Positions 1 to 64,000 of a DNA stretch of 64,000 nt are shown here, piece by piece; positions within the stretch are counted from its first letter, which is position 1; each line of letters begins with the position of its first letter. The stretch is taken from assembly GCA_000961725.1 (NCBI GenBank), contig LADS01000059.1, positions 1 through 64,000 on the forward strand, given 5' to 3'. The stretch is from Desulfobulbaceae bacterium BRH_c16a (lineage in GTDB: Bacteria > Desulfobacterota > Desulfobulbia > Desulfobulbales > Desulfocapsaceae). The notes beneath the pieces were generated by a model, which worked only from the letters and a program-made list of their open reading frames with translations, made no database searches and was not told the DNA's origin. Made by a program: the position numbers and the translations under genes.

Positions 1-529
1 CCTTCCCGTTTTCACGAACCTTGTAATGAATGGCATCGAGCCAGACAATGGGATAAATTGAGGCCAGGGGCCGGGCTTGCCATTCCTTGACCGTATGGAT
101 AATCTTATCAGTTATCGTGCTCAGGGTGCCGGTAGAAACCTCGAGACCATATATCTCCTGAAGATGGGCCGAGATATCATGGTAGCTCATACCCAGACCA
201 TAGAGGGCCAGTATTTTCTGCTCTATTTCACCATTCAGACTGGTCTGATGCTTCTTCACCAGTTGGGGGGAAAAGGTTCCATCCCGGTCGCGAGGAGTAG
301 TTAAGACAAAATTGCCATTCAACGATTTGATCGTCTTCCGGCTCTTCCCATTACGTCGATTTGCCGTGATTTCTTGGCCGAGATGTGAGTCCAATTCTCC
401 TTCGAGAGCTGCTTCCGTAAGATTTTTAATGAGTGGGGTGAGAATGCCTTCTTTACCTAATAGCGGCTTTCCTTCCTGGATAGATCTCAGCGCTGTTTCA
501 AAATCAAATCCATGGTTTTCTTCAGTCAT
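1..529 (-). CDS. IS256-family transposase, N-terminal part (truncated by window edge)
   Basis: This frame is read on the minus strand from an ATG at 529 and is open to the window edge (176 codons). It starts MTEENHGFDFETALRS and includes the stretch LTEAALEGELDSHLG that marks mutator/IS256-type transposases. Near the edge it reads YPIVWLDAIHYKVRENG, which contains the first catalytic Asp of the DDE triad. A full-length member is about 400 residues, so the remaining catalytic residues lie to the left of the window. No frameshift or stop is visible in the part present. Family assignment is confident; whether the element is active cannot be judged. Confidence 0.9.
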   Translation of the reverse strand, partial: MTEENHGFDFETALRSIQEGKPLLGKEGILTPLIKNLTEAALEGELDSHLGQEITANRRNGKSRKTIKSLNGNFVLTTPRDRDGTFSPQLVKKHQTSLNGEIEQKILALYGLGMSYHDISAHLQEIYGLEVSTGTLSTITDKIIHTVKEWQARPLASIYPIVWLDAIHYKVRENGK

Positions 530-597
530 GTCAGTTTCCTTTTTCGGGCTGATTATATCAGCTTTAAGTTAACTGACACAGAATTCTGAACACCCTC
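1..597 (-). mobile_element. IS256-family insertion sequence, one end (continues off the left edge)
   Basis: The element carries the transposase described separately. Its outer end lies near 597, where the minus strand begins GAGGGTGTTCAGAATTC, a terminal inverted repeat typical in style of IS256-family elements. About 68 bases separate this end from the transposase start. The other end and any target-site duplication lie outside the window, so the exact boundary is inferred. It abuts a small open frame (602-928) that may be the remnant of the gene it hit. Confidence 0.8.
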
Positions 598-601
598 TCG
601 T

Positions 602-928
602 TTTGCAAAACTTTTAATGTCGAAAACATTACTAACGGATGTCGATGTTCTGAAAATAGATGTCCCTGGTGAAGCCACTCTGTTAACTGAATTCAAAATC
701 ACAAGGTTGGCCAAGGTTGGTTATTATTCAAAAGCCATCGAAAGCCCAACAGTAACAAGCAGAATAGGTGATGGTAAAACTGTCATAAATATTAATGGAG
801 CGGAACTTGACCCTGAGTCAGATATTTATGCTTTTGCAATCGACAAGTTTGTGTCTGTTACACCTTTGAGTGTAGATTTGACTTCGCGTGTACAATTGTC
901 GGAACTGCAAAGATTGTTTAATAAATAA
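602..928 (+). pseudogene. Small open frame beside the IS end, possible 3' remnant of an interrupted gene
   Basis: The frame is open from the IS boundary, with the first ATG at 617 giving 103 residues ending QLSELQRLFNK. I recognise no family. Base composition is AT-richer than the genes downstream. Because the frame is already open before the ATG and there is no convincing ribosome site, it may be the C-terminal part of a gene interrupted by the insertion sequence. It could also be a genuine small orphan gene. Confidence 0.35.
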
Positions 929-945
929 TTTTGTACAATTTATTA

Positions 946-1395
946 TATATACAGAGTCGGAAGGCGCGCTCTACAGCATCGGGCTCCTGAATGCCCTTCG
1001 CGTCTGTCATGGCTTGTTGCGCCCCGGCGGATACCTTGCCTTCACCGATGCGATTTGGCGCAAGGAGAACCCGCCTCCCGCAGTCAAGGCCGGTTTCGAT
1101 CTGGACTATCCTGCCATGGGATGGTTGGACGATGATATGGCGGCGATACAAGAATGCGGTTTCGAAATCATCGGGCATTTCGCCCTGCCTGATGAAGCGT
1201 GGTGGGAACGATTTCTACACTCCCATGGAGATTCGGATTGCGGAACTGCGCGGCAAATATGCCGACAGCGTTGAAGACTCGGCCATACTCGACAAACTCG
1301 CCGAGGAGCCCGAGGTGCACCGCCGCCATTCCGACTATTATGCCTATGAGTTCTTCGTGGCACGCCGCCCTTTCCGCAATCGCAACCCGAGATGA
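946..1395 (+). pseudogene. Class I SAM-dependent methyltransferase fragment, 5'-truncated and frameshifted
   Basis: From about 948 the sequence reads SEGALYSIGLLNALRVCHG, then LLRPGGYLAFTD, the typical C-terminal half of a class I methyltransferase. The N-terminal SAM-binding half is missing; the homology-like sequence begins abruptly after an AT-rich junction. At GGG 1204-1206 one extra base breaks the frame: before it the protein reads PDEAWW, and in the next frame it resumes NDFYTPMEIRIAELRGKYA and runs to a TGA at 1393-1395. The enzyme is therefore dead twice over, unless the frameshift is a sequencing error. The ragged fragments here fit a region repeatedly disturbed by insertion. Confidence 0.75.
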
Positions 1396-1473
1396 GGCGG
1401 TTGAACAAGGCACTCCAGCCGACGTCAAAAAGCGACGCGGCTGAACTTTACGTTGTTGGCAATTAAAACGTTG

Positions 1474-1497
1474 CTGCTGAAGCCGCGGCTTCAGCAG
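1474..1497. repeat. 24-bp perfect palindrome
   Basis: Both halves, CTGCTGAAGCCG and its exact complement, meet without a spacer at 1485/1486. It lies between the methyltransferase fragment and the ion channel gene, about 55 bases before the channel start codon. There is no following T-run, so a terminator is not obvious. It could be an operator, a recombination relic or a cruciform site. Confidence 0.6.
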
Positions 1498-1551
1498 AAC
1501 TTGCCGTTCGGCGGCAGAAAGGCTTCCAGGGGGTCAAACGAGGGAAATCCG

Positions 1552-2385
1552 ATGAGCGACAAGGGCACGAACGAAAATTATGACGCGAAATCCACGGACG
1601 CGGAGGAGCTGAAACGGGAGCGATACGAGCTGCTCCAGCGTTTGGAGGGCTGGCTGGAGACGCCGATGCTAGTTCTCGCGTTCGTGTGGCTGGTGCTATT
1701 GATAGTGGAGCTGGTTCGGGGCGAGAGTCTGTTGTTCTATTTTCTCGGCACGACTATCTGGGTCGTCTTTCTTATCGATTTCGCTGTTAAGTTGGTCCTG
1801 GCCCCGGACAAGGTCGTCTACCTCAAGGGTAACTGGCTGACCGCCATTTCGCTGCTGCTCCCCGCGCTGCGGATCTTCCGCGTCTTCCGCGCGTTTCGGC
1901 TGCTCCGCCTGGCCAGGGCGGGGCGGGGGTTGCGGCTGGTCCGCGTCGTCAGTTCGCTGAACCGCGGGATGAAGGCGCTGGGCGCGAGCCTGAGCCGACG
2001 GGGCTTCGGGTATGTGATCGCCCTCACAGTGCTGGTCACTTTCGCCGGCGCGGCCGGGATGTACGCTTTCGAGAACGAGGCAGCCGGCGGCCCGAACAGC
2101 TACGGCGAGTCGCTATGGTGGACCGCCATGATCATGACAACGATGGGCTCGGAGTACTGGCCGCAGACGGTCGAGGGGCGTGTACTGTGCGTCTTTCTGG
2201 CCCTGTACGCCTTCGGTATCTTCGGCTACGTGACAGCGGCGCTCGCCACCTTCTTCGTCGGCCGCGACGCCGATAGTAGCGACGCCGAAGTGGCAGGGAA
2301 TAAACAACTGGCCGCGGTCCGGGATGAGGTGAGCGCCTTACGCGATGAGATCCGCGCCCTATCGCGACAACCGCCGGAGTTGTGA
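1552..2385 (+). CDS. Voltage-sensor-type ion channel with a non-canonical selectivity filter
   Basis: The product has 277 residues and the six-helix plan of a Kv-like subunit: S1 about 37-55, S2 60-82, S3 95-105, an arginine-rich S4 at 107-133 (RIFRVFRAFRLLRLARAGRG), S5 152-173, a pore loop 188-204 and S6 210-236. A short charged, probably coiled-coil, tail follows (250-272). The pore reads MTTMGSEYWP at the position where K+ channels carry TVGYGD, so potassium selectivity cannot be assumed. The start at 1552 is chosen because of the upstream GAGGGA; an in-frame upstream start at 1453 would add an unlikely leader that spans the palindrome. It stands alone, after fragments and before a convergent hydrolase gene. 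Confidence 0.75.
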   Translation: MSDKGTNENYDAKSTDAEELKRERYELLQRLEGWLETPMLVLAFVWLVLLIVELVRGESLLFYFLGTTIWVVFLIDFAVKLVLAPDKVVYLKGNWLTAISLLLPALRIFRVFRAFRLLRLARAGRGLRLVRVVSSLNRGMKALGASLSRRGFGYVIALTVLVTFAGAAGMYAFENEAAGGPNSYGESLWWTAMIMTTMGSEYWPQTVEGRVLCVFLALYAFGIFGYVTAALATFFVGRDADSSDAEVAGNKQLAAVRDEVSALRDEIRALSRQPPEL

Positions 2386-2492
2386 AACGTATTTCAGGAA
2401 ACATAAAGGCACGCCGAACCAAACGCTGCAGCAGACCGGCGGGGCACACCTGGGGAATTGGTGATACTACAGCACGAAAATGGGACTTCCTG

Positions 2493-3095
2493 CTATTTCG
2501 TTACCCATTCCACCAGTGGGTCCAGCCATTCCCGGTAGGGCCGATAAATCAAACCGTGCCCAAGGCCAAGATCGAGGACGATTTCCTTTGTTTTCCCGAG
2601 CTCATCAGATCGCTGAAAGTATAATGCCGGAGTGATCGACTGCGTGTCGGCACGATCATGGATCGAGAGAACATTCCCAGACAACTTCAGGGTTTCATCG
2701 GTCAGACATTTTTCGAACAGGCCGGCGAGAAACACGAAGTTTATCTCTTTTGCCCGAAGCATGTTGGAGACATAGGCGCTGATGATTCCACCTTTGGAGG
2801 CACCGACTACGGTTATGTTGCCTGGTGGAACACTATTGGCCAGAAGTGTTTTAACCTGAGAGGCGATTTTCTCGGCATACGCTTTAATCTCGGTGTCTTT
2901 TTCCCGTGACTCACTTATTACGATGAATCCTTCCTCGGCCAGCGCTTCAAGGATACCTTCATACTCATAGTATCCGTGCTCTTCACTCCTGGGACGGATA
3001 CCGGCCAATTCCACGATCAGGCCGTGGAGATAAAAAAGATAGTGTTTCGTGATATCGGGGTTGCTTGGTACATGCTGTAGGATATCGGTTTTCAT
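2493..3095 (-). CDS. Alpha/beta-hydrolase-fold protein
   Basis: The product has 200 residues with no signal peptide. FYLHGLIVE near residue 25 resembles the oxyanion-hole HG of alpha/beta hydrolases, VVGASKGGIIS near 97 gives the nucleophile elbow G-x-S-x-G with Ser in the centre, and LGLGHGLIYRPYREWLDPLVEWV at the C-terminus supplies a plausible catalytic His. The order fits a small esterase or lipase-like enzyme. The substrate is unknown. It is monocistronic and converges on the ion channel gene. Confidence 0.6.
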   Translation of the reverse strand: MKTDILQHVPSNPDITKHYLFYLHGLIVELAGIRPRSEEHGYYEYEGILEALAEEGFIVISESREKDTEIKAYAEKIASQVKTLLANSVPPGNITVVGASKGGIISAYVSNMLRAKEINFVFLAGLFEKCLTDETLKLSGNVLSIHDRADTQSITPALYFQRSDELGKTKEIVLDLGLGHGLIYRPYREWLDPLVEWVTK

Positions 3096-3504
3096 ATTCC
3101 TCTTCGGACGGGGTTAACAGTCCTTTATATGCTCTCGACCGGCACGGGAAATTTGGTTTTCCTCAATGGAAGATAAATATGCCGGCAAATTCCAAATAAA
3201 TGAAAGAATTATCAATTTGAAACATTTTGAGATTGTCCCCGCAAGGTTTTTTTCACACGCCCAAATGTTCATACATTCCACTCTGATTTTTCTACTTGAA
3301 AGGGCAGGTTTGCAGTATTGTGTCCTGCGACCTCCTTGGCGGAAACGGCCTGAACTTAAACCTCAATAAACCAGATAACTGCCATCTTTCATTTCGACCG
3401 GCAGAAGGGAATGTATATGCAGAGAACTGTACATGATGTCGAAAACCGACATATGACGCCTGTGGGGCGGTTATGCCTCAAGGACGTGGAGGGAAGGGAC
3501 TGAG
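3096..3504. other. Intergenic region between divergent genes
   Basis: No convincing gene is seen in these 409 bases; the one short plus-strand frame (3166-3369) has no ribosome site or recognisable family. An inverted repeat ATGTCG-5-CGACAT lies at 3436-3452, about 50 bases before the NAD(P)-binding gene, and could be an operator for either gene. Confidence 0.4.
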
Positions 3505-5001
3505 ATGGATCGAGATTCCAGACCGGTACTTGTGTTGGGGGCCACTGGTTATGTTGGCGGACGACTGGTGCCCCTTCTTCTCCAGCGCGGCTGGAAGGTG
3601 CGCGCCGCAGGGCGCTCCGACCGCAAGATCCAGAGTCGGCCCTGGGGCAGCCATCCCAACCTGGAGATCGTCGTTGCCGACGCTCTGGACACCGCAGTCC
3701 TCACCGAGGCCATGCGCGGTTGCCGGGCGGTGTTCTACCTCATCCATTCCGTCAGGCCCGGGGAACAGGATTTCGCCACCCTGGACCGGCGCATCGCCTA
3801 CTCCACGGTACACGCCGCCCGCGAAGCGGGAGTGGACTGGATTATCCATTTCACCGGTCTGGGCAACCCGGCGCATCTCTCGGATCAGCTGCGCTCGCGC
3901 TACGAGGTAGGTGCAATTCTGGCTCTGGGCGGCGCCAGGGTGACTCAGCTGCGTGCGCCTCTGGTCCTGGGCTCGGGCGGGGCCTCTTTCGAGATGATCC
4001 AGGCCTTCTGTGGGCATCTGCGGATCATGTTCGCCCCGCGCTGGATGGATGCCAGGTGCCAGCCCATCGCCATCGCCAATGTGGCCGAGTACCTGGCCGG
4101 TTGCCTGGAACACCCTGAAACCGCCGGACAGGTGTATGAGATCGGCGGCCCGGAAGTGCTTACCTGGCGTGAACTGTTCCACATCTATGCCGAAGAGGCC
4201 GGGCTGCCGGAACGCCTCGTCCTCGTGCTGCCCATGCGCATCCACCAGATTTCGATCGGCTGGATGAACCTGGTCACCCCGGTATCCGTGGCTCTCATTC
4301 GGCCCCTGGTGGAACGCATGCGCGACGAGATCCTCTGCCGCGACGAACGCATCCGCGAGATCGTCCCGCAAAAGCTTCTCTCCTGCCGCGAGGCCATCAT
4401 CAAGGCCCTGGCGGAGGTGTATCGGAATGAGGTCGCCTCCAGCTGCTTCGACGCGGGCTCCACCTATCTGCCGGAGTGGACCGGGGAGCAGGGTAAAGCC
4501 GGGACCAGGGTCTTCCGGGACATCTTCTCCATAACCCTGGATGGCCCACCGGAACTTGCCTGGGACGTGGTCAAGCGCATCGGCGGAAACACCGGCTGGT
4601 ATTTCGGCACCTGCCTCTGGCGGCTGCGCGGCTTGGTGGACGAACTGCTCGGCGGTCCGGGTCTGTCCCGGGGGCGCCGTCACGTGGATTCGGTGGCCGT
4701 GGGCGACTACCTGGATTTTTGGCGAGTGGTGGCCGTGGAAGACCATCGCCGTCTCCTGCTCCGGGCCGAGATGCTGGCCCCGGGCGAGGCCCTTCTGGAG
4801 TTTAGGATCCAGGTGCTGCCGGACGACTCCACCGAACTGCGCATGACCCCAAGCTTCGTGCCGCGTGGGATCTGGGGAAGGATGTACTGGTGGATCATCG
4901 CCCCATCCCACTCCTTGATGTTTAAACCCATGCTCAGGCAGATGGTCAAATCCGCCGGCGTCCGTGTCCTGAACGGCCCGTCCTGCGTCACGGAGGGCTG
5001 A
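3505..5001 (+). CDS. NAD(P)-binding SDR/NmrA-type oxidoreductase with C-terminal DUF2867 domain
   Basis: The product has 498 residues. The N-terminus carries a Rossmann dinucleotide motif GATGYVGG (12-19) and reads as an atypical short-chain dehydrogenase of the NmrA/YwnB type to about residue 320. The C-terminal part, about 340-490, matches in layout the DUF2867 half found in many proteins of this architecture. The substrate is not known. The TGA stop overlaps the ATG of the next gene (TGATG at 4999-5003), so the two are probably translated together. Codon use is GC-rich, unlike the following gene. Confidence 0.8.
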   Translation: MDRDSRPVLVLGATGYVGGRLVPLLLQRGWKVRAAGRSDRKIQSRPWGSHPNLEIVVADALDTAVLTEAMRGCRAVFYLIHSVRPGEQDFATLDRRIAYSTVHAAREAGVDWIIHFTGLGNPAHLSDQLRSRYEVGAILALGGARVTQLRAPLVLGSGGASFEMIQAFCGHLRIMFAPRWMDARCQPIAIANVAEYLAGCLEHPETAGQVYEIGGPEVLTWRELFHIYAEEAGLPERLVLVLPMRIHQISIGWMNLVTPVSVALIRPLVERMRDEILCRDERIREIVPQKLLSCREAIIKALAEVYRNEVASSCFDAGSTYLPEWTGEQGKAGTRVFRDIFSITLDGPPELAWDVVKRIGGNTGWYFGTCLWRLRGLVDELLGGPGLSRGRRHVDSVAVGDYLDFWRVVAVEDHRRLLLRAEMLAPGEALLEFRIQVLPDDSTELRMTPSFVPRGIWGRMYWWIIAPSHSLMFKPMLRQMVKSAGVRVLNGPSCVTEG

Positions 5002-5360
5002 TGAACATGAATAATAAAAATATCCCTTTTCAGACGATCGATTGGACTCAGGTACCTAAAACAGAACATAAGGGCGCGACAGGCGTTGCCTATTGGCAGA
5101 CCCTGCAGTTTGAAGGGCTAAGGATCAGAATTGTCCACTATTCTGCGGGGTATGTCGCTGATCATTGGTGTGAAAAAGGTCACATAGTACATTGTCTTGA
5201 GGGCGAAGTTGTCAATGAACAAAAAGATGGGACACATTCAATATTAACTCCAGGTATGTCTTATGTGGTATCAGATGAGTTGAGTTCTCACCGTTCTGTT
5301 ACAAAAAATGGTGTGAAGTTGCTGATTATTGACGGGGATTTCCTGAAACTGCAAAGCTGA
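5001..5360 (+). CDS. DHCW-motif cupin-fold protein
   Basis: This is a 119-residue single-domain cupin. The sequence VADHWCEKGHIVHCLEGE contains the DHWCEKGH motif, which gives the family its name, and the following glycine-rich turn of cupin motif 1. It is probably metal binding, but no substrate is established. Its start codon overlaps the stop of the upstream oxidoreductase. It is notably richer in A+T than that gene, which suggests a different origin for the two partners. Confidence 0.8.
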   Translation: MNMNNKNIPFQTIDWTQVPKTEHKGATGVAYWQTLQFEGLRIRIVHYSAGYVADHWCEKGHIVHCLEGEVVNEQKDGTHSILTPGMSYVVSDELSSHRSVTKNGVKLLIIDGDFLKLQS

Positions 5361-5506
5361 AATAGAGGCAAGCGGGCGTATATCGAAATCTCGCAGGAAT
5401 GTATTTCCGTTGCGGCCCTAAAAAATCCCAAGAAAGAGACAGGAGAAGCTCAAATGTATTGCAATACAAGAAATGCCCGGGACGAGCCGCTGCACGCGCT
5501 ACGCAT

Positions 5507-6436
5507 ATGACACTCCACATTGACACACCTCTCGTCGAATCCCGCCAGTTAAGCTTGGTATCAGGACGTTCAGTCTGGCTGAAGCTTGAAGCGCTGCAGC
5601 CGCCAGGCTCGTTCAAGATACGCGGCATCGGGTTTGCCTGCGAAACCTATCTTGCCCGAGGCGCTCGACGGTTCGTTTCGTCGTCCGGTGGAAATGCAGG
5701 TCTGGCGGTCGCATATGCAGGCCGCAGGCTGTCGGTTCCCGTCACGGTAGTCGTTCCGGAAACTACGTCCGAAAGGGCGAAAAAACTCCTGCGGCTGGAA
5801 GATGCCGAAGTCATAGTGCATGGAGTTTCCTGGCAGGAAGCAAACGCCTTTGCGCTTTCGCTGGTCGGCATAGCCGATGCATTCCTTCACCCTTTTGACG
5901 ACCCTCTGCTTTGGCAGGGCCACGCCACGATGGTGGATGAAGTTTTTCGTTCCGGGCTCGAACCCGACGTTATTGTCCTTTCAGTCGGCGGCGGTGGCCT
6001 GTTGTCTGGCGTCGCAGAAGGGCTTCACCGGAACGGATGGGGGCACATTCCAATTCTCGCCGTTGAAACCGAGGGAGCCGCGTCTTACCACGAAGCGACG
6101 AAGGCCGGGTTTCCCGTCGAGCTGGAAGGCATCACAAGCATCGCAACCTCTCTTGGGGCCAAACGTGTCTGTGAAAGAGCCATGCAATGGTGGGAGGATC
6201 ACCCTGTCCGCAGCGTCCTGGTTACCGATAAAAGCGCACTCCGGGCATGCGAGCGGTTTCTTGCCGATCACCGATTACTTGTCGAGCCTGCCTGCGGTGC
6301 AAGCCTTGCCCCGGTCTACGACAATGCACCGGAGCTCCAGCAATTCGGTACCGTCCTGGTCATTGTCTGCGGCGGTGCCACCGCAACGATGGACCAAATA
6401 CGGCAATGGTCGAAGAGATATAAAGCAATAAGGTAA
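5507..6436 (+). CDS. PLP-dependent serine/threonine dehydratase-like enzyme
   Basis: The product has 309 residues and is a fold-type II PLP enzyme. PPGSFKIRG (32-40) holds the Schiff-base Lys37, SSGGNAGLA (59-67) the substrate-carboxylate loop, and SVGGGGLLSG (159-168) the phosphate-binding loop. The order and length fit L-serine/L-threonine ammonia-lyases that form pyruvate or 2-oxobutyrate. There is no ACT regulatory domain. The start at 5507 is chosen because the conserved region begins directly after it; an upstream in-frame ATG at 5399 would add 36 residues of unrelated sequence. The exact amino acid cannot be told from sequence. Confidence 0.8.
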   Translation: MTLHIDTPLVESRQLSLVSGRSVWLKLEALQPPGSFKIRGIGFACETYLARGARRFVSSSGGNAGLAVAYAGRRLSVPVTVVVPETTSERAKKLLRLEDAEVIVHGVSWQEANAFALSLVGIADAFLHPFDDPLLWQGHATMVDEVFRSGLEPDVIVLSVGGGGLLSGVAEGLHRNGWGHIPILAVETEGAASYHEATKAGFPVELEGITSIATSLGAKRVCERAMQWWEDHPVRSVLVTDKSALRACERFLADHRLLVEPACGASLAPVYDNAPELQQFGTVLVIVCGGATATMDQIRQWSKRYKAIR

Positions 6437-6465
6437 GTCTGCTGCCGGATTTGACAGGAGCAATA

Positions 6466-7071
6466 ATGGCTAAGAAAATAATAGGAATTGTCGGGAGTTA
6501 CCGTAAAAACGGGATGATCGACCGCCTGGTAACGGAAACGTTGGCGAGTGCGGAGGCCCTGGGGGCTGTCACGAAGAAAATATATCTGACAGACGTCCAT
6601 ATCGAATTTTGTAATAACTGCCGCTACTGTACGCAAAAACCAGGTCCTGAACCCGGGAAGTGTGTTCATGCCGATGACTTCAACGTCATCCTGAGCGAAT
6701 GGCAGGAATCTGACGGACTGGTAATCGGTTCTCCGGTGAACTTCTACAACGTAACCGCGGTAACACGGAGATTCATGGAAAGGCTGGTCTGTTTTTCCTA
6801 CTGGCCCTGGGGGCAGCACAGCCCCAAAATGAGATCCGGGAACAAAGACAAGAAGGCGGTTTTAATCACCTCATCGGCCATGCCTTCATTTATGGGACGG
6901 ATCTTCACAGGCGCTCCGCGAGCCTTGCGGCTCATTGCCACCACGATGGGCGCCAAACCTGTAAAAACAATATTTGCCGGTCTGGCCGCTCAGGAGGAAA
7001 ACCCGGTACCCTCGGAGAAGGCTATTCGTCAAGCTCGTGTGGCAGGCCGTCAACTTGCCGGAGGGCAATGA
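6466..7071 (+). CDS. NADPH-dependent FMN reductase / iron-sulfur flavoprotein-like protein
   Basis: The product has 201 residues with a flavodoxin-like fold; GIVGSYRKNGMID (7-19) is the FMN phosphate-binding loop. A cysteine cluster C49-x2-C52-x2-C55-x10-C66 resembles the compact cluster of Isf-type flavoproteins, although the last spacing is longer than usual. GSPVNFYNVTA is the second flavin-binding loop. It probably moves electrons in the cytoplasm; the partner is unknown. The start follows CAGGAG at a normal distance. It lies 29 bases after the dehydratase gene on the same strand. Confidence 0.75.
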   Translation: MAKKIIGIVGSYRKNGMIDRLVTETLASAEALGAVTKKIYLTDVHIEFCNNCRYCTQKPGPEPGKCVHADDFNVILSEWQESDGLVIGSPVNFYNVTAVTRRFMERLVCFSYWPWGQHSPKMRSGNKDKKAVLITSSAMPSFMGRIFTGAPRALRLIATTMGAKPVKTIFAGLAAQEENPVPSEKAIRQARVAGRQLAGGQ

Positions 7072-7186
7072 ATTATCACCGGCAACCATATGCAGAAAAG
7101 AAATATGATCAAATTTATTATCCCGGCAACCGACTTTATTCCGGTTCAGAGGCGGCCGCTCACGGGTAATAGAGGGAGGAGGAGAT

Positions 7187-7240
7187 ATGGAAGATAAGCA
7201 ACGATTGGACAGGACATATGGGCTTGAAAGAGAAAAATGA
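7187..7240 (+). CDS. 17-codon open frame coupled to the downstream GNAT gene
   Basis: A very strong ribosome site (AGGGAGGAGGAG, ending four bases before the ATG at 7187) serves this short frame, which encodes MEDKQRLDRTYGLEREK. Its TGA overlaps the ATG of the next gene (ATGA at 7237-7240), while that gene has only a weak ribosome site of its own. This looks like a translationally coupled leader, or the stub of a deleted gene. No peptide function is implied. Confidence 0.35.
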   Translation: MEDKQRLDRTYGLEREK

Positions 7241-7731
7241 AAATTAGGCAGGCAAAGCATTCCGATTTTAATAGAATAGCAGATATTCATATCGAAAGCT
7301 GGCGGAATTCTTATCTGAATGTTTTACCTTCGGATTTTTTTGGTGAAAAAATTGTTCATACTTTGAAACAGCACTGGAGCAAGGTTGAAATCCAAGATGG
7401 AGATGTGGTCTTAGTTGCAGAAGAAAAAGAGATCATTGGATTTATAGCGGTGTGGTGCCGACCAACTCCGTTTATAGACAATTTGCATGTTAAACCTTCT
7501 CAGCGATCCCGAAATGTTGGAACCGCATTAATGAGGGCCGCTGCAGAAGAACTTGTCAAAAATGGCAATAGTACTGGGTTTCTCTGGGTTTTTAACAGTA
7601 ATGTGTACGCTATCAGATTTTATGAAAACCTTGGGGGTGTTCAGAAAGAACTCGATATTAAAGAAATATTCGGACATGATGTGATAAGCAGGAAAATGGA
7701 GTGGAATGACATCTCAACCATTATAAAATAA
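7237..7731 (+). CDS. GNAT-family N-acetyltransferase
   Basis: The product has 164 residues. The N-terminus (MKIRQAKHSDFNRIADIHIESW) is the usual beta1-alpha1 of GNAT enzymes, and DNLHVKPSQRSRNVGTALMRAA near residue 85-105 is the acetyl-CoA pyrophosphate-binding motif A (R/Q-x-x-G-x-A). YENLGGVQ is the typical C-terminal turn. The acceptor is unknown. The coding sequence is AT-rich. Translation probably depends on the 17-codon frame just upstream. Confidence 0.85.
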   Translation: MKIRQAKHSDFNRIADIHIESWRNSYLNVLPSDFFGEKIVHTLKQHWSKVEIQDGDVVLVAEEKEIIGFIAVWCRPTPFIDNLHVKPSQRSRNVGTALMRAAAEELVKNGNSTGFLWVFNSNVYAIRFYENLGGVQKELDIKEIFGHDVISRKMEWNDISTIIK

Positions 7732-7850
7732 TAGCTAATATGCCCAATATGCCCAACATGTCATGACGTCTTCCCACCCGTAAAAAAGCTTGGGGATAAA
7801 ATAAAGTAAAGGATATAGAACAAATGCCCTTCACGTCTGAAGTAGCTGGA

Positions 7851-8324
7851 ATGCATATCCGTGAAGCATCGAGCGGGGATATTTCAATCATGGCCGCACA
7901 TCATGGAAAGATGTTCGAAGAAATTTGGGAGCAAAAAGGCGAGCAGCTCCAAACCACAAGAATTGCCGAAATTGAAAAAGCTTACACTCGAAAATTGGCA
8001 ACCGAAATGGAGAACGGAACCTGTAAAGCTTGGGTGATTGAGGATAAAGGAAAGATCGTTTCAAGCGGTGCAATCACTTTCGTTAGTTTTGTGCCGAATC
8101 CATCGGATTTATCCTCAAAAGTTGCATACTTGCACAGCATGTATACTGAAAGATCCCACAGAAACAAGAAGTGTGCTCAACGAATTATCCAGAGGGCGAT
8201 CACATATTGTAGTTCAAATGGAATTAAGCGAGTCTTACTCAATGCAAGTGATGCGGGGCAACCTGTGTATCATAAAATCGGTTTTCGTTCCGCACCGGAT
8301 ACAATGAGGCTGCTTATTAAATGA
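7851..8324 (+). CDS. GNAT-family N-acetyltransferase
   Basis: The product has 157 residues. It begins MHIREASSGDISIMAAHH, and LHSMYTERSHRNKKCAQRIIQRA gives motif A, here with KKCA instead of the usual G-x-G/A loop, followed by YHKIGFRSAPDTM at the C-terminus. The start at 7851 is preferred over an in-frame ATG at 7824 because the conserved strand begins at MHIRE. Two GNAT genes in a row, plus a third GNAT domain near 11 kb, are a feature of this accessory stretch. The substrate is unknown. Confidence 0.8.
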   Translation: MHIREASSGDISIMAAHHGKMFEEIWEQKGEQLQTTRIAEIEKAYTRKLATEMENGTCKAWVIEDKGKIVSSGAITFVSFVPNPSDLSSKVAYLHSMYTERSHRNKKCAQRIIQRAITYCSSNGIKRVLLNASDAGQPVYHKIGFRSAPDTMRLLIK

Positions 8325-8398
8325 AGAAAACACTTTAACCATCTCTTTTATCGGATCGCAAAAAGTCGCGCCCGCCAAAGAGCAACGTTCGCAGCCAA

Positions 8399-8740
8399 GT
8401 GGATTATATAACGACAATCAAATCAATTTTTTATTTTGTTCTTGCAGGTCTTTTTGAGATCGGCGGGGGATATTTGGTCTGGCTATGGCTGCGTGAAGGC
8501 AAACCATTATGGTATGCAGTCATAGGTGGAATAATTCTTGTCCTCTATGGTGTTGTCCCAACTCTGCAGCCTGCCCATTTTGGCCGCGTTTATGCGGCTT
8601 ATGGAGGAATATTTATTGTCCTCTCAATTTTATGGGGCTGGAAAATCGACAAAATTGCGCCGGATAGATTCGACATCATCGGTGGGTTGGTGGCTTTGGT
8701 TGGGGTAAGTATCATCATGTATTGGCCTCGACCACAATGA
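8399..8740 (+). CDS. ynfA: YnfA/UPF0060 family small membrane protein
   Basis: The product has 113 residues and four predicted membrane segments. The signature [20 protein letters not shown] and later [20 protein letters not shown] identify the UPF0060/YnfA family, which is related in topology to small multidrug-resistance proteins. The family function is not settled. Translation appears to start at GTG 8399, which matches where relatives start. It sits in the same-strand accessory run. Confidence 0.9.
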
Positions 8741-8816
8741 TTATAAGAAGCATGATTGCGCGCCAATGATCCACTTTGTGGTACCTGAAGATCAACAATC
8801 GACTACCGAGGAATCT

Positions 8817-9287
8817 ATGAGTCCTAATAAGCTTCCTTCCCCTTGGCTCACCGTACCCATCTTTTTCGGACTCTTTTTCGGCGGGGGCTACGTGGGGATT
8901 CAGGTGTCACGCGTCTTGGCGCCGGACTCGGGATTGGCGGAATTTGTCAGCTTCCTCACTCTGCCAATTGCATTTGTCATAGGCATTGTGGCCTGGGCCG
9001 GGGCTGCCATCCCCAGTGCCGTTCTCAGATTGGTCATGCTGGTTCTGAGGAGGGATCGTTCCCCGTCCGTAGAGGGAGGTTCGAAAGCAATAATCCCCCC
9101 TGGATCGTCTGTTTTCGTTCCAGCAGCTTTGGTGACCTGTTTGGTTGCGGGTACGGTTGTTGGCGCCATTTCTCCCAGCTTGGGCTTTGGATGGGTGCTC
9201 TGCCTGTACATGGGGCTTGGACTCGGCTACGGTGTTACATGCTGGAAGCTCGCCAGTACAGGATATCTGCAGTTTCCCAGGGAATAG
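8817..9287 (+). CDS. Hypothetical membrane protein
   Basis: The product has 156 residues with about four hydrophobic segments (roughly 12-32, 40-75, 105-128 and 130-148) and a charged loop between the second and third. I recognise no family and see no catalytic motif. The start at 8817 is chosen because the first membrane segment follows it closely; an in-frame ATG at 8766 would add a polar leader. It may have been acquired together with its neighbours. Confidence 0.55.
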   Translation: MSPNKLPSPWLTVPIFFGLFFGGGYVGIQVSRVLAPDSGLAEFVSFLTLPIAFVIGIVAWAGAAIPSAVLRLVMLVLRRDRSPSVEGGSKAIIPPGSSVFVPAALVTCLVAGTVVGAISPSLGFGWVLCLYMGLGLGYGVTCWKLASTGYLQFPRE

Positions 9288-9445
9288 TCGAATCGCGAAC
9301 CAATAAATCGTTTCACCGGATCTGGGAAAAAGGAGCCCAAGCCTTTGCATCTGTCAGCAATTCAACGCCGGACCCGCATCCCTCGGGCCGGATGTTTTGT
9401 TCACCGGGAAGAGCAATTATGCACCATTGAGCCATATGTATTGAC

Positions 9446-10087
9446 ATGAAAATACTCGATTTAACACATTCCATGTCACCGAACATGCCTGTTTATCCAG
9501 GTACGGAACCACCTCTTTTCATAACCGGATGTTCGATTGACGAGGTGGGGTTTCTTGAAAAAAAGATTACCCTCTACTCACACACTGGGACTCATATCGA
9601 CGCCCCGGCCCATATGATCAAAGGGCGCAAGACCCTCGATCAGTTTCCTGCCGCGCATTTTTACGGGCCGGCGCTTATGTTGAATTTTGGCAATTTTCCG
9701 TCGGAAACCATTGGGGTAAAAGAGTTGGAACCTTACCGGGGTAAGGTGAAGGATGTCGAATTCCTATTGCTCCATACCGGTTGGAGCCAATATTGGGGTA
9801 CCGAGAAATATTTTTCAAATTTTAAGGTCTTGTCTCTGGAGGCTGCAAACTGGTTAAGCAGCTTTGGACTGAAAGGATTCGGCGTAGATGCCATTTCTGC
9901 CGATACAGCAGACACTCATGATTACCCCGTGCATAAAGCACTGCTTCAGCGGAACACAATCATCATTGAGAATTTGTGCAATCTTTCAGCGTTACCCGGC
10001 AGTACGTTTACATTTTCCTGCTTTCCCTTGAAATTTGAAGATGCGGATGGTTCACCTGTACGCGCAGTGGCATATATCGAAGATTGA
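9446..10087 (+). CDS. Cyclase-family metal-dependent hydrolase (kynurenine formamidase-like)
   Basis: The product has 213 residues. HTGTHIDAPAH (46-56) is the metal-binding HxGTHxDxPxH motif of the cyclase/KynB family, and ENLCNLSALP near the C-terminus is the conserved Glu segment. Relatives hydrolyse amides, including N-formylkynurenine. No tryptophan-degradation genes are nearby, so the substrate is open. The next gene, with an isochorismatase domain, is 77 bases downstream on the same strand. Confidence 0.85.
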   Translation: MKILDLTHSMSPNMPVYPGTEPPLFITGCSIDEVGFLEKKITLYSHTGTHIDAPAHMIKGRKTLDQFPAAHFYGPALMLNFGNFPSETIGVKELEPYRGKVKDVEFLLLHTGWSQYWGTEKYFSNFKVLSLEAANWLSSFGLKGFGVDAISADTADTHDYPVHKALLQRNTIIIENLCNLSALPGSTFTFSCFPLKFEDADGSPVRAVAYIED

Positions 10088-10164
10088 GTGAAAAAGGGAG
10101 CCGGAGGGCTTGATCGCATCCGGTTATGTTTTAAAAGACGATGCAGGAAAGAATAAGGTAAATA

Positions 10165-11202
10165 ATGAAAGCATTATTAATCATCGATATGCAGGTCGGA
10201 TCATTTTCCCCCAAGACCCCAAGGTTTGATGCCGATGGCGTTGTTCAACGGATCAATATCCTGTCGGATTGCTTTAGGAATCGGGGAGATAAGGTTGTTT
10301 TTATTCAGCATGATGGAACAAAGGAAGGGTTTCTGCATCATGGAACTTCCGATTGGAATGTTCTCCCGGCTCTTCATCAAAGTGCAGACGATATCTATAT
10401 CGAAAAAACAGCGAATGATTCGTTTTACCGAACCGATTTGGAAAGCACCCTTAACTCATACGGCATGAGAGAGTTGTACATTACAGGCTGTGCAACAGAT
10501 TTTTGCGTAAATGCCACTCTTCATTCCGCCTTAGTCAAAGACTTTAATATCACTGTTGTCAAGGACTGCCATACTACCGCCGATCGACCAGGTTTCAAGG
10601 CCGAGGAATTGATTGATTTTCACAACTGGCTGTGGGGAAGTTTGACACCGACGGATGGCGCAGTCAAGGTACAAACATCAAGTGAAATACGTAATCAAAT
10701 GCAGCCTGAACAAGCGCAGATTCGAGAAGCCGCATCCCGTGACATCGCCACAATAGCAATGCTGGTCAGCGAATCCAACAAGGACATCGCCCTCCGGTTT
10801 GGTCTGAATGCCGACAATTGTCCCAAGCACCCCTCATTCTGCAACGAGGCATGGGTGAGGGCCGATCTCGAACGCGGTGAGCGTTACTTCATCCTGGAAG
10901 AAGACTCGAAGCCGATTGCCTGCGTAGCCTATGAAAACCCAACAACCGGGTTGGCGTACCTCAATCGACTTTCGGTGCTTCCGAATTATCGCCGACGCGG
11001 TTTCGGCGCTCGCCTCGTGCAGCACATCGTCGATTTGGCTCAAGCGAATGCAATCCATACTCTCAGTATAGGCGTTATCGGCGAGCACTCTGAATTACAG
11101 CGTTGGTATGGTGGTTTGGGGTTCGTAGCAGGGGACGAAAAGCACTTTCCGCACCTGCCGTTTTCGGTAAGATATATGACCTATGAAAAAATCACAAGGT
11201 AA
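10165..11202 (+). CDS. Isochorismatase-family cysteine hydrolase fused to a GNAT acetyltransferase
   Basis: The product has 345 residues in two domains. Residues 1 to about 175 form an isochorismatase-like amidohydrolase with the triad Asp8 (LLIIDMQ), Lys81 (EKTANDSF) and Cys114 (CATDFCVNAT). Residues from about 185 to 345 form a GNAT domain, with YLNRLSVLPNYRRRGFGARL as motif A and WYGGLGFVAGDEKHFPHLP at the end. The junction is in frame with a short polar linker (SSEIRNQMQPEQAQ). Single-domain forms of both are common; the pairing suggests a hydrolysed amine product that is then acetylated, but this is inference. Confidence 0.85.
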   Translation: MKALLIIDMQVGSFSPKTPRFDADGVVQRINILSDCFRNRGDKVVFIQHDGTKEGFLHHGTSDWNVLPALHQSADDIYIEKTANDSFYRTDLESTLNSYGMRELYITGCATDFCVNATLHSALVKDFNITVVKDCHTTADRPGFKAEELIDFHNWLWGSLTPTDGAVKVQTSSEIRNQMQPEQAQIREAASRDIATIAMLVSESNKDIALRFGLNADNCPKHPSFCNEAWVRADLERGERYFILEEDSKPIACVAYENPTTGLAYLNRLSVLPNYRRRGFGARLVQHIVDLAQANAIHTLSIGVIGEHSELQRWYGGLGFVAGDEKHFPHLPFSVRYMTYEKITR

Positions 11203-11211
11203 CGTTCTCTT

Positions 11212-12057
11212 ATGTCACTCCCGGTTATGATCGTTGTCCTGTTTGCCGCACTGTTGCACGCCTCATGGAATTTTCTTGTCAAAAACGCCGGAGACAAACA
11301 CCTTAGCATGAGTGCGGTGGTGTTGGGGCACACGCCTTTTGCAGTGGCCGCGCTGTTATTTGCGCCATTGCCGAGTCTAGAGTCTCTCCCCTATATTGTG
11401 GGAGGAGCGGTGCTGCATGTGGGATATCAACTTTTCCTGCTGGCCTCCTATCGTATCGGCGACCTCAGTCAAGTATATCCTTTGGCACGTGGTTTCGCGC
11501 CCCTTATTGTGGCTGGGGTTTCGGTGACTCTGCTGGGGGCGCATCTTTCTTTTCTCGAGCTGGCCGCAGTGGCCACGATTGCCACAGGCATTCTGAGCCT
11601 GGCTTTAGTGCGCCGAAGCGATGGACTTCGCAATGGTCGGGCTGCGTCATTTGCTGTGATTACCGGTGGCTTTATCGCGGCCTATTCCCTGGTGGACGGT
11701 TTAGGGGCGCGCGAGGCGGGCACTGCGCTTGGTTTCTACGGTTGGCTGTCGACCGTGAATGCCCTCATTTTTGCTGTAATAATGAGAGTCGTCCAGCCGG
11801 GCATTGTGAAGAGAGTGATCTGCCGGGATTGGCGGCTTGCCCTGATCGGCGGTGGAGCCTCGTTTCTTGCGTATTCTATGGTGACATGGGCCTTTACCGT
11901 GGCACCGATACCACTGGTGACCGCTTTGCGGGAGACAAGTATCGTTTTTGCGCTGCTGCTTGGCGTCTTTGTTCTCAAGGAACCGCTTGATCCCATGAAA
12001 GTATTCGCAACGATGTGTACTTTGCTGGGCGTTGGTCTATTGCGCTTCAAGCGCTGA
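11212..12057 (+). CDS. EamA/DMT-family transporter
   Basis: The product has 281 residues and about ten hydrophobic helices in two five-helix EamA repeats (about 1-135 and 145-281). The closing stretch RETSIVFALLLGVFVLKEPLDP is typical of the second repeat. Such carriers export metabolites or amino acids; the cargo is unknown. It starts nine bases after the stop of the hydrolase-GNAT fusion and so is probably in the same transcript, which suggests, weakly, that it exports a related product. Confidence 0.85.
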   Translation: MSLPVMIVVLFAALLHASWNFLVKNAGDKHLSMSAVVLGHTPFAVAALLFAPLPSLESLPYIVGGAVLHVGYQLFLLASYRIGDLSQVYPLARGFAPLIVAGVSVTLLGAHLSFLELAAVATIATGILSLALVRRSDGLRNGRAASFAVITGGFIAAYSLVDGLGAREAGTALGFYGWLSTVNALIFAVIMRVVQPGIVKRVICRDWRLALIGGGASFLAYSMVTWAFTVAPIPLVTALRETSIVFALLLGVFVLKEPLDPMKVFATMCTLLGVGLLRFKR

Positions 12058-12137
12058 GTTGTTGGATCGCTGAATCCCGTGTCCTTCTGCGGTCACGCGC
12101 TTGACGATAATCACGTGCTGCGTTACTATGGAGTTGT

Positions 12138-12260
12138 ATGGTCAGATCGTTCAAGTGTGGATACACTGAAGCACTTTCACGTATAAACGATCAGTGGCGT
12201 GTCTGTTTCAGTTGGACGGATGCGGGTGCCGAAGATGTGGAAATCGTTGACTACCATTGA
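12138..12260 (+). pseudogene. higB: HigB toxin remnant with an internal in-frame deletion
   Basis: A 40-codon frame joins the N-terminus of a HigB-type toxin (MVRSFKCGYTEAL) directly to its C-terminus (SRINDQWRVCFSWTDAGAE, ending VEIVDYH). Normal HigB toxins are about 92 residues, so roughly 50 central residues, including much of the RNase fold, are gone while the frame is kept. The stop lies 12 bases before the higA start, the normal arrangement. The deletion very likely removes ribosome-dependent mRNA cleavage, leaving the antitoxin as an orphan. Confidence 0.85.
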
Positions 12261-12272
12261 GGAAAATACCTT

Positions 12273-12608
12273 ATGAAAGAACTCGAGCCTGTTACTCCCG
12301 GCGAGATCCTCCTGGAAGAGTTTTTAAAACCCATGGGTCTTAGCCAGTACCGTCTGGCCAAGGAAATTAGCGTTCCCGCTCAGCGTATAAGTGAGATTGT
12401 TGCCGGTAAGCGTGCGATCACAGCTGATACCGATTTAAGGTTGTGTCGGTTTTTTGGTCTCTCCAATGGCTATTGGTTGAGAGCTCAGGCTGCCCACGAT
12501 ACGGAGGTGGCAGAACGTACTCTAGGCCCATCGCTGAAGAAAATAAAACCTTGGTCTGAGCATTCGGCCGAACAAGGTGCTTTAAACAATCGTACCTTGC
12601 ACAGCTAA
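12273..12608 (+). CDS. higA: HigA-family antitoxin (XRE-type helix-turn-helix)
   Basis: The product has 111 residues. It begins with the family pattern PVTPGEILLEEFLKPMGLSQ, followed by an HTH from about 22 to 62 (YRLAKEISVPAQRISEIVAG) and LSNGYWLRAQAAHDTEVAE. In intact modules it neutralises HigB and represses the operon. Here the toxin upstream is internally deleted, so the protein may now act only as a DNA-binding repressor. The tail from about 95 on (EHSAEQGALNNRTLHS) looks unlike relatives and runs into the dispersed repeat, suggesting that the original C-terminus was altered. Confidence 0.9.
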   Translation: MKELEPVTPGEILLEEFLKPMGLSQYRLAKEISVPAQRISEIVAGKRAITADTDLRLCRFFGLSNGYWLRAQAAHDTEVAERTLGPSLKKIKPWSEHSAEQGALNNRTLHS

Positions 12609-12696
12609 CACCCCACAAGGGGGTATAAGTACCTTTAGACAGATTGTTTTCTTGAAAAAAAACAAGAAAACAATCTGTAAGGTAGTAAGGTACTAA
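12609..12696. repeat. Dispersed palindromic repeat, copy 1
   Basis: The copy begins ACCCCACAAGGGGGTATAAG, then TACCTTTAGACAGATT, a hairpin with a 16-bp perfect stem (ACAGATTGTTTTCTTG, eight A, complement), then AAGGTA-GT-AAGGTACTAA. The same flanks occur in inverse orientation at 45594-45658 around a different stem. It directly follows higA. The paired changes in the stem indicate that the fold matters, as in REP/MITE-type elements. It could also act as a terminator for higA. Confidence 0.75.
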
Positions 12697-12834
12697 GCCG
12701 ACCTGCTCGGTGCCATTGACAACCGGGCACAAAAACTGCTTTGATGTTCATATAAGGAGCGCGAATTCGCTGCCTCGCGAGGGGTCGATTCTTCTGCCCA
12801 ACCGTATAGCCATGTAGTGAGGAGAACGCCAGAA

Positions 12835-13983
12835 ATGGAAATTACCAAATTTGCCATTCCCGAGATTATCTTTGGTCGGGGAAGCCTCAATTATGCCGGT
12901 CAATGTGCCTTGCGGCTCGGAGCCAGGAAGGTTTTTCTGGTCAGCGATGCTGGTATCGAGGAAGCCGGCTGGGTGCAGCGGCTGATGGATATTCTTAAAA
13001 AAGAAGGAATTGAGTGGGTCTATTATCCGGGGGTGAGTTCCAATCCCCGTGACTTTCAGGTGGAGCAGGGGGCAGAAGTTTATCGTGCAAACGGTGCCGA
13101 TGTGATCATTGCCATCGGCGGCGGCAGCTCGATGGATACCGCTAAAGGGGTGGCGATCATTGCCAGCAATGGCGGCAGGATAAGGGACTATGAGGGGGCG
13201 AACAAGGTAAGCCGGCCTTTGCCGCCGATGGTGTTGATCACGACCACCGCCGGCAGCGGCTCGGACATATCCCAGTTCTGCATCATCACCGATGTCGAGA
13301 GGGCGGTGAAAATGTCGATCATCACCCGGACCCTGGTTCCCAATATCTCTATTGTCGATCCTCTTATCCTCCAGACCAAGAGCGAAACCCTGATCATTCA
13401 GTCGGCAATCGATGCCCTGGCCCATGCCATCGAGGCCTACACCTCGACCATTGCTTCGCCGTTTACCGGGATGCAGTCGCTGAAGGCAATCGATCTCATC
13501 CTTCGCTACCTGCCCAAGGCGGTCGAGACACGCTCGATGGAATACCTGGAAAAACTGAGCATCGCTTCGATCTCCGCTTCCATGGCCTTCAGCAATGCCA
13601 GCCTCGGCGCAGAACATGCCCTGGCTCATTCCCTTGGCGGCCATTTCGACATGCGGCACGGCGTCATCCATCCGATCCTGTTGACGGCGGTCATGCGTTT
13701 TAATCTGGACCACGCGGAAACGAAGCTGGCCGATATCGGCCGGGTGGTGCTCGATCGCAATCTCGGTTCGGCCCGTGAGACGGCTCTCGCCGGCATCGAC
13801 CAGCTTGAGAAGTTTTTCGCCTCATTCGATGTTTCCTTGAAGCTGAGGCAGGAGATCGGCGAGGCGGATAAACAGTATCTTGAACCGATCTGCAAGATGG
13901 CGGTCAACGACGCCTGCAATCTGACCAACCCCCGTCCCGCTTCCTGGCAGGAGCTCTTGCAGATCTGTGAAGAGGTATGGTGA
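12835..13983 (+). CDS. Iron-containing (group III) alcohol dehydrogenase
   Basis: The product has 382 residues. Cofactor-binding GGGSSMDTAKG is at 95-105. The metal ligands are predictable: Asp193 and His197 (AIDALAHAIEAY), His261 (AEHALAHSLGG) and His275 (MRHGVIHP), with the usual 14-residue spacing between the two distal His. It should interconvert a primary alcohol and aldehyde with NAD(P). The start at 12835 follows GAGGAG. Its stop overlaps the start of the histidine kinase gene (TGATG at 13981-13985), so enzyme and sensor are co-translated, implying that the kinase responds to this pathway. Confidence 0.9.
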   Translation: MEITKFAIPEIIFGRGSLNYAGQCALRLGARKVFLVSDAGIEEAGWVQRLMDILKKEGIEWVYYPGVSSNPRDFQVEQGAEVYRANGADVIIAIGGGSSMDTAKGVAIIASNGGRIRDYEGANKVSRPLPPMVLITTTAGSGSDISQFCIITDVERAVKMSIITRTLVPNISIVDPLILQTKSETLIIQSAIDALAHAIEAYTSTIASPFTGMQSLKAIDLILRYLPKAVETRSMEYLEKLSIASISASMAFSNASLGAEHALAHSLGGHFDMRHGVIHPILLTAVMRFNLDHAETKLADIGRVVLDRNLGSARETALAGIDQLEKFFASFDVSLKLRQEIGEADKQYLEPICKMAVNDACNLTNPRPASWQELLQICEEVW

Positions 13984-15176
13984 TGAAAGCCAAGACCACC
14001 CTGGAAGATCTGGTCGGCATCGAGCACTGTAAGCTCGGGTTTTACCAGGAGCTGCAGCAGAAAGTCGAACAGCTGAAAACCTCCAACCAGGAGCTTGAGA
14101 AAAAACGCAAGGAGATCCAGGCGGTGCTCGACGGCATTACCGATTTGATGGTGGTATTGTCCGAAGATCTGCAGATCCAGCAGGTCAACCATGTGTTTAC
14201 CGAGTGGTTTCCCGGCATCGATCCCATCGGCCGTACCTGCCACGAGGTGTTTCGCGGCAGCAACGGCAGATGCGACGACTGTCCGGCCCTCCGCTCCCTC
14301 GACCTTGGCGAAATCGTCAAGGATCTCTTCATTTACAAGGTGGACAACAAGTTCAGACACTTCGAGATCATTGCCTCTCCACTGAAAATGACTCCCTCTG
14401 GCGAGCGCAGCGTACTGGTGTTCAAACGAGATGTTACTTTAGAGAAGGAATTTCAGGCGCAGTTCTACCAGGCGGAGAAGATGGCGACGATCGGCGCCCT
14501 GGCTGCGGGGGTGGCCCATGAGATCAATAATCCATTGACGGCGATCAGCGGTTTTGCCGAGGGATTGCGGCGGCGGATCGGCCGGGTCCAGGATCGGGTG
14601 GAGCCGGAGATTTATGCGGACTTCGAGGAATATACCGATACCATTATCAAGGAATGTCTGCGCTGCCGCGATATCGTTCAGACCTTGCTGACTTTCAGCC
14701 GACCGGTGGCCTCCTCTCTCTGGCCGGTGGACATGAATCAGTGCGTGGGCGACACCCTGTTTATTCTCAAGCACCATTTCAAGGAGCGGCACGGACTGAC
14801 GGTAAAAACCGATTTGCCGAAGGATCTGCCGAAAATAATGGGAGATGAGTCGCAGCTCAAGCAGGTGATCATCAACCTGGTCACCAACGCCTTCGATGCC
14901 ACCGGCGAAGGTGGCCGAATCGATATTATCACCCGCAACCGCGAAGGCGGCGGGGTCGAGTTGATCGTCGAAGATTCCGGCTGCGGCATCCCGGTCGAGC
15001 TGCAGGATAAACTCTTTGAACCGTTTTTTACTACCAAGCCGGTGGGTAAGGGGATAGGTATCGGCCTGTCGACCTGTTATGCCATTGTCAGGCACCATAG
15101 GGGCGAGATCACGGTCACGAGCGAGGAGGGCCGGGGCGCCTCGTTCAAGGTGTCTCTGCCGGGAATCGAGGTTTGA
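13983..15176 (+). CDS. PAS-domain sensor histidine kinase
   Basis: The product has 397 residues with no membrane segment, so it is probably a cytoplasmic sensor. A coiled coil (about 18-45) precedes a PAS domain (45-155) containing CHEVF and CDDCP (Cys87, Cys97, Cys100), a cysteine pattern seen in many PAS_4 domains. The H-box GVAHEINNPLTAISG carries His179. The catalytic domain shows the N-box (LVTNAFDATGEGG), G1 (DSGCGIP) and G2 (GKGIGIGLS). It probably phosphorylates the response regulator that starts 15 bases downstream. The ATG at 13983 overlaps the dehydrogenase stop; an in-frame ATG at 13977 is possible. Confidence 0.9.
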   Translation: MKAKTTLEDLVGIEHCKLGFYQELQQKVEQLKTSNQELEKKRKEIQAVLDGITDLMVVLSEDLQIQQVNHVFTEWFPGIDPIGRTCHEVFRGSNGRCDDCPALRSLDLGEIVKDLFIYKVDNKFRHFEIIASPLKMTPSGERSVLVFKRDVTLEKEFQAQFYQAEKMATIGALAAGVAHEINNPLTAISGFAEGLRRRIGRVQDRVEPEIYADFEEYTDTIIKECLRCRDIVQTLLTFSRPVASSLWPVDMNQCVGDTLFILKHHFKERHGLTVKTDLPKDLPKIMGDESQLKQVIINLVTNAFDATGEGGRIDIITRNREGGGVELIVEDSGCGIPVELQDKLFEPFFTTKPVGKGIGIGLSTCYAIVRHHRGEITVTSEEGRGASFKVSLPGIEV

Positions 15177-15191
15177 TACTTTAATACAGCA

Positions 15192-16529
15192 ATGGAAAAC
15201 GAAAAATACAGCATCCTTGTCATCGACGACGAGGAACCGATCCGAAGACTCCTGCACAAGGAACTGGAGAGCGATACGCGGAATGTGCTGACCGCGGGCG
15301 ATGCCGCCGAAGCCATGACCATGATTCGCAACCACTGGTTCGATGTCATCATCATGGATCTGCGTCTGCCGGATGTGCACGATCTCGACCTGCTGATCGA
15401 GATCAAGGATTCGGTACCCCATATCGAAGTGGTGATGATTACCGGTCACGGCGATATCGACAGCGCCGTCAAGGCCATGAAACTCGGGGCCTGCGATTTC
15501 ATCCGCAAACCGTTCAACCTCGAGCAGTTGGACCTGGTGGTGGAGAAGGCCCACCAGCGGGTGCTGCTGTCGCGTGAAAACAGGATACTTCGTCACAACA
15601 GCGGTCTCGAACAGGAACAGGTGCAGTTCATCGGCAACTCCAGGGTGGTGGGCGAAATCAAATTCCTGATCAACAAGGTGGGTCCTGCCAGGATCCCGGT
15701 GTTGATCACCGGCGATTCCGGGGTCGGCAAGGATGTGGTCGCCCGGCTCATTCACCAGCGTTCGGCCTGTGCGGCCAGCCCGATGATCATCAAGAATTGT
15801 GCATCGCTGCAGAAGGAGCTTTCCCGGAGCGAGCTGTTTGGACACATGAAAGGGTCGTTTACCGGCGCCTCCGAATCACGCGAGGGACTGATGTCCTTTG
15901 CCCACGACAGTACTCTCTTTCTTGACGAAATCGGCGAGCTGCCGCTGGAGGTTCAGGCCTCGCTGCTCAGGGTTCTCGAGACCCAGACCTTTCGGCGGGT
16001 GGGCGAAAAAGAGGAACGCAAGGTCAATATCCGGTTCCTGTTCGCCACCAACCGCAATCTGGCCGAAGAGGTCGAACACGGGCGGTTCAACGAGGCGTTC
16101 TTTCATCGGATCAATGCCTTCACCATCAGGATTCCGGCACTCCGCGAGCGGAAAGAGGATCTGCCCCTGCTGGTCAATTATTTTCTCACCCGGCTCAGCC
16201 CCGACCACACTGCATTCCGGATCGTCGACAGGGCAATGGACTGTATTTTTCGCTACGCATGGCCTGGAAATGTCAGGGAATTGCGCAACGTTATCGAGCG
16301 ATCGATCATTCTTGCCGAAAACAATATCATCACCGAAAGGTGTCTGCCCCGCGAGCTGCTCTCCGCTTCGGAAGAGGGCCATGCAGCTCTCACCCTGGAA
16401 TCGGTCGAAAAGAACCATATTCTCAAGATTTTGAATTTCTACGACGGCAACCGCCAGAAAACCGCCGAGACTCTCGGTGTCAGCCGTAAAACCCTCTACC
16501 GGAAGCTGGCGCAGTACGCCTTCGAATGA
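15192..16529 (+). CDS. Sigma-54-dependent response regulator (NtrC/AtoC type)
   Basis: The product has 445 residues in three domains. The receiver (1-125) has Asp56 as phospho-acceptor (VIIMDLRLPD) and Lys106. The AAA+ domain (about 145-380) has Walker A GDSGVGKD (174-181), Walker B LFLDEIGE (242-249) and the sigma-54 contact loop as GSFTGA (221-226) instead of GAFTGA. A Fis-type HTH lies at about 405-442 (GNRQKTAETLGVSRKTLYRKL). It should activate sigma-54 promoters when phosphorylated by the adjacent kinase. The near-perfect -24/-12 site 220 bases downstream, before the second alcohol dehydrogenase, is the evident target. Confidence 0.92.
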   Translation: MENEKYSILVIDDEEPIRRLLHKELESDTRNVLTAGDAAEAMTMIRNHWFDVIIMDLRLPDVHDLDLLIEIKDSVPHIEVVMITGHGDIDSAVKAMKLGACDFIRKPFNLEQLDLVVEKAHQRVLLSRENRILRHNSGLEQEQVQFIGNSRVVGEIKFLINKVGPARIPVLITGDSGVGKDVVARLIHQRSACAASPMIIKNCASLQKELSRSELFGHMKGSFTGASESREGLMSFAHDSTLFLDEIGELPLEVQASLLRVLETQTFRRVGEKEERKVNIRFLFATNRNLAEEVEHGRFNEAFFHRINAFTIRIPALRERKEDLPLLVNYFLTRLSPDHTAFRIVDRAMDCIFRYAWPGNVRELRNVIERSIILAENNIITERCLPRELLSASEEGHAALTLESVEKNHILKILNFYDGNRQKTAETLGVSRKTLYRKLAQYAFE

Positions 16530-16549
16530 GAACCTCCCAGGCGGTGTGA

Positions 16550-16592
16550 CATTCTGACCCATTCACCCCCTCTTCTGTTTCATTCTGACCCA
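16550..16592 (+). repeat. Direct repeat CATTCTGACCCA, two copies 31 bp apart
   Basis: The 12-mer occurs at 16550-16561 and 16581-16592, a spacing of three helical turns. It lies about 160-200 bases upstream of the -24/-12 promoter, a distance at which enhancer sites for sigma-54 activators are found. It could equally be the scar of a lost insertion element. Confidence 0.45.
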
Positions 16593-16663
16593 CCTCGCTG
16601 GAACCTGTCGGTATCTATAAGTTTTTGGGTGTTTTTTTCCGAAAATCTCGGGTTTTTCCCGGG

Positions 16664-16686
16664 AATGTCTCCCGGCGGCAGACATT
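16664..16686. promoter_or_regulatory. Candidate upstream activator site (inverted repeat)
   Basis: AATGTCT and AGACATT form a perfect 7-bp inverted repeat with a 9-base GC-rich spacer, about 75 bases before the -24/-12 promoter. Symmetry, position and neighbouring activator gene fit an enhancer for the NtrC-type regulator. Binding is inferred. Confidence 0.5.
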
Positions 16687-16746
16687 TTGTCGTACAAATC
16701 GCTCACCTGAAACTCATAATATCCTGATTATATTCTAAAATACAAT

Positions 16747-16762
16747 TGGCACGCCAATTGCT
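16747..16762 (+). promoter_or_regulatory. Sigma-54 (-24/-12) promoter
   Basis: TGGCACGCCAATTGCT matches the consensus TGGCACG-N4-TTGCW at every defined position. The GG and GC doublets are 12 bases apart as required. Transcription would start near 16773, about 74 bases before the start of the second alcohol dehydrogenase, within an AT-rich leader. Confidence 0.9.
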
Positions 16763-16846
16763 ATGCTAACTGTGCGCAACCTTTGGATCCAGGTCGGCAA
16801 AAAAAACGATTACAAAACCTACAACAGAAAAAAGGAAGGTGTCATT

Positions 16847-18028
16847 ATGGCTATTCGTGAAGAAGTATACGGTTATTTCATTCCCAGCGTCACCCTGATC
16901 GGTATCGGTGCCGCCAAACAGATTCCAGCCAAAATCAAAGCCCTCGGCGGCACCAAACCACTGATTGTCACCGATAAGGGAATTACCGGCGCCGGTATCA
17001 CCAAACAGATCACCGACCTGCTCGATCAGGCGGAAATGCAATATGTTGTGTACGACGACACCATTCCCAATCCGACCGATACCAATGTCCATGACGGCGT
17101 GCAGGTATACAAGAAAAACTCCTGCGACAGTCTGATCACCCTCGGCGGCGGCTCCTCCCATGACTGCGGCAAAGGTGTCGGGCTGGTTATCGCCAACGGC
17201 GGCAAAATTCATGATTACGAAGGCGTGGACAAATCTTCCAAGCCGATGCCTCCCTATGTGGCCGTCAATACCACTGCCGGAACCGCCTCGGAAATGACCA
17301 GATTCTGTATTATCACCGACACCAGCCGAAAGGTGAAGATGGCCATCGTCGACTGGCGGGTTACCCCCGGCATAGCTCTGGACGATCCTCTCCTGATGAT
17401 GGGCATGCCCCCGGCGCTGACCGCGGCAACCGGTATGGACGCGCTGACCCATGCGGTGGAAGCCTATGTGTCGACCATTGCCACGCCGATGACCGATTCG
17501 GCGGCCGAAAAGGCCATTGAACTGATTGCCGTCCATCTCCGCCCGGCAGTTGCCAACGGCAATGATATCGTCGCCCGCGAAGGCATGTGCTACGCCCAGT
17601 ATCTTGCCGGCATGGCCTTTAATAATGCCAGCCTCGGCCATGTCCATGCCATGGCCCATCAGCTTGGCGGCTTTTATGATCTGCCGCACGGCGAGTGCAA
17701 TGCCATTCTGCTTCCCCATGTGAGCAGATTCAACCTGATTGCCAAAATGGAGCGCTTTGTCAAAATCGCCAAACTGATGGGCGAAAATGTCGATGGTCTT
17801 TCTCCCCGCGATGCGGCGGAGCTGGCGCTGAAGGCAATCCAGAAACTGTCCACCGATATCGGCATCCCCGCCGGTCTTATCGAACTCGGCAAACGGTATG
17901 GCAAGGATGTCAAAGCTGAAGATATCGAAATCATGACCGGTAACGCCCAGAAGGATGCCTGCGGCATGACCAATCCACGTCGGCCGAAAGACGCCGATGT
18001 CATGGCCATTTACAAGGCGGCATTATAA
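16847..18028 (+). CDS. Iron-containing (group III) alcohol dehydrogenase, sigma-54-controlled
   Basis: The product has 393 residues. Cofactor loop GGGSSHDCGKG is at 100-110, and the metal ligands are Asp198 and His202 (MDALTHAVEAY), His267 (GHVHAMAHQLGG) and His281 (DLPHGECNAILLPH). It resembles the NAD-dependent Fe-ADHs of sulfate reducers and clostridia that act on short primary alcohols. The start follows AAGGAAGG. Because it is preceded by the -24/-12 promoter and followed by AOR, it is likely the main inducible alcohol oxidiser here, with AOR taking the aldehyde. It differs clearly from the first Fe-ADH of the locus, so they are not recent duplicates. Confidence 0.93.
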   Translation: MAIREEVYGYFIPSVTLIGIGAAKQIPAKIKALGGTKPLIVTDKGITGAGITKQITDLLDQAEMQYVVYDDTIPNPTDTNVHDGVQVYKKNSCDSLITLGGGSSHDCGKGVGLVIANGGKIHDYEGVDKSSKPMPPYVAVNTTAGTASEMTRFCIITDTSRKVKMAIVDWRVTPGIALDDPLLMMGMPPALTAATGMDALTHAVEAYVSTIATPMTDSAAEKAIELIAVHLRPAVANGNDIVAREGMCYAQYLAGMAFNNASLGHVHAMAHQLGGFYDLPHGECNAILLPHVSRFNLIAKMERFVKIAKLMGENVDGLSPRDAAELALKAIQKLSTDIGIPAGLIELGKRYGKDVKAEDIEIMTGNAQKDACGMTNPRRPKDADVMAIYKAAL

Positions 18029-18047
18029 TACCGACGGAACCAATGCG

Positions 18048-18078
18048 TTATCGGGGCACGACTGCAGTGCTCCGATAA
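18048..18078 (+). terminator. Hairpin between alcohol dehydrogenase and AOR
   Basis: TTATCGGGGCAC pairs with GTGCTCCGATAA across a 7-base loop, with one G-T position. No T-run follows, so it may be a processing or attenuation stem that lowers AOR expression relative to the dehydrogenase rather than a full terminator. Confidence 0.5.
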
Positions 18079-18164
18079 TTGCGAAATGAAACAAATGAAT
18101 TTTTTGCCGAGTTTTTAGAGGCGCGCGACACTTTAAAAAACAAGAGGAAAGTGAGGAAAAAATA

Positions 18165-19892
18165 ATGGCCGACAAAATATTTCGTGTGAACATGTCCGAT
18201 TTAAGCACCGGGACCGAAGAAGTTCCTGCCGGTTGGATGGGGCTTGGCGGCCGGGGATTGACGTCCACCGTGATCGCCGCCGAGGTCGAACCGACCTGCC
18301 ATCCGCTCGGTGCCGGCAACAAGCTGGTGATCGCTCCAGGCCTGCTCTCCGGTACCCAGGCCGCCAACTCGGGCCGTCTGTCCTGCGGGGCCAAGAGTCC
18401 GCTGACCGGGACCATCAAGGAAGCCAATTCCGGGGGAACCTCCGCTCAGATGCTCGCCAAACTTGGGGTAAAAGCCCTGATCATCGAGGGAAAACCGCAG
18501 GAAGACAAATGGTACGGGCTGCGGGTTACGTCGGAAGGCGTGACGATTAGCGAGGAGACGGAGCTGATCGGCAAAGGCAATTACGAGGTGATCGACAAGC
18601 TGAATGCCCGCCTTGGCGAGAAATTCGGCGTTATCACCATCGGACCGGCGGGTGAAATGAAGATGACTGCCGCCAATATCTCCGTCAAGGATCCGGGCTC
18701 AAGAATCCGTTCCTGCGGGCGCGGCGGGCTCGGGGCGGTGATGGGTTCCAAACGGATCAAGTTTATCGCAGTGGAAGCAACCGACGCGAAGGTTCATATT
18801 GCTCAACCTGAGGAATTCCTCACGGCCGGTCGGGCTTTTGCAAAGGCTCTCATCGACAACCCGATCAGCCAGGCGCTCGGTCAGTACGGCACCAACGTGC
18901 TGGTCAATATTATCAACGAGGCGGGCGGACTGCCGACCCGGAACTTTACTTCCGGCCAGTTTGCCGGGCACGAGGCGATTTCCGGCGAGACCATGCACGA
19001 CACCATCGTCGAGCGCGGCGGCAAGCCGAAACATAACTGCCATCCGGGCTGTGTCATCAACTGCTCGCAGATTTATCATGATAAAGACAAGAAGTATTTG
19101 ACTTCGGGGTTCGAATACGAGTCGATCTGGGCCATGGGCGCCGACTGCTGCGTCGACAATCTCGATTATATTGCCGAGGCCGATCATCTGATGGACGATC
19201 TGGGGCTTGACACCATCGAGACCTCCGTTGCCTTCGGAGTGGCCATGGAGGCCGGAGTGCTTGAGTTCGGCGACGGCGCGGGCATCTGCCGGATGCTTCG
19301 CGAGGATGTCGGCACAGGCAGCGGTATCGGTCGGATCATCGGCGGCGGCGCCGCCAGCGTCGGCCGGGCTTTCGGTGTAACCAGGGTGCCGGTGGTCAAA
19401 AACCAGGCGATTCCCGCCTATGATCCTCGGGCGATCAAAGGTATCGGCATAACCTACGCCACCTCCACCCAGGGGGCGGATCATACCATGGGCTATACCA
19501 TTGCCACCAATATTCTCGGAGTCGGCGGCAAGCTCGATCCGCTCAGCAACGAGGGCCAGGTGGAGCTGTCGCGCAATCTGCAGATTGCCACGGCCGCCAT
19601 CGATTCCACCGGGATGTGTCTGTTCATCGCCTTTGCCGCACTGGACGACGCCAATTGTCTGCCGGCACTGATCGATATGATCAATGCCCGTTACGGCATC
19701 GCCCTTGTAGCCGACGATGTTACCAACCTCGGGAAAACGATCCTGAAAACCGAACGGGCCTTCAACACGGCGGCGGGTTTTACCAGCCACGACGACCGGC
19801 TGCCGGAATTTTTTAAAAGCGAGCCGATAGCCCCGCATAACGTTGTCTGGGATATCGACAATGCCTCAATCGATTCCTTCTGGGATTTCTGA
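18165..19892 (+). CDS. aor: Aldehyde:ferredoxin oxidoreductase (tungsten/molybdenum-bis-pterin)
   Basis: The product has 575 residues, somewhat shorter than the 605 of the Pyrococcus enzyme. The N-terminal half binds the pterin (GGRGLTSTV, NSGRLSCGAKSPLTG). The 4Fe-4S ligands are Cys292, Cys296 and Cys300 (NCHPGCVINCS, spacing CX3CX3C rather than CX2CX3C) and Cys485 in DSTGMCLF. It oxidises aldehydes to acids with ferredoxin as acceptor in the cytoplasm, or the reverse. Following the sigma-54-controlled alcohol dehydrogenase, it completes a path alcohol to aldehyde to acid. No MoaD-like or ferredoxin gene is adjacent. The start follows GTGAGGAAA. Confidence 0.93.
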   Translation: MADKIFRVNMSDLSTGTEEVPAGWMGLGGRGLTSTVIAAEVEPTCHPLGAGNKLVIAPGLLSGTQAANSGRLSCGAKSPLTGTIKEANSGGTSAQMLAKLGVKALIIEGKPQEDKWYGLRVTSEGVTISEETELIGKGNYEVIDKLNARLGEKFGVITIGPAGEMKMTAANISVKDPGSRIRSCGRGGLGAVMGSKRIKFIAVEATDAKVHIAQPEEFLTAGRAFAKALIDNPISQALGQYGTNVLVNIINEAGGLPTRNFTSGQFAGHEAISGETMHDTIVERGGKPKHNCHPGCVINCSQIYHDKDKKYLTSGFEYESIWAMGADCCVDNLDYIAEADHLMDDLGLDTIETSVAFGVAMEAGVLEFGDGAGICRMLREDVGTGSGIGRIIGGGAASVGRAFGVTRVPVVKNQAIPAYDPRAIKGIGITYATSTQGADHTMGYTIATNILGVGGKLDPLSNEGQVELSRNLQIATAAIDSTGMCLFIAFAALDDANCLPALIDMINARYGIALVADDVTNLGKTILKTERAFNTAAGFTSHDDRLPEFFKSEPIAPHNVVWDIDNASIDSFWDF

Positions 19893-19907
19893 TACCGTTT
19901 CTCCGAC

Positions 19908-19941
19908 TTGTCATCGTGTCCCTCGCCGGGCACGATGACAA
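19908..19941. terminator. Bidirectional terminator-like hairpin
   Basis: TTGTCATCGTG and its exact complement form an 11-bp stem with a 12-base loop between the convergent AOR and HD-GYP genes. It can serve both strands; T-runs are weak. Confidence 0.65.
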
Positions 19942-19980
19942 CAGGAAAGAGAGCGTAGACGGCAATCTACGATCAGGCGA

Positions 19981-21717
19981 TCACAGAAAATCCGGATTGG
20001 GGTTTTCACCGCCGAGTCGTATTTTTTTATCGAGGACAAGGTGCAGGCAGGCATCGACGCTTGGTGCGTGATACCGGGTTCCCCGGCCTGACCTGATTTC
20101 ACCAAGGGCACGTTCCATCCCAAGCGACGGACGGTACGGGCGGTGAGAAGACATGGCTTCGACCACGTCGGCCACAGTGAGGATTTTTGCCTCCAGTAGA
20201 ATGTCTTTGTCTGTCAGGCCCTGGGGGTAGCCTGAGCCGTCCAGATGTTCATGGTGCTGATGGACAATCTCGGCCACCGGCCAGGGGAAATGGATGGTTT
20301 TCAGGATCTCAAAGCCAACCGTCGGATGGCAGTGCACAACGGCCAGCTCCTCATGGGACAGTCTTGCCGGTTTGGCAAGATATTCGGATGGCAGGGTGAT
20401 CTTGCCGATATCGTGCAGAAGCGCCGCGATATGCAGTCCCTCGATCTGCTTCTCGTCCAGGCCCAGTTCCCTGGCGATTGCACAGGCCAGGATATCGACG
20501 CGCTGCTGATGGCCGGCGGTGTAGGGATCGCGTTTTCCGACAGTGGACGACAGAGAACCCACCGTTTCCTCAAGGCTGGCGTGGAGATCGTCGCGGCTTT
20601 TCTTCAACGCCTCCAAGGCAATTTTCCGTTCGGTGATATCGCGGGCAACCCCTCGGTAGCCTGACAGTTGACCATCGTCTGCAAAGATCGGCACCGCATT
20701 CGTTTCAAGAACCACAATCTGTCCTTTTTTTCCCAGGCAGGTGATCTCGAATCCGTTGAACGGCTTGCCGCTGTCCAGTAACTGGCTGTATGAGGCGCTG
20801 CATAAAGCCGCCTGGTTGGGCGAGGCGAAATCAATCAGCGTCTTTCCGATCATCTCATGGGGCGGATATCCCAGCAGCGCCTCTACTTGCGGACTTAGAT
20901 AGGTAAATCTTCCTTCCTGCGCCGTCTCCCAGATCCAGTCGCTGGTGGTCTCGACCAGATTGCGGAACCTTTCATTACTCTCCCCCAGGGAATGTAGCAG
21001 TTTCTCCCGCTCCAGAAAGATACGCAGCCGCTCCCGATCAGCCAGTATCGACTGGCGGATGGAATAGAAGGCGAGCAATGAAATAATGAGCAGGATGGCG
21101 GTCGAGATGAAGGTGAGTTTCCTGCGGAATTTTGCGACTTCGGCATGAACGTCATCAATATACATGCCGGTACCGATAATCCATCCCCAGGGTTCAAAAC
21201 CTTTTATATATGACAGCTTTGAGGAGATTTTTACCGGATCGTCCTTCCATTGCCACATATAATCCACATAACCGGCGCCCTGTTCTTTGACGGTCCGGAC
21301 AAATTCGACGAACAGATACTTGCCGTTCTGATCCTGGAAGGTGCTGATATCCTGTCCTTCCAGGTCGTGACGATACGGGTGCATGATCATCCTCGGCACC
21401 ATATCGTTGATCCAGAAATAATCCTTTTTCTCCGGGCCGTAACGCAGCTTGCCGATCCGCAGGACGGCACGTTGCCGGGCATCCTCCATGGTCAGTTCAC
21501 CTGTTAGTTCCCGTTCATGGTACGATTCGAGAAGACTTCAGGCCGTTTCCGTCAATTCCCGGATCATTTCCTGCTTTCGATTGATAAAACTCTGTTCCAG
21601 TTGCGGCAGAAGGATATAAAAAATGGCGGTGACAAAGAGCAGAATGGTGAAGAATGCCGGCAGAGCAATACGGAGAGAAGTTTTATAGGTCAGCTTCTGC
21701 ATTGTTTTTACTGGCAT
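19981..21717 (-). pseudogene. Cache-PAS-HD-GYP signalling protein interrupted by an in-frame TGA
   Basis: On the minus strand the frame starts at ATG 21717 with a membrane anchor (LRIALPAFFTILLFVTAIFY), then reads MIRELTETA followed by TGA at 21540-21538 (codon 60) and continues in the same frame SLLESYHERELTGELT. Relatives with this single-Cache layout usually have Trp there (TAWSLL), so TGG has become TGA. The rest is intact: Cache to about residue 190, a second membrane segment, a PAS domain and an HD-GYP phosphodiesterase with HDIGKITLPSEYL and HHEHLDGSGYPQGL, expected to degrade cyclic di-GMP. A restart at the ATG at 21489 would make a 502-residue protein lacking the first membrane helix. 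Confidence 0.85.
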
Positions 21718-21945
21718 GGCAGAGACCCGGTGGAAGTCGTCTGAGCGTTCGATTGTCGATGATAAGAAGTATGAACGATAAACCTGGGAGAATCAATCCG
21801 AGTTTGCAATTTTGGTGAATAATTGTTTGCAGCGCCAGACAATAAACAGGGAGCCCATTTATTTTCTTCCTGCGAGATGAAGTTGGAGATACACTCGTTT
21901 CCAAAGGAACCGTTATGCTTCCTCTACAAATCAACAGGAGTGTTG

Positions 21946-22548
21946 ATGGACAGATATCGAAATTTTGCGGAACTGGAACAAAATGAAAGAGAAAACCAGG
22001 ATTACAAGATACTATATCGACAACGTGTTTCTCAAATCGCCGTAATGGCTCCTCATGGAGGAGGCATAGAACCCGGGACTCTGGACATTGCAGATGCTTT
22101 GGCCGGAAGCGAGTATACGTTTTATGCCTTCAAAGGCTTAAAAAAGTCGGGGAACAAGATATTACATCTCACGAGTTCCAGCTTCGATGAGCCAAGAGGT
22201 TTGAAGATAGCGGAAAATGCTTTCATTGTCATTTCGATTCATGGGAATCGGGACACAGGAGAAATAGTCTTCATCGGAGGGAAAAACCACGAGCTCAAGC
22301 AAGGGATAAGGCGGGCGTTAAGGACGGCTGGATTTGAGGCTGTGATCACTGAAGTACCAGGACTTCGCGGTATCGATCCCAGGAATATCTGCAATCGATG
22401 CAGAAGTGGAGAAGGCGTGCAATTGGAGGTTTCAAGAGGATTGAGGGAAAAGCTCTTCGAAAATCTCGCTTGCCGGACTTCGAGAAAGAAAACCAACGAT
22501 TTTTATCATTTTATAAATACTGTAAAGCAGGCTTTATGTGGAGTTTGA
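21946..22548 (+). CDS. Poly-gamma-glutamate hydrolase family protein (DUF867)
   Basis: The product has 200 residues. It contains APHGGGIEPGTLDIADALAG (35-54), with His37 and Glu42 as predicted zinc ligands, and VISIHGNRD with a further His; these identify the PghP-like family, related to carboxypeptidases and first known from phages that digest capsule. The start at 21946 follows CAGGAG; no signal peptide is visible, so export is uncertain. Downstream, 56 bases away, is the beta-lactamase gene. A role in cleaving gamma-glutamyl polymer is inferred from family only. Confidence 0.85.
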   Translation: MDRYRNFAELEQNERENQDYKILYRQRVSQIAVMAPHGGGIEPGTLDIADALAGSEYTFYAFKGLKKSGNKILHLTSSSFDEPRGLKIAENAFIVISIHGNRDTGEIVFIGGKNHELKQGIRRALRTAGFEAVITEVPGLRGIDPRNICNRCRSGEGVQLEVSRGLREKLFENLACRTSRKKTNDFYHFINTVKQALCGV

Positions 22549-22604
22549 TGTATCGAGCAGCTCAAGAATCGGCCGAAGCTCTACAAGACTGTACGGAGAA
22601 GTTC

Positions 22605-23387
22605 ATGAACAAGATTGTGTTGTACACTGTTGCATTTTTTGTCTTTATTGTAGCACCGCCGGCACATGCCGAAGATCTGGAGTTAGCAAAACTTTTCAAG
22701 GAGCGGAACCTCAGCGGAACAATGGTGATATCGTCGCTGGATGGTGAAACGACCTATATCCACAATGACAAGCGCGCCCGTACTCGTTTCGTTCCCGCCT
22801 CAACTTTTAAGATACCGAACACCCTTATCGCCCTTGAGGAAGCTGCAGTGTCGGATGAAAAGGAGATTGTGATCTGGGACGGCAAGGATAAGGGCTTGCC
22901 GGAGTGGAATAAAGATCAAACGCTGCAGACGGCTTTTTCATCTTCATGTGTTTGGTTCTATCAGGAAATGGCCAAACGCGTGGGGAAGGATAAGTATGCG
23001 TCATATCTCGGCAAGATGAAGTACGGAAATGAGAAGATCGGTCCCCAGACAGCTTCCTTCTGGTTGGAAGGCGATCTCATGATAAGTGCCATGGGACAGG
23101 TCGCGTTTTTAAAGAACATCTTCACCAGGGCATATCCGTTTAAATCTTCCTCATACGATCTGCTGCGAAAACACATGCTCGTCGAGCAGACTCCTGCCTA
23201 TACCATACGGGCCAAGACCGGATGGGCGCAAAGAGTTATTCCACAAGTGGGCTGGTTTGTCGGCTACGTCGAGTCCGGTGGTAAAGTGTGGTTCTATGCA
23301 ACGAACATAGAGATCGTAAAGCCGGACGACAGCCGTTTCAGGCAGGAAGTTACCATGGAGGCCTTGAAGATGAAGGGCATTATTTAA
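22605..23387 (+). CDS. Class D (OXA-type) beta-lactamase
   Basis: The product has 260 residues, normal for the class. A signal peptide covers about 1-22 (hydrophobic core, then PPAHA-ED), so it is periplasmic. All class D motifs are present: S66-T-F-K69 (PASTFK), S114-x-V116 (SCV), YGN at 140-142, Trp153 and K204-T-G206. The enzyme hydrolyses beta-lactams through a carboxylated Lys69. The start follows GGAGAA. There is no integron or insertion sequence directly beside it, so it looks like a resident chromosomal gene. The spectrum cannot be predicted from sequence alone. Confidence 0.93.
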   Translation: MNKIVLYTVAFFVFIVAPPAHAEDLELAKLFKERNLSGTMVISSLDGETTYIHNDKRARTRFVPASTFKIPNTLIALEEAAVSDEKEIVIWDGKDKGLPEWNKDQTLQTAFSSSCVWFYQEMAKRVGKDKYASYLGKMKYGNEKIGPQTASFWLEGDLMISAMGQVAFLKNIFTRAYPFKSSSYDLLRKHMLVEQTPAYTIRAKTGWAQRVIPQVGWFVGYVESGGKVWFYATNIEIVKPDDSRFRQEVTMEALKMKGII

Positions 23388-23417
23388 CCCCCATGGTGTT
23401 AGAAAAACTTTGAAGAT

Positions 23418-23436
23418 CAACCGGCCGTTCCGGTTG
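23418..23436 (+). terminator. Putative terminator after the beta-lactamase
   Basis: CAACCGG pairs with CCGGTTG over a 5-base loop, followed by a short T-rich stretch (TTGGATTTT). Confidence 0.5.
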
Positions 23437-23511
23437 TTGGATTTTCCTTGACCGGCGGATGCTTTTTCCGGGCAGAGGGAACAAAAGCGTAAATCCCCCG
23501 GGTCAGAAGCA

Positions 23512-24444
23512 ATGAAGAACAACGAAAAAGTGACGCAGAGCACGGCCATGGAGTATCGCCGGAGAATCTGTCTGGCCATGAATTTTATCTGCAACAATCT
23601 CGAAAAAGACCTCCCTCTCGACGAGATAGCCAGGAGTGCGTCCTTCTCAATGTTTCACTTTCACAGGATATTCAAGGCCGTTGTCGGCGAAACCGTTGCC
23701 GAATTTACCCGCCGGCTGCGCCTTGAACAGGCCGCCAACAAGCTTCTGATGAATTGGGACTCTCCTGTAACCGACATCGCCCTGGATTGCGGCTTCTCCA
23801 GTTCACAGAATTTCGCCAAGGCATTTCGAAACGGTTTTGGCATGTCGCCCACGGCCTATAGAAATAGCAAGCAGGGAAACATCTTCCGCAAGGGAGAAAA
23901 CGCATTATCTCCCCACCTGGGCTACACTCTTGACAGTTTGTTGCCTGTTGTCAAAGAATCAACCCAAGAAGGAGGAATGAACATGCATGCTGAAATTCGT
24001 GAAATGCCTGAGTACCTGGTCGCCTACGTCCGCAGGTTGGGACCCTATGGAAAAGAAACCTGCCGATTGGCCTTCGATGAACTGTCGCGCTGGGCCGGGC
24101 CGAGGGGACACCTGGAAAAAGGCACGGTGCTTGGAGTGTATTGGGATAACCCGGAGGTGACTCCGCCGGAAAAATGTCGGATCGATGCCTGTGTCAGTGT
24201 GGACAAAGGTACCCTCACCGAAGGTCAGATCGGTCTGCAGGTCCTGGCCGGCGGTCTCTATGCAGTCTGCCGATTTGAGATTGACACGGAGCAGTTTCCC
24301 CAGGCGTGGGAAGAAGCCTTCGCCTGGCTGATCAACAAAGGCTATATGTGCGACGATCGACCATGTTACGAACTGTATCACAACAATGCCGACGAACATC
24401 CTGACGGAAAATGGCTTGTAGATATCTGTATTCCCCTGAAATAA
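23512..24444 (+). CDS. AraC-family regulator with GyrI-like effector domain
   Basis: The product has 310 residues. The N-terminal part (about 15-118) is a double HTH of the AraC/XylS type (LDEIARSASFSMFHFHRIFK and VTDIALDCGFSSSQNFAKAF). The C-terminal part (about 155-310) is a GyrI-like/SOUL-fold small-molecule-binding domain (MPEYLVAYVRRLGPYG). This order matches Rob/SoxS-type multidrug-responsive activators. Its position between a beta-lactamase and a nitroreductase suggests control of one of them, but no operator was found. Confidence 0.9.
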   Translation: MKNNEKVTQSTAMEYRRRICLAMNFICNNLEKDLPLDEIARSASFSMFHFHRIFKAVVGETVAEFTRRLRLEQAANKLLMNWDSPVTDIALDCGFSSSQNFAKAFRNGFGMSPTAYRNSKQGNIFRKGENALSPHLGYTLDSLLPVVKESTQEGGMNMHAEIREMPEYLVAYVRRLGPYGKETCRLAFDELSRWAGPRGHLEKGTVLGVYWDNPEVTPPEKCRIDACVSVDKGTLTEGQIGLQVLAGGLYAVCRFEIDTEQFPQAWEEAFAWLINKGYMCDDRPCYELYHNNADEHPDGKWLVDICIPLK

Positions 24445-24604
24445 AAATCAAAAGAACGAGATATTCGTCGGTCGAGCGGCTGCCGCGGCGAGGTGTGCCC
24501 GGCGGATGTCTTTTTCGGGAGCAGCTGTACATATTTTTACAATTCGTTACAAAAACTCCACAGCTTGATGGAACTCCTCCGGCTATACTGGTGTTCAGCA
24601 GGCT

Positions 24605-25567
24605 ATGAAAAAATATATTGGACTCCAGGTGACTGACAAGATGGCCATCCCTACATCCCGCACCCATGAGACGGCCCAGCTTCATTTCTCGTCGGAGCTT
24701 TGCAACGGCTGCGCTCTTTGTGTCCAGGTGTGCAAAGACTTCGGTATTCGCATAGTCGACGGCAAGGCGCAACGCACCGAGCATCCCCTCTTCGGCTGCA
24801 TCGGCTGTGGCCACTGCATGGCGATCTGTCCGCAGGGGGCCGTCAAGGTCGAAGGTCGATGCCTTTCGGAGAATGATTTTACTGAATTGCCGGAAAGAAG
24901 TGCAGCAGCCGGTTATCAGGCATTCTGCAATCTTCTGCAGAGACGCCGGAGTATTCGGGAGTTTACCGATAAGCCGGTTGGACCGGATCTGATTGAAAAG
25001 GTACTCGAGGCGGTCCGACTGGCGCCGATGGGTTTGCCGCCTTCGGATGTCCACATCCTAGTGTTCGAAAGTCCGCAAAAAGTCAGGAAATTCACCGAGG
25101 ATTTCTGCACTTACCTTGAAGGCCTCAAGTGGCTGGTTTCGGATTGGTTTCTTGCGCTCATGCGGCCATTCTGGGGAAAGGCCAACGATGTTCTGTTCCG
25201 TGATTTCGTTCGGCCCCTTATGAAAAGCTATACCTCCGCCATGGCGCGCGGTGAAAATATCGTCACGTACGATGCCCCGGTCGCACTCTATTTTTACGGC
25301 AGTCCTTATTGCGATCCGGCCGATCCGATAGTTGCGGCAACCTATGCGATGCTTGCAGCCGAATCCCTGGGCCTGGGAACCTGCATGCTGGGTGCAATGC
25401 ACCCTCTTATTCAGAATGGCAGGGCCGCTCGCCGATTCCGAGAGCAGCAGGGGATCCGCTTCCCAAGCAGGGAAGGGCTGATGGTCATCATGGGACATCC
25501 CCGTGTTTTCTACCGGAAAGGGATACGACGCTCCCTGGCGGCGGTCGACCAATATCAAATGAATTAA
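24605..25567 (+). CDS. Nitroreductase-family protein with two N-terminal 4Fe-4S clusters
   Basis: The product has 320 residues. Two ferredoxin motifs come first: CNGCALCVQVCK (about 33-44) and CIGCGHCMAICP (about 62-73). A nitroreductase fold follows from about 105 (LLQRRRSIREFTDKPV, then VLEAVRLAPMG, and LAAESLGLGTCMLGAM), which binds FMN. This fusion is common in anaerobes and passes electrons from ferredoxin to FMN and a quinone- or nitro-type acceptor. The start at 24605 has a close AGCAGG; an in-frame ATG at 24641 also precedes the clusters. Confidence 0.88.
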   Translation: MKKYIGLQVTDKMAIPTSRTHETAQLHFSSELCNGCALCVQVCKDFGIRIVDGKAQRTEHPLFGCIGCGHCMAICPQGAVKVEGRCLSENDFTELPERSAAAGYQAFCNLLQRRRSIREFTDKPVGPDLIEKVLEAVRLAPMGLPPSDVHILVFESPQKVRKFTEDFCTYLEGLKWLVSDWFLALMRPFWGKANDVLFRDFVRPLMKSYTSAMARGENIVTYDAPVALYFYGSPYCDPADPIVAATYAMLAAESLGLGTCMLGAMHPLIQNGRAARRFREQQGIRFPSREGLMVIMGHPRVFYRKGIRRSLAAVDQYQMN

Positions 25568-25652
25568 GCAATCTTCCAGCCGCTCGTTATTCCAAAAGCT
25601 GTCGGCCTGTCCATTTTGTATCTTCGGGTAAAGGATTTGTGCGCGATAAATA

Positions 25653-25728
25653 AAAGTTGACCGCAGTCGACTTTTTATCTTGACGATTTTTCCGGTGAGA
25701 TTATATTTCCGACTGCAGTCAACTTTTT
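25653..25728 (+). promoter_or_regulatory. Promoter bracketed by two TetR-type operators
   Basis: Two near-identical palindromic sites, GTTGACCGCAGTCGACTT at about 25656-25673 and CCGACTGCAGTCAACTT at about 25709-25725, share GAC(C/T)GCAGTC(G/A)ACTT. Between them lie TTGACG (25680-25685) and TATATT (25703-25708) with a 17-base spacer. Repressor at both sites would block the promoter, so the TetR gene and the efflux operon are probably autoregulated. Confidence 0.75.
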
Positions 25729-25744
25729 ACCCTCAGAGGATATA

Positions 25745-26383
25745 ATGGCAGGCATCAGAGAAACAAAAAAACGGGAAACCAGGCAGGCTATCATGCAGGC
25801 GGCGGTCACCCTGTTCAGCGAAAAAGGCTTCGAGAAGACCAGCATTGAAGAACTGGCAAGAGCAGCAGGTATCGGCAAGGGTACCATCTACGGCTATTTT
25901 CAGACGAAAAGCGACATCCTCCACGCCTTCTGCGAGGACGAGCTGGAGATTTTGCATGAGGAGCTCACCACCAACGCCGATCGCGAGATTCCCATTCTCC
26001 AGCAGATGGTCAGCATATATATGAGTGAATTCAGGCATATCACCGAAAACCGAGAATTCGCCAGGCATTTCATGCAGCAGACCGCTTTCCCCCGTGATGT
26101 CGATCTGGAAAGGCATCTGGCCAACGAAGACAACTATTTTAAACTGCTCTTCCCCCTGCTGGAGAAGGCCCAGGAACGGGGAGAGTTACGAAAGGATGTG
26201 GATCTCCTCTACATCACAGGGCATTTTTACGGTCTGTATCTTCTGCTGGTGTCCGCCTGGTTCAGCGGCAGAGTGCAGACCGAAGAGGCCGAATCGGCCC
26301 TTGAAACCTTGTTCCGACAGGCCATAGAAGGGTTGCATCCCAGGCCTGAACTTACTTCAAATGAAGGTGCAAAACATGAATAG
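25745..26383 (+). CDS. TetR/AcrR-family repressor of the RND efflux operon
   Basis: The product has 212 residues. The HTH occupies about 12-58 (AIMQAAVTLFSEKGFEKTSI, then LARAAGIGKGTIYGYFQTK). The C-terminal helical domain is the ligand-binding and dimer part. It is the first gene of a four-gene operon and overlaps the next gene by 23 bases. Duplicated palindromes flank its promoter. The inducer is unknown; it is likely a substrate of the pump. Confidence 0.92.
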   Translation: MAGIRETKKRETRQAIMQAAVTLFSEKGFEKTSIEELARAAGIGKGTIYGYFQTKSDILHAFCEDELEILHEELTTNADREIPILQQMVSIYMSEFRHITENREFARHFMQQTAFPRDVDLERHLANEDNYFKLLFPLLEKAQERGELRKDVDLLYITGHFYGLYLLLVSAWFSGRVQTEEAESALETLFRQAIEGLHPRPELTSNEGAKHE

Positions 26384-27527
26384 CCAGAACAGCGCCCCGC
26401 AGACCGCCAGGGCAAAAATCGTCTTCTTCGTCTGGAACAACCTGCCGAGATTTCTGCTGCTCGCGCTCATTGCCCTGGCCTTCATTCTTGCCGGTGCGAT
26501 CAAGAAAGAAAGTGCCTTGATCGCTGCCGACAAAGAAGATGGCCTGAAGCAGGAGCGGCCGCCGATCAATGCGGTGACCCTCGCCTTGAAGTCCGGTCCT
26601 ATCCACGACAGAATCAATCTGCCCGGCAGTATCGAACCGTGGACCACTTTGTCACTGCTCTCCAAATTAAACGGAACAATAGATGAAGTGCTGGTGAGAG
26701 AAGGACAGAAAGTGAAGACGGGCGACGTTCTCGCCCGAATCGAATCGGAAGAATATCGTATTGCCGTCGAGCGGGCCCAGGCTGCATACAACCTCGCCAA
26801 GGCTGAATATGAGAGGGATAAATCCATTTACTCAAAAGGTGTTATCCCCACTGCAGACCTCGATGTCAAGAAAACCCAGGTGGAAACCACCAAGGCAGAC
26901 TATGAAAACGCTGAGCTCCAGTATTCCCGCTGTACCATTACCGCACCGATGAACGGAATTGTCAGAAGGCTCGATGCAAAAGTCGGCCTGCAGCTTTCGG
27001 TGGGTGATCCGATCGGCGAGATCCTCGAGATCGACCGGTTGAAAGCAGTGGTCGGTATCCCCGAATCGGATGTTACGGCAGTGCGGGGACTTGAGACGGT
27101 CGACATCAGTCTCCAGGCCCTGGGCGATCGGACCATCACCGGCAAAGTCCATTACCTCTCTTCTTCGCCTGAGACCGTGGCCCGGATGTACCGCCTGGAA
27201 CTGGCCATTGACAACAGCAATGGCGAAATTCTGCCCGGCATGTTTGTCCGTGCCGATGTCGTCAAAAGAACCGTGCCGAACGCAATAGTCATTCCTTTTT
27301 ACAGCGTCATCTCAAGGAATAACGATCAGTATGTTTATGTCGAGGAAGACGGTATGGTGGAAAAGAAAATGGTCCGGCTCGGCATCATGGAGAAGTGGCT
27401 GGTCGAGGTCACCGACGGGCTTAAAGCCGGCGACCGGCTGCTGGTGGAAGGCCACCGCGATGTGGAGGATAAACAAAAGGTGAAAGTGGTTAAGGCCGCT
27501 CTCGATATGAAGGAATTGACATTATGA
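26361..27527 (+). CDS. RND efflux periplasmic adaptor (membrane fusion protein)
   Basis: The product has 388 residues. A single membrane anchor lies at about 28-48 (LPRFLLLALIALAFILAGAI). The biotinyl-lipoyl-like strand (LNGTIDEVLVREGQKVKTGD), a helical hairpin (about 130-185), and the beta-barrel and membrane-proximal domains follow in the usual order. It joins the inner-membrane permease to the outer-membrane channel. The gene starts inside the end of the repressor gene (or at an ATG at 26376) and overlaps the permease start by four bases (ATGA). Confidence 0.92.
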   Translation: MKVQNMNSQNSAPQTARAKIVFFVWNNLPRFLLLALIALAFILAGAIKKESALIAADKEDGLKQERPPINAVTLALKSGPIHDRINLPGSIEPWTTLSLLSKLNGTIDEVLVREGQKVKTGDVLARIESEEYRIAVERAQAAYNLAKAEYERDKSIYSKGVIPTADLDVKKTQVETTKADYENAELQYSRCTITAPMNGIVRRLDAKVGLQLSVGDPIGEILEIDRLKAVVGIPESDVTAVRGLETVDISLQALGDRTITGKVHYLSSSPETVARMYRLELAIDNSNGEILPGMFVRADVVKRTVPNAIVIPFYSVISRNNDQYVYVEEDGMVEKKMVRLGIMEKWLVEVTDGLKAGDRLLVEGHRDVEDKQKVKVVKAALDMKELTL

Positions 27528-30500
27528 TCGTCTCCGATACCGCGGTAAAAAACAGCACGACCGTCTTTGTCCTGTCGGTCCTGCTCATTATCTTCGGGGT
27601 CTACTGCTATAAGGCGCTGCCCCGCGAGAGCGAACCGGACATCACTATCCCGAACGTCTTTGTTTCGACGGAATATAAGGGCGTCTCGCCGACCGACATC
27701 GAAACGGCGGTGACTGTCGAGATCGAGAAAAAACTGAAAGGGCTTGAGGGACTGAAAAAGATCTCGTCGGTCAGCTCGGAAGGCAAGTCGATGATCAATA
27801 TCGAGTTTGTCACCGGTACCGATATCGACAAGGCATTGCAGGATGTCAAAGATAAAGTCGATGAGGCTAAAGGCGATCTGCCCAACGACCTTGAGGACGA
27901 CCCATCGGTCTTTGAGGTGAATTTTTCGCAAATGCCGATCATCGTCTTCTCCCTGTCCGGCACCTGTGGCCTGTCCTGCCTGAAGGACATCGCCGACGAT
28001 CTCCAGGATGAGATCGAGGCCATCACCGGGGTGATGGAGGTGGAGATCAATGGCGGGCTTGAGCGGGAGATCAGGGTTGAAGTCGCACCCGAAAAGCTTG
28101 CCTACTACGGTTTGACTATCAACAGCCTGCAATCGGCTGTCCAGAGTGAGAACCAGAATACTTCGGGCGGCGCCATCCGTCTTGGCCAGGGCCGCTTTCA
28201 GCTGCGGGTGCCCGGTGAGTTCAAGACCCCGGAGGAGATCTACGGCCTGGTTGTCGGCATTCACAAGAGCGAGCCGGTTTATCTGAAGGATGTCGCCAAG
28301 GTTGTCGACGGTTTCAAGGAAGAGAGCAGCATCTCCCGTTTGAACGGCCGGGATGCGGTAAATCTGGCGATAAAAAAGCGGGCCGGTGAAAATATCATCA
28401 CCATCAGCAAGGAGGTCGACAAGATTATCGAAGCCGAGCGGCTGAACTGGCCACAGGGCACCGAGATCACCAAGGTTCTCGACAAGTCGCGGGATATAGA
28501 AGTGATGATTGCCGATCTTGAAAATAATATCCTCTCCGGGCTGACACTTGTTCTTTTGGTGATCTTTTTGTCGATGGGCATTCGCAATGCCATCCTGGTG
28601 AGCCTCGCCATCCCCTTTTCGATGTTGATTTCCTTCATCATTCTCTACGCGATGGGGATTACCTTGAACATGGTTGTCCTTTTCAGTCTGACCCTGGCGC
28701 TCGGCATGCTCGTCGACAACGCCATCGTCATCATCGAGAATACCTACCGGTTCATGCAGCAGGGAGCAAGCCGGTTCGATGCCGCCATGCAGGCGACATC
28801 GGAGGTGGCCTGGCCGGTTATCGGCTCGACCGTCACCACGCTTGCCGCTTTTTTCCCCATGCTTTTCTGGCCGGGCATCATGGGCGAGTTCATGCGCTTT
28901 CTGCCGCTTACTCTGATTGTCACGCTTACCTCAAGCCTTTTTGTCGCTCTCGTCATCAACCCGGCGATGGCCTCGATCTTTATGAAAATCAAAGGGCAGC
29001 CTGAGAGCACCGGAAAGACTATGGAGGAGATTTCCGCCGCCATCTCTCAGCCGGCGCAGATCAAGGGGCTTGTGATGACGCTGTACAGCCGAACGTTGGC
29101 CGGCGCCTTGAAGAAACCCTTCACCGTTTTGGCCCTGAGCATTACCGGTCTGATCCTGATGTTCGAATTCTGGCTTCTGGTTATCGGGCTGGAAAAGCCG
29201 GTCGAGTTCTTTCCGGAAATCGATCCGAAAGGATTTTATATCAATATCGATACCCCGGAAGGTGCGGATCTGGATTATATCGACCGCATCATCCAGCGGG
29301 TGGAATTTGCCGTATCCGGCAGCATAAAGACCGCTGCAGACACCGGCGGCATGAAGATAACTCCGCTCGAGGCGCTTGCCCCCAAAGAATACACCAAACC
29401 GGACGGTGAAAAGTACTACGGCCCCAGTGACCTGAAAAATGTCAAGGATGTTTACATCCAGGGGGTGGTCAGCGGCGGACCCGGCTCAGCCTTCAGTGCC
29501 AATTCGGCAAACCACGTCGGCGTGCGGTTTCTTGAACTGGATGAGCGCAACGAATCAACTCATGCCACCGTTAATGCCATTAGGGAGAGAGTCAGGGATA
29601 TTCCCGGCGGCAAGATCACCATCGCCAAGGAGGAGGAGGGCCCGCCCACCGGCGCGCCGATCAATCTCGAGATTTCCGGCCCGGACTTCGACGTCCTCGG
29701 TAAAATTGCCGGGCAGGTGAAGGAAGTTCTCGAGCAGCTCCCCTTTGTCGAGGATGTGCGTGACGACTTTGTCGAAGGAATTCCCTCGGTGCAGGTGGTC
29801 GTCGACCGGCAGAAGGCAGCGCTTTTCGGTCTCACCACCGACATGATCGGTTTCGCCCTGAAGAGCGCCTACAATGGTTTGAACGTGTCCTCTTTCAGGC
29901 AGGGCAATGACGATTACGACATCACGCTGCAGCTCAAGGAATCGGACCGGAGGGTTGTCGATGTCCTGCACGAACTTCTGCTGCCGACCCCCTCCGGCGA
30001 GACGGTGCCGCTGTCGACCGTGGCAGCGGTCACCTTCGCCGGTACCATCGGCGATATCAACCGGATCAACAATAAACGGGTGGTGACGGTCAAGGCCAAT
30101 ATCGAGGAGACCAAGACCACCGGTCCTATAGTCCGGCAGGAAGCGGCAAAATTCATGGATAAAGTCGTTCTGCCGGCCGGCTACACCATGAAATTTACCG
30201 GCGAACAGGATGAACAGAAGGAATCACAGGATTTTCTCACCAAGGCTTTTCTGGTCGCCCTGCTGCTGGTCTTTTTGACCCTTGTGGCGATGTTCAATTC
30301 GGTAAGCCAGCCCTTTATCATCATGACTTCGGTTATCCTCTCCCTGGGCGGGGCGTTTCTCGGCATGGCGATGTTCCAGTCGCCCTTCGGCATCATCATG
30401 ACCGGGGTCGGCGTAATCTCGCTGGCCGGTGTTGTCGTAAACAACGCCATTGTCCTGATCGACTATATCAACAAGCTACGGGCGCGCGGTCATGCCCTGC

Positions 30501-30856
30501 AGGATGCCGTGGTCTCGGCCGGGGCTACCCGGCTGCGCCCGGTGCTGCTTACCGCGATCACGACCATTCTCGGGTTGATTCCGATGGTTACCGGCATTTC
30601 CTATGATTTTCATACCTGGTCTATCGCCTGGGTCAGTGAATCGAGCCAGTGGTGGCGGTCAATGGCCAACGTCGTCATTTTCGGCCTGCTGGTAGCCACC
30701 TTCCTGACCTTGATTGTGGTGCCGACCCTCTATTTTCTTGTTGCCCGGTTTGCGGAAGTCCGGCAACATTCCAGCCGGCGAATCAAGGAGCTCTACTGGC
30801 GACCTTACGCCCTGCTGGCCGGTGAACAACGACCTGGCGCCCAAGAGGATGAATAA
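27524..30856 (+). CDS. RND-family efflux permease
   Basis: The product has 1110 residues, slightly longer than AcrB. It has two repeats, each one membrane helix, a large periplasmic loop and a cluster of helices. The central proton-relay helix reads LALGMLVDNAIVIIENTYRF, with Asp followed by Asn where AcrB has two Asp; this form is common in the family. The second-half counterpart is GVVVNNAIVLIDYINKLRARG. Length and relay pattern point to the multidrug/solvent (HAE-like) group rather than metal pumps. It starts within the adaptor stop and is immediately followed by the outer-membrane gene. Confidence 0.93.
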   Translation: MIVSDTAVKNSTTVFVLSVLLIIFGVYCYKALPRESEPDITIPNVFVSTEYKGVSPTDIETAVTVEIEKKLKGLEGLKKISSVSSEGKSMINIEFVTGTDIDKALQDVKDKVDEAKGDLPNDLEDDPSVFEVNFSQMPIIVFSLSGTCGLSCLKDIADDLQDEIEAITGVMEVEINGGLEREIRVEVAPEKLAYYGLTINSLQSAVQSENQNTSGGAIRLGQGRFQLRVPGEFKTPEEIYGLVVGIHKSEPVYLKDVAKVVDGFKEESSISRLNGRDAVNLAIKKRAGENIITISKEVDKIIEAERLNWPQGTEITKVLDKSRDIEVMIADLENNILSGLTLVLLVIFLSMGIRNAILVSLAIPFSMLISFIILYAMGITLNMVVLFSLTLALGMLVDNAIVIIENTYRFMQQGASRFDAAMQATSEVAWPVIGSTVTTLAAFFPMLFWPGIMGEFMRFLPLTLIVTLTSSLFVALVINPAMASIFMKIKGQPESTGKTMEEISAAISQPAQIKGLVMTLYSRTLAGALKKPFTVLALSITGLILMFEFWLLVIGLEKPVEFFPEIDPKGFYINIDTPEGADLDYIDRIIQRVEFAVSGSIKTAADTGGMKITPLEALAPKEYTKPDGEKYYGPSDLKNVKDVYIQGVVSGGPGSAFSANSANHVGVRFLELDERNESTHATVNAIRERVRDIPGGKITIAKEEEGPPTGAPINLEISGPDFDVLGKIAGQVKEVLEQLPFVEDVRDDFVEGIPSVQVVVDRQKAALFGLTTDMIGFALKSAYNGLNVSSFRQGNDDYDITLQLKESDRRVVDVLHELLLPTPSGETVPLSTVAAVTFAGTIGDINRINNKRVVTVKANIEETKTTGPIVRQEAAKFMDKVVLPAGYTMKFTGEQDEQKESQDFLTKAFLVALLLVFLTLVAMFNSVSQPFIIMTSVILSLGGAFLGMAMFQSPFGIIMTGVGVISLAGVVVNNAIVLIDYINKLRARGHALQDAVVSAGATRLRPVLLTAITTILGLIPMVTGISYDFHTWSIAWVSESSQWWRSMANVVIFGLLVATFLTLIVVPTLYFLVARFAEVRQHSSRRIKELYWRPYALLAGEQRPGAQEDE

Positions 30857-32341
30857 ATGCGAACATTGATCTTTCTTTTCATTTGTCAGATTGCCATACT
30901 GGCTCTCCCGGCTGTCTGTATGGCAGGGGATCCTGCGGCTGACGGTATCAAACTCACCCTGGATGAGGCAGTGCAACAGGCACTGGCCAATAACCTTGGC
31001 CTGCAGCTGCAGAAGGACGATGTCGCCGCGGCTGAAGGGGCGATGGAAACCGCCGAGGGGGAATTCGACTTTGTTGTCAATGCTGAGGGCGGGGCTGGAA
31101 GAACAGAGCTTGCTCCGCTGGTCCCGCAGAGTTCGGAAAAGGACGAAACCGCCCAGTGGCTGGTCGGTGTGGAGAAAAAGTACATTACCGGTACCGAGGT
31201 GAGCGTCAACTGGAATAACAGTCGCTATTCCGGTACATTCTCGAGTCCTTTGTTCGAGGACTTTCTGCTCGATCCGGCTTACAACACCGGGCTTACCATC
31301 GGGGTCCGTCAACCGCTGCTTCAGGGTTTCGGCATGGACAGGCAGACTGCCTCGATCAGGGCTTCGGAGAAAAATGTGCAGGCGGCCTCGTATCTGGTAA
31401 GTTCGGAGGCCGCCAATCTGGCCGCCGCAGTAAAAGGGGCCTACTGGAACCTGGTCTACGCCTGGCAGGATAAATCGGTGAAGGAGCTGTCGCTGACCCT
31501 GGCGCAAAAACTCCTCGAGGAAACAATAGAAAAAATCAGGGCCGGGAAACTTGCCGAAGTCGATATTTATCAACCTCAGTCCGAGATCGCCCGGCGAGAG
31601 GAGAACCTGATCCTCGCCGATCGAACCATCGGTCTCTACGAGGATGAGCTGAAACTGCTTTTGAACAGCAAAGACTGGTTCACGTCATTTATCCCTGCCG
31701 ATCTGCCTTCTGTTGTGCCGATTATACCTGATCCACAGGCAGTCGAGGCAAACGCCATGGCCAGGAGACCCGACCTTAAGGCCGCGGAACTCGCCATCGA
31801 TGCGGCCCGGATAGAAGAGGACGTTGCCCGGGATAATATCCGTCCGTCTCTTGCCTTTGTCGGTTTGGTCGGGCAAGGGGGCACCGACGAGTCCTATGGC
31901 GATACGTTGCGCGATGCGGTCGATTCACCGGAGACAGAGTGGCAGGCGGGGCTGGCCTTCTCCATGCCGCTGCAGAACAGAAGGGCTCAGGGCCTTTATC
32001 GCCAGGCCAGTGCTGCATACAGCAAGGCGAAAAACAGGTCGCAGCAGCTCCGTCTCGAAGTGCAGAAAAGTGTCCGGACGACGGTGCGCGATGTTCAGCT
32101 GGCCATCAAGGCGATGGAAGCAACAAAAAAGACGTCTCTTGCCACCCGCAAACGGCTTGAGGCCGAAGAGGCCAAATTCGCCGTCGGCAGGGCTACCACT
32201 TTTGATGTCCTGACCGCCCAGGATGCGTATTCCCAGGCGCTCAGTCAGGAAAAACAGAGTGAGGTTGCCTATGCGTTGGCCCTTGCCGAACTGGACCGTA
32301 TCCAGGGGCTGGTAACTTCGACCGGCGTCGGTCTGCAATAG
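30857..32341 (+). CDS. TolC-family outer-membrane efflux channel
   Basis: The product has 494 residues with a signal peptide of about 23 residues ending VCMAG. Two long-helix repeats follow the TolC pattern; LTLDEAVQQALANNLGLQLQ is the standard N-terminal motif of the family, and VGRATTFDVLTAQDAYSQAL that of the second repeat. It begins at the base after the permease stop, so the tripartite pump is encoded by a single transcript with its TetR repressor. Confidence 0.92.
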   Translation: MRTLIFLFICQIAILALPAVCMAGDPAADGIKLTLDEAVQQALANNLGLQLQKDDVAAAEGAMETAEGEFDFVVNAEGGAGRTELAPLVPQSSEKDETAQWLVGVEKKYITGTEVSVNWNNSRYSGTFSSPLFEDFLLDPAYNTGLTIGVRQPLLQGFGMDRQTASIRASEKNVQAASYLVSSEAANLAAAVKGAYWNLVYAWQDKSVKELSLTLAQKLLEETIEKIRAGKLAEVDIYQPQSEIARREENLILADRTIGLYEDELKLLLNSKDWFTSFIPADLPSVVPIIPDPQAVEANAMARRPDLKAAELAIDAARIEEDVARDNIRPSLAFVGLVGQGGTDESYGDTLRDAVDSPETEWQAGLAFSMPLQNRRAQGLYRQASAAYSKAKNRSQQLRLEVQKSVRTTVRDVQLAIKAMEATKKTSLATRKRLEAEEAKFAVGRATTFDVLTAQDAYSQALSQEKQSEVAYALALAELDRIQGLVTSTGVGLQ

Positions 32342-32418
32342 TTATTGGAAGAGGATCAAGCAGTCTTCCGGTCACTGTTCAGGGGGGCCTGAGGCTGTGG
32401 GCATGCAAGGAGAAATAA

Positions 32419-32895
32419 ATGAAAACAAAATTCTTTGGCGTGATTGTCTGCTTGCTGCTGGCCGTGTCGACCGGTCGGGCGGCCGGCGATTTGCAGGTAT
32501 TTCCTCCAGCCGGTGAGGGGATGGTTCGATTTGTCCTGCCGCTTCCGGAGCAGGACGACGAATCGGGTCTCAGGCTCGAACTGATAGTCGGCAAAACAGT
32601 CCGGATCGATGCTCAGAACAATTATTTTTTCGGCGGCAGGATCGAGGAGGAATCGGTTTCAGGTTGGGGTTTCACCCTCTACAAAATCGGAAACCTCGGG
32701 CCGATGGCCGGGACACTGATGGCAGTTGATCCCAATACTCCGAAGGTTGACAGGTTTGTTGCTCTTGGCGGTGAGCCGTACTTTATCCGCTACAACAGTC
32801 ATCTGCCGGTGGTGATCTATGTGCCGGAGGGTGTCGAAGTGCGCTATCGCCTCTGGAGCGCCGGGCCGCAGATTCAGGTCGTCGAGAAGGGTTGA
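32419..32895 (+). CDS. eco: Ecotin, periplasmic serine-protease inhibitor
   Basis: The product has 158 residues with a signal peptide of about 22 residues. The ecotin core is clear: QDDESGLRLELIVGKTVRID, SGWGFTLYKIG, and FIRYNSHLPVVIYVPEGVEV-RYRLW. By hand alignment with E. coli ecotin the reactive-site loop is GTLMAVD, which places Leu100 at P1 in place of Met. Both disulfide cysteines of the E. coli protein (C50, C87) are replaced here (Ala65, Val103). It should inhibit trypsin-fold proteases as a dimer. The gene follows the efflux operon by 77 bases; any functional link is unclear. Confidence 0.9.
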   Translation: MKTKFFGVIVCLLLAVSTGRAAGDLQVFPPAGEGMVRFVLPLPEQDDESGLRLELIVGKTVRIDAQNNYFFGGRIEEESVSGWGFTLYKIGNLGPMAGTLMAVDPNTPKVDRFVALGGEPYFIRYNSHLPVVIYVPEGVEVRYRLWSAGPQIQVVEKG

Positions 32896-32947
32896 TGCCG
32901 TCATTTGCTAAGAAATAACATGAAATTTAAAAAGGAAACAGGACGTT

Positions 32948-33403
32948 ATGATTATCGATGTGCTGACAAACTCGGACCGGTATCGGGCGCTGCACCAAGG
33001 ATTTGCCGAGGCCTTTGCCTTTCTTCGTCGCCCGGACCTGAAGGATCTCGCGGTGGATCGGTATGTAATCGACGGTGACAATGTTTTTGCCATTGTCGCC
33101 AAGGAGCCCGGTCGGAGCAAAGATGAGACCCAGCTTGAAATTCATGAGAAATATATCGATATCCAGCTGGTTCTGAACGGAATCGACGACATGGGCTGGC
33201 GACCGAAGTCTTTGTGCCGGTTGCCGGCAGGGGAATATGATCCGGAGGACGATATCCGGTTCTTTGCCGACACGCCAATGGTCCGGCAGCCGGTATCTCC
33301 CGGTATGTTTGCCGTCTTCTTTCCGGAAGACGCACACCAGCCCCTGATTGCCGAGGGGCAGATTCATAAAGTCGTAGTAAAGGTGGCGGTCGGTCGGCGC
33401 TGA
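32948..33403 (+). CDS. YhcH/YjgK/YiaL-family protein
   Basis: The product has 151 residues of the small cupin-like family that includes NanQ (anomerase of sialic acid). ETQLEIHEKYIDIQLVLNG contains the conserved E-x-H-x-x-x-x-D metal or substrate site, and FFPEDAHQPLI the C-terminal His. No sialic acid genes are nearby, so it may act on another sugar or acid. It is 52 bases after ecotin with its own AAGGAAA ribosome site. Confidence 0.88.
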   Translation: MIIDVLTNSDRYRALHQGFAEAFAFLRRPDLKDLAVDRYVIDGDNVFAIVAKEPGRSKDETQLEIHEKYIDIQLVLNGIDDMGWRPKSLCRLPAGEYDPEDDIRFFADTPMVRQPVSPGMFAVFFPEDAHQPLIAEGQIHKVVVKVAVGRR

Positions 33404-33531
33404 AGAGCGCTCTATCGATGCCCGATTTCCATTACATTCTACAGATTGTTCATGAAATTCCAGGGAATTCGAGTATATTCCGTCTCGTAACGAGGTGTAA
33501 TGACAATAGATTGTGAGGAGGGGAAATTCGA

Positions 33532-34389
33532 ATGAAGTATTACCTGTACGCTCTTGGCGCCATCCTTTGCTGGGCCAGTCTGCCGGCTGCGACCGGATCG
33601 GGCCTGAAGGAACTGTCCACCGAAGAGCTGATGTTTTACAGCTTTTCCAGCGCAGCGATTTTTCTTTATGTGCAGGATCTGCTTACCCTGCGCACCGCCA
33701 GGGTATTTATCCCCGGGATAAAAGCTTCGCTTATGGGGGTGTGGGGTATATTTTTATATCACTACCTCTACTATCTTGCCCTCGACAACGCGCCACTTGC
33801 CGAAGGGGCGATCCTTGCCACCACCTGGTCGTTCTGGATTGTGGTGTTTTCTTCTCTCCTGCTGTTTAGAAAACTGAAGGTTTCGATTGTCGTTACGGCC
33901 CTTGTCGGACTGTTCGGGGCCGGGCTGGTTATCGGCGCAGGCAAAGAGTTGTCCTTTGAGATGAGCCACATGAAGGGATATCTGCTGGCCCTGCTGTGCG
34001 GTCTGATCTGGTCGAGTTTTTCCGTCGGTTTGTCCCGCGTCAAGGTGGAAAAAGAGCCGATGACCGCCTTTACGCTCTATGCGGCGATTTTGTCGGCCGT
34101 TCTTTTTGCGATCTCCATGCCCCATGAGATGCCTTCTTGGCAGGCGCTGGGGTCGGCGGTGTATCTGGGCTGCGTTCCTCTCGGGTTGTCTTTTTATCTC
34201 TGGAACAGGGCAATGACCGGAGGAAATATTGTCATTATCGGCTTTCTCAGCTATCTGACGCCGCCGCTTGCCGTGTTGCTGGTCGCAGTGATTCACCACC
34301 AGGAGGTCTCAGGGCAGGTGCTTCTCGGGATGGCAGTCATTCTCTTCGCGTCGCTTTTGGGGCGGACTCTTGTACGATACGAACGGTGA
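33532..34389 (+). CDS. EamA/DMT-family transporter
   Basis: The product has 285 residues and ten predicted helices in two EamA repeats. The N-terminus (YYLYALGAILCWASLPAATG) and the PLAVLLVAVIHHQEVSGQ stretch before the last helix are typical. The cargo is unknown. A good ribosome site (GAGGAGGGGAA) precedes the start. It converges on the MerR gene. Confidence 0.88.
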   Translation: MKYYLYALGAILCWASLPAATGSGLKELSTEELMFYSFSSAAIFLYVQDLLTLRTARVFIPGIKASLMGVWGIFLYHYLYYLALDNAPLAEGAILATTWSFWIVVFSSLLLFRKLKVSIVVTALVGLFGAGLVIGAGKELSFEMSHMKGYLLALLCGLIWSSFSVGLSRVKVEKEPMTAFTLYAAILSAVLFAISMPHEMPSWQALGSAVYLGCVPLGLSFYLWNRAMTGGNIVIIGFLSYLTPPLAVLLVAVIHHQEVSGQVLLGMAVILFASLLGRTLVRYER

Positions 34390-34424
34390 GTAAAAAAGGT
34401 GTTCCAGGTTGTTGCGACCAGCGA

Positions 34425-34829
34425 TCAACTATTATTGTGTTGGGTCAGAAGGTCGGTTATGCGAACACGATATTCCACAATGTCTTTGCGCAGGGAAGAA
34501 AGGTTGGCCATTTTTTCGTCTACTCTGGCGATGTGATTGTCCAGTATTTCGATAAGTTTCGGCGTAATTTTGCTGAAATCTTTTTCGTGGATATCAAAAA
34601 TGTCTGAAAGTTCCTGGATTTCTTTCAGGGATATCCCCATGGTTTTCAGCTTCAGGATGAACTTCAGGCGGAGGATGTCGTCTTTGGTATAGGTACGGGT
34701 GCCGCCGCCGAGTCTCGCTGTTTTGCCCATGAGGCCAATTTCCTCATAATAGCGGATAGTCCTGGTTGTTATTGCCAGGCTTTTGGCAAGTTCGCCGATC
34801 TGCACCGGTTTTGTCTCTGTATTACTCAT
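34425..34829 (-). CDS. MerR-family regulator, probable controller of the acyl-CoA oxidation locus
   Basis: The product has 134 residues. The HTH (QIGELAKSLAITTRTIRYYEEIGL, about 10-33) is followed by the MerR linker (RTYTKDDILRLKFILKLKTMGISLKEI) and a dimerising coiled coil; there are no metal-binding cysteines. The form resembles regulators of fatty-acid and branched-chain acyl-CoA catabolism in proteobacteria (LiuR type). It is divergent from the acyl-CoA dehydrogenase operon, and two copies of TTGACCTTTACGTAA lie between them, with a third related copy before the FadL-type gene. The effector is presumably an acyl-CoA. Confidence 0.82.
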   Translation of the reverse strand: MSNTETKPVQIGELAKSLAITTRTIRYYEEIGLMGKTARLGGGTRTYTKDDILRLKFILKLKTMGISLKEIQELSDIFDIHEKDFSKITPKLIEILDNHIARVDEKMANLSSLRKDIVEYRVRITDLLTQHNNS

Positions 34830-34952
34830 AATTTATATCCTTTTGCAGGGACTTCATGGCGTAGGTGCCGGATTGTCGAAATGCCCTGCAGTCTTTTTCA
34901 TCGCCTGTTATGGCATGCTGCTGTTGCCGAGATATTTGTCAATACAGACTTG

Positions 34953-34986
34953 TGTTGACCTTTACGTAATATGTTTTCGGTAAAGT
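34953..34986 (+). promoter_or_regulatory. MerR-type operator 1
   Basis: TTGACCTTTACGTAA at 34955-34969 is identical to operator 2 over 15 bases. With TAAAGT at 34981-34986 it would form a promoter with a 20-base spacer, the long spacing MerR activators act on. It lies 126 bases before the regulator start on the other strand and could also serve autoregulation. Confidence 0.6.
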
Positions 34987-35080
34987 AGCATGTCGGTCAT
35001 TGCTCTGTCAAATGAAAAAAAGATATAAGCGGCATGATTTCTTTGCCTTTGCGAAGGGAGAAGAAAGTTCGAGAAAATGT

Positions 35081-35110
35081 CTTGACCTTTACGTAAACAT
35101 AATTTATAAA
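35081..35110 (+). promoter_or_regulatory. MerR-type operator 2 overlapping the acyl-CoA dehydrogenase promoter
   Basis: TTGACCTTTACGTAAAC begins at 35082. TTGACC serves as -35 and TATAAA (35105-35110) as -10 with 17 bases between, so the regulator motif fills the spacer. The start codon of the acyl-CoA dehydrogenase is 59 bases further on. Confidence 0.7.
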
Positions 35111-35169
35111 TGATGGATGACAATTCGGGAGATGTTGAGCATGGCCTACGATAGATGGGAGAATTTACT

Positions 35170-36315
35170 ATGATTTTCGAACATACCGAAGAACAGAGTC
35201 TGCTGCGCGATATGGTTCGCGAATTCGCTGAAAAAGAGGTTGCTCCTTCGGCAAAAGCGCGGGATGAGGAAGAAAGGTTCGACCGCGGTCTGATGTTCGG
35301 CAGGCTGGCCGAGCTGGGTCTTACCGGAATCGTATTTCCCGAAGAATATGGCGGTGCCGGAGCCGATTATATCAGCTATGCAATCGCGGTCGAGGAGCTC
35401 TCGCGGGTCTGTGCCTCGACGGGAGTGACTTTATCCGCCCATCTTTCCCTTGGCAGCAATCCCATATATCTGTTCGGCAATGAAGAGCAGAAGAAGGTTT
35501 TTCTCACTCCTCTGGCCGAAGGCCGGAAGATGGGAGCATTCGGCCTTACCGAGCCGTCGGCCGGATCGGATGCCGGCGGCACCAAGACCACGGCGGTGCG
35601 AGACGGCAACGAATGGATTCTGAACGGCTCGAAGATATTTATCACCAACGGCGGTGAGGCGGAAATCTATATTGTTTTTGCCCGGACCGACAAAAAAGCG
35701 GAGAAGCATCACGGCATCAGCGCCTTTATCGTCGAGAAGGGAACACCGGGTTTTTCCTTCGGTAAAAAAGAACAAAAGATGGGTATCCGTTCGTCGCCGA
35801 CCATGGAAATCATCATGCAGGAGTGCCGGATACCTGAAGAAAACCTGCTCGGTGCCGAGGGTGAGGGATTCAAGGTGGCGATGAAGACGCTTGACGGCGG
35901 ACGTATCGGCATTGCTTCCCAGGCCCTGGGAATTGCCCAGGGAGCGCTCGAGGCCGCAGTGCAGTATGCCAGGGAGCGAAAGCAGTTCGATACCCCTATC
36001 TGCCGTTTTCAGGGGGTGCAGTTCCAGTTGGCCGATATGGCGACCCAGATAGAGGCAGCCAGACTGCTCATTTACAATGCGGCATACCGGGCAAGCAACG
36101 GGCTCTCCTATTCGCAGCAGTCGGCAATGGCCAAACTCATGGCCAGTGAAACGGCGATGCGGGTCACCACCCAGGCGGTACAGGTGCTCGGCGGCTACGG
36201 TTACACTCGGGACTTTCCGGTGGAACGGATGATGCGGGATGCCAAAATCACCGAAATCTATGAAGGCACCAGCGAGGTCCAGCGCATTGTCATCGGCAGC
36301 GCGCTTACCAGGTAA
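35170..36315 (+). CDS. Acyl-CoA dehydrogenase
   Basis: The product has 381 residues, the usual length. [21 protein letters not shown] is the FAD/substrate signature, and [33 protein letters not shown] is the C-terminal signature, where the Glu of IYEGTSE occupies the position of the catalytic base in short-chain and butyryl-type enzymes. It oxidises acyl-CoA to enoyl-CoA and passes electrons to EtfAB, encoded two genes downstream. The start at 35170 is favoured by GGGAG upstream; an in-frame ATG at 35155 is less likely. Confidence 0.93.
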
Positions 36316-36358
36316 AACAGGCAAAGACAAGGATCAGTAACAGCAACTGGAGAAAGCA

Positions 36359-38341
36359 ATGGAATTTACCCGAGAAATTTACTGGAATGTGGGGCATGGG
36401 GCATGGACACTGGTTCCCATGTATCTGTTCGCACTCGTCGCGATCGGTCTGCTGGTAAGGGGATTTCTGCAAAGGATAGCAGTATACAAGCAGGGATTGC
36501 CGTTGAACAGGACGGACCGGATGGGGCGGAGAATACGCTACATGCTCCAAAATGTTCTGCTGCAGACCAAAGTTGCCGAAGTGCCGTGGCCCGGGCTGCT
36601 GCACGGCTTATTTTTCTGGGGATTCGCTCTCCTTTTTATCGGCACTACCCTGATCGTCATCCAGGCCGATTTCACCGATTTGTTGTTCGATGTAAAATTT
36701 CTCACCGGAAGCTTCTACAAACTGTTTTCGATCACTCTCGATATCGCCGGTCTGGTCTGCATCGCGATGCTGGGCGGTCTTTTGGTGCGCCGCTACTTCT
36801 TTGCCCCGGAGGGCCTGCCGACCAAGAACGACGATGCGATTATGCACGGACTGCTTCTGATCATTCTTGTTACCGGATTCATTATCGAGGGTTGCCGGAT
36901 TGCGGTCACCGAACTCGGCACGCCACTGGCGATATGGTCGCCGGTTGGTCTGGTGATGGCAAAGTTTCTTTCCGGGATGGGCGAAGGCGGCCTTCTGGCG
37001 ATGCACAAAGTTACCTGGTGGTTTCACCTCTCTCTGGTGATGACCTTCTTCATCCTGATCCCGCTCACCAAATTCAGGCATATCTTTACCACCAGCAGCA
37101 ATTATCTTTTTGCCGATCTGGGGCCGAAAAACAAACTCGTCAATATCGATCTGGAAAATGAAGAGGCCGATACCTTCGGTGCGAATAATATCAAACAGAT
37201 GACCTGGAAGGACATCTTCGATGCCGACGCCTGTACCCTCTGCAAACGTTGCCAGGATCGTTGTCCGGCCTGGAATACCGACAAGCCGCTGTCGCCGATG
37301 AAGGTTGTCGTTCAGCTGGGCGAGGTCGCCTTTGCCAACCAGGATGCCAATTTGATCGATACTATCGGCCGGGATGTCCTCTGGGCCTGCACCACCTGCC
37401 GGGCCTGCCAGGAAATTTGTCCCGCGAAGATCGAGCATATCGGCAAGATTATCGAAATTCGCCGGTCCTTAGTCCTGATGGAAGGGGAGTTCCCGGGGGA
37501 TGAAGTGATGACGGCAATGGAAGCGACCGAGGTGAACGGCAATCCTCTTGGCATCGGCTATGCCGAGCGGGGGGATTGGGCGGTAGACCTAGGGATAAAA
37601 ACCCTGTCTGAGGATGCCGATGTCGATGTGCTTTATTTTGTCGGCTGTTACGCTTCCTTTGACAAGCGCAACATCGCCGTTGCCAAGAGTTTCATAAAGC
37701 TCTGCCAGGCCGCGGGAGTCAAGGTCGGAATCCTCGGCAAGGAAGAAAAATGCTGCGGCGAGCCAATGCGCAAGATGGGCAACGAGTACCTGTATCAGAG
37801 CGTGGCGGTCGAAAATATCGAAGTGATGAAATCCTATGGGGTGAAGAAGGTCGTCACCACCTGCCCGCACTGCTACAACACCTTGGAAAAAGATTTCCGC
37901 GATCTCGGTTTCGAGGTTCCGGTAGAGTCATATACCGTCTTTTTGGGCGAACTCATCCGGACCGGTAAACTGCGGATCGATGCCCGGGAGTTGTCCTGCA
38001 CCTATCACGACTCCTGTTATCTCGGCAGGCATAACGATATCTACGAGGCGCCGCGTGGGCTGATTGAAGCAGCGGGCGGCAAGCTGGTGGAGATGGACAA
38101 GAACCGCTCCGAGGCGTTCTGCTGCAGCGCCGGTGGCGGGCGGATCATGGCCGAAGAGAAGATAGGCGAGAGAATCAATGTCAAGAGAGTGAAAATGGCG
38201 GTGGCGACGGGAGCTGAAACCTTGCTCTCCAACTGCCCGTTTTGTCTGACCATGTTCGAGGACGGCGTGAAAGGCGCCGGAGTTGAGGAATCGCTCAGAC
38301 CAAAGGACATAGCCGAGATTCTGGCGGAACGCATCCACTGA
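36359..38341 (+). CDS. Membrane Fe-S oxidoreductase, ETF:quinone oxidoreductase type (HdrD-like)
   Basis: The product has 660 residues. The first 250 form a NarI-like membrane domain with about six helices and several histidines suited to heme b. Then come two 4Fe-4S motifs, CTLCKRCQDRCP and CTTCRACQEICP, and two CCG-type cysteine-rich domains with CCGEPMRKMG and FCCSAGGG, as in HdrD/GlpC. Proteins of this layout encoded beside EtfAB are known as EtfAB:menaquinone oxidoreductases in syntrophs and related anaerobes. It would carry electrons from acyl-CoA oxidation into the quinone pool at the membrane. It lies between the dehydrogenase (43 bases) and etfB (51 bases). Confidence 0.9.
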   Translation: MEFTREIYWNVGHGAWTLVPMYLFALVAIGLLVRGFLQRIAVYKQGLPLNRTDRMGRRIRYMLQNVLLQTKVAEVPWPGLLHGLFFWGFALLFIGTTLIVIQADFTDLLFDVKFLTGSFYKLFSITLDIAGLVCIAMLGGLLVRRYFFAPEGLPTKNDDAIMHGLLLIILVTGFIIEGCRIAVTELGTPLAIWSPVGLVMAKFLSGMGEGGLLAMHKVTWWFHLSLVMTFFILIPLTKFRHIFTTSSNYLFADLGPKNKLVNIDLENEEADTFGANNIKQMTWKDIFDADACTLCKRCQDRCPAWNTDKPLSPMKVVVQLGEVAFANQDANLIDTIGRDVLWACTTCRACQEICPAKIEHIGKIIEIRRSLVLMEGEFPGDEVMTAMEATEVNGNPLGIGYAERGDWAVDLGIKTLSEDADVDVLYFVGCYASFDKRNIAVAKSFIKLCQAAGVKVGILGKEEKCCGEPMRKMGNEYLYQSVAVENIEVMKSYGVKKVVTTCPHCYNTLEKDFRDLGFEVPVESYTVFLGELIRTGKLRIDARELSCTYHDSCYLGRHNDIYEAPRGLIEAAGGKLVEMDKNRSEAFCCSAGGGRIMAEEKIGERINVKRVKMAVATGAETLLSNCPFCLTMFEDGVKGAGVEESLRPKDIAEILAERIH

Positions 38342-38392
38342 GTCGGGGGCCGAAAAGTCTGGAAAGTTATTCATGAAAAAAGGAGGAATGAT

Positions 38393-39166
38393 ATGAAAAT
38401 TCTGGTGTGTATAAAACAGGTTCCCGATATGGAATCGAAATTCAAGATTGACGCCGCCGGCACCTGGTATGCCAAAACGGACCTGGCCTGGCGGATGAAC
38501 GAATACGACGAATATGCCGTCGAGCAGGCGGTGCAGTTGAAAGAGCAGGTCAAGGACGCCGATGTCACGGTCCTCTGCATCGGTTCCGATCAGGTGAAGG
38601 AAACCATGAAGAAGGCCCTGGCCATGGGCTGCGATCGTGGCGCCCATATTGCCGACGATAATGCCGGCGCCAAGGAGCCTTTCCAGATTGCCGGGATCAT
38701 TGCCGAGTATGCCCGGGACAAGAATTTTGACATCGTTTTCACCGGCCTGCAGTCGCAGGATCGCGGCAGTGCGCAGGTAGGTATTCTGGTTGCGGAAATG
38801 CTCGGACTGCCGAGTGTTTCAACCGTCGTCCACTTCACCTATGCCGAGGGAACAATTGAAGCCAAGCGCGAACTGGAAGGCGGGGTCAAGGCGTGCGTCA
38901 AGGTTCAGGCACCGGCGGTTATCACCTGTCAGCTCGGTCTGAACACTCCGCGCTATCCGACCCTGCCCAATATCATGAAGGCCAAGAAGAAAGAGCTGCT
39001 GTCCATTCCGGTGCAGGACCTGCTGAAGGTCGATGCGCGGCAGGAGACTGCGAAAATGTACTTCCCTGAAAAAAAAGGCGGCGGCCTGGTTCTCGAAGGA
39101 GATGTCGCCGAGCTCGCCGACAAGCTGATCAGGATCCTGAAAGAAAAAACCGCTGTTCTGGCCTAG
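38393..39166 (+). CDS. etfB: Electron transfer flavoprotein, beta subunit
   Basis: The product has 257 residues. KILVCIKQVPD at the start and ARE-like KRELEGGVKACVKVQAPAV with LNTPRYPTLPNIMKAKKK are the beta-subunit signatures. It binds AMP and takes electrons from the acyl-CoA dehydrogenase together with the alpha subunit. The start follows AAAGGAGGA. The alpha gene follows after 14 bases. Confidence 0.95.
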   Translation: MKILVCIKQVPDMESKFKIDAAGTWYAKTDLAWRMNEYDEYAVEQAVQLKEQVKDADVTVLCIGSDQVKETMKKALAMGCDRGAHIADDNAGAKEPFQIAGIIAEYARDKNFDIVFTGLQSQDRGSAQVGILVAEMLGLPSVSTVVHFTYAEGTIEAKRELEGGVKACVKVQAPAVITCQLGLNTPRYPTLPNIMKAKKKELLSIPVQDLLKVDARQETAKMYFPEKKGGGLVLEGDVAELADKLIRILKEKTAVLA

Positions 39167-39180
39167 AGGAGGAGACAACG

Positions 39181-40098
39181 ATGAAAATATTACTGATTGC
39201 GGAAAGCAGGGAAGGCAAATTACTCGGCGGCAGCTATGAACTGGTGGCTTTTGCCGGCAAGATGAACGCCGAGAGCGTGATGTTTCTGGTGGGCAGCGAC
39301 AGCGTTCTGCCGAAATACGACGGCAAGGTCTATCTGGCCGATGTCGGCGAGGCGGGCGAATTTAATCCGGATATCCATAAGCAACTGGTTCTCGATGTCA
39401 TCGCCAAAGAAAATCCCGACATGATCGCCCTGTGTCATTCGTCATACGGCTGGGACCTTGCTCCCCGGATAGCGTACGGCCTGAAGGCGGCCCAGGTTTC
39501 CGAAGTCGTTTCGGTGGTTGAGGGCGTCCCCGTGGTGCCGGTCTGCAACGCCAAACTGCGCCGCGACGTAAAGGCAAATACAGCCAGGACCGTGGTGACT
39601 TTGCAGGCAGGTGCTTTTGGTCTCGCCGAGGAGCCGAGCGGCAATCCGACAGTGGAGAAAATAAGTGTCGCGAGTGGCGGGCGGGTGCAGTTTACCGGCT
39701 ATGAACAGGCGGCAGGCGGTGGAGTCGATCTTGGCAAGGCGCAGGTCATCGTCAGTGCCGGCCGTGGTATCGGCAAACCCGAGAATATCGCGATGATCGC
39801 AAGTCTTGCCAAAGCGCTCGGCGGTGAGTACGGGGCCAGCCGGCCGGTGGTCGATTCCGAGTGGGTTGAACATAATCGTCAGGTCGGCACCACCGGGCAG
39901 ACAGTCGCGCCGAAACTCTATGTCGCCTGCGGAATTTCCGGGGCGATCCAGCATCTGGCCGGCATGAAAAAATCGGAATTCATCGTCGCGGTCAACACCG
40001 ATAGGGATGCACCCATCGGCGATGTCGCCGACGTTCTGGTGATAGCCGATCTGAAGCAGTTTGTCCCTGTCCTGACCGAAAAAATTAAGGCCCTGTAA
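39181..40098 (+). CDS. etfA: Electron transfer flavoprotein, alpha subunit
   Basis: The product has 305 residues. The C-terminal FAD domain shows SAGRGIGKPEN, the PVVDSEWVEHNRQVGTTGQ segment, LYVACGISGAIQHLAGM and VAVNTDRDAPIGDVAD, the classical alpha-subunit motifs. There is no ferredoxin-like extension. In many ETFs the later motif reads APIF; here it is APIG. Its place next to the membrane oxidoreductase suggests straight electron transfer to quinone rather than bifurcation. Confidence 0.95.
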   Translation: MKILLIAESREGKLLGGSYELVAFAGKMNAESVMFLVGSDSVLPKYDGKVYLADVGEAGEFNPDIHKQLVLDVIAKENPDMIALCHSSYGWDLAPRIAYGLKAAQVSEVVSVVEGVPVVPVCNAKLRRDVKANTARTVVTLQAGAFGLAEEPSGNPTVEKISVASGGRVQFTGYEQAAGGGVDLGKAQVIVSAGRGIGKPENIAMIASLAKALGGEYGASRPVVDSEWVEHNRQVGTTGQTVAPKLYVACGISGAIQHLAGMKKSEFIVAVNTDRDAPIGDVADVLVIADLKQFVPVLTEKIKAL

Positions 40099-40113
40099 AG
40101 TGAGGTTGGAAAT

Positions 40114-40422
40114 ATGATACACGAAGTATTTGCAAAACTTTCCGAGTCCTTTGTGCCGGGAACCCTGACGCAGCCAAAGAGCTTCTACTTTTCCCTGGGC
40201 GAGGTCAAAAAGACCGTCCAGCTGAGCAGCGACAGCTGTCAGGTCAGTGACGGCAAGGTCGTCGAGAATGCCGACTGCGTATGCAAGACCAGTCCGGAAT
40301 TTTTTATGCGGATCTGGCAGGACAACTATCGTCCGGGGATGAAGGATTTTATGGCGGGAACAATCAAATCCAATAACCCTGGGGCTTTACAGGACTTCCT
40401 GCGCAGCTTCGGCAAAGCCTGA
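40114..40422 (+). CDS. SCP2 sterol-carrier-domain protein
   Basis: The product has 102 residues making a single SCP2 lipid-binding fold (ending IWQDNYRPGMKDFMAGTIKSNNPGALQDFLRSFG). Such proteins bind fatty acyl chains or acyl-CoA. It begins 15 bases after etfA and ends at a strong terminator, so it closes the operon; a role in handing acyl substrates to the dehydrogenase is plausible but inferred. Confidence 0.85.
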   Translation: MIHEVFAKLSESFVPGTLTQPKSFYFSLGEVKKTVQLSSDSCQVSDGKVVENADCVCKTSPEFFMRIWQDNYRPGMKDFMAGTIKSNNPGALQDFLRSFGKA

Positions 40423-40435
40423 TTCCTGTTCTCAT

Positions 40436-40458
40436 GCCCCGGTACTCTGTACCGGGGC
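40436..40458 (+). terminator. Rho-independent-type terminator
   Basis: GCCCCGGTAC and its exact complement form a 10-bp stem with a 3-base loop, followed by TTTC, right after the SCP2 gene. It separates the ETF operon from the thioesterase gene, though read-through is possible. Confidence 0.75.
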
Positions 40459-40482
40459 TTTCAAATCAAGAGAGAAGAATTA

Positions 40483-40890
40483 ATGGAAAATCTGACGGAA
40501 ATAAAGGTGCGGGGCTATCACGCCGATTTTTATGGCCATGTGAACAACGCCAGATATCTGGAGTTTTTTGAGGAAGACAGATGGGCGCAGATGGAATCGA
40601 AGATCGATCTGCGCAAGTGGTCGGAAAAAGGCCTTGTTTTCCTGGTAGTCAATATCAACGTAAATTATCGGCGGGCTGTTCCGGTCGGGGAGACAATCCT
40701 TGTCACCACTCAACTCGAGAAAATCGGCAACCGCAGTGTAGTGCTCAAGCAGGAGATATTGGTGAAAGAGAGCCGGGCGGTGGCGGCTGACGCTGTTATC
40801 ACCTTCGTTATCACCGACAGGAGTGGCCGGGCGGTAACCATGGATGGAGAGATGCGGCAGGAAATTGAGAAGTTGCAGGGGCCGCAATAA
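40483..40890 (+). CDS. Hot-dog-fold acyl-CoA thioesterase
   Basis: The product has 135 residues of the 4-hydroxybenzoyl-CoA thioesterase/YbgC type. GYHADFYGHVNNARYLEFFEED holds the catalytic Asp/His-x-x-N pattern; the more usual opening is (R)(Y/F)xDxDxxGHVNN. It hydrolyses acyl-CoA thioesters in the cytoplasm. Its place right after the ETF operon, in front of the FadL-type porin, supports a role in acyl-CoA metabolism. Confidence 0.85.
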   Translation: MENLTEIKVRGYHADFYGHVNNARYLEFFEEDRWAQMESKIDLRKWSEKGLVFLVVNINVNYRRAVPVGETILVTTQLEKIGNRSVVLKQEILVKESRAVAADAVITFVITDRSGRAVTMDGEMRQEIEKLQGPQ

Positions 40891-41019
40891 TCTTGGACTT
40901 GCTGTGTGCCAGGAGGAGAGCAAAGAAATACCGGACAATTCAAGTTATGGTTGACATTCATTGTGTTTATGTATTACACAGCGAAGATGAGACGGATACC
41001 GCATTTCTCGTTTCATGAT

Positions 41020-41036
41020 TTAACCTGTACGTAAAA
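41020..41036 (+). promoter_or_regulatory. MerR-type operator 3, upstream of the FadL-type gene
   Basis: TTAACCTGTACGTAAAA differs from the motif shared by operators 1 and 2 (TTGACCTTTACGTAA) at two positions over 15 bases. It lies 122 bases before the porin start. Three copies around functionally linked genes make chance unlikely. Confidence 0.55.
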
Positions 41037-41157
41037 GTTATATTGCTGTTGAGAGGGGTCCCGCCGTCCATGAGGAGTATGGTGGCATGGTGGGTGATGA
41101 AGCGAACGTCGTTGACGTTGACAGGTTCGGAGAATATCAAAACTGAGGGAGAGAAGT

Positions 41158-42375
41158 ATGAAAAAAACGATTTCTGTACTGGCATTAGCATCCATTTTCA
41201 CCGCGGGTTCGGCCATGGCTTCCGGTTGGCGTATTCCGGAGCAATCAGTTGATTCGACAGCGAAAGCGGGAGCCAATATCGCTTCATCCAAACGGGGGGA
41301 TACCGCCTATTTCAACCCTGCCAACATGGCCTGGATGGCCGATACCTGGCATGTTGAGTTCGATGCCACCTATATCTATCTCGCTCCCATCGAGTATGAG
41401 GATTCCCGAACCTCCGCGTTTGACGGCGAATCGGAGACTGAACACTTTCTGCTGCCGGAATTGTTTCTGGTATCGCCATCTTTCGGCGGAGCCCGTTTCG
41501 GTGTGGCGGTAGTTGAACCGTTCGGCTTGTCCAAACGCTGGAAAGATCCTTATCAGAAAGCATTCGCCGAGGAGTTTTCACTCGCGGTAATCGAAGTGAA
41601 TCCTACCGTTTCCTATAGTTTTGCCGATATGGTCTCAATTTCCGCGGGTCCCAGAATGCTGTATGCCGATGCCACGGTTAAAACCGATGCCAGCGGCCTG
41701 GGCTTGCCTCTTTCCCGCGAAATGGAAGGAGATACCGTAGAGTGGGGATGGAATGCGGCGGTTGCGGTAAAGCCGATGGAGAAATTGAATATTTCGGCAA
41801 CCTACCGTTCCAATGTCGATCTGGAATTTGAGGATAAAGCAAAGCTCAACCTGATGGGAACCAGGGTCACTCTTGACGCCGACGTATCCATTCCGGCCCC
41901 GGCGGTGTTGGCATTTTCCGTTGCCTATGATGTACTGGACAACCTCAATGTGGAGCTGACCTGGGACAGAACCTTCTGGTCCGAGTACGAGACTCTTGAT
42001 TTCAATTTCTCCCCGGTCATCCCCGGCAATCCCTTTGAAGCTCCCCAGGCGAGAGACTGGGATGATACCGATGCATTTCGTATCGGCGTCACCTACGGCG
42101 TGAATCAGAATCTCGATGTCATGCTGGGTTTCGGCTATGACCAGAACGGAGCTCCGACCGAGCATATCGGCTTTGAGCTGCCCGATTCCGATGCCTGGCT
42201 CTACTCAATTGGTGCCCAGTATAAGATGGCCGATAATATGGATATCGGTATAGCCATGCTCTATGACTACAAAGAAAGCCGTACTGTGGAAGTCAATCCG
42301 ACCGACCGGGTGTACGGTGAATTCACCAACGCTTCGGCCCTGCTCGTTACTGTTGGTTTGAACTATCGGTTCTAG
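41158..42375 (+). CDS. FadL/OmpP1-family outer-membrane transporter
   Basis: The product has 405 residues with a signal peptide of about 21 residues (SIFTAGSAMA-SG). After it comes the FadL-type N-terminal plug (GWRIPEQSVDSTAKAGANIA, then DTAYFNPANMAWM), and the rest is a predicted beta-barrel ending VTVGLNYRF with terminal Phe. It should admit long-chain fatty acids or other hydrophobic compounds. An operator like those of the acyl-CoA dehydrogenase operon precedes it, so uptake and oxidation are probably co-regulated. A strong bidirectional terminator follows. Confidence 0.92.
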   Translation: MKKTISVLALASIFTAGSAMASGWRIPEQSVDSTAKAGANIASSKRGDTAYFNPANMAWMADTWHVEFDATYIYLAPIEYEDSRTSAFDGESETEHFLLPELFLVSPSFGGARFGVAVVEPFGLSKRWKDPYQKAFAEEFSLAVIEVNPTVSYSFADMVSISAGPRMLYADATVKTDASGLGLPLSREMEGDTVEWGWNAAVAVKPMEKLNISATYRSNVDLEFEDKAKLNLMGTRVTLDADVSIPAPAVLAFSVAYDVLDNLNVELTWDRTFWSEYETLDFNFSPVIPGNPFEAPQARDWDDTDAFRIGVTYGVNQNLDVMLGFGYDQNGAPTEHIGFELPDSDAWLYSIGAQYKMADNMDIGIAMLYDYKESRTVEVNPTDRVYGEFTNASALLVTVGLNYRF

Positions 42376-42398
42376 GAAAACGTTATACCAGGAAGTAA

Positions 42399-42431
42399 AA
42401 ACCCCTTGCTGCCATAAGCAGCAAGGGGTTT
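42399..42431. terminator. Bidirectional rho-independent terminator
   Basis: AAACCCCTTGCTGC and its exact complement form a 14-bp stem with a 5-base loop between two convergent genes; A and T runs flank both sides. Confidence 0.9.
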
Positions 42432-42458
42432 GATGTTTCCGGCAAAAAAACAAAAACC

Positions 42459-43328
42459 TTACAGGCCTCGCATGTATTCCGGTTTGAGACCGACCTTGCC
42501 TTTTAAGGCTCGATCTATCAATTGCAGGGTCGCCTCTTTATCATTCGGCAGTTTCGCCTTTATCGGGAGGTAGTTTGAGGCGTGATTGGCGTGAAAATAG
42601 CCGTCGGTGAGAACGGTGGATGCAAACATGACAGCCAGCTCCTCGAGCATCTCATGCGGTGACGGAAGATTGAATTCATTACGGCGGGAAGCCTCAAAGA
42701 GTGGCGTGTTCGGCGTGAGCATGAGGCTCAGCGCGCCGACATATTCGGGATCGATTGCGGTTAAGACCCGGCCGGTTTCCCTGGCATGGATGTGGGAGCG
42801 TTCCGTGCCGGCGATGCCGAGCAGGACGGTGATCGACAGTTTCATGCCGGCGGCCCGAAGTTTGCGGCCCATGTCTATCATTCGCTCTGCATCTGCGCCT
42901 TTATTGATGTTCTGCAGGGTGACATCGTCGCCGGATTCAAGACCCATGTAGGCGATCGTCAGGCCATTTTCGCACAGTTCCCGAAGTTGCTCCGGAGTCT
43001 TTCGCCTGATGCTTTTGGTGTTGGCATAGGTGCCGATCCTGGTGACCCAGGGAAGTTTGGTGCGAATGGCGGCAAGGATGGTGAGGAGGCGTTCCTGGGG
43101 GAGAATAAGGGCGTCGCCGTCGCAGAGAAACAGCCGCTCCTGGTTTTTGCAGTGGATGGCGGCAAAATCGATATCCGCCATGATGGTCCGGTCATCCTTG
43201 ATGGAAAAGCGGCTGCCCTTATACATCCCGCAGAATGTGCACTTATTGTGGGAGCAGCCTGTGGTTATCTGCAGTAAAATGGAATACGCTTCACTTGGCG
43301 GCCGAAAAATGTTCCCTTGGTAATGCAT
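42459..43328 (-). CDS. Radical SAM protein
   Basis: The product has 289 residues. The cluster motif is CSHNKCTFCGMY, i.e. CX4CX2C rather than the standard CX3CX2C, a variant seen in one radical SAM subgroup. YMGLESGDD and the following strands fit the partial TIM barrel. No extra cluster domain is obvious. The reaction is unknown. The start at 43328 is chosen because homology-like sequence (NIFRPPSEAYSILLQITTG) begins just after it; the frame also stays open upstream across the divergent promoter region. Confidence 0.8.
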   Translation of the reverse strand: MHYQGNIFRPPSEAYSILLQITTGCSHNKCTFCGMYKGSRFSIKDDRTIMADIDFAAIHCKNQERLFLCDGDALILPQERLLTILAAIRTKLPWVTRIGTYANTKSIRRKTPEQLRELCENGLTIAYMGLESGDDVTLQNINKGADAERMIDMGRKLRAAGMKLSITVLLGIAGTERSHIHARETGRVLTAIDPEYVGALSLMLTPNTPLFEASRRNEFNLPSPHEMLEELAVMFASTVLTDGYFHANHASNYLPIKAKLPNDKEATLQLIDRALKGKVGLKPEYMRGL

Positions 43329-43421
43329 AACAGTGTCCCTGTATGAAGGTTTGCTGCATTTTGAAACCCAACATCTTTTATTTATAATGCAAGGGATTTG
43401 CAGCGCAACAGAAAAGCGTAA

Positions 43422-45484
<2,063 letters not shown>

Positions 45485-45485
<1 letters not shown>

Positions 45486-45692
45486 GTGTCTGTCCATAAA
45501 TGGCTATTTTGCCCTAACTCTTCGTTGCTCTCAAAATTTAATCCTCGGAATATCAACTATATGCCTGCGGTTAAATTTATCGAGCGCCTCGATTTAGTAC
45601 CTTACAGATTATTTTCGTTATAATCTGTCTAAAGGTACTTATACCCCCTTGTGGGGTGCTAGAACAAAATATCTCATTTCTGGACAGACACT
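45485..45692. mobile_element. MITE-like element with terminal inverted repeats
   Basis: The ends AGTGTCTGTCCA are exact inverted repeats and the similarity extends to about 27 bases on each side (then AAATG and TATTTTG). The 208-bp interior carries no gene but contains the second copy of the palindromic repeat seen at 12609-12696. No clear target duplication is visible. This is a non-autonomous element; its transposase is not in the window. Confidence 0.7.
45594..45658. repeat. Dispersed palindromic repeat, copy 2 (inverse orientation)
   Basis: Read on the minus strand it begins CACCCCACAAGGGGGTATAA, then GTACCTTTAGACAGATT, a short loop, and AATCTGTAAGGTACTAA. The flanking arms match copy 1 at 12609-12696, but the stem-loop core differs (ATAACGAAAAT against the longer TGTTTTCTTG stem), each copy keeping its own pairing. 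Confidence 0.75.
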
Positions 45693-45728
45693 AACTGACG
45701 GAACGGGAACGTTTTGTCCCCCGTTAGT

Positions 45729-46277
45729 CTATAGATGTACCTTTTCCAGTGGATACGACTGGAGGATGGTATGGATGGCACCGTTTTTGGTAAGCTGACT
45801 TTTATAAAGATGGAATTCCTCAACCGGAAACTCCGGTGTCTGCAAAAGGGCATTTCCGGCCAGGAACTCCTGCAGCCTCCTGATCGGACAGTTTTTCAGC
45901 CTGGCTAAGGTGAGGTGCGGCGAAAATTTCTGCCTCTCTCTTGGAATTTCAATTTCCGCAAGTTTTCGTTCAATCGTATTACGGAGGGCGACAATGTTTT
46001 CGTGCGGCTCGACACCTACCCAAAGAATGCGGGGAATGCCGCGCGGCGGAAAAGTCCCCACCCCTTTCAGGCAGAGTGAAAAGGCCGGACGGGAGATTTC
46101 CTGCAATGTTTCCTGAATATCAAGAACCCTGCTTCCTTCAACCTCGCCGATGAATTTCAGGGTGAGATGGAGTTGATCGTCGGGGACCGGCCGGGTATCG
46201 GGAAGGGACCGTCCCAGTCCGGCGATGTCGCGGCGGATGGCTTCGGTAATGTCGACGGCAATGAATAATCTGACCAT
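45729..46277 (-). CDS. thpR: RNA 2',3'-cyclic phosphodiesterase (ThpR/LigT family)
   Basis: The product has 182 residues of the 2H phosphoesterase fold. The two catalytic motifs are LHLTLKFIGE (near 40) and PHLTLARLKN (near 125), both HxT. MVRLFIAVDI at the start is typical. The enzyme hydrolyses 2',3'-cyclic phosphate ends of RNA. The start at 46277 follows AGGAGGA. It is divergent from ovoA. Confidence 0.92.
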   Translation of the reverse strand: MVRLFIAVDITEAIRRDIAGLGRSLPDTRPVPDDQLHLTLKFIGEVEGSRVLDIQETLQEISRPAFSLCLKGVGTFPPRGIPRILWVGVEPHENIVALRNTIERKLAEIEIPRERQKFSPHLTLARLKNCPIRRLQEFLAGNALLQTPEFPVEEFHLYKSQLTKNGAIHTILQSYPLEKVHL

Positions 46278-46497
46278 ATCCTCCTCCTGCACGGCGTTCT
46301 CCGTGCAAAACATGTATATTTAACAGTGTAAGCAAAGAATCACTGTTCGACAACAGGAACCGCAACTGGGTATTCCGGGCAGCCGGAAATACCTCAGGAG
46401 TTGACACAACACCTTGGTTTGCATAGAGTTCGAAGAGCAGGTGACCGGGGGAGAAGGAAATTCTATTGTATGTCTGTTTGCCGATGAGGAAGAGACC

Positions 46498-48609
46498 ATG
46501 GATCTGAAAAAAAGTCGAACCATCATTCTGAATGCCGGAAATGAAGAAGAAAAGCGTTCGGAGATACTGAACTATTTTCTGAAAACGTATGCTCTCGACG
46601 AGCAGTTGTACGATCATCTTGCCGGTGATGCGGCCTTTTACCTCCGCTCGGAACCACTTCGCCACCCGCTGATCTTTTATTTCGGTCACACTGCCGCCTT
46701 TTATATCAACAAACTGAATACCGCGAGACTGACTGATCGCCGAATCAATCCTGCTTTCGAATCGATGTTTGCCATCGGTGTCGATGAGATGTCCTGGGAC
46801 GATCTGGATGAAAAGAATTACCGTTGGCCGAGTGTGGGTGAGGTCAGGGGCTATCGGCAAGAAGTGCGGGAGCTGGTTGAAAGCATAATCCGCAGCCTGC
46901 CGCTGTTTCTGCCGATAACCTGGGAGGACCCCTTCTGGGTGATCATGATGGGCATCGAACACCAGCGGATTCACCTCGAGACCTCATCGGTCATTATCCG
47001 TCGCCTGCCGATTGGCGAAGTCAGATCGCTGGACGGTTGGGATCATTGTCCGCTTTCAGGCAAGGCCCCGGTCAACAGTCTTCTGCCGGTCGCCGGTGGC
47101 AAGGTCGTTTTGGGGAAGGGACAGGATCACCCCCTCTACGGTTGGGACAATGAGTTTGGTCGCCACGAAGGTGACATCTGGGACTTTAAAGCGGCAAAGT
47201 ATCTCGTCTCCAACCAGGAGTTCCTGGCCTTTGTCGAGGCGAAAGGGTACGAGAGTGAAAAATACTGGACGGAAGAGGGCTGGCGCTGGGTGCAGTACAG
47301 CCTGGCCCGCCATCCGCTGTTCTGGCTGGCCGATACTGCCGGCTATCGCTTGCGGACCATGGCGCGGGTCATCGACATGCCGTGGAACTGGCCGGTCGAG
47401 GTCAATTACCTCGAGGCGAAAGCCTTCTGCAACTGGCTCGCCGAGAAAAGCGGGGCCAAGATCCGCCTGCCTGCGGAAGACGAGTGGTACCGGCTGCGCG
47501 ACCTGCACGATATCCCCGATCAGCCTTACTGGAAGGAAGCACCGGGCAATTTGAACCTGGAGCATTGGGCCTCGTCCTGTCCGGTCGATCATTTCCGTTT
47601 CGGCGATTTTTACGATATCATCGGCAATGTCTGGCAGTGGACGGAAACGCCGATCACCGGCTTTGACGGCTTTAAGGTCCATCCCTGGTATGACGATTTT
47701 TCCACCCCTACCTTCGACACCCAGCACAACCTGATCAAGGGCGGGTCGTGGATTTCCACCGGCAACGAGGCGACCAGGGATTCGCGCTATGCTTTCCGCC
47801 GCCATTTCTTCCAGCATGCCGGGTTTCGGTATGTCGAGGCAGAGCAACCGCTCGAAGCGGCTCAGGCAATGTATGAGAGCGATACTGCTGTCTCCCAGTA
47901 TTGTGAGGCTCATTATGGGCGGAGTTATTTTGGCATAGCCAATTTTCCCGAGACCTGCGCCCGGATTTGCCTGGAGTATCTGCAGGATGTCTCGAAGAAC
48001 CGCGCCCTTGATCTCGGCTGTTCCGTCGGTCGGGCAAGTTTCGAGCTGGCCAGGGTGTTTCGTTTTGTAAACGGCCTCGATTTCTCCGCGAGGTTCATCA
48101 GGATTGCCTGCCAGATGCAGGGAAAAGGCCTGGTTCGTTACGAACTGCCGGAGGAGGGGGAGATCGTTTCCTATCACGAAAGCCGGCTGGCCGATCTGGG
48201 GCTTGCCGAAACTGCGGGGCAGGTGGAGTTCTTTCAGGCAGATGCTTTAAACCTGAAGCCGCAGTTCACGGGGTATGATCTGATTCTTGCGGCAAATCTT
48301 ATCGACAGGTTGTCGGATCCGGAAAAATTTCTGTCCGCCGTGCATGACCGATTGAATGAAGGCGGGTTGCTGGTTTTAACCTCTCCCTCTACCTGGCTCA
48401 CCGAGTTTACCGCCCGGCAAAAATGGCTGGGCGGCTATCGCAAAGACGGCGAACCCTATACTACCCTGGACGGCCTGAAGGATAGGCTGAAAGACCATTT
48501 CACCATGATTGACAAGCCGCGCGACGTAGAATTTGTCATCAGAGAGACTGGACGCAAATTCCAGCATTCGATCAGCCAGCTGACGATCTGGCGGAAAACA
48601 AACAGGTAG
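46498..48609 (+). CDS. ovoA: OvoA: 5-histidylcysteine sulfoxide synthase with methyltransferase domain (ovothiol biosynthesis)
   Basis: The product has 703 residues. An N-terminal DinB-like domain has FYFGHTAAFYINKL and MMGIEHQRIHLETSS, whose histidines bind the non-heme iron. A formylglycine-generating-enzyme-like domain follows (about 200-455, with IIGNVWQWTETP and GGSWISTGNEATRDSRYAFRRHFFQHAGFRYV). The C-terminal part (about 490-700) is a class I methyltransferase (ALDLGCSVGRASFELA), expected to methylate the thiohistidine. Joining histidine and cysteine needs O2, which is striking for an anaerobe. An upstream in-frame ATG at 46414 is possible; 46498 has the better ribosome site (GAGGAAGAG). 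Confidence 0.93.
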   Translation: MDLKKSRTIILNAGNEEEKRSEILNYFLKTYALDEQLYDHLAGDAAFYLRSEPLRHPLIFYFGHTAAFYINKLNTARLTDRRINPAFESMFAIGVDEMSWDDLDEKNYRWPSVGEVRGYRQEVRELVESIIRSLPLFLPITWEDPFWVIMMGIEHQRIHLETSSVIIRRLPIGEVRSLDGWDHCPLSGKAPVNSLLPVAGGKVVLGKGQDHPLYGWDNEFGRHEGDIWDFKAAKYLVSNQEFLAFVEAKGYESEKYWTEEGWRWVQYSLARHPLFWLADTAGYRLRTMARVIDMPWNWPVEVNYLEAKAFCNWLAEKSGAKIRLPAEDEWYRLRDLHDIPDQPYWKEAPGNLNLEHWASSCPVDHFRFGDFYDIIGNVWQWTETPITGFDGFKVHPWYDDFSTPTFDTQHNLIKGGSWISTGNEATRDSRYAFRRHFFQHAGFRYVEAEQPLEAAQAMYESDTAVSQYCEAHYGRSYFGIANFPETCARICLEYLQDVSKNRALDLGCSVGRASFELARVFRFVNGLDFSARFIRIACQMQGKGLVRYELPEEGEIVSYHESRLADLGLAETAGQVEFFQADALNLKPQFTGYDLILAANLIDRLSDPEKFLSAVHDRLNEGGLLVLTSPSTWLTEFTARQKWLGGYRKDGEPYTTLDGLKDRLKDHFTMIDKPRDVEFVIRETGRKFQHSISQLTIWRKTNR

Positions 48610-48652
48610 GGTGCATTCCATGCACCATATTGGTGCGTGAAACGCACCCTAC
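48606..48652. repeat. REP pair (REPIN) upstream of the RAYT gene
   Basis: Two inverted palindromic units: GTAGGGTGCATTCCATGCAC at 48606 onward and the mirrored GGTGCGTGAAACGCACCCTA at 48632-48651. The first overlaps the last codons of ovoA. Same units flank the transposase on its other side. Confidence 0.85.
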
Positions 48653-48663
48653 GGATTGCTAAT

Positions 48664-49227
48664 ATGTCAACTTATCGGCGGGCAAAAGCAACGGGCAGCA
48701 CCTATTTTTTCACAGTAGTAACCTACCGACGGCAAAAGTTTTTTTTGTGCGACGAACATGTCCGGACCACCTTGCGTGAGGCCATCGGTGAGGTTCGAGC
48801 GGTCTGTCCGTTTACCATTGACGGATGGGTGCTGCTGCCGGACCATCTCCATTGCATCTGGACCTTGCCTCCGGATAATGCGGACTTCGGTAAACGTTGG
48901 GCGATGATCAAACGCTTCGTCACTAAACAATGCAGCCCCGCATTGCTGAGTGAGGCGTGGCTGAATACCAGCAAACGGAAAAGAAACGAATCTACCGTCT
49001 GGCAGCGCCGATACTGGGAACATATGATCCGAGATGACAGGGATTATGCGCGGCACATGGATTACCTCCATTACAACCCCGTTAAGCATGGCTTGGTGAA
49101 ATGCGTGAGGGATTGGCCCTATTCCACCTTTCATCGGTGTATAAAGGAGGGTGTTTACCGTGAGGATTGGGGTGAAGCAAGCCATAAAGAAGTTGGTGGA
49201 TTTGGTGAACCGGGAGAAGGTGCATGA
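48664..49227 (+). CDS. REP-associated tyrosine transposase (RAYT, IS200-like)
   Basis: The product has 187 residues. HLH at 61-63 ([13 protein letters not shown]) is the metal-binding HUH-type motif, and [15 protein letters not shown] (131-145) carries the probable nucleophile Tyr. These are RAYT hallmarks. It should cut and join single-stranded REP hairpins. REP units lie on both sides, and the last codons and TGA stop sit inside a REP unit (49219-49239). The start at 48664 fits the family N-terminus ([20 protein letters not shown]). Confidence 0.92.
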
Positions 49228-49295
49228 AATGCACCCTACATCTGCCGGAAATATCGGCAAAATTGTCGATTCATGTAGGGTGCATTCCATGCACC
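49219..49295. repeat. REP pair (REPIN) downstream of the RAYT gene
   Basis: Units at 49219-49239 (GGTGCATGAAATGCACCCTA) and 49275-49295 (GTAGGGTGCATTCCATGCAC) face each other across 35 bases. The second is identical to the first unit of the upstream pair over at least 20 bases, so turnover is recent. Confidence 0.85.
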
Positions 49296-49328
49296 TGCTT
49301 CTATTGAAAATTTACCGGAATAACACCT

Positions 49329-50111
49329 ATGAGTGACAAGAGATCCATTCGCCGCTATCGGCTGACCCTCGAATATGACGGCACCAATTTCAGCGGCTGG
49401 CAGAAGCAGACTGATGCACGCACTGTGCAGGGCGATGTGCTGAAAGGTGCAGCCAGGGTTTTTGGCGACATTGCCATGGATCTGCAGGGCTGCGGCCGGA
49501 CCGATGCCGGCGTCCATGCCCTCGAATATGTCGCCCATTTAGAGGTGGACGCAAAGCTGCCGCCGCAGGAGGTGGCACGGCAGCTCGGCGAAACCCTGCC
49601 CAAGGATATCGCGGTGCGGGCGGTCGAGGTGGCTGACCCGCGTTTCCATGCCCGTTACAGCTGCATTGCCAGAAGCTATATCTATCAGCTGCGCATCCGC
49701 AAATCCGCCTTCGGCAAACGCTACAGCTGGTGGGTGCGTGAAAATCTGGACCTGAAGGCCATGCAGCATGCCGCGGACGTGATGGTGGGAATGCACGACT
49801 ATGCCGCCTTTGCCGAGAAGCAGGAACTGAAAAAATCGACGAAGGTGGCGGTGCAGCAGGTTCGGCTTCTGGTTGAAGGCGAGGTGATCCGGCTCCGCGT
49901 CGTCGGTTCCCATTTCCTCTGGCACATGGTGCGGCGGATGGTAGGCGTGCTGGTCGAGGTCGGCTGCCACCGGTTGGCGGTAGATGATATTGGCGGTCTG
50001 CTGCAGGGGCCGAGTGATATCCCCGGTAACCATACCGCGCCGGCGGCCGGCCTGTTTTTCGAGAAGGCCTTCTATGATGAGGCTGAACTGGCGCGCTTCC
50101 TCACCGGGTAA
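49329..50111 (+). CDS. truA: tRNA pseudouridine(38-40) synthase
   Basis: The product has 260 residues. GCGRTDAGVHALEYVAH contains the catalytic Asp59; YDGTNFSGWQKQ and RNA-binding IRLRVVGSHFLWHMVRRMVG are further family motifs. It modifies U38-U40 in the anticodon stem of tRNAs. The gene follows the RAYT/REP module and converges on tcdA. Confidence 0.95.
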   Translation: MSDKRSIRRYRLTLEYDGTNFSGWQKQTDARTVQGDVLKGAARVFGDIAMDLQGCGRTDAGVHALEYVAHLEVDAKLPPQEVARQLGETLPKDIAVRAVEVADPRFHARYSCIARSYIYQLRIRKSAFGKRYSWWVRENLDLKAMQHAADVMVGMHDYAAFAEKQELKKSTKVAVQQVRLLVEGEVIRLRVVGSHFLWHMVRRMVGVLVEVGCHRLAVDDIGGLLQGPSDIPGNHTAPAAGLFFEKAFYDEAELARFLTG

Positions 50112-50129
50112 TATTTTTCTTCCCCTCTT

Positions 50130-50876
50130 TCAAGGCTGCGACAGCCGCATGATCGCCTGATTGGCGATGGTCAGGCCGAAGATGCCGGTAAGGGTCGGCA
50201 GACTTCCCAGCACGTTGCGTTTTCGCCCCCGGTCGGCATAAGGTGTTTCGCCAAAGACAGGAGTGTCGTCTGCCGGCAGCTCGTAGGTGAAATCGATTTT
50301 CTCCACCGAATAGACGCAGGGGATTCCTCCTTCGATGCCCCTGTTGCGCAGACGCTTGCGCAGATGTTTGGCGAGCGGACAATTGAAGGAGGTAAAGAGA
50401 TCGCCGGAACGGATAAGGGTCGGGTCGGTGCGAAGAGCAGCGCCCATCGAGCTGATCACCGGGATCTTACTGAGATAGGCGCCGTGCAGCAGCTGGGTTT
50501 TCGGATTGACCGAGTCGATGGCGTCGATGAGCAGATCCGGTTTCGGCCGCAGGATCTGTTCCAGGGTTTCTTCCCCGGCAAAGAGTTGCAGGGCTTCTAC
50601 CTTGCACTCCGAGTTGATGGCGAGAATTCGTTCTCTCGCGACTTCTGCCTTGGGTCTGCCCAGGGTTGTTTCCAGAGCAAGGAGCTGGCGGTTGATGTTG
50701 CTGGGTTGTACGGTATCGTGATCGATGATCCGCAGGCGGCTCACGCCCGCCCGTACCAGTCCTTCCACGACATAGCCGCCGACGGCGCCGAGACCGACCA
50801 CCGTCACCATCCGCGATTGGAGCAGCTGGAAACGTTCTTCACCAAGCAGCCGCCGCGTTCGAATAAATCTGTCCAT
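50130..50876 (-). CDS. tcdA: tRNA threonylcarbamoyladenosine dehydratase
   Basis: The product has 248 residues of the E1-like ThiF/MoeB/TcdA group. FIRTRRLLGEERFQLLQSRM at the start, VVGLGAVGGYVVEGLVRAGV as nucleotide-binding loop and DHDTVQPSNINRQLLAL are typical of TcdA. It cyclises t6A37 of tRNA to ct6A with ATP. Lack of the zinc CxxC pairs separates it from MoeB/ThiF. It lies beside another tRNA-modification gene. Confidence 0.9.
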   Translation of the reverse strand: MDRFIRTRRLLGEERFQLLQSRMVTVVGLGAVGGYVVEGLVRAGVSRLRIIDHDTVQPSNINRQLLALETTLGRPKAEVARERILAINSECKVEALQLFAGEETLEQILRPKPDLLIDAIDSVNPKTQLLHGAYLSKIPVISSMGAALRTDPTLIRSGDLFTSFNCPLAKHLRKRLRNRGIEGGIPCVYSVEKIDFTYELPADDTPVFGETPYADRGRKRNVLGSLPTLTGIFGLTIANQAIMRLSQP

Positions 50877-51077
50877 GATATTTCTGTCCTGCGTGTATTA
50901 AAACTGAAGTGGGAATGACAATGTTCTTGAGGATAGGGCATTTGTCTGATGCTTTCAAGGGGAGGGCCGATTTAAGCCAGAAAATGGTTGGCATTTGGAC
51001 CTGACTTTGGTAGAAAAGTCTCCTTTTTTCCGAGATCAGACGCCGGAAGCAATACCCATCCCTCAAGACAGTATGTC

Positions 51078-51479
51078 ATGCTGCACTTACCAAAAAATCA
51101 AGCCGATCCCGATAACATCGCTACCTGGGCCAGATTTTCCCCAAAACTCTGCCGCCATTGTGCCGCCTGCTGCTGCAGTCTGCCGGTGGAGGTAAAGGCT
51201 GTGGATCTTGTCCGCATGGGACTGATGGATGAGTTTTTGTTACAGGAGGACCCGAAATTTATCGCCAGAAAATTGATGAAAGAACATCTTGTCGAACATT
51301 TTCACGCCCGGACTGCCACCTTCACCTTGGCCAGACGAGCTAATGGCGACTGTATCTATCTTGAAAGCAGGAGCCGGCGGTGTACTATCTATGCCCTTCG
51401 TCCCGATACCTGCCGCAACCATCCGCAGATTGGTCCCCGATCCGGATACTGTGCTTTCCGGACCAGGAAAACGATCTGA
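51078..51479 (+). CDS. YkgJ-family cysteine-cluster protein
   Basis: The product has 133 residues. The cysteines CRHCAACCCSLP and CIYLESRSRRCTIYALRPDTCRNHP are the YkgJ/UPF0153 pattern, thought to bind zinc or an Fe-S cluster. Function in the cell is unknown. The start at 51078 is the first ATG before the conserved part with no clear ribosome site. It converges on the membrane protein gene. Confidence 0.82.
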   Translation: MLHLPKNQADPDNIATWARFSPKLCRHCAACCCSLPVEVKAVDLVRMGLMDEFLLQEDPKFIARKLMKEHLVEHFHARTATFTLARRANGDCIYLESRSRRCTIYALRPDTCRNHPQIGPRSGYCAFRTRKTI

Positions 51480-51493
51480 CTGTCGCCCCCGTC

Positions 51494-52006
51494 TTATGGA
51501 TAGAGCACCTGTTTCTTCGGCCGGATATAATAACGGAAGTAGCCGACCAGGTTGCTGCCGATAAACAGAGCCTCCATGACCACGGCACCGGGGGAACCGG
51601 CAAGAACATTGTGGACCAGCCATAGGCTCGTGGCAATCAGCATCAGCTGTCTGAGTTGCTTGTCCTCCTTGCAGAAAGACGCAACAGTACCGAAGATGCC
51701 GCCGGTGCAGGCGAGAATGCTGAGGATACCCTCGTAAGAGACGGCGGCAAGAATGAGAGTGGCCAGGACAAAAATCCCCATCAGCCTTTTCGAGGTGGAG
51801 AACAAAGAGGCGGCAAAGCGAGTTGCTGCAAGAAGCCCGAGACATGCGGCCGTCCAGTGTTCGAGCAGCATGAAGTGGATTGAGATCAAAACACAGGAAA
51901 CCAGAAGACATGCCACTATCCTGGTCTTTTCCTTGAACTGAAAGGAAAGAATATCGGTACAGATGGCTATCCCGACCAGGATCTGGGATATGATAAACAG
52001 CGACAT
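51494..52006 (-). CDS. YgjV-family inner-membrane protein
   Basis: The product has 170 residues and five or six membrane helices. ISQILVGIAICTDILSFQFKEK at the start and VHNVLAGSPGAVVMEALFI near the C-terminus are the YgjV/YjeO-type signatures. The function is not known. It lies 85 bases after the stop of the pseudo-ATPase-like gene on the same strand. Confidence 0.78.
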   Translation of the reverse strand: MSLFIISQILVGIAICTDILSFQFKEKTRIVACLLVSCVLISIHFMLLEHWTAACLGLLAATRFAASLFSTSKRLMGIFVLATLILAAVSYEGILSILACTGGIFGTVASFCKEDKQLRQLMLIATSLWLVHNVLAGSPGAVVMEALFIGSNLVGYFRYYIRPKKQVLYP

Positions 52007-52091
52007 CGACGAAGGGACCCATAGAGAGATGAAGTTTCAGAACACCGTAAAGTCTGCGGAACTATACTTTGTTGCTCGGCCGGCGTCCATC

Positions 52092-53258
52092 TCAATGTTG
52101 CTGTTTTGTCAGGTCGGAAGCGGTGTACCGGGTGATAGCTTGAGTTTCAGGAAATACATCGACATCTGCGAAGGCGTAGAGGCATTGACAGAATTCAGCC
52201 ATGCGCAAGATGAAATCGCTCAGTTCGGGATGGCATGATGCGGGAAGAAACCGTTCCGGACTGTCAAAGAGCAGAACAGGTTCGGTTCGGCAGCTGACCC
52301 GACTGAAGGCGATTGCCAGTGAAGCGGCGGCTTGTAAGATCGTGAGAACGGATTTCGGAGTAGTGGGTATCTGCTCCAGTGCCGGCGTAGCCGAAAGGGC
52401 AAATCCTGAGCCGGTTGCAGCAAGGTGCAGCATCATGCCGGAATGTGCGGTTGCCAGGTGATGGTTGAGTTCTGCCAGGAAGTCGTGTATCTCGCTTGCC
52501 GATGTAATGCCCAGTGCTCTTGTCTTGTCGGTGATCCCGCCGATGAGGGCGGAGAGGGACGATGGCGAGGCAGTCAGAACAACACAAAGCGGCAGCCTCC
52601 GTTCGATGATCCTGCGGGCGGCGTGAAAGTGATCCGCGCGGCGGACGGCGTCCTGCAGCTTGTCGATAAGATGCCCTGAGCTTTCGGTGATTGCCGGTGG
52701 CAGGGAGGCCAGCCAGTCGGCAAAGAGTAGGTCGATCCCATCCTTTATCCGGTCGGATGGTTTTAACGATTTGATGAGGCCGGCAAGGGTTTTCGTTTTT
52801 TCCGGGACAATTTTCTCGGCGATGCTCAGCAGATGTTGCATGTCCCCGGAAATTTCGCTCCACCGGGTTGAAGAGGCAATTTCAACAAAATTGATCCAGC
52901 GTGAATAATCAAGCCTTCTACCTACTTCAATCCTGTCCGTTTCGAACAGATGCGGACTGAGCGCAGCGAGATCCTTCACCAGGTCCGGGGTGGAATTGAA
53001 GATGGCAAGCGCCACCGTCCGTTTTTCCGGCTGAATTTTCCTGGTGTATCCCCGTTCTGTGACTGTGCGTGGGAAGTCGGCAAAGGGTCTGGTTTCGTGG
53101 CAGGAGAAGAGCGGATTGACAGCTGCAAGGGTTTGCAGAAACGAGGTACGCACGCTCTCGTCGGGAAGGTGAAACAGGTTCAGGCGAGGCGACAGATCAA
53201 TCCACCTGCTTTCTCTGGCCGTTCCTTGTCCGCGTATTCGTGCTTGAATAAACTTCAT
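52092..53258 (-). CDS. Unrecognised protein resembling an SMC/ABC-type ATPase without a P-loop
   Basis: The product has 388 residues. The first 50 residues (MKFIQARIRGQGTARESRWI, then LSPRLNLFHLPDESVRTSFLQTL) match the beginning of YhaN/SbcC-like ATPases in layout, but the P-loop, normally GPNEAGKST, has become LPDESVRTS with no Gly and no Lys. A Walker-B-like strand, EPVLLFDSPERFLP, is near the C-terminus. The middle (about 80-300) is helical. If the likeness is real, this is a non-hydrolysing relative. Frame continues upstream of 53258 to 53762 opposite the dehydrogenase gene, but the ATG at 53258 fits family starts. Confidence 0.5.
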   Translation of the reverse strand: MKFIQARIRGQGTARESRWIDLSPRLNLFHLPDESVRTSFLQTLAAVNPLFSCHETRPFADFPRTVTERGYTRKIQPEKRTVALAIFNSTPDLVKDLAALSPHLFETDRIEVGRRLDYSRWINFVEIASSTRWSEISGDMQHLLSIAEKIVPEKTKTLAGLIKSLKPSDRIKDGIDLLFADWLASLPPAITESSGHLIDKLQDAVRRADHFHAARRIIERRLPLCVVLTASPSSLSALIGGITDKTRALGITSASEIHDFLAELNHHLATAHSGMMLHLAATGSGFALSATPALEQIPTTPKSVLTILQAAASLAIAFSRVSCRTEPVLLFDSPERFLPASCHPELSDFILRMAEFCQCLYAFADVDVFPETQAITRYTASDLTKQQH

Positions 53259-53395
53259 TCTGTCACCTGGAAGATGAAAAAAGAGAAGAGTGGTTTTTCT
53301 CTGCTGCCAATCCCAAAATAAGCATGAATCGAGGAGAAAAACAGGCAGGAAGTCCCGAGACCGATCGACGGCGGTCTCGGGAAGGAGATGAATTC

Positions 53396-54439
53396 TCAGA
53401 AGACTCGCGTGTCTATGCCGAACAGGTCTTCGGCAAGGGAGTTGGCAACCAGATTTGTCGGCCTTTTCTGCCGATCGGACAATTTGTATATCTCCAGCAG
53501 TGTCTCCCCAATTGCCGCAGTCCGCTGCATGGCCTGCTTTTCGTCGTAGGCCTTGCCGATCTCGCAGCTGATATTTATCACCCCGCCGGCGTTGGCGGCG
53601 TAATCCGGAGCATAGAGAATGCCCCGCCGGTACAGCAGGGCGCCGTCTTCCTCGGTATGCAGCTGGTTGTTGGCGCTGCCGGCAACTATCTGGCAGAGCA
53701 GGCCTGGAATGGTCCGGCTGTTGAGAATCCCGCCCAAAGCGCAGGGCGCAAAAATATCGCACGCTGCGCTGTAGATCTCATCCGGTCTCGCCAGCTCGAA
53801 ATCGAGTTTCCGGGCAAGGGCGTCGATATGATCCTGATTGATATCCGAGGCAATTATGCGGCAATGGTCCTTTTTCAGCAGTTCGGCAAGCCTGCCGCCT
53901 GTTTCGCCGATCCCCTGGATGGCGACGGTAAGCCCGTCCAGCCGTTCTCTTTTCAGGGTATGTCTCACACTGGCCTTGATGGCGCAATAAACCCCGTAGG
54001 CTGTGAAGGGGCTCGGGTTGCCGCTGGCGCCGACGGTGGCGACATGGCTTGTCCGGCGCTTCACCGCCACCATGTCTTCGAGAGTCGAGTTGACATCCTC
54101 GGCGGTGATGTATCGTCCGTCGAGGGACTCGACGAAATTGCCGATTTCTTCGAAGAGGGCAACCCGGTCGACTTTTTTCAGATCGGCATGGACAACGCTT
54201 TTGCCGCCGCCCAAAGGGAGGCGGGCGAGGGCGTTTTTATAGGTCATTCCTTTACTGAGCCGCAGGACATCGGTCAGGGCTGAATCCGCCGATTCGTAAC
54301 GCCATACCCGGCAGCCGCCGAGAGCCGGACCGCGGTGGGAATTATGGGTGGCGATCCACGCGGTGAAACCGACTTCGGGGTTGTCGCACCTGACGACCTC
54401 TTCATAACCGGGTATTTCGAGCTCCGTATATCTGTTCAT
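53396..54439 (-). CDS. Leucine/branched-chain-type amino acid dehydrogenase (Glu/Leu/Phe/Val family)
   Basis: The product has 347 residues, the length of leucine dehydrogenases and much shorter than GDH. GPALGGCRVWRYESADSALTDVLRLSKGMTYKNALARLPLGGGKSVV includes the catalytic Lys pair (K in MTYKNAL; K in GGGKSVV), and VAIQGIGETGGRLAELLKK is the NAD-binding loop. It deaminates branched-chain amino acids to 2-oxo acids with NAD. It is the last gene of the 2-oxoacid:ferredoxin oxidoreductase operon, 40 bases after the gamma subunit, which makes the substrate assignment plausible. The start at 54439 has GAGGAA eight bases upstream. Confidence 0.88.
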   Translation of the reverse strand: MNRYTELEIPGYEEVVRCDNPEVGFTAWIATHNSHRGPALGGCRVWRYESADSALTDVLRLSKGMTYKNALARLPLGGGKSVVHADLKKVDRVALFEEIGNFVESLDGRYITAEDVNSTLEDMVAVKRRTSHVATVGASGNPSPFTAYGVYCAIKASVRHTLKRERLDGLTVAIQGIGETGGRLAELLKKDHCRIIASDINQDHIDALARKLDFELARPDEIYSAACDIFAPCALGGILNSRTIPGLLCQIVAGSANNQLHTEEDGALLYRRGILYAPDYAANAGGVINISCEIGKAYDEKQAMQRTAAIGETLLEIYKLSDRQKRPTNLVANSLAEDLFGIDTRVF

Positions 54440-54479
54440 TGGCATTTCCTCTGCAACTCTATGGTCTGTTTTGTATCTA

Positions 54480-55046
54480 TCACGCGGCCATGGCCTGTTT
54501 TGTTCCGAGCACTGCCTCGGCACCACGGTGCAGTGCGAGAATGTTCCGATCCAGCAGGCGATGCGCCTTTTCTCCGAAAACCTTTTTAAACGCCAGGGCG
54601 ACACTTTCAACGCTCACCACTTTGGAGAGGGCCAGGTACGCGCCCAGCATGATCATGTTCGCCGCTCTGGCATTGCCGCATTCCGCCGCAAGGTCGTTGG
54701 CGGCAATGGCAAAGACCCGGATGTCCTGCCGGTCGACAGGCTTGTCGATCAGGGAGCTGTTCACCAGCAGCACGCCGCCAGGCGCCACGCTTTGCTCGAA
54801 TTTCAGCAGCGAGGGCAGATTCATGACAATGACGCAGGTGGCATTGCGGGTCACAATCGGCGAGCCGACCGGCGTGTCGGAGACCACAACACTGCAGTAC
54901 GCCGTGCCGCCGCGCATCTCCGGACCATAGGACGGCAACCAGGTTACGTGCTTGTTCTCGATCATTCCGGCATAGGTCAGGAGTTGTCCCAGGGACATGA
55001 CTCCCTGACCGCCAAAGCCTGCACAGAGTATTCGCTCGTTACACAT
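54480..55046 (-). CDS. 2-oxoacid:ferredoxin oxidoreductase, gamma subunit
   Basis: The product has 188 residues. RILCAGFGGQGVMSLGQLLTYAG is the standard gamma-subunit N-terminus and YGPEMRGGTAYCSVVVSD the following motif. It completes a four-subunit enzyme with the three genes upstream (delta, alpha, beta). Its start lies directly next to the stop of the beta gene. The enzyme oxidises 2-oxoacids to acyl-CoA, CO2 and reduced ferredoxin in the cytoplasm. Confidence 0.93.
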   Translation of the reverse strand: MCNERILCAGFGGQGVMSLGQLLTYAGMIENKHVTWLPSYGPEMRGGTAYCSVVVSDTPVGSPIVTRNATCVIVMNLPSLLKFEQSVAPGGVLLVNSSLIDKPVDRQDIRVFAIAANDLAAECGNARAANMIMLGAYLALSKVVSVESVALAFKKVFGEKAHRLLDRNILALHRGAEAVLGTKQAMAA

Positions 55047-55790
55047 TTACGCCTCCTCCGGTGATCTCAGGACACCGAGTGGATAATAGGGGATCATGTT
55101 ATCTTCCAACCACTGCAGGGAATCGACAGGCGAGAGCCCCCAGCCGGTCGGACAGGTCGAAAGCACTTCGATAAGGGAAAAACCAAAGCCGCCCATCTGG
55201 CAGAGAAAGCCGTTGCGGATCGCTTTCTTAGCCTGGCGCACGGCCTTTGGGCTGTGGACGGAAACCCGTTCTACATACGCGGCTCCGGGGATCTGGGCAA
55301 TCATCTCCGAGACTCTCAAGGGCATGCCGCAATGGGCGACATCCCTGCCTTCGGGCGCGGTGGTGACCTTCTGCATGGGAAGTGTGGTCGGCGCCATCTG
55401 TCCGCCGGTCATGCCGTAGATGGCGTTATTGACGAAGATGGTGGTGATCTTTTCACCGCGATGCGCGACGTGGACGATTTCTGCGGTCCCGATCGAGGCA
55501 AGGTCGCCGTCGCCCTGATAAGTGAAAACCGGCTTGGTGGGATGGACTCTTTTGACGCCGGTGGCCACGGCCGGAGCCCTGCCATGCGCCGATTCGATCA
55601 TGTCGACGTTGAGGTAGTTATACGACAGCACCGAGCAGCCCACCGAGGCACAGCCGATAGCGTCGTTCAGCAGGTCGAGTTCCACCAGCACTTCCGCAAC
55701 CAGCCGGTGAATGAGGCCATGGGTGCAACCGGGACAATAATGGGTGTCTTTGTCGGTCAGGCCCTTTGATCTTGCATAGATAACAGTCAT
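55047..55790 (-). CDS. 2-oxoacid:ferredoxin oxidoreductase, beta (TPP-binding) subunit
   Basis: The product has 247 residues. HYCPGCTHGLIHRL and SVGCSVLSYNYLNVD come first, then the TPP motif YQGDGDLASIGTAEIVHVAHRGEKITTIFVNNAIYGMTGGQ. Substrate contacts of this short form fit 2-oxoisovalerate or 2-oxoglutarate enzymes. It overlaps the alpha gene by one base. Confidence 0.93.
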   Translation of the reverse strand: MTVIYARSKGLTDKDTHYCPGCTHGLIHRLVAEVLVELDLLNDAIGCASVGCSVLSYNYLNVDMIESAHGRAPAVATGVKRVHPTKPVFTYQGDGDLASIGTAEIVHVAHRGEKITTIFVNNAIYGMTGGQMAPTTLPMQKVTTAPEGRDVAHCGMPLRVSEMIAQIPGAAYVERVSVHSPKAVRQAKKAIRNGFLCQMGGFGFSLIEVLSTCPTGWGLSPVDSLQWLEDNMIPYYPLGVLRSPEEA

Positions 55791-56848
55791 TATGCCCTCC
55801 CGAGAAGATTTTTAACTTTTGCCGCGATTTCTTCCGGAACCGGAATGATCCCGCCTGACCTGCCGTAGAAGGCGACGGGTAACCGGCCGTTGACCGCCAG
55901 CCGCACATCGTCGACCATCTGGCCGCAGCTCATTTCCACAGTAAGAATCATACGGCAGGATTCGGGGAGGCCCTCGAAGGCGGCAACGGGAAACGGCCAT
56001 AAAGTCTGGGGGCGTATAAGGCCCGCGGTGATTTTTTCAGCCGCCAGCAGATCGATGGCATTCCTGGCAATGCGGGCCGTCGAGCCATAGGCACAGAGGA
56101 TGATTTCGGCTCCTTCGGTGCGGTAACTTTCCCAGCGGGTTTCGGCGGCGGCGATCCGGGCGTATTTGGCCTGGAGATCGAGATTTCTCTGCTCCAGCAC
56201 GATGGGGTCGAGGGCCAGGGTTTTAACGGTATTCGGTTTGCGCTTGCCGCCATGGCCTACCGCCAGCCAATCTTTTGCCGGCAGTTCGCGGTGAGTTTTT
56301 TCCGGGAGTTCAACCGGTTCCATCATCTGGCCCAGCATGCCGTCGCTGACGATGAACACCGGAGTGCGGTAGATTTCTGCCAGGTCGAAAGCCGCCATCA
56401 TCATTTCCGCGCCTTCCTGGACGGTGGACGGGGCAAAAGAAAGAATCCGGTAATCGCCATTGCCCCCGCCGCGGGTCATCTGGTAGTAGTCGGCCTGGGA
56501 GGGCTGAATGGTGCCGATGCCGGGGCCGCCGCGCTGGACGTTGACAATGACACAGGGCAGCTCGGCCGCGGCAAGGGACGACATGCCTTCCTGCATCAGG
56601 GCAATGCCAGGCGAGGATGAAGAAGTCATCGGCCTGCCGCCGGCGGCTGCCGCACCGTACACCATATTGATGGCCGCCAGTTCGCTTTCGGCCTGGAGAA
56701 AGACCCCGCCGGTCCTGGGAAATTCTCTTGCCAGAAATTCGGGGATTTCATTTTGCGGCGTGATGGGATAACCGAAGAAATGGGTGCACCCGCCTTTGAT
56801 GGCGGCAAGGGCAAGTGCTTCATTGCCTTTCATCAAGGTCTTAGACAT
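55790..56848 (-). CDS. 2-oxoacid:ferredoxin oxidoreductase, alpha subunit
   Basis: The product has 352 residues, a stand-alone alpha subunit of the Kor/Vor type. GNEALALAAIKGGCTHFFGYPITPQNEIPEF is the pyrimidine-binding N-terminus, and MTSSSSPGIALMQEGMSSLAAAELPCVIVNVQRGGPGIGT the core. It overlaps the ferredoxin-like delta gene by eight bases. With the branched-chain-type dehydrogenase in the operon, a 2-oxoisovalerate (VOR) role is favoured over 2-oxoglutarate, but this is inference. Confidence 0.93.
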   Translation of the reverse strand: MSKTLMKGNEALALAAIKGGCTHFFGYPITPQNEIPEFLAREFPRTGGVFLQAESELAAINMVYGAAAAGGRPMTSSSSPGIALMQEGMSSLAAAELPCVIVNVQRGGPGIGTIQPSQADYYQMTRGGGNGDYRILSFAPSTVQEGAEMMMAAFDLAEIYRTPVFIVSDGMLGQMMEPVELPEKTHRELPAKDWLAVGHGGKRKPNTVKTLALDPIVLEQRNLDLQAKYARIAAAETRWESYRTEGAEIILCAYGSTARIARNAIDLLAAEKITAGLIRPQTLWPFPVAAFEGLPESCRMILTVEMSCGQMVDDVRLAVNGRLPVAFYGRSGGIIPVPEEIAAKVKNLLGRA

Positions 56849-57089
56849 GTTCGGCCCTCCTTTTCACGGTAAATCGCTCGACAGTGATAACGGAGTCGGG
56901 ACACATCAGGGCGCAGTTGCCGCAGCCAATGCATTGTGCCGGAGAAGAGATGGAGGCTGGACTGTAGCCTTTGAGGTTTACCGTGCTTTCGTCGATGACG
57001 ATGATTTCCTCGGGACAAGCAATAATACAGAGGCCGCAACCTTTACAACTGTTGGTCGCAATGCGCACTCTTCCCTTCAATTCAGCCAT
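56841..57089 (-). CDS. 2-oxoacid:ferredoxin oxidoreductase, delta (2x4Fe-4S) subunit
   Basis: The product has 82 residues with two cluster motifs, CKGCGLCIIACP and CIGCGNCALMCP. It passes electrons from the TPP/4Fe-4S centre to external ferredoxin. It is the first gene of the operon and follows a GGGGAGG ribosome site. Confidence 0.93.
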   Translation of the reverse strand: MAELKGRVRIATNSCKGCGLCIIACPEEIIVIDESTVNLKGYSPASISSPAQCIGCGNCALMCPDSVITVERFTVKRRAEHV

Positions 57090-57122
57090 TTTTGAGCCTC
57101 CCCGGGTAGTATTTTATTCTGC

Positions 57123-57167
57123 TTATGTTTTATTATAATAAAAAATATTCATTATAGTCAAACATAA
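57123..57167 (-). promoter_or_regulatory. Promoter and candidate operator of the 2-oxoacid oxidoreductase operon
   Basis: On the minus strand TTGACT (57161-57156) and TATAAT (57137-57132) are 18 bases apart, a good sigma-70-type promoter. An 8-bp inverted repeat, TTATGTTT at 57123-57130 and AAACATAA at 57160-57167, brackets it. The neighbouring XRE-cupin regulator is the obvious candidate to bind there. Confidence 0.6.
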
Positions 57168-57373
57168 TAAACGTGAGACACGAATCAAGTCGGCTGCAAT
57201 AAATAACATATAATCAAGCAAGTGTGCTGATTCTAAAGGGTAATGGCGTAATTTTTGTGTTTCGTGTCGTCAAAAATAAATATTTGGAACGGAACAAAAT
57301 CTGGGTAGTACAGATCGGTGGGGGTGACTGTGTCGGAGGGAAACGCAGAATGGGAAACCGAGCATGCGCAAGA

Positions 57374-57949
57374 TCAGCTCGGTTTATAGATTACCACCAG
57401 AGTTTTGGCCGGCCCGCCGATCCCGCGGTAGCCGTGTGGAACGATAGAATCGAAATAGAGGCTGTCGCCCTCTTCGAGTACGACGACATTCTCACCGCAG
57501 CGAAATTCGAGCCTGCCTTCCAGGACATAAAGAAATTCTTCGCCTTTATGATTGTTGTAAACGATCGCATCGGCCTCTCTTTCTTCCATATGGACGATGA
57601 AAGGTTCCATGCTCTTGTCTACTTTCGGGTAGGCGAGGGGCTCGTATTGATAGCCGATGTGCGAAATATGGGGGCCTTTGGCGACGCCGTATCTGTCCGT
57701 TTTCCTCGTCACCACCATGCTGCTGTCCTGGTTGTTGGCCTGGAAAAAATGGCCGATAGAGACACCCAGGGCTGTGGCAATTTTTAAGAGGGTGGCGATG
57801 GGCGGGGTAACCAGATTGTTCTCGATCTGGGACAGGTTGGGTTTTGACAGCCCGGTAAGGTCAGCCAGATCCTGCAGCGTCAGCCCGCGTCGGTTGCGGA
57901 GCGAACGAACCTGGTGGCCTATGTCGAGAGAAGCAAGTTCATCTTTCAT
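57374..57949 (-). CDS. XRE-family regulator with cupin domain
   Basis: The product has 191 residues. The HTH (about 11-66, LRNRRGLTLQDLADLTGLSK then PNLSQIENNLVTPPIATLLKI) is followed by a cupin barrel (about 75-190, with GEEFLYVLEGRLEFRCG and FDSIVPHGYRG). This layout is found in regulators of amino acid or polyamine metabolism that sense a small ligand in the cupin. It lies upstream of the 2-oxoacid oxidoreductase operon, in the same direction, and may control it. Confidence 0.9.
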   Translation of the reverse strand: MKDELASLDIGHQVRSLRNRRGLTLQDLADLTGLSKPNLSQIENNLVTPPIATLLKIATALGVSIGHFFQANNQDSSMVVTRKTDRYGVAKGPHISHIGYQYEPLAYPKVDKSMEPFIVHMEEREADAIVYNNHKGEEFLYVLEGRLEFRCGENVVVLEEGDSLYFDSIVPHGYRGIGGPAKTLVVIYKPS

Positions 57950-58084
57950 TTCTTAAGCTTACAAGGTGCAAAAAATAAAAATCGACACTAGCATGGCAGC
58001 AGATATATACGGTCTTTTGCCGTCTAGTAGGCATTTTATTAATTAAAGCTGATGGATTGCCGAATATTGTTATCCGGGAATCCG

Positions 58085-58675
58085 CTAAAGGTTTTGATCA
58101 TAATAACAATTTCTAATGGATGCCATGGTTGTTTTGCCGTGGGCAATTGATACGGCCAGTTTCCAGACCTCCGGTTTGAATACCTGCCGCAGGGGTTGTT
58201 CGACTTCCGGCAGACGAGTAAAGGCATTTCGCAGTTGGCTGTCCCAGCGATCGCTGTAGCGGAGGAGGTCGTCAGGGTAGACGGTGTTACGGTCGGTCCC
58301 TTCGGAATCGACGGAAAAAGGGGCGATAATGTTCAAGAAGCCGTAGTCGTCGGTAAGTTCCTCGCCCGGCTCGATGTCTCTGATGGCAATTTCAAAGTTG
58401 TAGGGCGTCAGGCAGCAATTGTTACGGAAACTGTGATTGATAAAACGCTCGTTGTCCCAGCAGAAAACCAGGTTGCCTTTGTTGTTCCGGTAAGAATAGG
58501 TGAGGACAGCCTCCCGGCAGGGTTCGGAAAACCGATCAAGCCGGTCCATGGGAATCTCCCGGTCAAGGTCGTCAAAAACCCAGGTTACCGTGCCTTTCGG
58601 GATCCTTGCCGTGGCTAACACCCCGTGGCCTTTGACTTCGTTTATGTAAACTACTTCCGTGCAGCCTATAATCAT
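58085..58675 (-). CDS. SET-domain protein methyltransferase
   Basis: The product has 196 residues. The N-terminal SET motif KGHGVLATARIPKGTVTW binds the cofactor, and the C-terminal knot is formed by RFINHSFRNN (77-86, N-H-S) and GEELTDDYGF (104-113). All are hallmarks of SET lysine methyltransferases using SAM. Cys-rich post-SET is absent. The last 60 residues include WDSQLRNAFTRLPEVEQPLRQVF and are family-specific. It is the third gene of an operon with a RimK-like ligase and a GNAT. The target, presumably a protein or peptide, is unknown. Confidence 0.88.
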   Translation of the reverse strand: MIIGCTEVVYINEVKGHGVLATARIPKGTVTWVFDDLDREIPMDRLDRFSEPCREAVLTYSYRNNKGNLVFCWDNERFINHSFRNNCCLTPYNFEIAIRDIEPGEELTDDYGFLNIIAPFSVDSEGTDRNTVYPDDLLRYSDRWDSQLRNAFTRLPEVEQPLRQVFKPEVWKLAVSIAHGKTTMASIRNCYYDQNL

Positions 58676-58689
58676 CTTTTTATCGGCAC

Positions 58690-59142
58690 CTAATCGAGAG
58701 TTTTTCGCATGAGAATTGCGTGACCGCCATCCTCGTAGTAGCCGAGGCGAAAGCCGTATTGGGCAAAACCATGTTTCTTATACAAGCCGAGAGCCGCAAT
58801 ATTGCTGTCGCTTACCTCCAGGGTGAGCATTGTGCATTTGCTGTCCCTGGAAATTCTTTCAAGTACCTCCAGGAGCTTGCCCGCCAGTCCTTCCCCCCTG
58901 GCTGTCGCCGTGATCCCAAAGGAATAGATCCGCATCTTGCGGCTGTTTTTTCTGCCCAGCAAAATGGCGTAACCGAGAATTTCGGCACTATCTTGCCGTT
59001 TGACCACGAGAACGTGAGCTCGCCTGATCAAGTACCTGAAGCTTTTCTTCGAACAACGGTCGGTTTTGAACAGGGAGATTTCAAGTGCCGCAAGCTGATC
59101 GACATCGGCCGGTACCGCCGGTACAAAGAGATACCCGGTCAT
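58690..59142 (-). CDS. RimI-like GNAT N-acetyltransferase
   Basis: The product has 150 residues. SFGITATARGEGLAGKLLEVLER is motif A and LEVSDSNIAALGLYKKHGFAQYG the C-terminal arm, as in protein N-terminal acetyltransferases. It is one base after the stop of the ATP-grasp gene and 14 bases before the SET gene, so all three are translated from one mRNA. The acceptor is unknown. Confidence 0.88.
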   Translation of the reverse strand: MTGYLFVPAVPADVDQLAALEISLFKTDRCSKKSFRYLIRRAHVLVVKRQDSAEILGYAILLGRKNSRKMRIYSFGITATARGEGLAGKLLEVLERISRDSKCTMLTLEVSDSNIAALGLYKKHGFAQYGFRLGYYEDGGHAILMRKTLD

Positions 59143-59143
59143 T

Positions 59144-60622
59144 TTACTTATGCTGCTTGCTGTTTAGCCTGTTGACGAATTCCCGGAGGATGATTCGGTA
59201 CAGCTCATTGCCCATTATGGTATCTTCCACTCCGTGTTCGAGGGAAGGGTTGTCGTTTATCTCGATGACGATCGGCTGTTCGCCCACCATCTTGATGTCC
59301 ACCCCGTACAGTCCTTTGCCGATGAGTGAAGTGGCTTTGACCGCCAGCTTACGGACCCGGGAAGGGATGCTATTGAGTGGAATCGTCTCAAAACCGCCTG
59401 CCTTGGGGATTCTGTTGGCCCGATGCTGGATTATCTGCCAGTGGCCGCGGGCCATGAAGTATTTACAGCCGTAGATGCATTCTCCCCCGAGGACGCCGAT
59501 TCGCCAGTCGAAGTCGGTCGGCACAAACTCCTGGACAAGCAGAATCGACGAGCGGGGAAACAGCTCCTCGATTGCCTGTTCGTATTCATCTCTGGTTGCA
59601 ACCTTGGTCACTCCTATGGAAAACGACCCATCGGGAACTTTCACTACCATGGTTGCGCCAAGAGAGCTGCTCAGTTCTTCATAGCTTACCGGGTTGGTTT
59701 TGAAGATCAGCCGGGAAAGCGGACAGGGGATTTTTTCCCGGTCGAGCAGTTCTTTCAGGTAGACCTTGTTGGTGCAGAGAATGATTGAGGTCGGGTCGTC
59801 GATCACTACCATATCCGCCTGCTGCGCTTTTTTGGCAAGCTGGTAGGTAATGTGGTTGACGGCGGTTGTCTGACGAATGAACAGGGCATCGAATTCCATC
59901 AGCCGGGCGGAATCGTCGGCGGTGATGAGTTCGGCATTGATGTTCATCTTCTTGGCCTCGGAAACAAAGAGATGGAGCGCCGAGGCGTTACTTGTGGGAA
60001 TCTTCTCTTTCGGGTCGTGAAGGATGGCCAGATCGTAGCCGAAGGACTTCTTGCTTTTCGGATAGCGCCAGATCTTTTTATTGAAGCGATCGATGGCGTT
60101 GGCGAAAAGGGTTTGCTGGGCATCGTCCAGCTCGTTCAGAGACAGAGTGCGAAAATGATCAAGCTGGGAAAATTTATTGTCGGCGAAGGTCACTCTCAGC
60201 ATCGGGAAAGGAAATTGGTCGAAGATAAACTTCGCCAGCCGTTTGAGAGCAGGGACCTCGCAATCGCCGAAAAAGATATCAATGGTACATGGTGCGTCAC
60301 CGCCATTCTGGATGGAATTGCTGCTGACCCAGGAATGGCAGGTTTTTCTCAGCAGACCCTGCAGCTTGATGGTCCTGTCGCAGTCCAGGCTGTTGATCGC
60401 ATCGGCAGAAGGGATGACCTTGTGTTTTCTCGCCTGGGCCAGCAGCGAGCAGTAATACCCTTCCGAGTTGTAGCTGAGATCACTGCACAAATTGATGATG
60501 AGCAGATTTTCCTGGCTGAGTTTCTCGTTCTGCAGATACTCGCCGGCGGTAATGATGCTGTCGGTTTCATAATAGGGTTTCCAGTCGGAAACACTATCCA
60601 GTATTATCAATGTAGTAAGCAT
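59144..60622 (-). CDS. RimK-family ATP-grasp ligase with RLAN-type N-terminal domain
   Basis: The product has 492 residues. The N-terminal part (about 1-180, MLTTLIILDSVSDWKPYYET) is the RimK-like-ligase N-terminal domain, then an ATP-grasp fold (about 280-485): VVKVPDGSFSIGVTKV, LLVQEFVPTDFDWRIGVLGG and the metal-binding Glu/Asn pair in QPIVIEINDNPSLEHGVED. Such ligases add amino acids, often glutamate, to carboxylates of proteins or peptides. The start at 60622 is chosen over an upstream in-frame start that lies in the terminator hairpin. First gene of the ligase-GNAT-SET operon. Confidence 0.9.
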   Translation of the reverse strand: MLTTLIILDSVSDWKPYYETDSIITAGEYLQNEKLSQENLLIINLCSDLSYNSEGYYCSLLAQARKHKVIPSADAINSLDCDRTIKLQGLLRKTCHSWVSSNSIQNGGDAPCTIDIFFGDCEVPALKRLAKFIFDQFPFPMLRVTFADNKFSQLDHFRTLSLNELDDAQQTLFANAIDRFNKKIWRYPKSKKSFGYDLAILHDPKEKIPTSNASALHLFVSEAKKMNINAELITADDSARLMEFDALFIRQTTAVNHITYQLAKKAQQADMVVIDDPTSIILCTNKVYLKELLDREKIPCPLSRLIFKTNPVSYEELSSSLGATMVVKVPDGSFSIGVTKVATRDEYEQAIEELFPRSSILLVQEFVPTDFDWRIGVLGGECIYGCKYFMARGHWQIIQHRANRIPKAGGFETIPLNSIPSRVRKLAVKATSLIGKGLYGVDIKMVGEQPIVIEINDNPSLEHGVEDTIMGNELYRIILREFVNRLNSKQHK

Positions 60623-60638
60623 GGTGAAACCTTGAGTC

Positions 60639-60665
60639 GCCGGCCGGACGACAGGTCCGGCCGGC
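60639..60665. terminator. Terminator-like hairpin after citrate synthase
   Basis: GCCGGCCGGAC and its exact complement form an 11-bp GC stem with a 5-base loop between the citrate synthase stop and the ATP-grasp start. There is no T-run on the minus strand, so termination may be incomplete. Confidence 0.6.
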
Positions 60666-60710
60666 ATGGTTTTGTTTTATGAGGTGTGGGCTTGCATTGC
60701 CGGTGCCCGG

Positions 60711-61871
60711 TTAACCGCGAGCCCGCTCTTTTATCGGAATGTAGCAATATGATTTGGGGCCGATGTATTCGGCTCGCGGACGGATTAGCTTGTTGTTGCT
60801 CCATTGCTCGAGAATATGGGAGGTCCAGCCGACGGTCCTGCTGATTGCGAAAATCGGAGTGAACAGTTCCATCGGCAAGCCTATGGCGTTGTACAGTGAG
60901 GCAGTAAAAAGATCGACGTTTGGAAATACCTTGGTACGTTCAACGACAACTTTCTGGATTTCCTGAGTAATTTCGAAATAGGTCGTGTCGCCGGTTTTTT
61001 CCGCCAGGATCTGCGCATAATTACGTAACACGTCGACCCGGGGATCTTCGCAACGATACACCCGATGGCCGAATCCCGGGATTTTTTCTTTTCTGGCCAA
61101 CTTGTCTTCGATAAAGGCGCGGGCCTTGCCCGGATCGCCTATTTCTCTCAAGAGCTGCATGACTTCCATATTCGCGCCTCCGTGCAGCGGCCCTTTCAGG
61201 GTGCCGATTGCCGAAGTTACCGAAGAATAGATATCGGCCATGGTCGAGGCGGTGACCCGGGCGGAAAATGTCGAGGCATTCAACTCGTGATCGGCGTGAA
61301 GAATCAGGGCGGCGTCAAACGCTTTTTCGGCAAGAGGATCCGGTGCCTTGCCGAACAGGGTATAGAGGAAATTGTAGGCAATGCCATGCCCGGGAATCGG
61401 TTTTATGGGTTCCTGCCCTTCCCGGAGCCGCTGGTGGGCGGCAATGAGCAAAGGGATGCGCAGGGTGAGTCGCTGGGCTTTGCGCAGGTTGGCGTCAAGA
61501 CCGGTATTGCCGCTGTCCGGATCCCAGTGGCCGAGGGAGGAAACGGCAGTTCTGATTACCTCCATCGGGGTCGCAGCCTTGGGAAACATTCGCAGAATCA
61601 TGACGGTTTCGACGGGAAGCTCCATCGATCCGGTAAAGCCGGCCAGAAATGCCTTGAATTCAGTCGGTCTTGGCAAAGCTCCATACCAGAGAAGATAGGC
61701 GACCTCTTCAAAGGTCGATTGTTTGGATAATTCAATGGCATCATAGCCCCGGTAAATGAGTCGGCCTTCCTCCCCATCTATGTAACATATCTCGGATTCA
61801 CAGATAGTGATATCGGCCAATCCAAGACCAATATTTTGTGATGTTGGCTCCTTTACGGCAACCGCTGTCAT
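60711..61871 (-). CDS. gltA: Citrate synthase (Si-type, short bacterial form)
   Basis: The product has 386 residues. The catalytic residues are in HADHELNAST (His), IPGFGHRVY (His) and VFPNVDLFTASLYNAIGLP (Asp). Length and motifs fit the small citrate/2-methylcitrate synthase group; which acceptor is preferred cannot be told. It condenses acetyl-CoA and oxaloacetate. The promoter region holds a -24/-12-like site. Confidence 0.92.
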   Translation of the reverse strand: MTAVAVKEPTSQNIGLGLADITICESEICYIDGEEGRLIYRGYDAIELSKQSTFEEVAYLLWYGALPRPTEFKAFLAGFTGSMELPVETVMILRMFPKAATPMEVIRTAVSSLGHWDPDSGNTGLDANLRKAQRLTLRIPLLIAAHQRLREGQEPIKPIPGHGIAYNFLYTLFGKAPDPLAEKAFDAALILHADHELNASTFSARVTASTMADIYSSVTSAIGTLKGPLHGGANMEVMQLLREIGDPGKARAFIEDKLARKEKIPGFGHRVYRCEDPRVDVLRNYAQILAEKTGDTTYFEITQEIQKVVVERTKVFPNVDLFTASLYNAIGLPMELFTPIFAISRTVGWTSHILEQWSNNKLIRPRAEYIGPKSYCYIPIKERARG

Positions 61872-61952
61872 AATGGTATCTCCTGGTAATGTCTAAAGTA
61901 ATTCCTCTGAATGGTTGTGAGGAGCTGGCGAAGGGACGATTCTTTCGAATAT

Positions 61953-61968
61953 AGCACAAAAAGTGCCA
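61953..61968 (-). promoter_or_regulatory. Candidate sigma-54 promoter of citrate synthase
   Basis: TGGCACTTTTTGTGCT has the GG and GC doublets 12 bases apart and one mismatch to TGGCAC-N5-TTGCW. TATATT directly follows, so a sigma-70 reading is also possible. Confidence 0.35.
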
Positions 61969-62154
61969 AAAACATGCTAATTTTTTATTACATCGATTTT
62001 CGGTAAATTTGCAGTTCATACAGGCCAATTGTCGTTTTCATTTCCTCTGAATCAGTAAACAACTACCATTTTTATATTGGTTGTGACCAAGGAGATGGAC
62101 GATCTTGTGGGTGGGTCATTGTGGATTTTGCCCGAGTTCGAATTGTCGATTCAT

Positions 62155-62184
62155 TTGACGCAGGAACCGTCTCTCACCTATACT
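62155..62184 (+). promoter_or_regulatory. Sigma-70-type promoter of the histidine kinase gene
   Basis: TTGACG and TATACT with 18 bases between them; the kinase start codon is 62 bases downstream. Confidence 0.55.
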
Positions 62185-62245
62185 CATACAACAACCTGTT
62201 GAGTGTAACGGCAACGCAATCATGTGAACGGCCAGACTGAAAGAT

Positions 62246-63943
62246 ATGGAAAAACCGACAAGATCTCTCAACATATTGGTGTTTCTGGTAATATTGTGCG
62301 GGTTGGGAGTGTTTGTCAGATACTACCAGGTTCACACTCAGTTAAAGCTTGAGACCGCTGTCGCCGAACATGCCCGAATGCTCAGCGGACCTTTATGGAA
62401 TTATGATAGAGAGAGTATAGAAGGGTTCGTTTCGGCAGTCATTGCCCGTGACGATTATCGGGCAATACGTATTTTCAGCACGGATGAAAGGCTCTTTTAC
62501 GAAACCGCCAAGTCGTCGTTGACAGGCATCGATTCCTTGCTCAGCCATTTTGGATTGGTGAGCATTAAAATATTTGTCAACGAAATACAAAGGGATGGGA
62601 AATCCATAGGGAGGATAGAAGTAGATTGGCGCGATACCACTTTTTACGTCATCGCTACTGCGTGTCTGATGGCGGCTCTGCTGTATATCAATGCCTTCCT
62701 GTACTGCCGGATCAGTGATGCCAACAAGACGCTCAAAAGCAAAATCGAAGACTTGCGTCAGGCTGTGGAAGAAATAAAAAAACAGAAGGAATATATTGAA
62801 CAGATCTTCGATGTAGTACCGCAGGGGCTCATCACCGTAGATACGGAGTACAGGGCTATTGAATGGAACGCTTCCTTTACGAAAATTGTCGAAAACTGGG
62901 CTCGGGTGCTTAACCGGGATGTCGGAGAGATGCGCGATTTCTTCCTTGGCCGTCTGCAACAGGAATTACAACGGGCAAGTGAGGGGGAATATGTCATGAA
63001 TATCGACGGTCGTCCGCTCAGCATGGCCTTTGCCTCTTCCGAGGTCTCGCAATTTGAAAGAATCAGCCGGGTCGTATCGCTGCGTGACGTCACCGACATT
63101 TCTGCCATGCAACGCCGCCTGACTCAGGCTGAAAAACTCGAATCCGTCGGCCGTCTGGCAGCAGGTATCGCCCATGAGATAAACACTCCCACCCAGTACG
63201 TGGTCACCAATCTCGAATTTCTTGCCGAAGCCTATTATGATCTTGCCGGAGTCATGGGCCATATTGAAAATTTGATCGGTACACCGGACCAGCCTGGAGA
63301 AATAGCCCCACTCCTGGGAGAACTCCGGGAATCATTCGATGTTGCCGACTGGGAGTTCCTGGCCAAGGAAATCCCCGGTGCCCTGGAGCAGTCCAGAGAG
63401 GGATTGTGCCGTATCCAGTCAATTGTCGGGGCCATGAAACGTTTTACTCATCCAGCCGGTGAGTTCGCGGAGAAATGCGATCTGAACGCAGCTATTGAAA
63501 CAACGGTGACTGTGACCCGGAATGAATGGAAATATCTCGCCGAGATAGTTCTGGACCTTGACCGGGAGTTGCCTGATGTGCCTTGTTTTATCGATCAGTT
63601 TAATCAGGTCATCCTTATAATGATTATGAATAGTGTGCACGCCATAGAGGCAAGACCCGAACAATCCGACGACGGCAAGGGGTTGATTACGATAAGCACC
63701 AGAGCGGCGGAAAATGTTGTGGAAATACAATTGACTGACAACGGAATCGGAATGAATGGGGAAATACAAAAGAAAATATTCGATCCATTTTTTACAACAA
63801 AGGCAGTGAATAAAGGAACCGGGCAAGGATTGGCGATTGCCAATGATATTATTGTCACTCAACATAAAGGAACCATCGAGGTTCTATCCGAGCCTGGCAA
63901 GGGTTCAACGTTCGTGATCCGTTTACCTAGAGAGTATTCGTGA
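62246..63943 (+). CDS. Membrane sensor histidine kinase
   Basis: The product has 565 residues. Two membrane segments (about 8-26 and 133-152) enclose a periplasmic sensor of about 105 residues. A coiled coil (165-190), a PAS domain (about 188-290, QIFDVVPQGLITVDTEYRAIEWN) and the transmitter follow: H-box AAGIAHEINTPTQYVVTNL, N-box IMIMNSVHAIEA, G1 TDNGIGM and G2 GTGQGLAIA. The HEINTPTQY form is typical of one kinase subgroup. There is no receiver. The next gene starts 34 bases downstream and may encode the partner. Confidence 0.9.
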   Translation: MEKPTRSLNILVFLVILCGLGVFVRYYQVHTQLKLETAVAEHARMLSGPLWNYDRESIEGFVSAVIARDDYRAIRIFSTDERLFYETAKSSLTGIDSLLSHFGLVSIKIFVNEIQRDGKSIGRIEVDWRDTTFYVIATACLMAALLYINAFLYCRISDANKTLKSKIEDLRQAVEEIKKQKEYIEQIFDVVPQGLITVDTEYRAIEWNASFTKIVENWARVLNRDVGEMRDFFLGRLQQELQRASEGEYVMNIDGRPLSMAFASSEVSQFERISRVVSLRDVTDISAMQRRLTQAEKLESVGRLAAGIAHEINTPTQYVVTNLEFLAEAYYDLAGVMGHIENLIGTPDQPGEIAPLLGELRESFDVADWEFLAKEIPGALEQSREGLCRIQSIVGAMKRFTHPAGEFAEKCDLNAAIETTVTVTRNEWKYLAEIVLDLDRELPDVPCFIDQFNQVILIMIMNSVHAIEARPEQSDDGKGLITISTRAAENVVEIQLTDNGIGMNGEIQKKIFDPFFTTKAVNKGTGQGLAIANDIIVTQHKGTIEVLSEPGKGSTFVIRLPREYS

Positions 63944-63977
63944 AATCCGGATAGGATCCGGCAAAAATGGAGATTAT

Positions 63978-64000
63978 ATGCAAAAAGCTATTGATATTAT
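63978..64000 (+). CDS. Start of a gene cut by the right window edge
   Basis: An ATG at 63978 after TGGAGA starts a frame reading MQKAIDI to the edge. It lies 34 bases after the kinase and is probably in the same operon. Too little is present to identify it. Confidence 0.5.

Follow-up and report, generated by a model that had tools for sequence, protein, structure and literature searches.

Organization of the locus

Three genes in a row on the minus strand of the window (the whole stretch of 64,000 nucleotides analysed, from contig LADS01000059.1 of Desulfobulbaceae bacterium BRH_c16a) raise the question of whether an ATP-grasp ligase, a GNAT acetyltransferase and a SET-domain methyltransferase act on one common product, and what kind of product this would be. 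The original prediction of three same-strand genes of these families was confirmed by the open reading frames and by Pfam (Table 1). The ligase and GNAT genes are separated by 1 base and the GNAT and SET genes by 14 bases, and the ligase gene lies 88 bases from a citrate synthase gene. The longest open reading frame of the ligase encodes 507 aa and starts at 60667, with an alternative start, M16, at 60622. Since M16 is nearly invariant in the alignment with homologues and a palindrome occupies positions 60639–60665, the start at 60622, which had been proposed originally, was preferred. Six terminator-like sites were found in the region, against 5.2 expected from shuffles. No substrate gene was recognised in the locus, nor any open reading frame for a precursor peptide between the three genes.

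Table 1. Features of the locus and its surroundings in the window.
Feature	Position	Strand	Remarks
RLAN + RimK-type ATP-grasp ligase gene	59144..60622	-	492 aa; PF14401 135 bits, PF08443 47 bits
RimI/NAT-like GNAT acetyltransferase gene	58690..59142	-	150 aa; PF00583
SET-domain methyltransferase gene with its own conserved C-terminal region	58085..58675	-	196 aa; PF00856 47 bits
Citrate synthase (TIGR01800 family)	60711..61871	-	Conserved upstream neighbour; possible pathway part
XRE-cupin regulator	57374..57949	-	Downstream neighbour in some close relatives (L164, L166, L175); context
Perfect 11-bp G+C palindrome	60639..60665	.	Between citrate synthase and ligase; context

Families and motifs of the three proteins

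The ligase passed the Pfam cut-offs of both RLAN (135.1 bits, cut-off 25) and RimK (47.3 bits, cut-off 21). Residues K301, K343, R389, D457, E469, N471 and N473, which we take to be the catalytic ATP-grasp positions (lysines, Arg, Asp, Glu, Asn), were invariant in all 25 aligned ligases, and RimK, ArgX/LysX and Ddl were the nearest folds. The RLAN model was of modest quality (pLDDT 68), and its listed matches were ATP-grasp ligases. With 56.5 bits, far below the cut-off of 331, the protein was rejected as a RimK S6-glutamate ligase (NF007764). At E ≤ 0.001, its matches included neither TIGR03103 (N-acetylglutaminylglutamine synthetase trio, a GNAT/ATP-grasp fusion model) nor the graspetide-type MvdC model, which matched the RimK of the RimB-RimK locus L063. 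A ligase tree was built from the fetched loci, a part of all 79 RLAN genomes, after removing the duplicates L131, L144, L149, L152 and L216 and four loci taken as RLAN-free.

The GNAT matched Acetyltransf_1 with 49.9 bits, over the cut-off. Its designation as RimI-type stood as far as the profile match and the RimI-like motifs are concerned, but it reached only 75.4 bits with the RimI equivalog TIGR01575 (cut-off 86.4), which another gene of the same genome passes with 106.2 bits; the operon GNAT was therefore discarded as the housekeeping RimI. Among the 17 GNATs paired with the ligase clade of the window, LEV..xN was kept in all and the tyrosine pair in 15, the other two having FY; one of the 15 has YYQNG instead of YYxDG. 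LEV..xN and YYxDG are presumably RimI-like GNAT motifs.

The SET protein scored 47.1 bits with PF00856, over the cut-off, and bears the motif residues. GxG, NH and the DYG tyrosine (Y111) were kept in 19 of 19 aligned SETs, and 18 of them also had the serine that follows NH. The active-site motifs claimed for the ligase, the GNAT and the SET protein were all present in the alignments with homologues. In the close family the C-terminal region has conserved PDD, WD, QPL and C190, and both the SET core and W144 and Q160-P161-L162 are conserved in aligned rows from other phyla, which suggests one kind of acceptor for the SET enzyme. The predicted model (pLDDT 85) matched ASH1L/SET8/MLL-like folds and also BurB, which had the top target-normalised TM-score among the best 50 matches (0.56), ranking 29 by E-value with an rmsd of 8.9; no BurB chain appeared among the best 60 of 102 profile-search matches. 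As SET relatives, 298 pattern-matched stretches of genome contigs were confirmed, some of their carriers being named cultured species; Desulfopila aestuarii, Draconibacterium aestuarii and Aquimarina latercula are such carriers. None of the 65 pattern matches in viral contigs was confirmed, so phage carriage found no support. With 14 of its 89 inner branches starred, the SET tree had poor resolution, and origins were not counted from it. We know of no assigned substrate for this bacterial SET family, nor, to our knowledge, has any member of the trio a known enzyme activity. Judging from the families, ATP-dependent amide bond formation, acetyl transfer and methyl transfer are the chemistries predicted for the ligase, the GNAT and the SET protein, respectively.

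Conservation and co-occurrence

The adjacency of the three genes turned out to be common among SET genomes of the class, so that the refuting case named originally, homologues seldom adjacent elsewhere, did not come true. In a sample of the class (257 genomes, own genome included) SET was present in 25, 18 of which carried the contiguous trio and 20 SET and RLAN ligase in one cluster. RLAN was found in 23 of these 25 SET genomes versus 56 of 232 SET-free ones, kinship being ignored. When 117 genomes, among them that of the window, were searched, 20 loci matched SET over its full length, and 17 of these had the same three-gene order. The neighbour control covered 80 SET loci and took their open reading frames from 130 aa upwards, with a GNAT profile built from the operon GNATs themselves; a separate set of neighbour proteins was limited to those up to 900 aa. 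RimK-type ligases were 15 of 188 same-strand frames within two genes of SET versus 0 of 682 other frames, and a chance neighbourhood was rejected on this ground. The frame calling merged or missed some genes, and L032 and L033 also hold a ligase by tblastn, outside this count.

Linkage is not general. In 56 of the 80 SET loci, RimK-type ligase and GNAT were both missing from the same-strand genes up to two positions away, so that the SET step can do without an adjacent ligase. RLAN was wholly absent from 34 of 50 SET genomes outside the order of the window, chosen from the 70 loci L038–L107 (the 20 left out include L043 and L047, whose records bear the name Desulfobulbales). In G164, ligase and SET occur with no GNAT in between or next to them. 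G011 and G021 have SET at a distance from the ligase, and RLAN co-occurs with unlinked SET in these two and in G102; the contigs of G021 and G102 are fragmented, so that the separation may be hidden or faked, and some genomes are incomplete.

In Prolixibacteraceae, which belong to a second phylum, RLAN was present in 8 of 8 clear SET genomes versus 42 of 132 others, in a sample of 140 genomes centred on one picked for carrying both genes and with kinship ignored. GNAT and ligase are here, and in kin of this family, a single fused protein, beside which SET is found in Prolixibacteraceae; in 6 of the 8 SET genomes SET is unlinked to RLAN. A weak ninth SET, in G533, comes without RLAN. No SET was shown in 30 of 37 Prolixibacteraceae with a full match to the fusion, and since at most 6 candidates were scored per genome these absences are unsure.

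SET and RLAN also occur beside other partners. RLAN relatives were linked to a C39-like peptidase in 30 of 30 loci and to a GCS2-family ligase in 29 of 30, and in G234 genes for SET, a GNAT without the RimI-like motifs, C39, RLAN and GCS2 stand in a row. The ligase of the window falls in a separate, well supported clade of the ligase tree, apart from the C39-RLAN-GCS2 ligases, and among the fetched loci the SET-adjacent state of RLAN appears in three separate parts of that tree. SET directly follows a RimB-RimK fusion in 6 of the 80 loci, an arrangement seen in some Flavobacteriaceae, a family where, among the matches listed, RimB-RimK adjoins SET in only 2 of 23 SET genomes. Finally, on a Streptomyces plasmid a distant SET (only 27% identical in alignment) adjoins a PGM1-type ATP-grasp ligase. 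The annotation of this cluster also lists a lysine 2,3-aminomutase and a Lys/Orn N-monooxygenase, and the other strand carries a further ATP-grasp and a GNAT.

A possible common pathway

These data give good support to a functional coupling of SET with ligases, although not an obligatory one. That the three genes serve one modification pathway, as originally proposed, is likewise well supported, because the linkage of the trio is real, is preserved within the class sample and reappears with other ligases; the proposal has to be qualified by the 56 SET loci with neither partner nearby, and sequential action on one substrate and a role of SET as a protein lysine methyltransferase, also part of it, are putative. 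As for the kind of pathway, we consider it an evenly balanced matter whether the operon encodes a peptide-type modification, in which ligase, GNAT and SET act on one small-peptide or metabolite product. In an ATP-dependent step the RLAN ligase would couple an amino acid to a carboxylate on a short peptide or on an acid resembling an amino acid, the RimI/NAT-like GNAT would acetylate the free alpha-amine of the substrate or product of the ligase, and the SET enzyme would carry out SAM-dependent methylation of an amine, or other nucleophile, on the same product. We infer that all three work on a common substrate, and that this is a small peptide or a metabolite and not a large protein. Parts of this scheme have precedents: peptide ligation followed by capping by the operon GNAT is posited for other ATP-grasp ligases (PMC4431377), and BurB is described as a bacterial SET enzyme that methylates free methionine, so that a SET enzyme is able to methylate a free amino acid (PMC12542666).

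Tentatively, and with somewhat less confidence, the scheme may extend to a widespread, undescribed type of bacterial pathway, in which several ATP-grasp ligase families together with SET and an acetyltransferase would produce small peptides or amino-acid conjugates that are both capped and methylated, the SET family then being a methyltransferase of peptides or metabolites instead of a histone-like enzyme. Among the literature matches listed, no title or abstract start brought a bacterial SET gene together with RimK-type ligases. If true, this would give a testable role to the bacterial SET family and a new partner to RimK-type ligases, and would mean that histone-modification chemistry is used in bacteria for tailoring peptides or metabolites; as named cultured carriers exist, the product could be sought.

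Other explanations of the operon

The trio could alternatively be a protein-modification cassette, in which the tail of a protein is extended by amino acids, an N-terminus is acetylated and SET methylates a lysine on that protein; the target would most likely be ribosomal. The RimB-RimK loci point in this direction: the RimK part of L063, the one tested, passes the S6-glutamate ligase cut-off (377.5 bits versus 331), which favours a protein substrate in Flavobacteriaceae. So do the likeness of the operon GNAT to protein N-terminal acetyltransferases and the conservation across the aligned phyla of the SET core and C-terminal residues. The ligase of the window, however, stays far under the same cut-off, the RimI score is reached by a different gene of the genome, and the RLAN relatives keep to C39-like peptidases and GCS2, and we regard this explanation as rather unlikely.

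Still less probable is that SET is a bystander with an unrelated general target, merely co-transcribed with the ligase-GNAT pair. The many SET loci with both partners missing, the separation of SET from the ligase in G011 and G021, and the fusion-bearing Prolixibacteraceae with no SET shown would all fit. Against it, SET adjoins different ligases in several lineages, and RLAN co-occurs with SET even where the two are unlinked, as in G011, G021, G102 and the six Prolixibacteraceae.

The citrate synthase gene, which flanks the ligase on the same, upstream side in 16 of 20 clade loci fetched besides the window, also in L174, where SET lies elsewhere, suggests in turn a citrate- or methylcitrate-derived amide: citrate synthase would give the acid, the ligase would couple an amino acid to it, and GNAT and SET would modify the amine side. 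In animals, beta-citrylglutamate and N-acetylaspartylglutamate are made by RimK-like ligases, a parallel for such products, and the assembly (estimated contamination 6%) has three further citrate synthase matches, so the copy in the window need not be the housekeeping one. This explanation is nevertheless quite improbable, as no citrate synthase match was found in 4 of the 20 loci or in the sequence fetched from G234 and from Draconibacterium, and the link may be plain common descent within one family.

Comparison with known systems

Several known systems resemble the locus in part. Operons of a C39-like peptidase, an RLAN-RimK ligase and GCS2 were reportedly predicted from context by Iyer et al. 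in 2009 (RLAN, PF14401). They share with the ligase of the window the RLAN and ATP-grasp families and the invariant residues, and sometimes include a GNAT (L181, L191) and, in G234, SET; the locus of the window, in contrast, has neither C39 peptidase nor GCS2, its neighbours being citrate synthase and the XRE-cupin regulator. Operons of an R2K-type ATP-grasp and a GNAT show a similar ligase-GNAT linkage with a different ATP-grasp clade, and SET is not mentioned in the available part of the source (PMC4431377).

With the RimK/RimB S6 system the ligase has the ATP-grasp fold in common, RimK and RimK-RpsF being among its nearest solved structures, but it differs in its RLAN N-terminus, in its low S6-ligase score and in the lack of RimB among its neighbours. 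RimI, the bS18-alanine N-acetyltransferase, is matched by the GNAT in profile and in the LEV/YY motifs, with a score below the curated cut-off. Histone-type SETs (ASH1L, MLL, SET8) share the core fold and motifs of the window SET, which differs from them in its conserved C-terminal region; inspection by eye showed neither a pre-SET nor a zinc post-SET cysteine cluster in it. BurB, a SET-type methionine S-methyltransferase, belongs to a different operon, but is like the window SET a small bacterial SET enzyme and is among its structural matches.

Organization of the operon

The original prediction had described three tightly spaced genes on the same strand, and this layout was recovered, with intergenic gaps of 1 base (ligase/GNAT) and 14 bases (GNAT/SET). 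Its family calls agree with our searches, as all three proteins scored above the Pfam cut-offs. Near-invariance of M16 among homologues favours the ligase start that it had chosen (60622) over that of the longest ORF.

Genes of the operon, with the source of each family assignment
Feature	Coordinates	Strand	Evidence
RLAN + RimK-type ATP-grasp ligase	60622-59144	minus	Pfam
GNAT	59142-58690	minus	Pfam
SET protein	58675-58085	minus	Pfam

The enzyme families of all three genes are already known. In profile searches the window ligase scored far below the S6-glutamate ligase cut-off. The GNAT is, judged by sequence, probably distinct from the housekeeping RimI enzyme, since it fell below the RimI cut-off and a different gene of the same genome exceeded it (106.2 bits); its identification as RimI was thus disfavoured. 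The window genome has a second SET-domain match (28.7 bits; G000:C22:48301-48546, locus L002), which the profile for operon-type SET proteins (A1) does not pick up at its cut-off.

Linkage in the class Desulfobulbia

Among the 257 class genomes searched (300 requested), SET was found with profile A1 in 25, in one of them (G047) as a fragment only, and RLAN in 79. The contiguous order ligase-GNAT-SET was present in 18 of the 25 SET genomes (17 fetched loci and the window). Genome G164 has ligase-SET without the GNAT, and G234 the consecutive order SET-GNAT-C39-RLAN-GCS2. In G011, G021 and G102 both SET and RLAN are present, but separated or on different contigs, and no RLAN match was found in the SET genomes G184 and G047. 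Both genes therefore coexist in 23 of the 25 genomes, and they lie within one cluster in 20. RLAN occurs in 23/25 genomes with SET versus 56/232 without it (one-sided Fisher test, 2e-11, kinship ignored).

Two kinds of RLAN ligase were distinguished. At the loci of the highest-scoring 30 of 83 RLAN matches (L131-L160), mostly without SET and including that of G234 (L152), a C39-like peptidase adjoins the ligase in all 30 and a GCS2 ligase also in 29. The G102 ligase is of this C39/GCS2 kind, and the GNAT after its SET resembles that of G234. In a tree of 79 ligases from fetched loci, with duplicates dropped, the window ligase clade stands apart from this kind (97% support), with SET adjacent in 19 of its 21 rows. 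The GNATs paired with this clade retain, with few changes among them, motifs that we take to be RimI/NAT-like, and in the alignment of paired GNATs that of G234 is devoid of them. The neighbour of the clade is a Bacteroidota row (L217), a ligase-GNAT pair with SET elsewhere in the same genome. Adjacency to SET appears in three separate parts of the tree, namely the window clade, a Prolixibacteraceae clade of GNAT-RLAN fusions (L223, L224) and the C39/GCS2 clade (L181), and at least six gains or losses of this state are forced by the starred branches. At L191:4990-7587, in a genome of the window's genus, a DUF3335/C39-like peptidase fused to a GNAT was seen beside an RLAN ligase; operon-type SET was not found in that genome.

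SET loci in other genomes

A scan of genome contigs confirmed 298 stretches as SET relatives, of which the 80 best loci were carried forward. In 24 of these 80, a RimK-type ligase or a GNAT lies within two same-strand genes of SET; in 56, neither does. A window-kind ligase adjoins SET in 10 loci (L028-L037), several of them from Desulfobulbales; Draconibacterium carries a GNAT-RLAN fusion, an MgtC-like gene and SET in order; RimB-RimK is directly upstream of SET in six Flavobacteriaceae loci; and in L040, L041, L044, L045, L046 and L104 a GNAT protein precedes SET, with no RimK-type ligase. The small MgtC-family gene between fusion and SET in Draconibacterium (L080:7531-8004) overlaps the SET start by four bases. 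At L063:5081-8591 and in L040, L041, L044-L046 and L104, a GNAT-nitrilase type protein immediately precedes either SET itself or a RimB-RimK/SET pair. Pfam showed the GNAT-nitrilase in L044 and L045; the GNAT proteins of L040, L041, L046 and L104 were assigned by clustering, sequence or script.

The commonest Pfam matches in 126 operon-type neighbours (same strand, gaps of at most 150 bases, at most 900 aa) were Acetyltransf_1 (17), ATP-grasp_3 (15) and RimK (14), together with RLAN (9) and CN_hydrolase, Rimk_N and Zn_protease (6 each). As a control, ORFs of at least 130 aa at the 80 loci were scored. RimK-type ligases made up 15/188 ORFs near SET (same strand, at most two genes away) versus 0/682 others, and GNATs, with a profile built from the operon GNATs themselves, 20/188 versus 7/682. 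When L028-L037 were removed, these values were 7/160 versus 0/587 and 10/160 versus 6/587, respectively.

Other results speak against a tight link. SET was present in 23/149 Flavobacteriaceae genomes, and among the matches listed it lay beside RimB-RimK in two of the 23 (G257 and G399); RimK matches occur in 125/149 genomes, so their presence is uninformative. GNAT-nitrilase was found in 19/23 SET genomes of this family versus 48/126 others (kinship ignored). In Prolixibacteraceae, SET was clear in 8/140 genomes, with RLAN in 8/8 versus 42/132 of the remainder, and adjoined RLAN in two of the eight (G258, G516). No SET match was obtained in 30 of 37 Prolixibacteraceae with a full GNAT-RLAN fusion match, nor was RLAN in G533, which has a weak ninth SET; these absences are unsure because at most six candidates per genome were scored. 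Any RLAN was present in 16 of 50 SET genomes drawn from loci L038-L106. On four Priestia plasmids, no ligase was found beside SET relatives among annotated neighbours within 6 kb (gene tables incomplete). The Priestia megaterium plasmid relatives (L233, L234, L235, L238) are 45-47% identical and have annotated YjcZ-type or spore-coat genes nearby.

A Streptomyces sp. SAT1 plasmid (L239, NZ_CP016083.1 728000-760000) carries a distantly related SET, 27% identical in the alignment, which lies four bases downstream of a PGM1-type peptide ligase. After SET, the annotation places a lysine 2,3-aminomutase gene, for which Pfam gave no match, and a Lys/Orn N-monooxygenase gene, for which it did; a second ATP-grasp gene and a GNAT lie on the opposite strand. 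This looks like a possible unstudied peptide natural-product cluster. A class I tRNA ligase-like gene was also observed in it.

Proposed pathway and comparison with known systems

The linkage supports well that ligase, GNAT and SET act in a common pathway. The chemistry of each step would be that of its enzyme family; that the three share a substrate, the order of the steps and the small-molecule nature of the product are what we infer. A peptide or metabolite pathway is given an even chance. RLAN ligases were reportedly placed in peptide-type operons by Iyer et al. in 2009.

That the operon is instead a protein-modifying cassette seems unlikely, but it is the strongest of the alternatives.

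The predicted SET structure (pLDDT 85) resembles histone-type SET domains. The top target-normalised TM-score among the 50 structural matches listed belongs to the bacterial SET enzyme BurB, which methylates free methionine (PMC12542666); no BurB chain was among the 60 listed of 102 profile-search matches of the window SET. The ligase model, of modest quality (pLDDT 68), resembles RimK, ArgX/LysX and D-Ala-D-Ala ligases.

SET could also be a bystander, which we consider improbable. The neighbourhood check suggested in the original prediction went against a chance association, since SET clusters with RLAN in most SET genomes of the class and recurs beside other ligases elsewhere. The coupling is not obligatory: 56 of the 80 wider loci had neither a RimK-type ligase nor a GNAT within two same-strand genes.

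Least probable is a citrate-derived amide as the product. Such a product is conceivable given the citrate synthase adjoining the ligase, a TIGR01800 member which recurs in 16 of 20 fetched window-clade ligase loci besides the window; the assembly holds four citrate synthase matches, this one included.

Further along the window, a cluster at 54480-57089 (minus strand) reads by eye as 2-oxoacid:ferredoxin oxidoreductase and ferredoxin, beside an amino-acid dehydrogenase-like ORF (53396-54610).

No paper joining a RimK-type ligase with a bacterial SET gene was among those listed by searches of full-text literature, judged by titles and abstract starts, a coverage that leaves out most subscription papers. 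For the first two steps of the proposed peptide or metabolite pathway, ligation and capping, the nearest published precedent found comes from another ATP-grasp clade, for which the authors propose that an operon GNAT caps a ligated peptide (PMC4431377).
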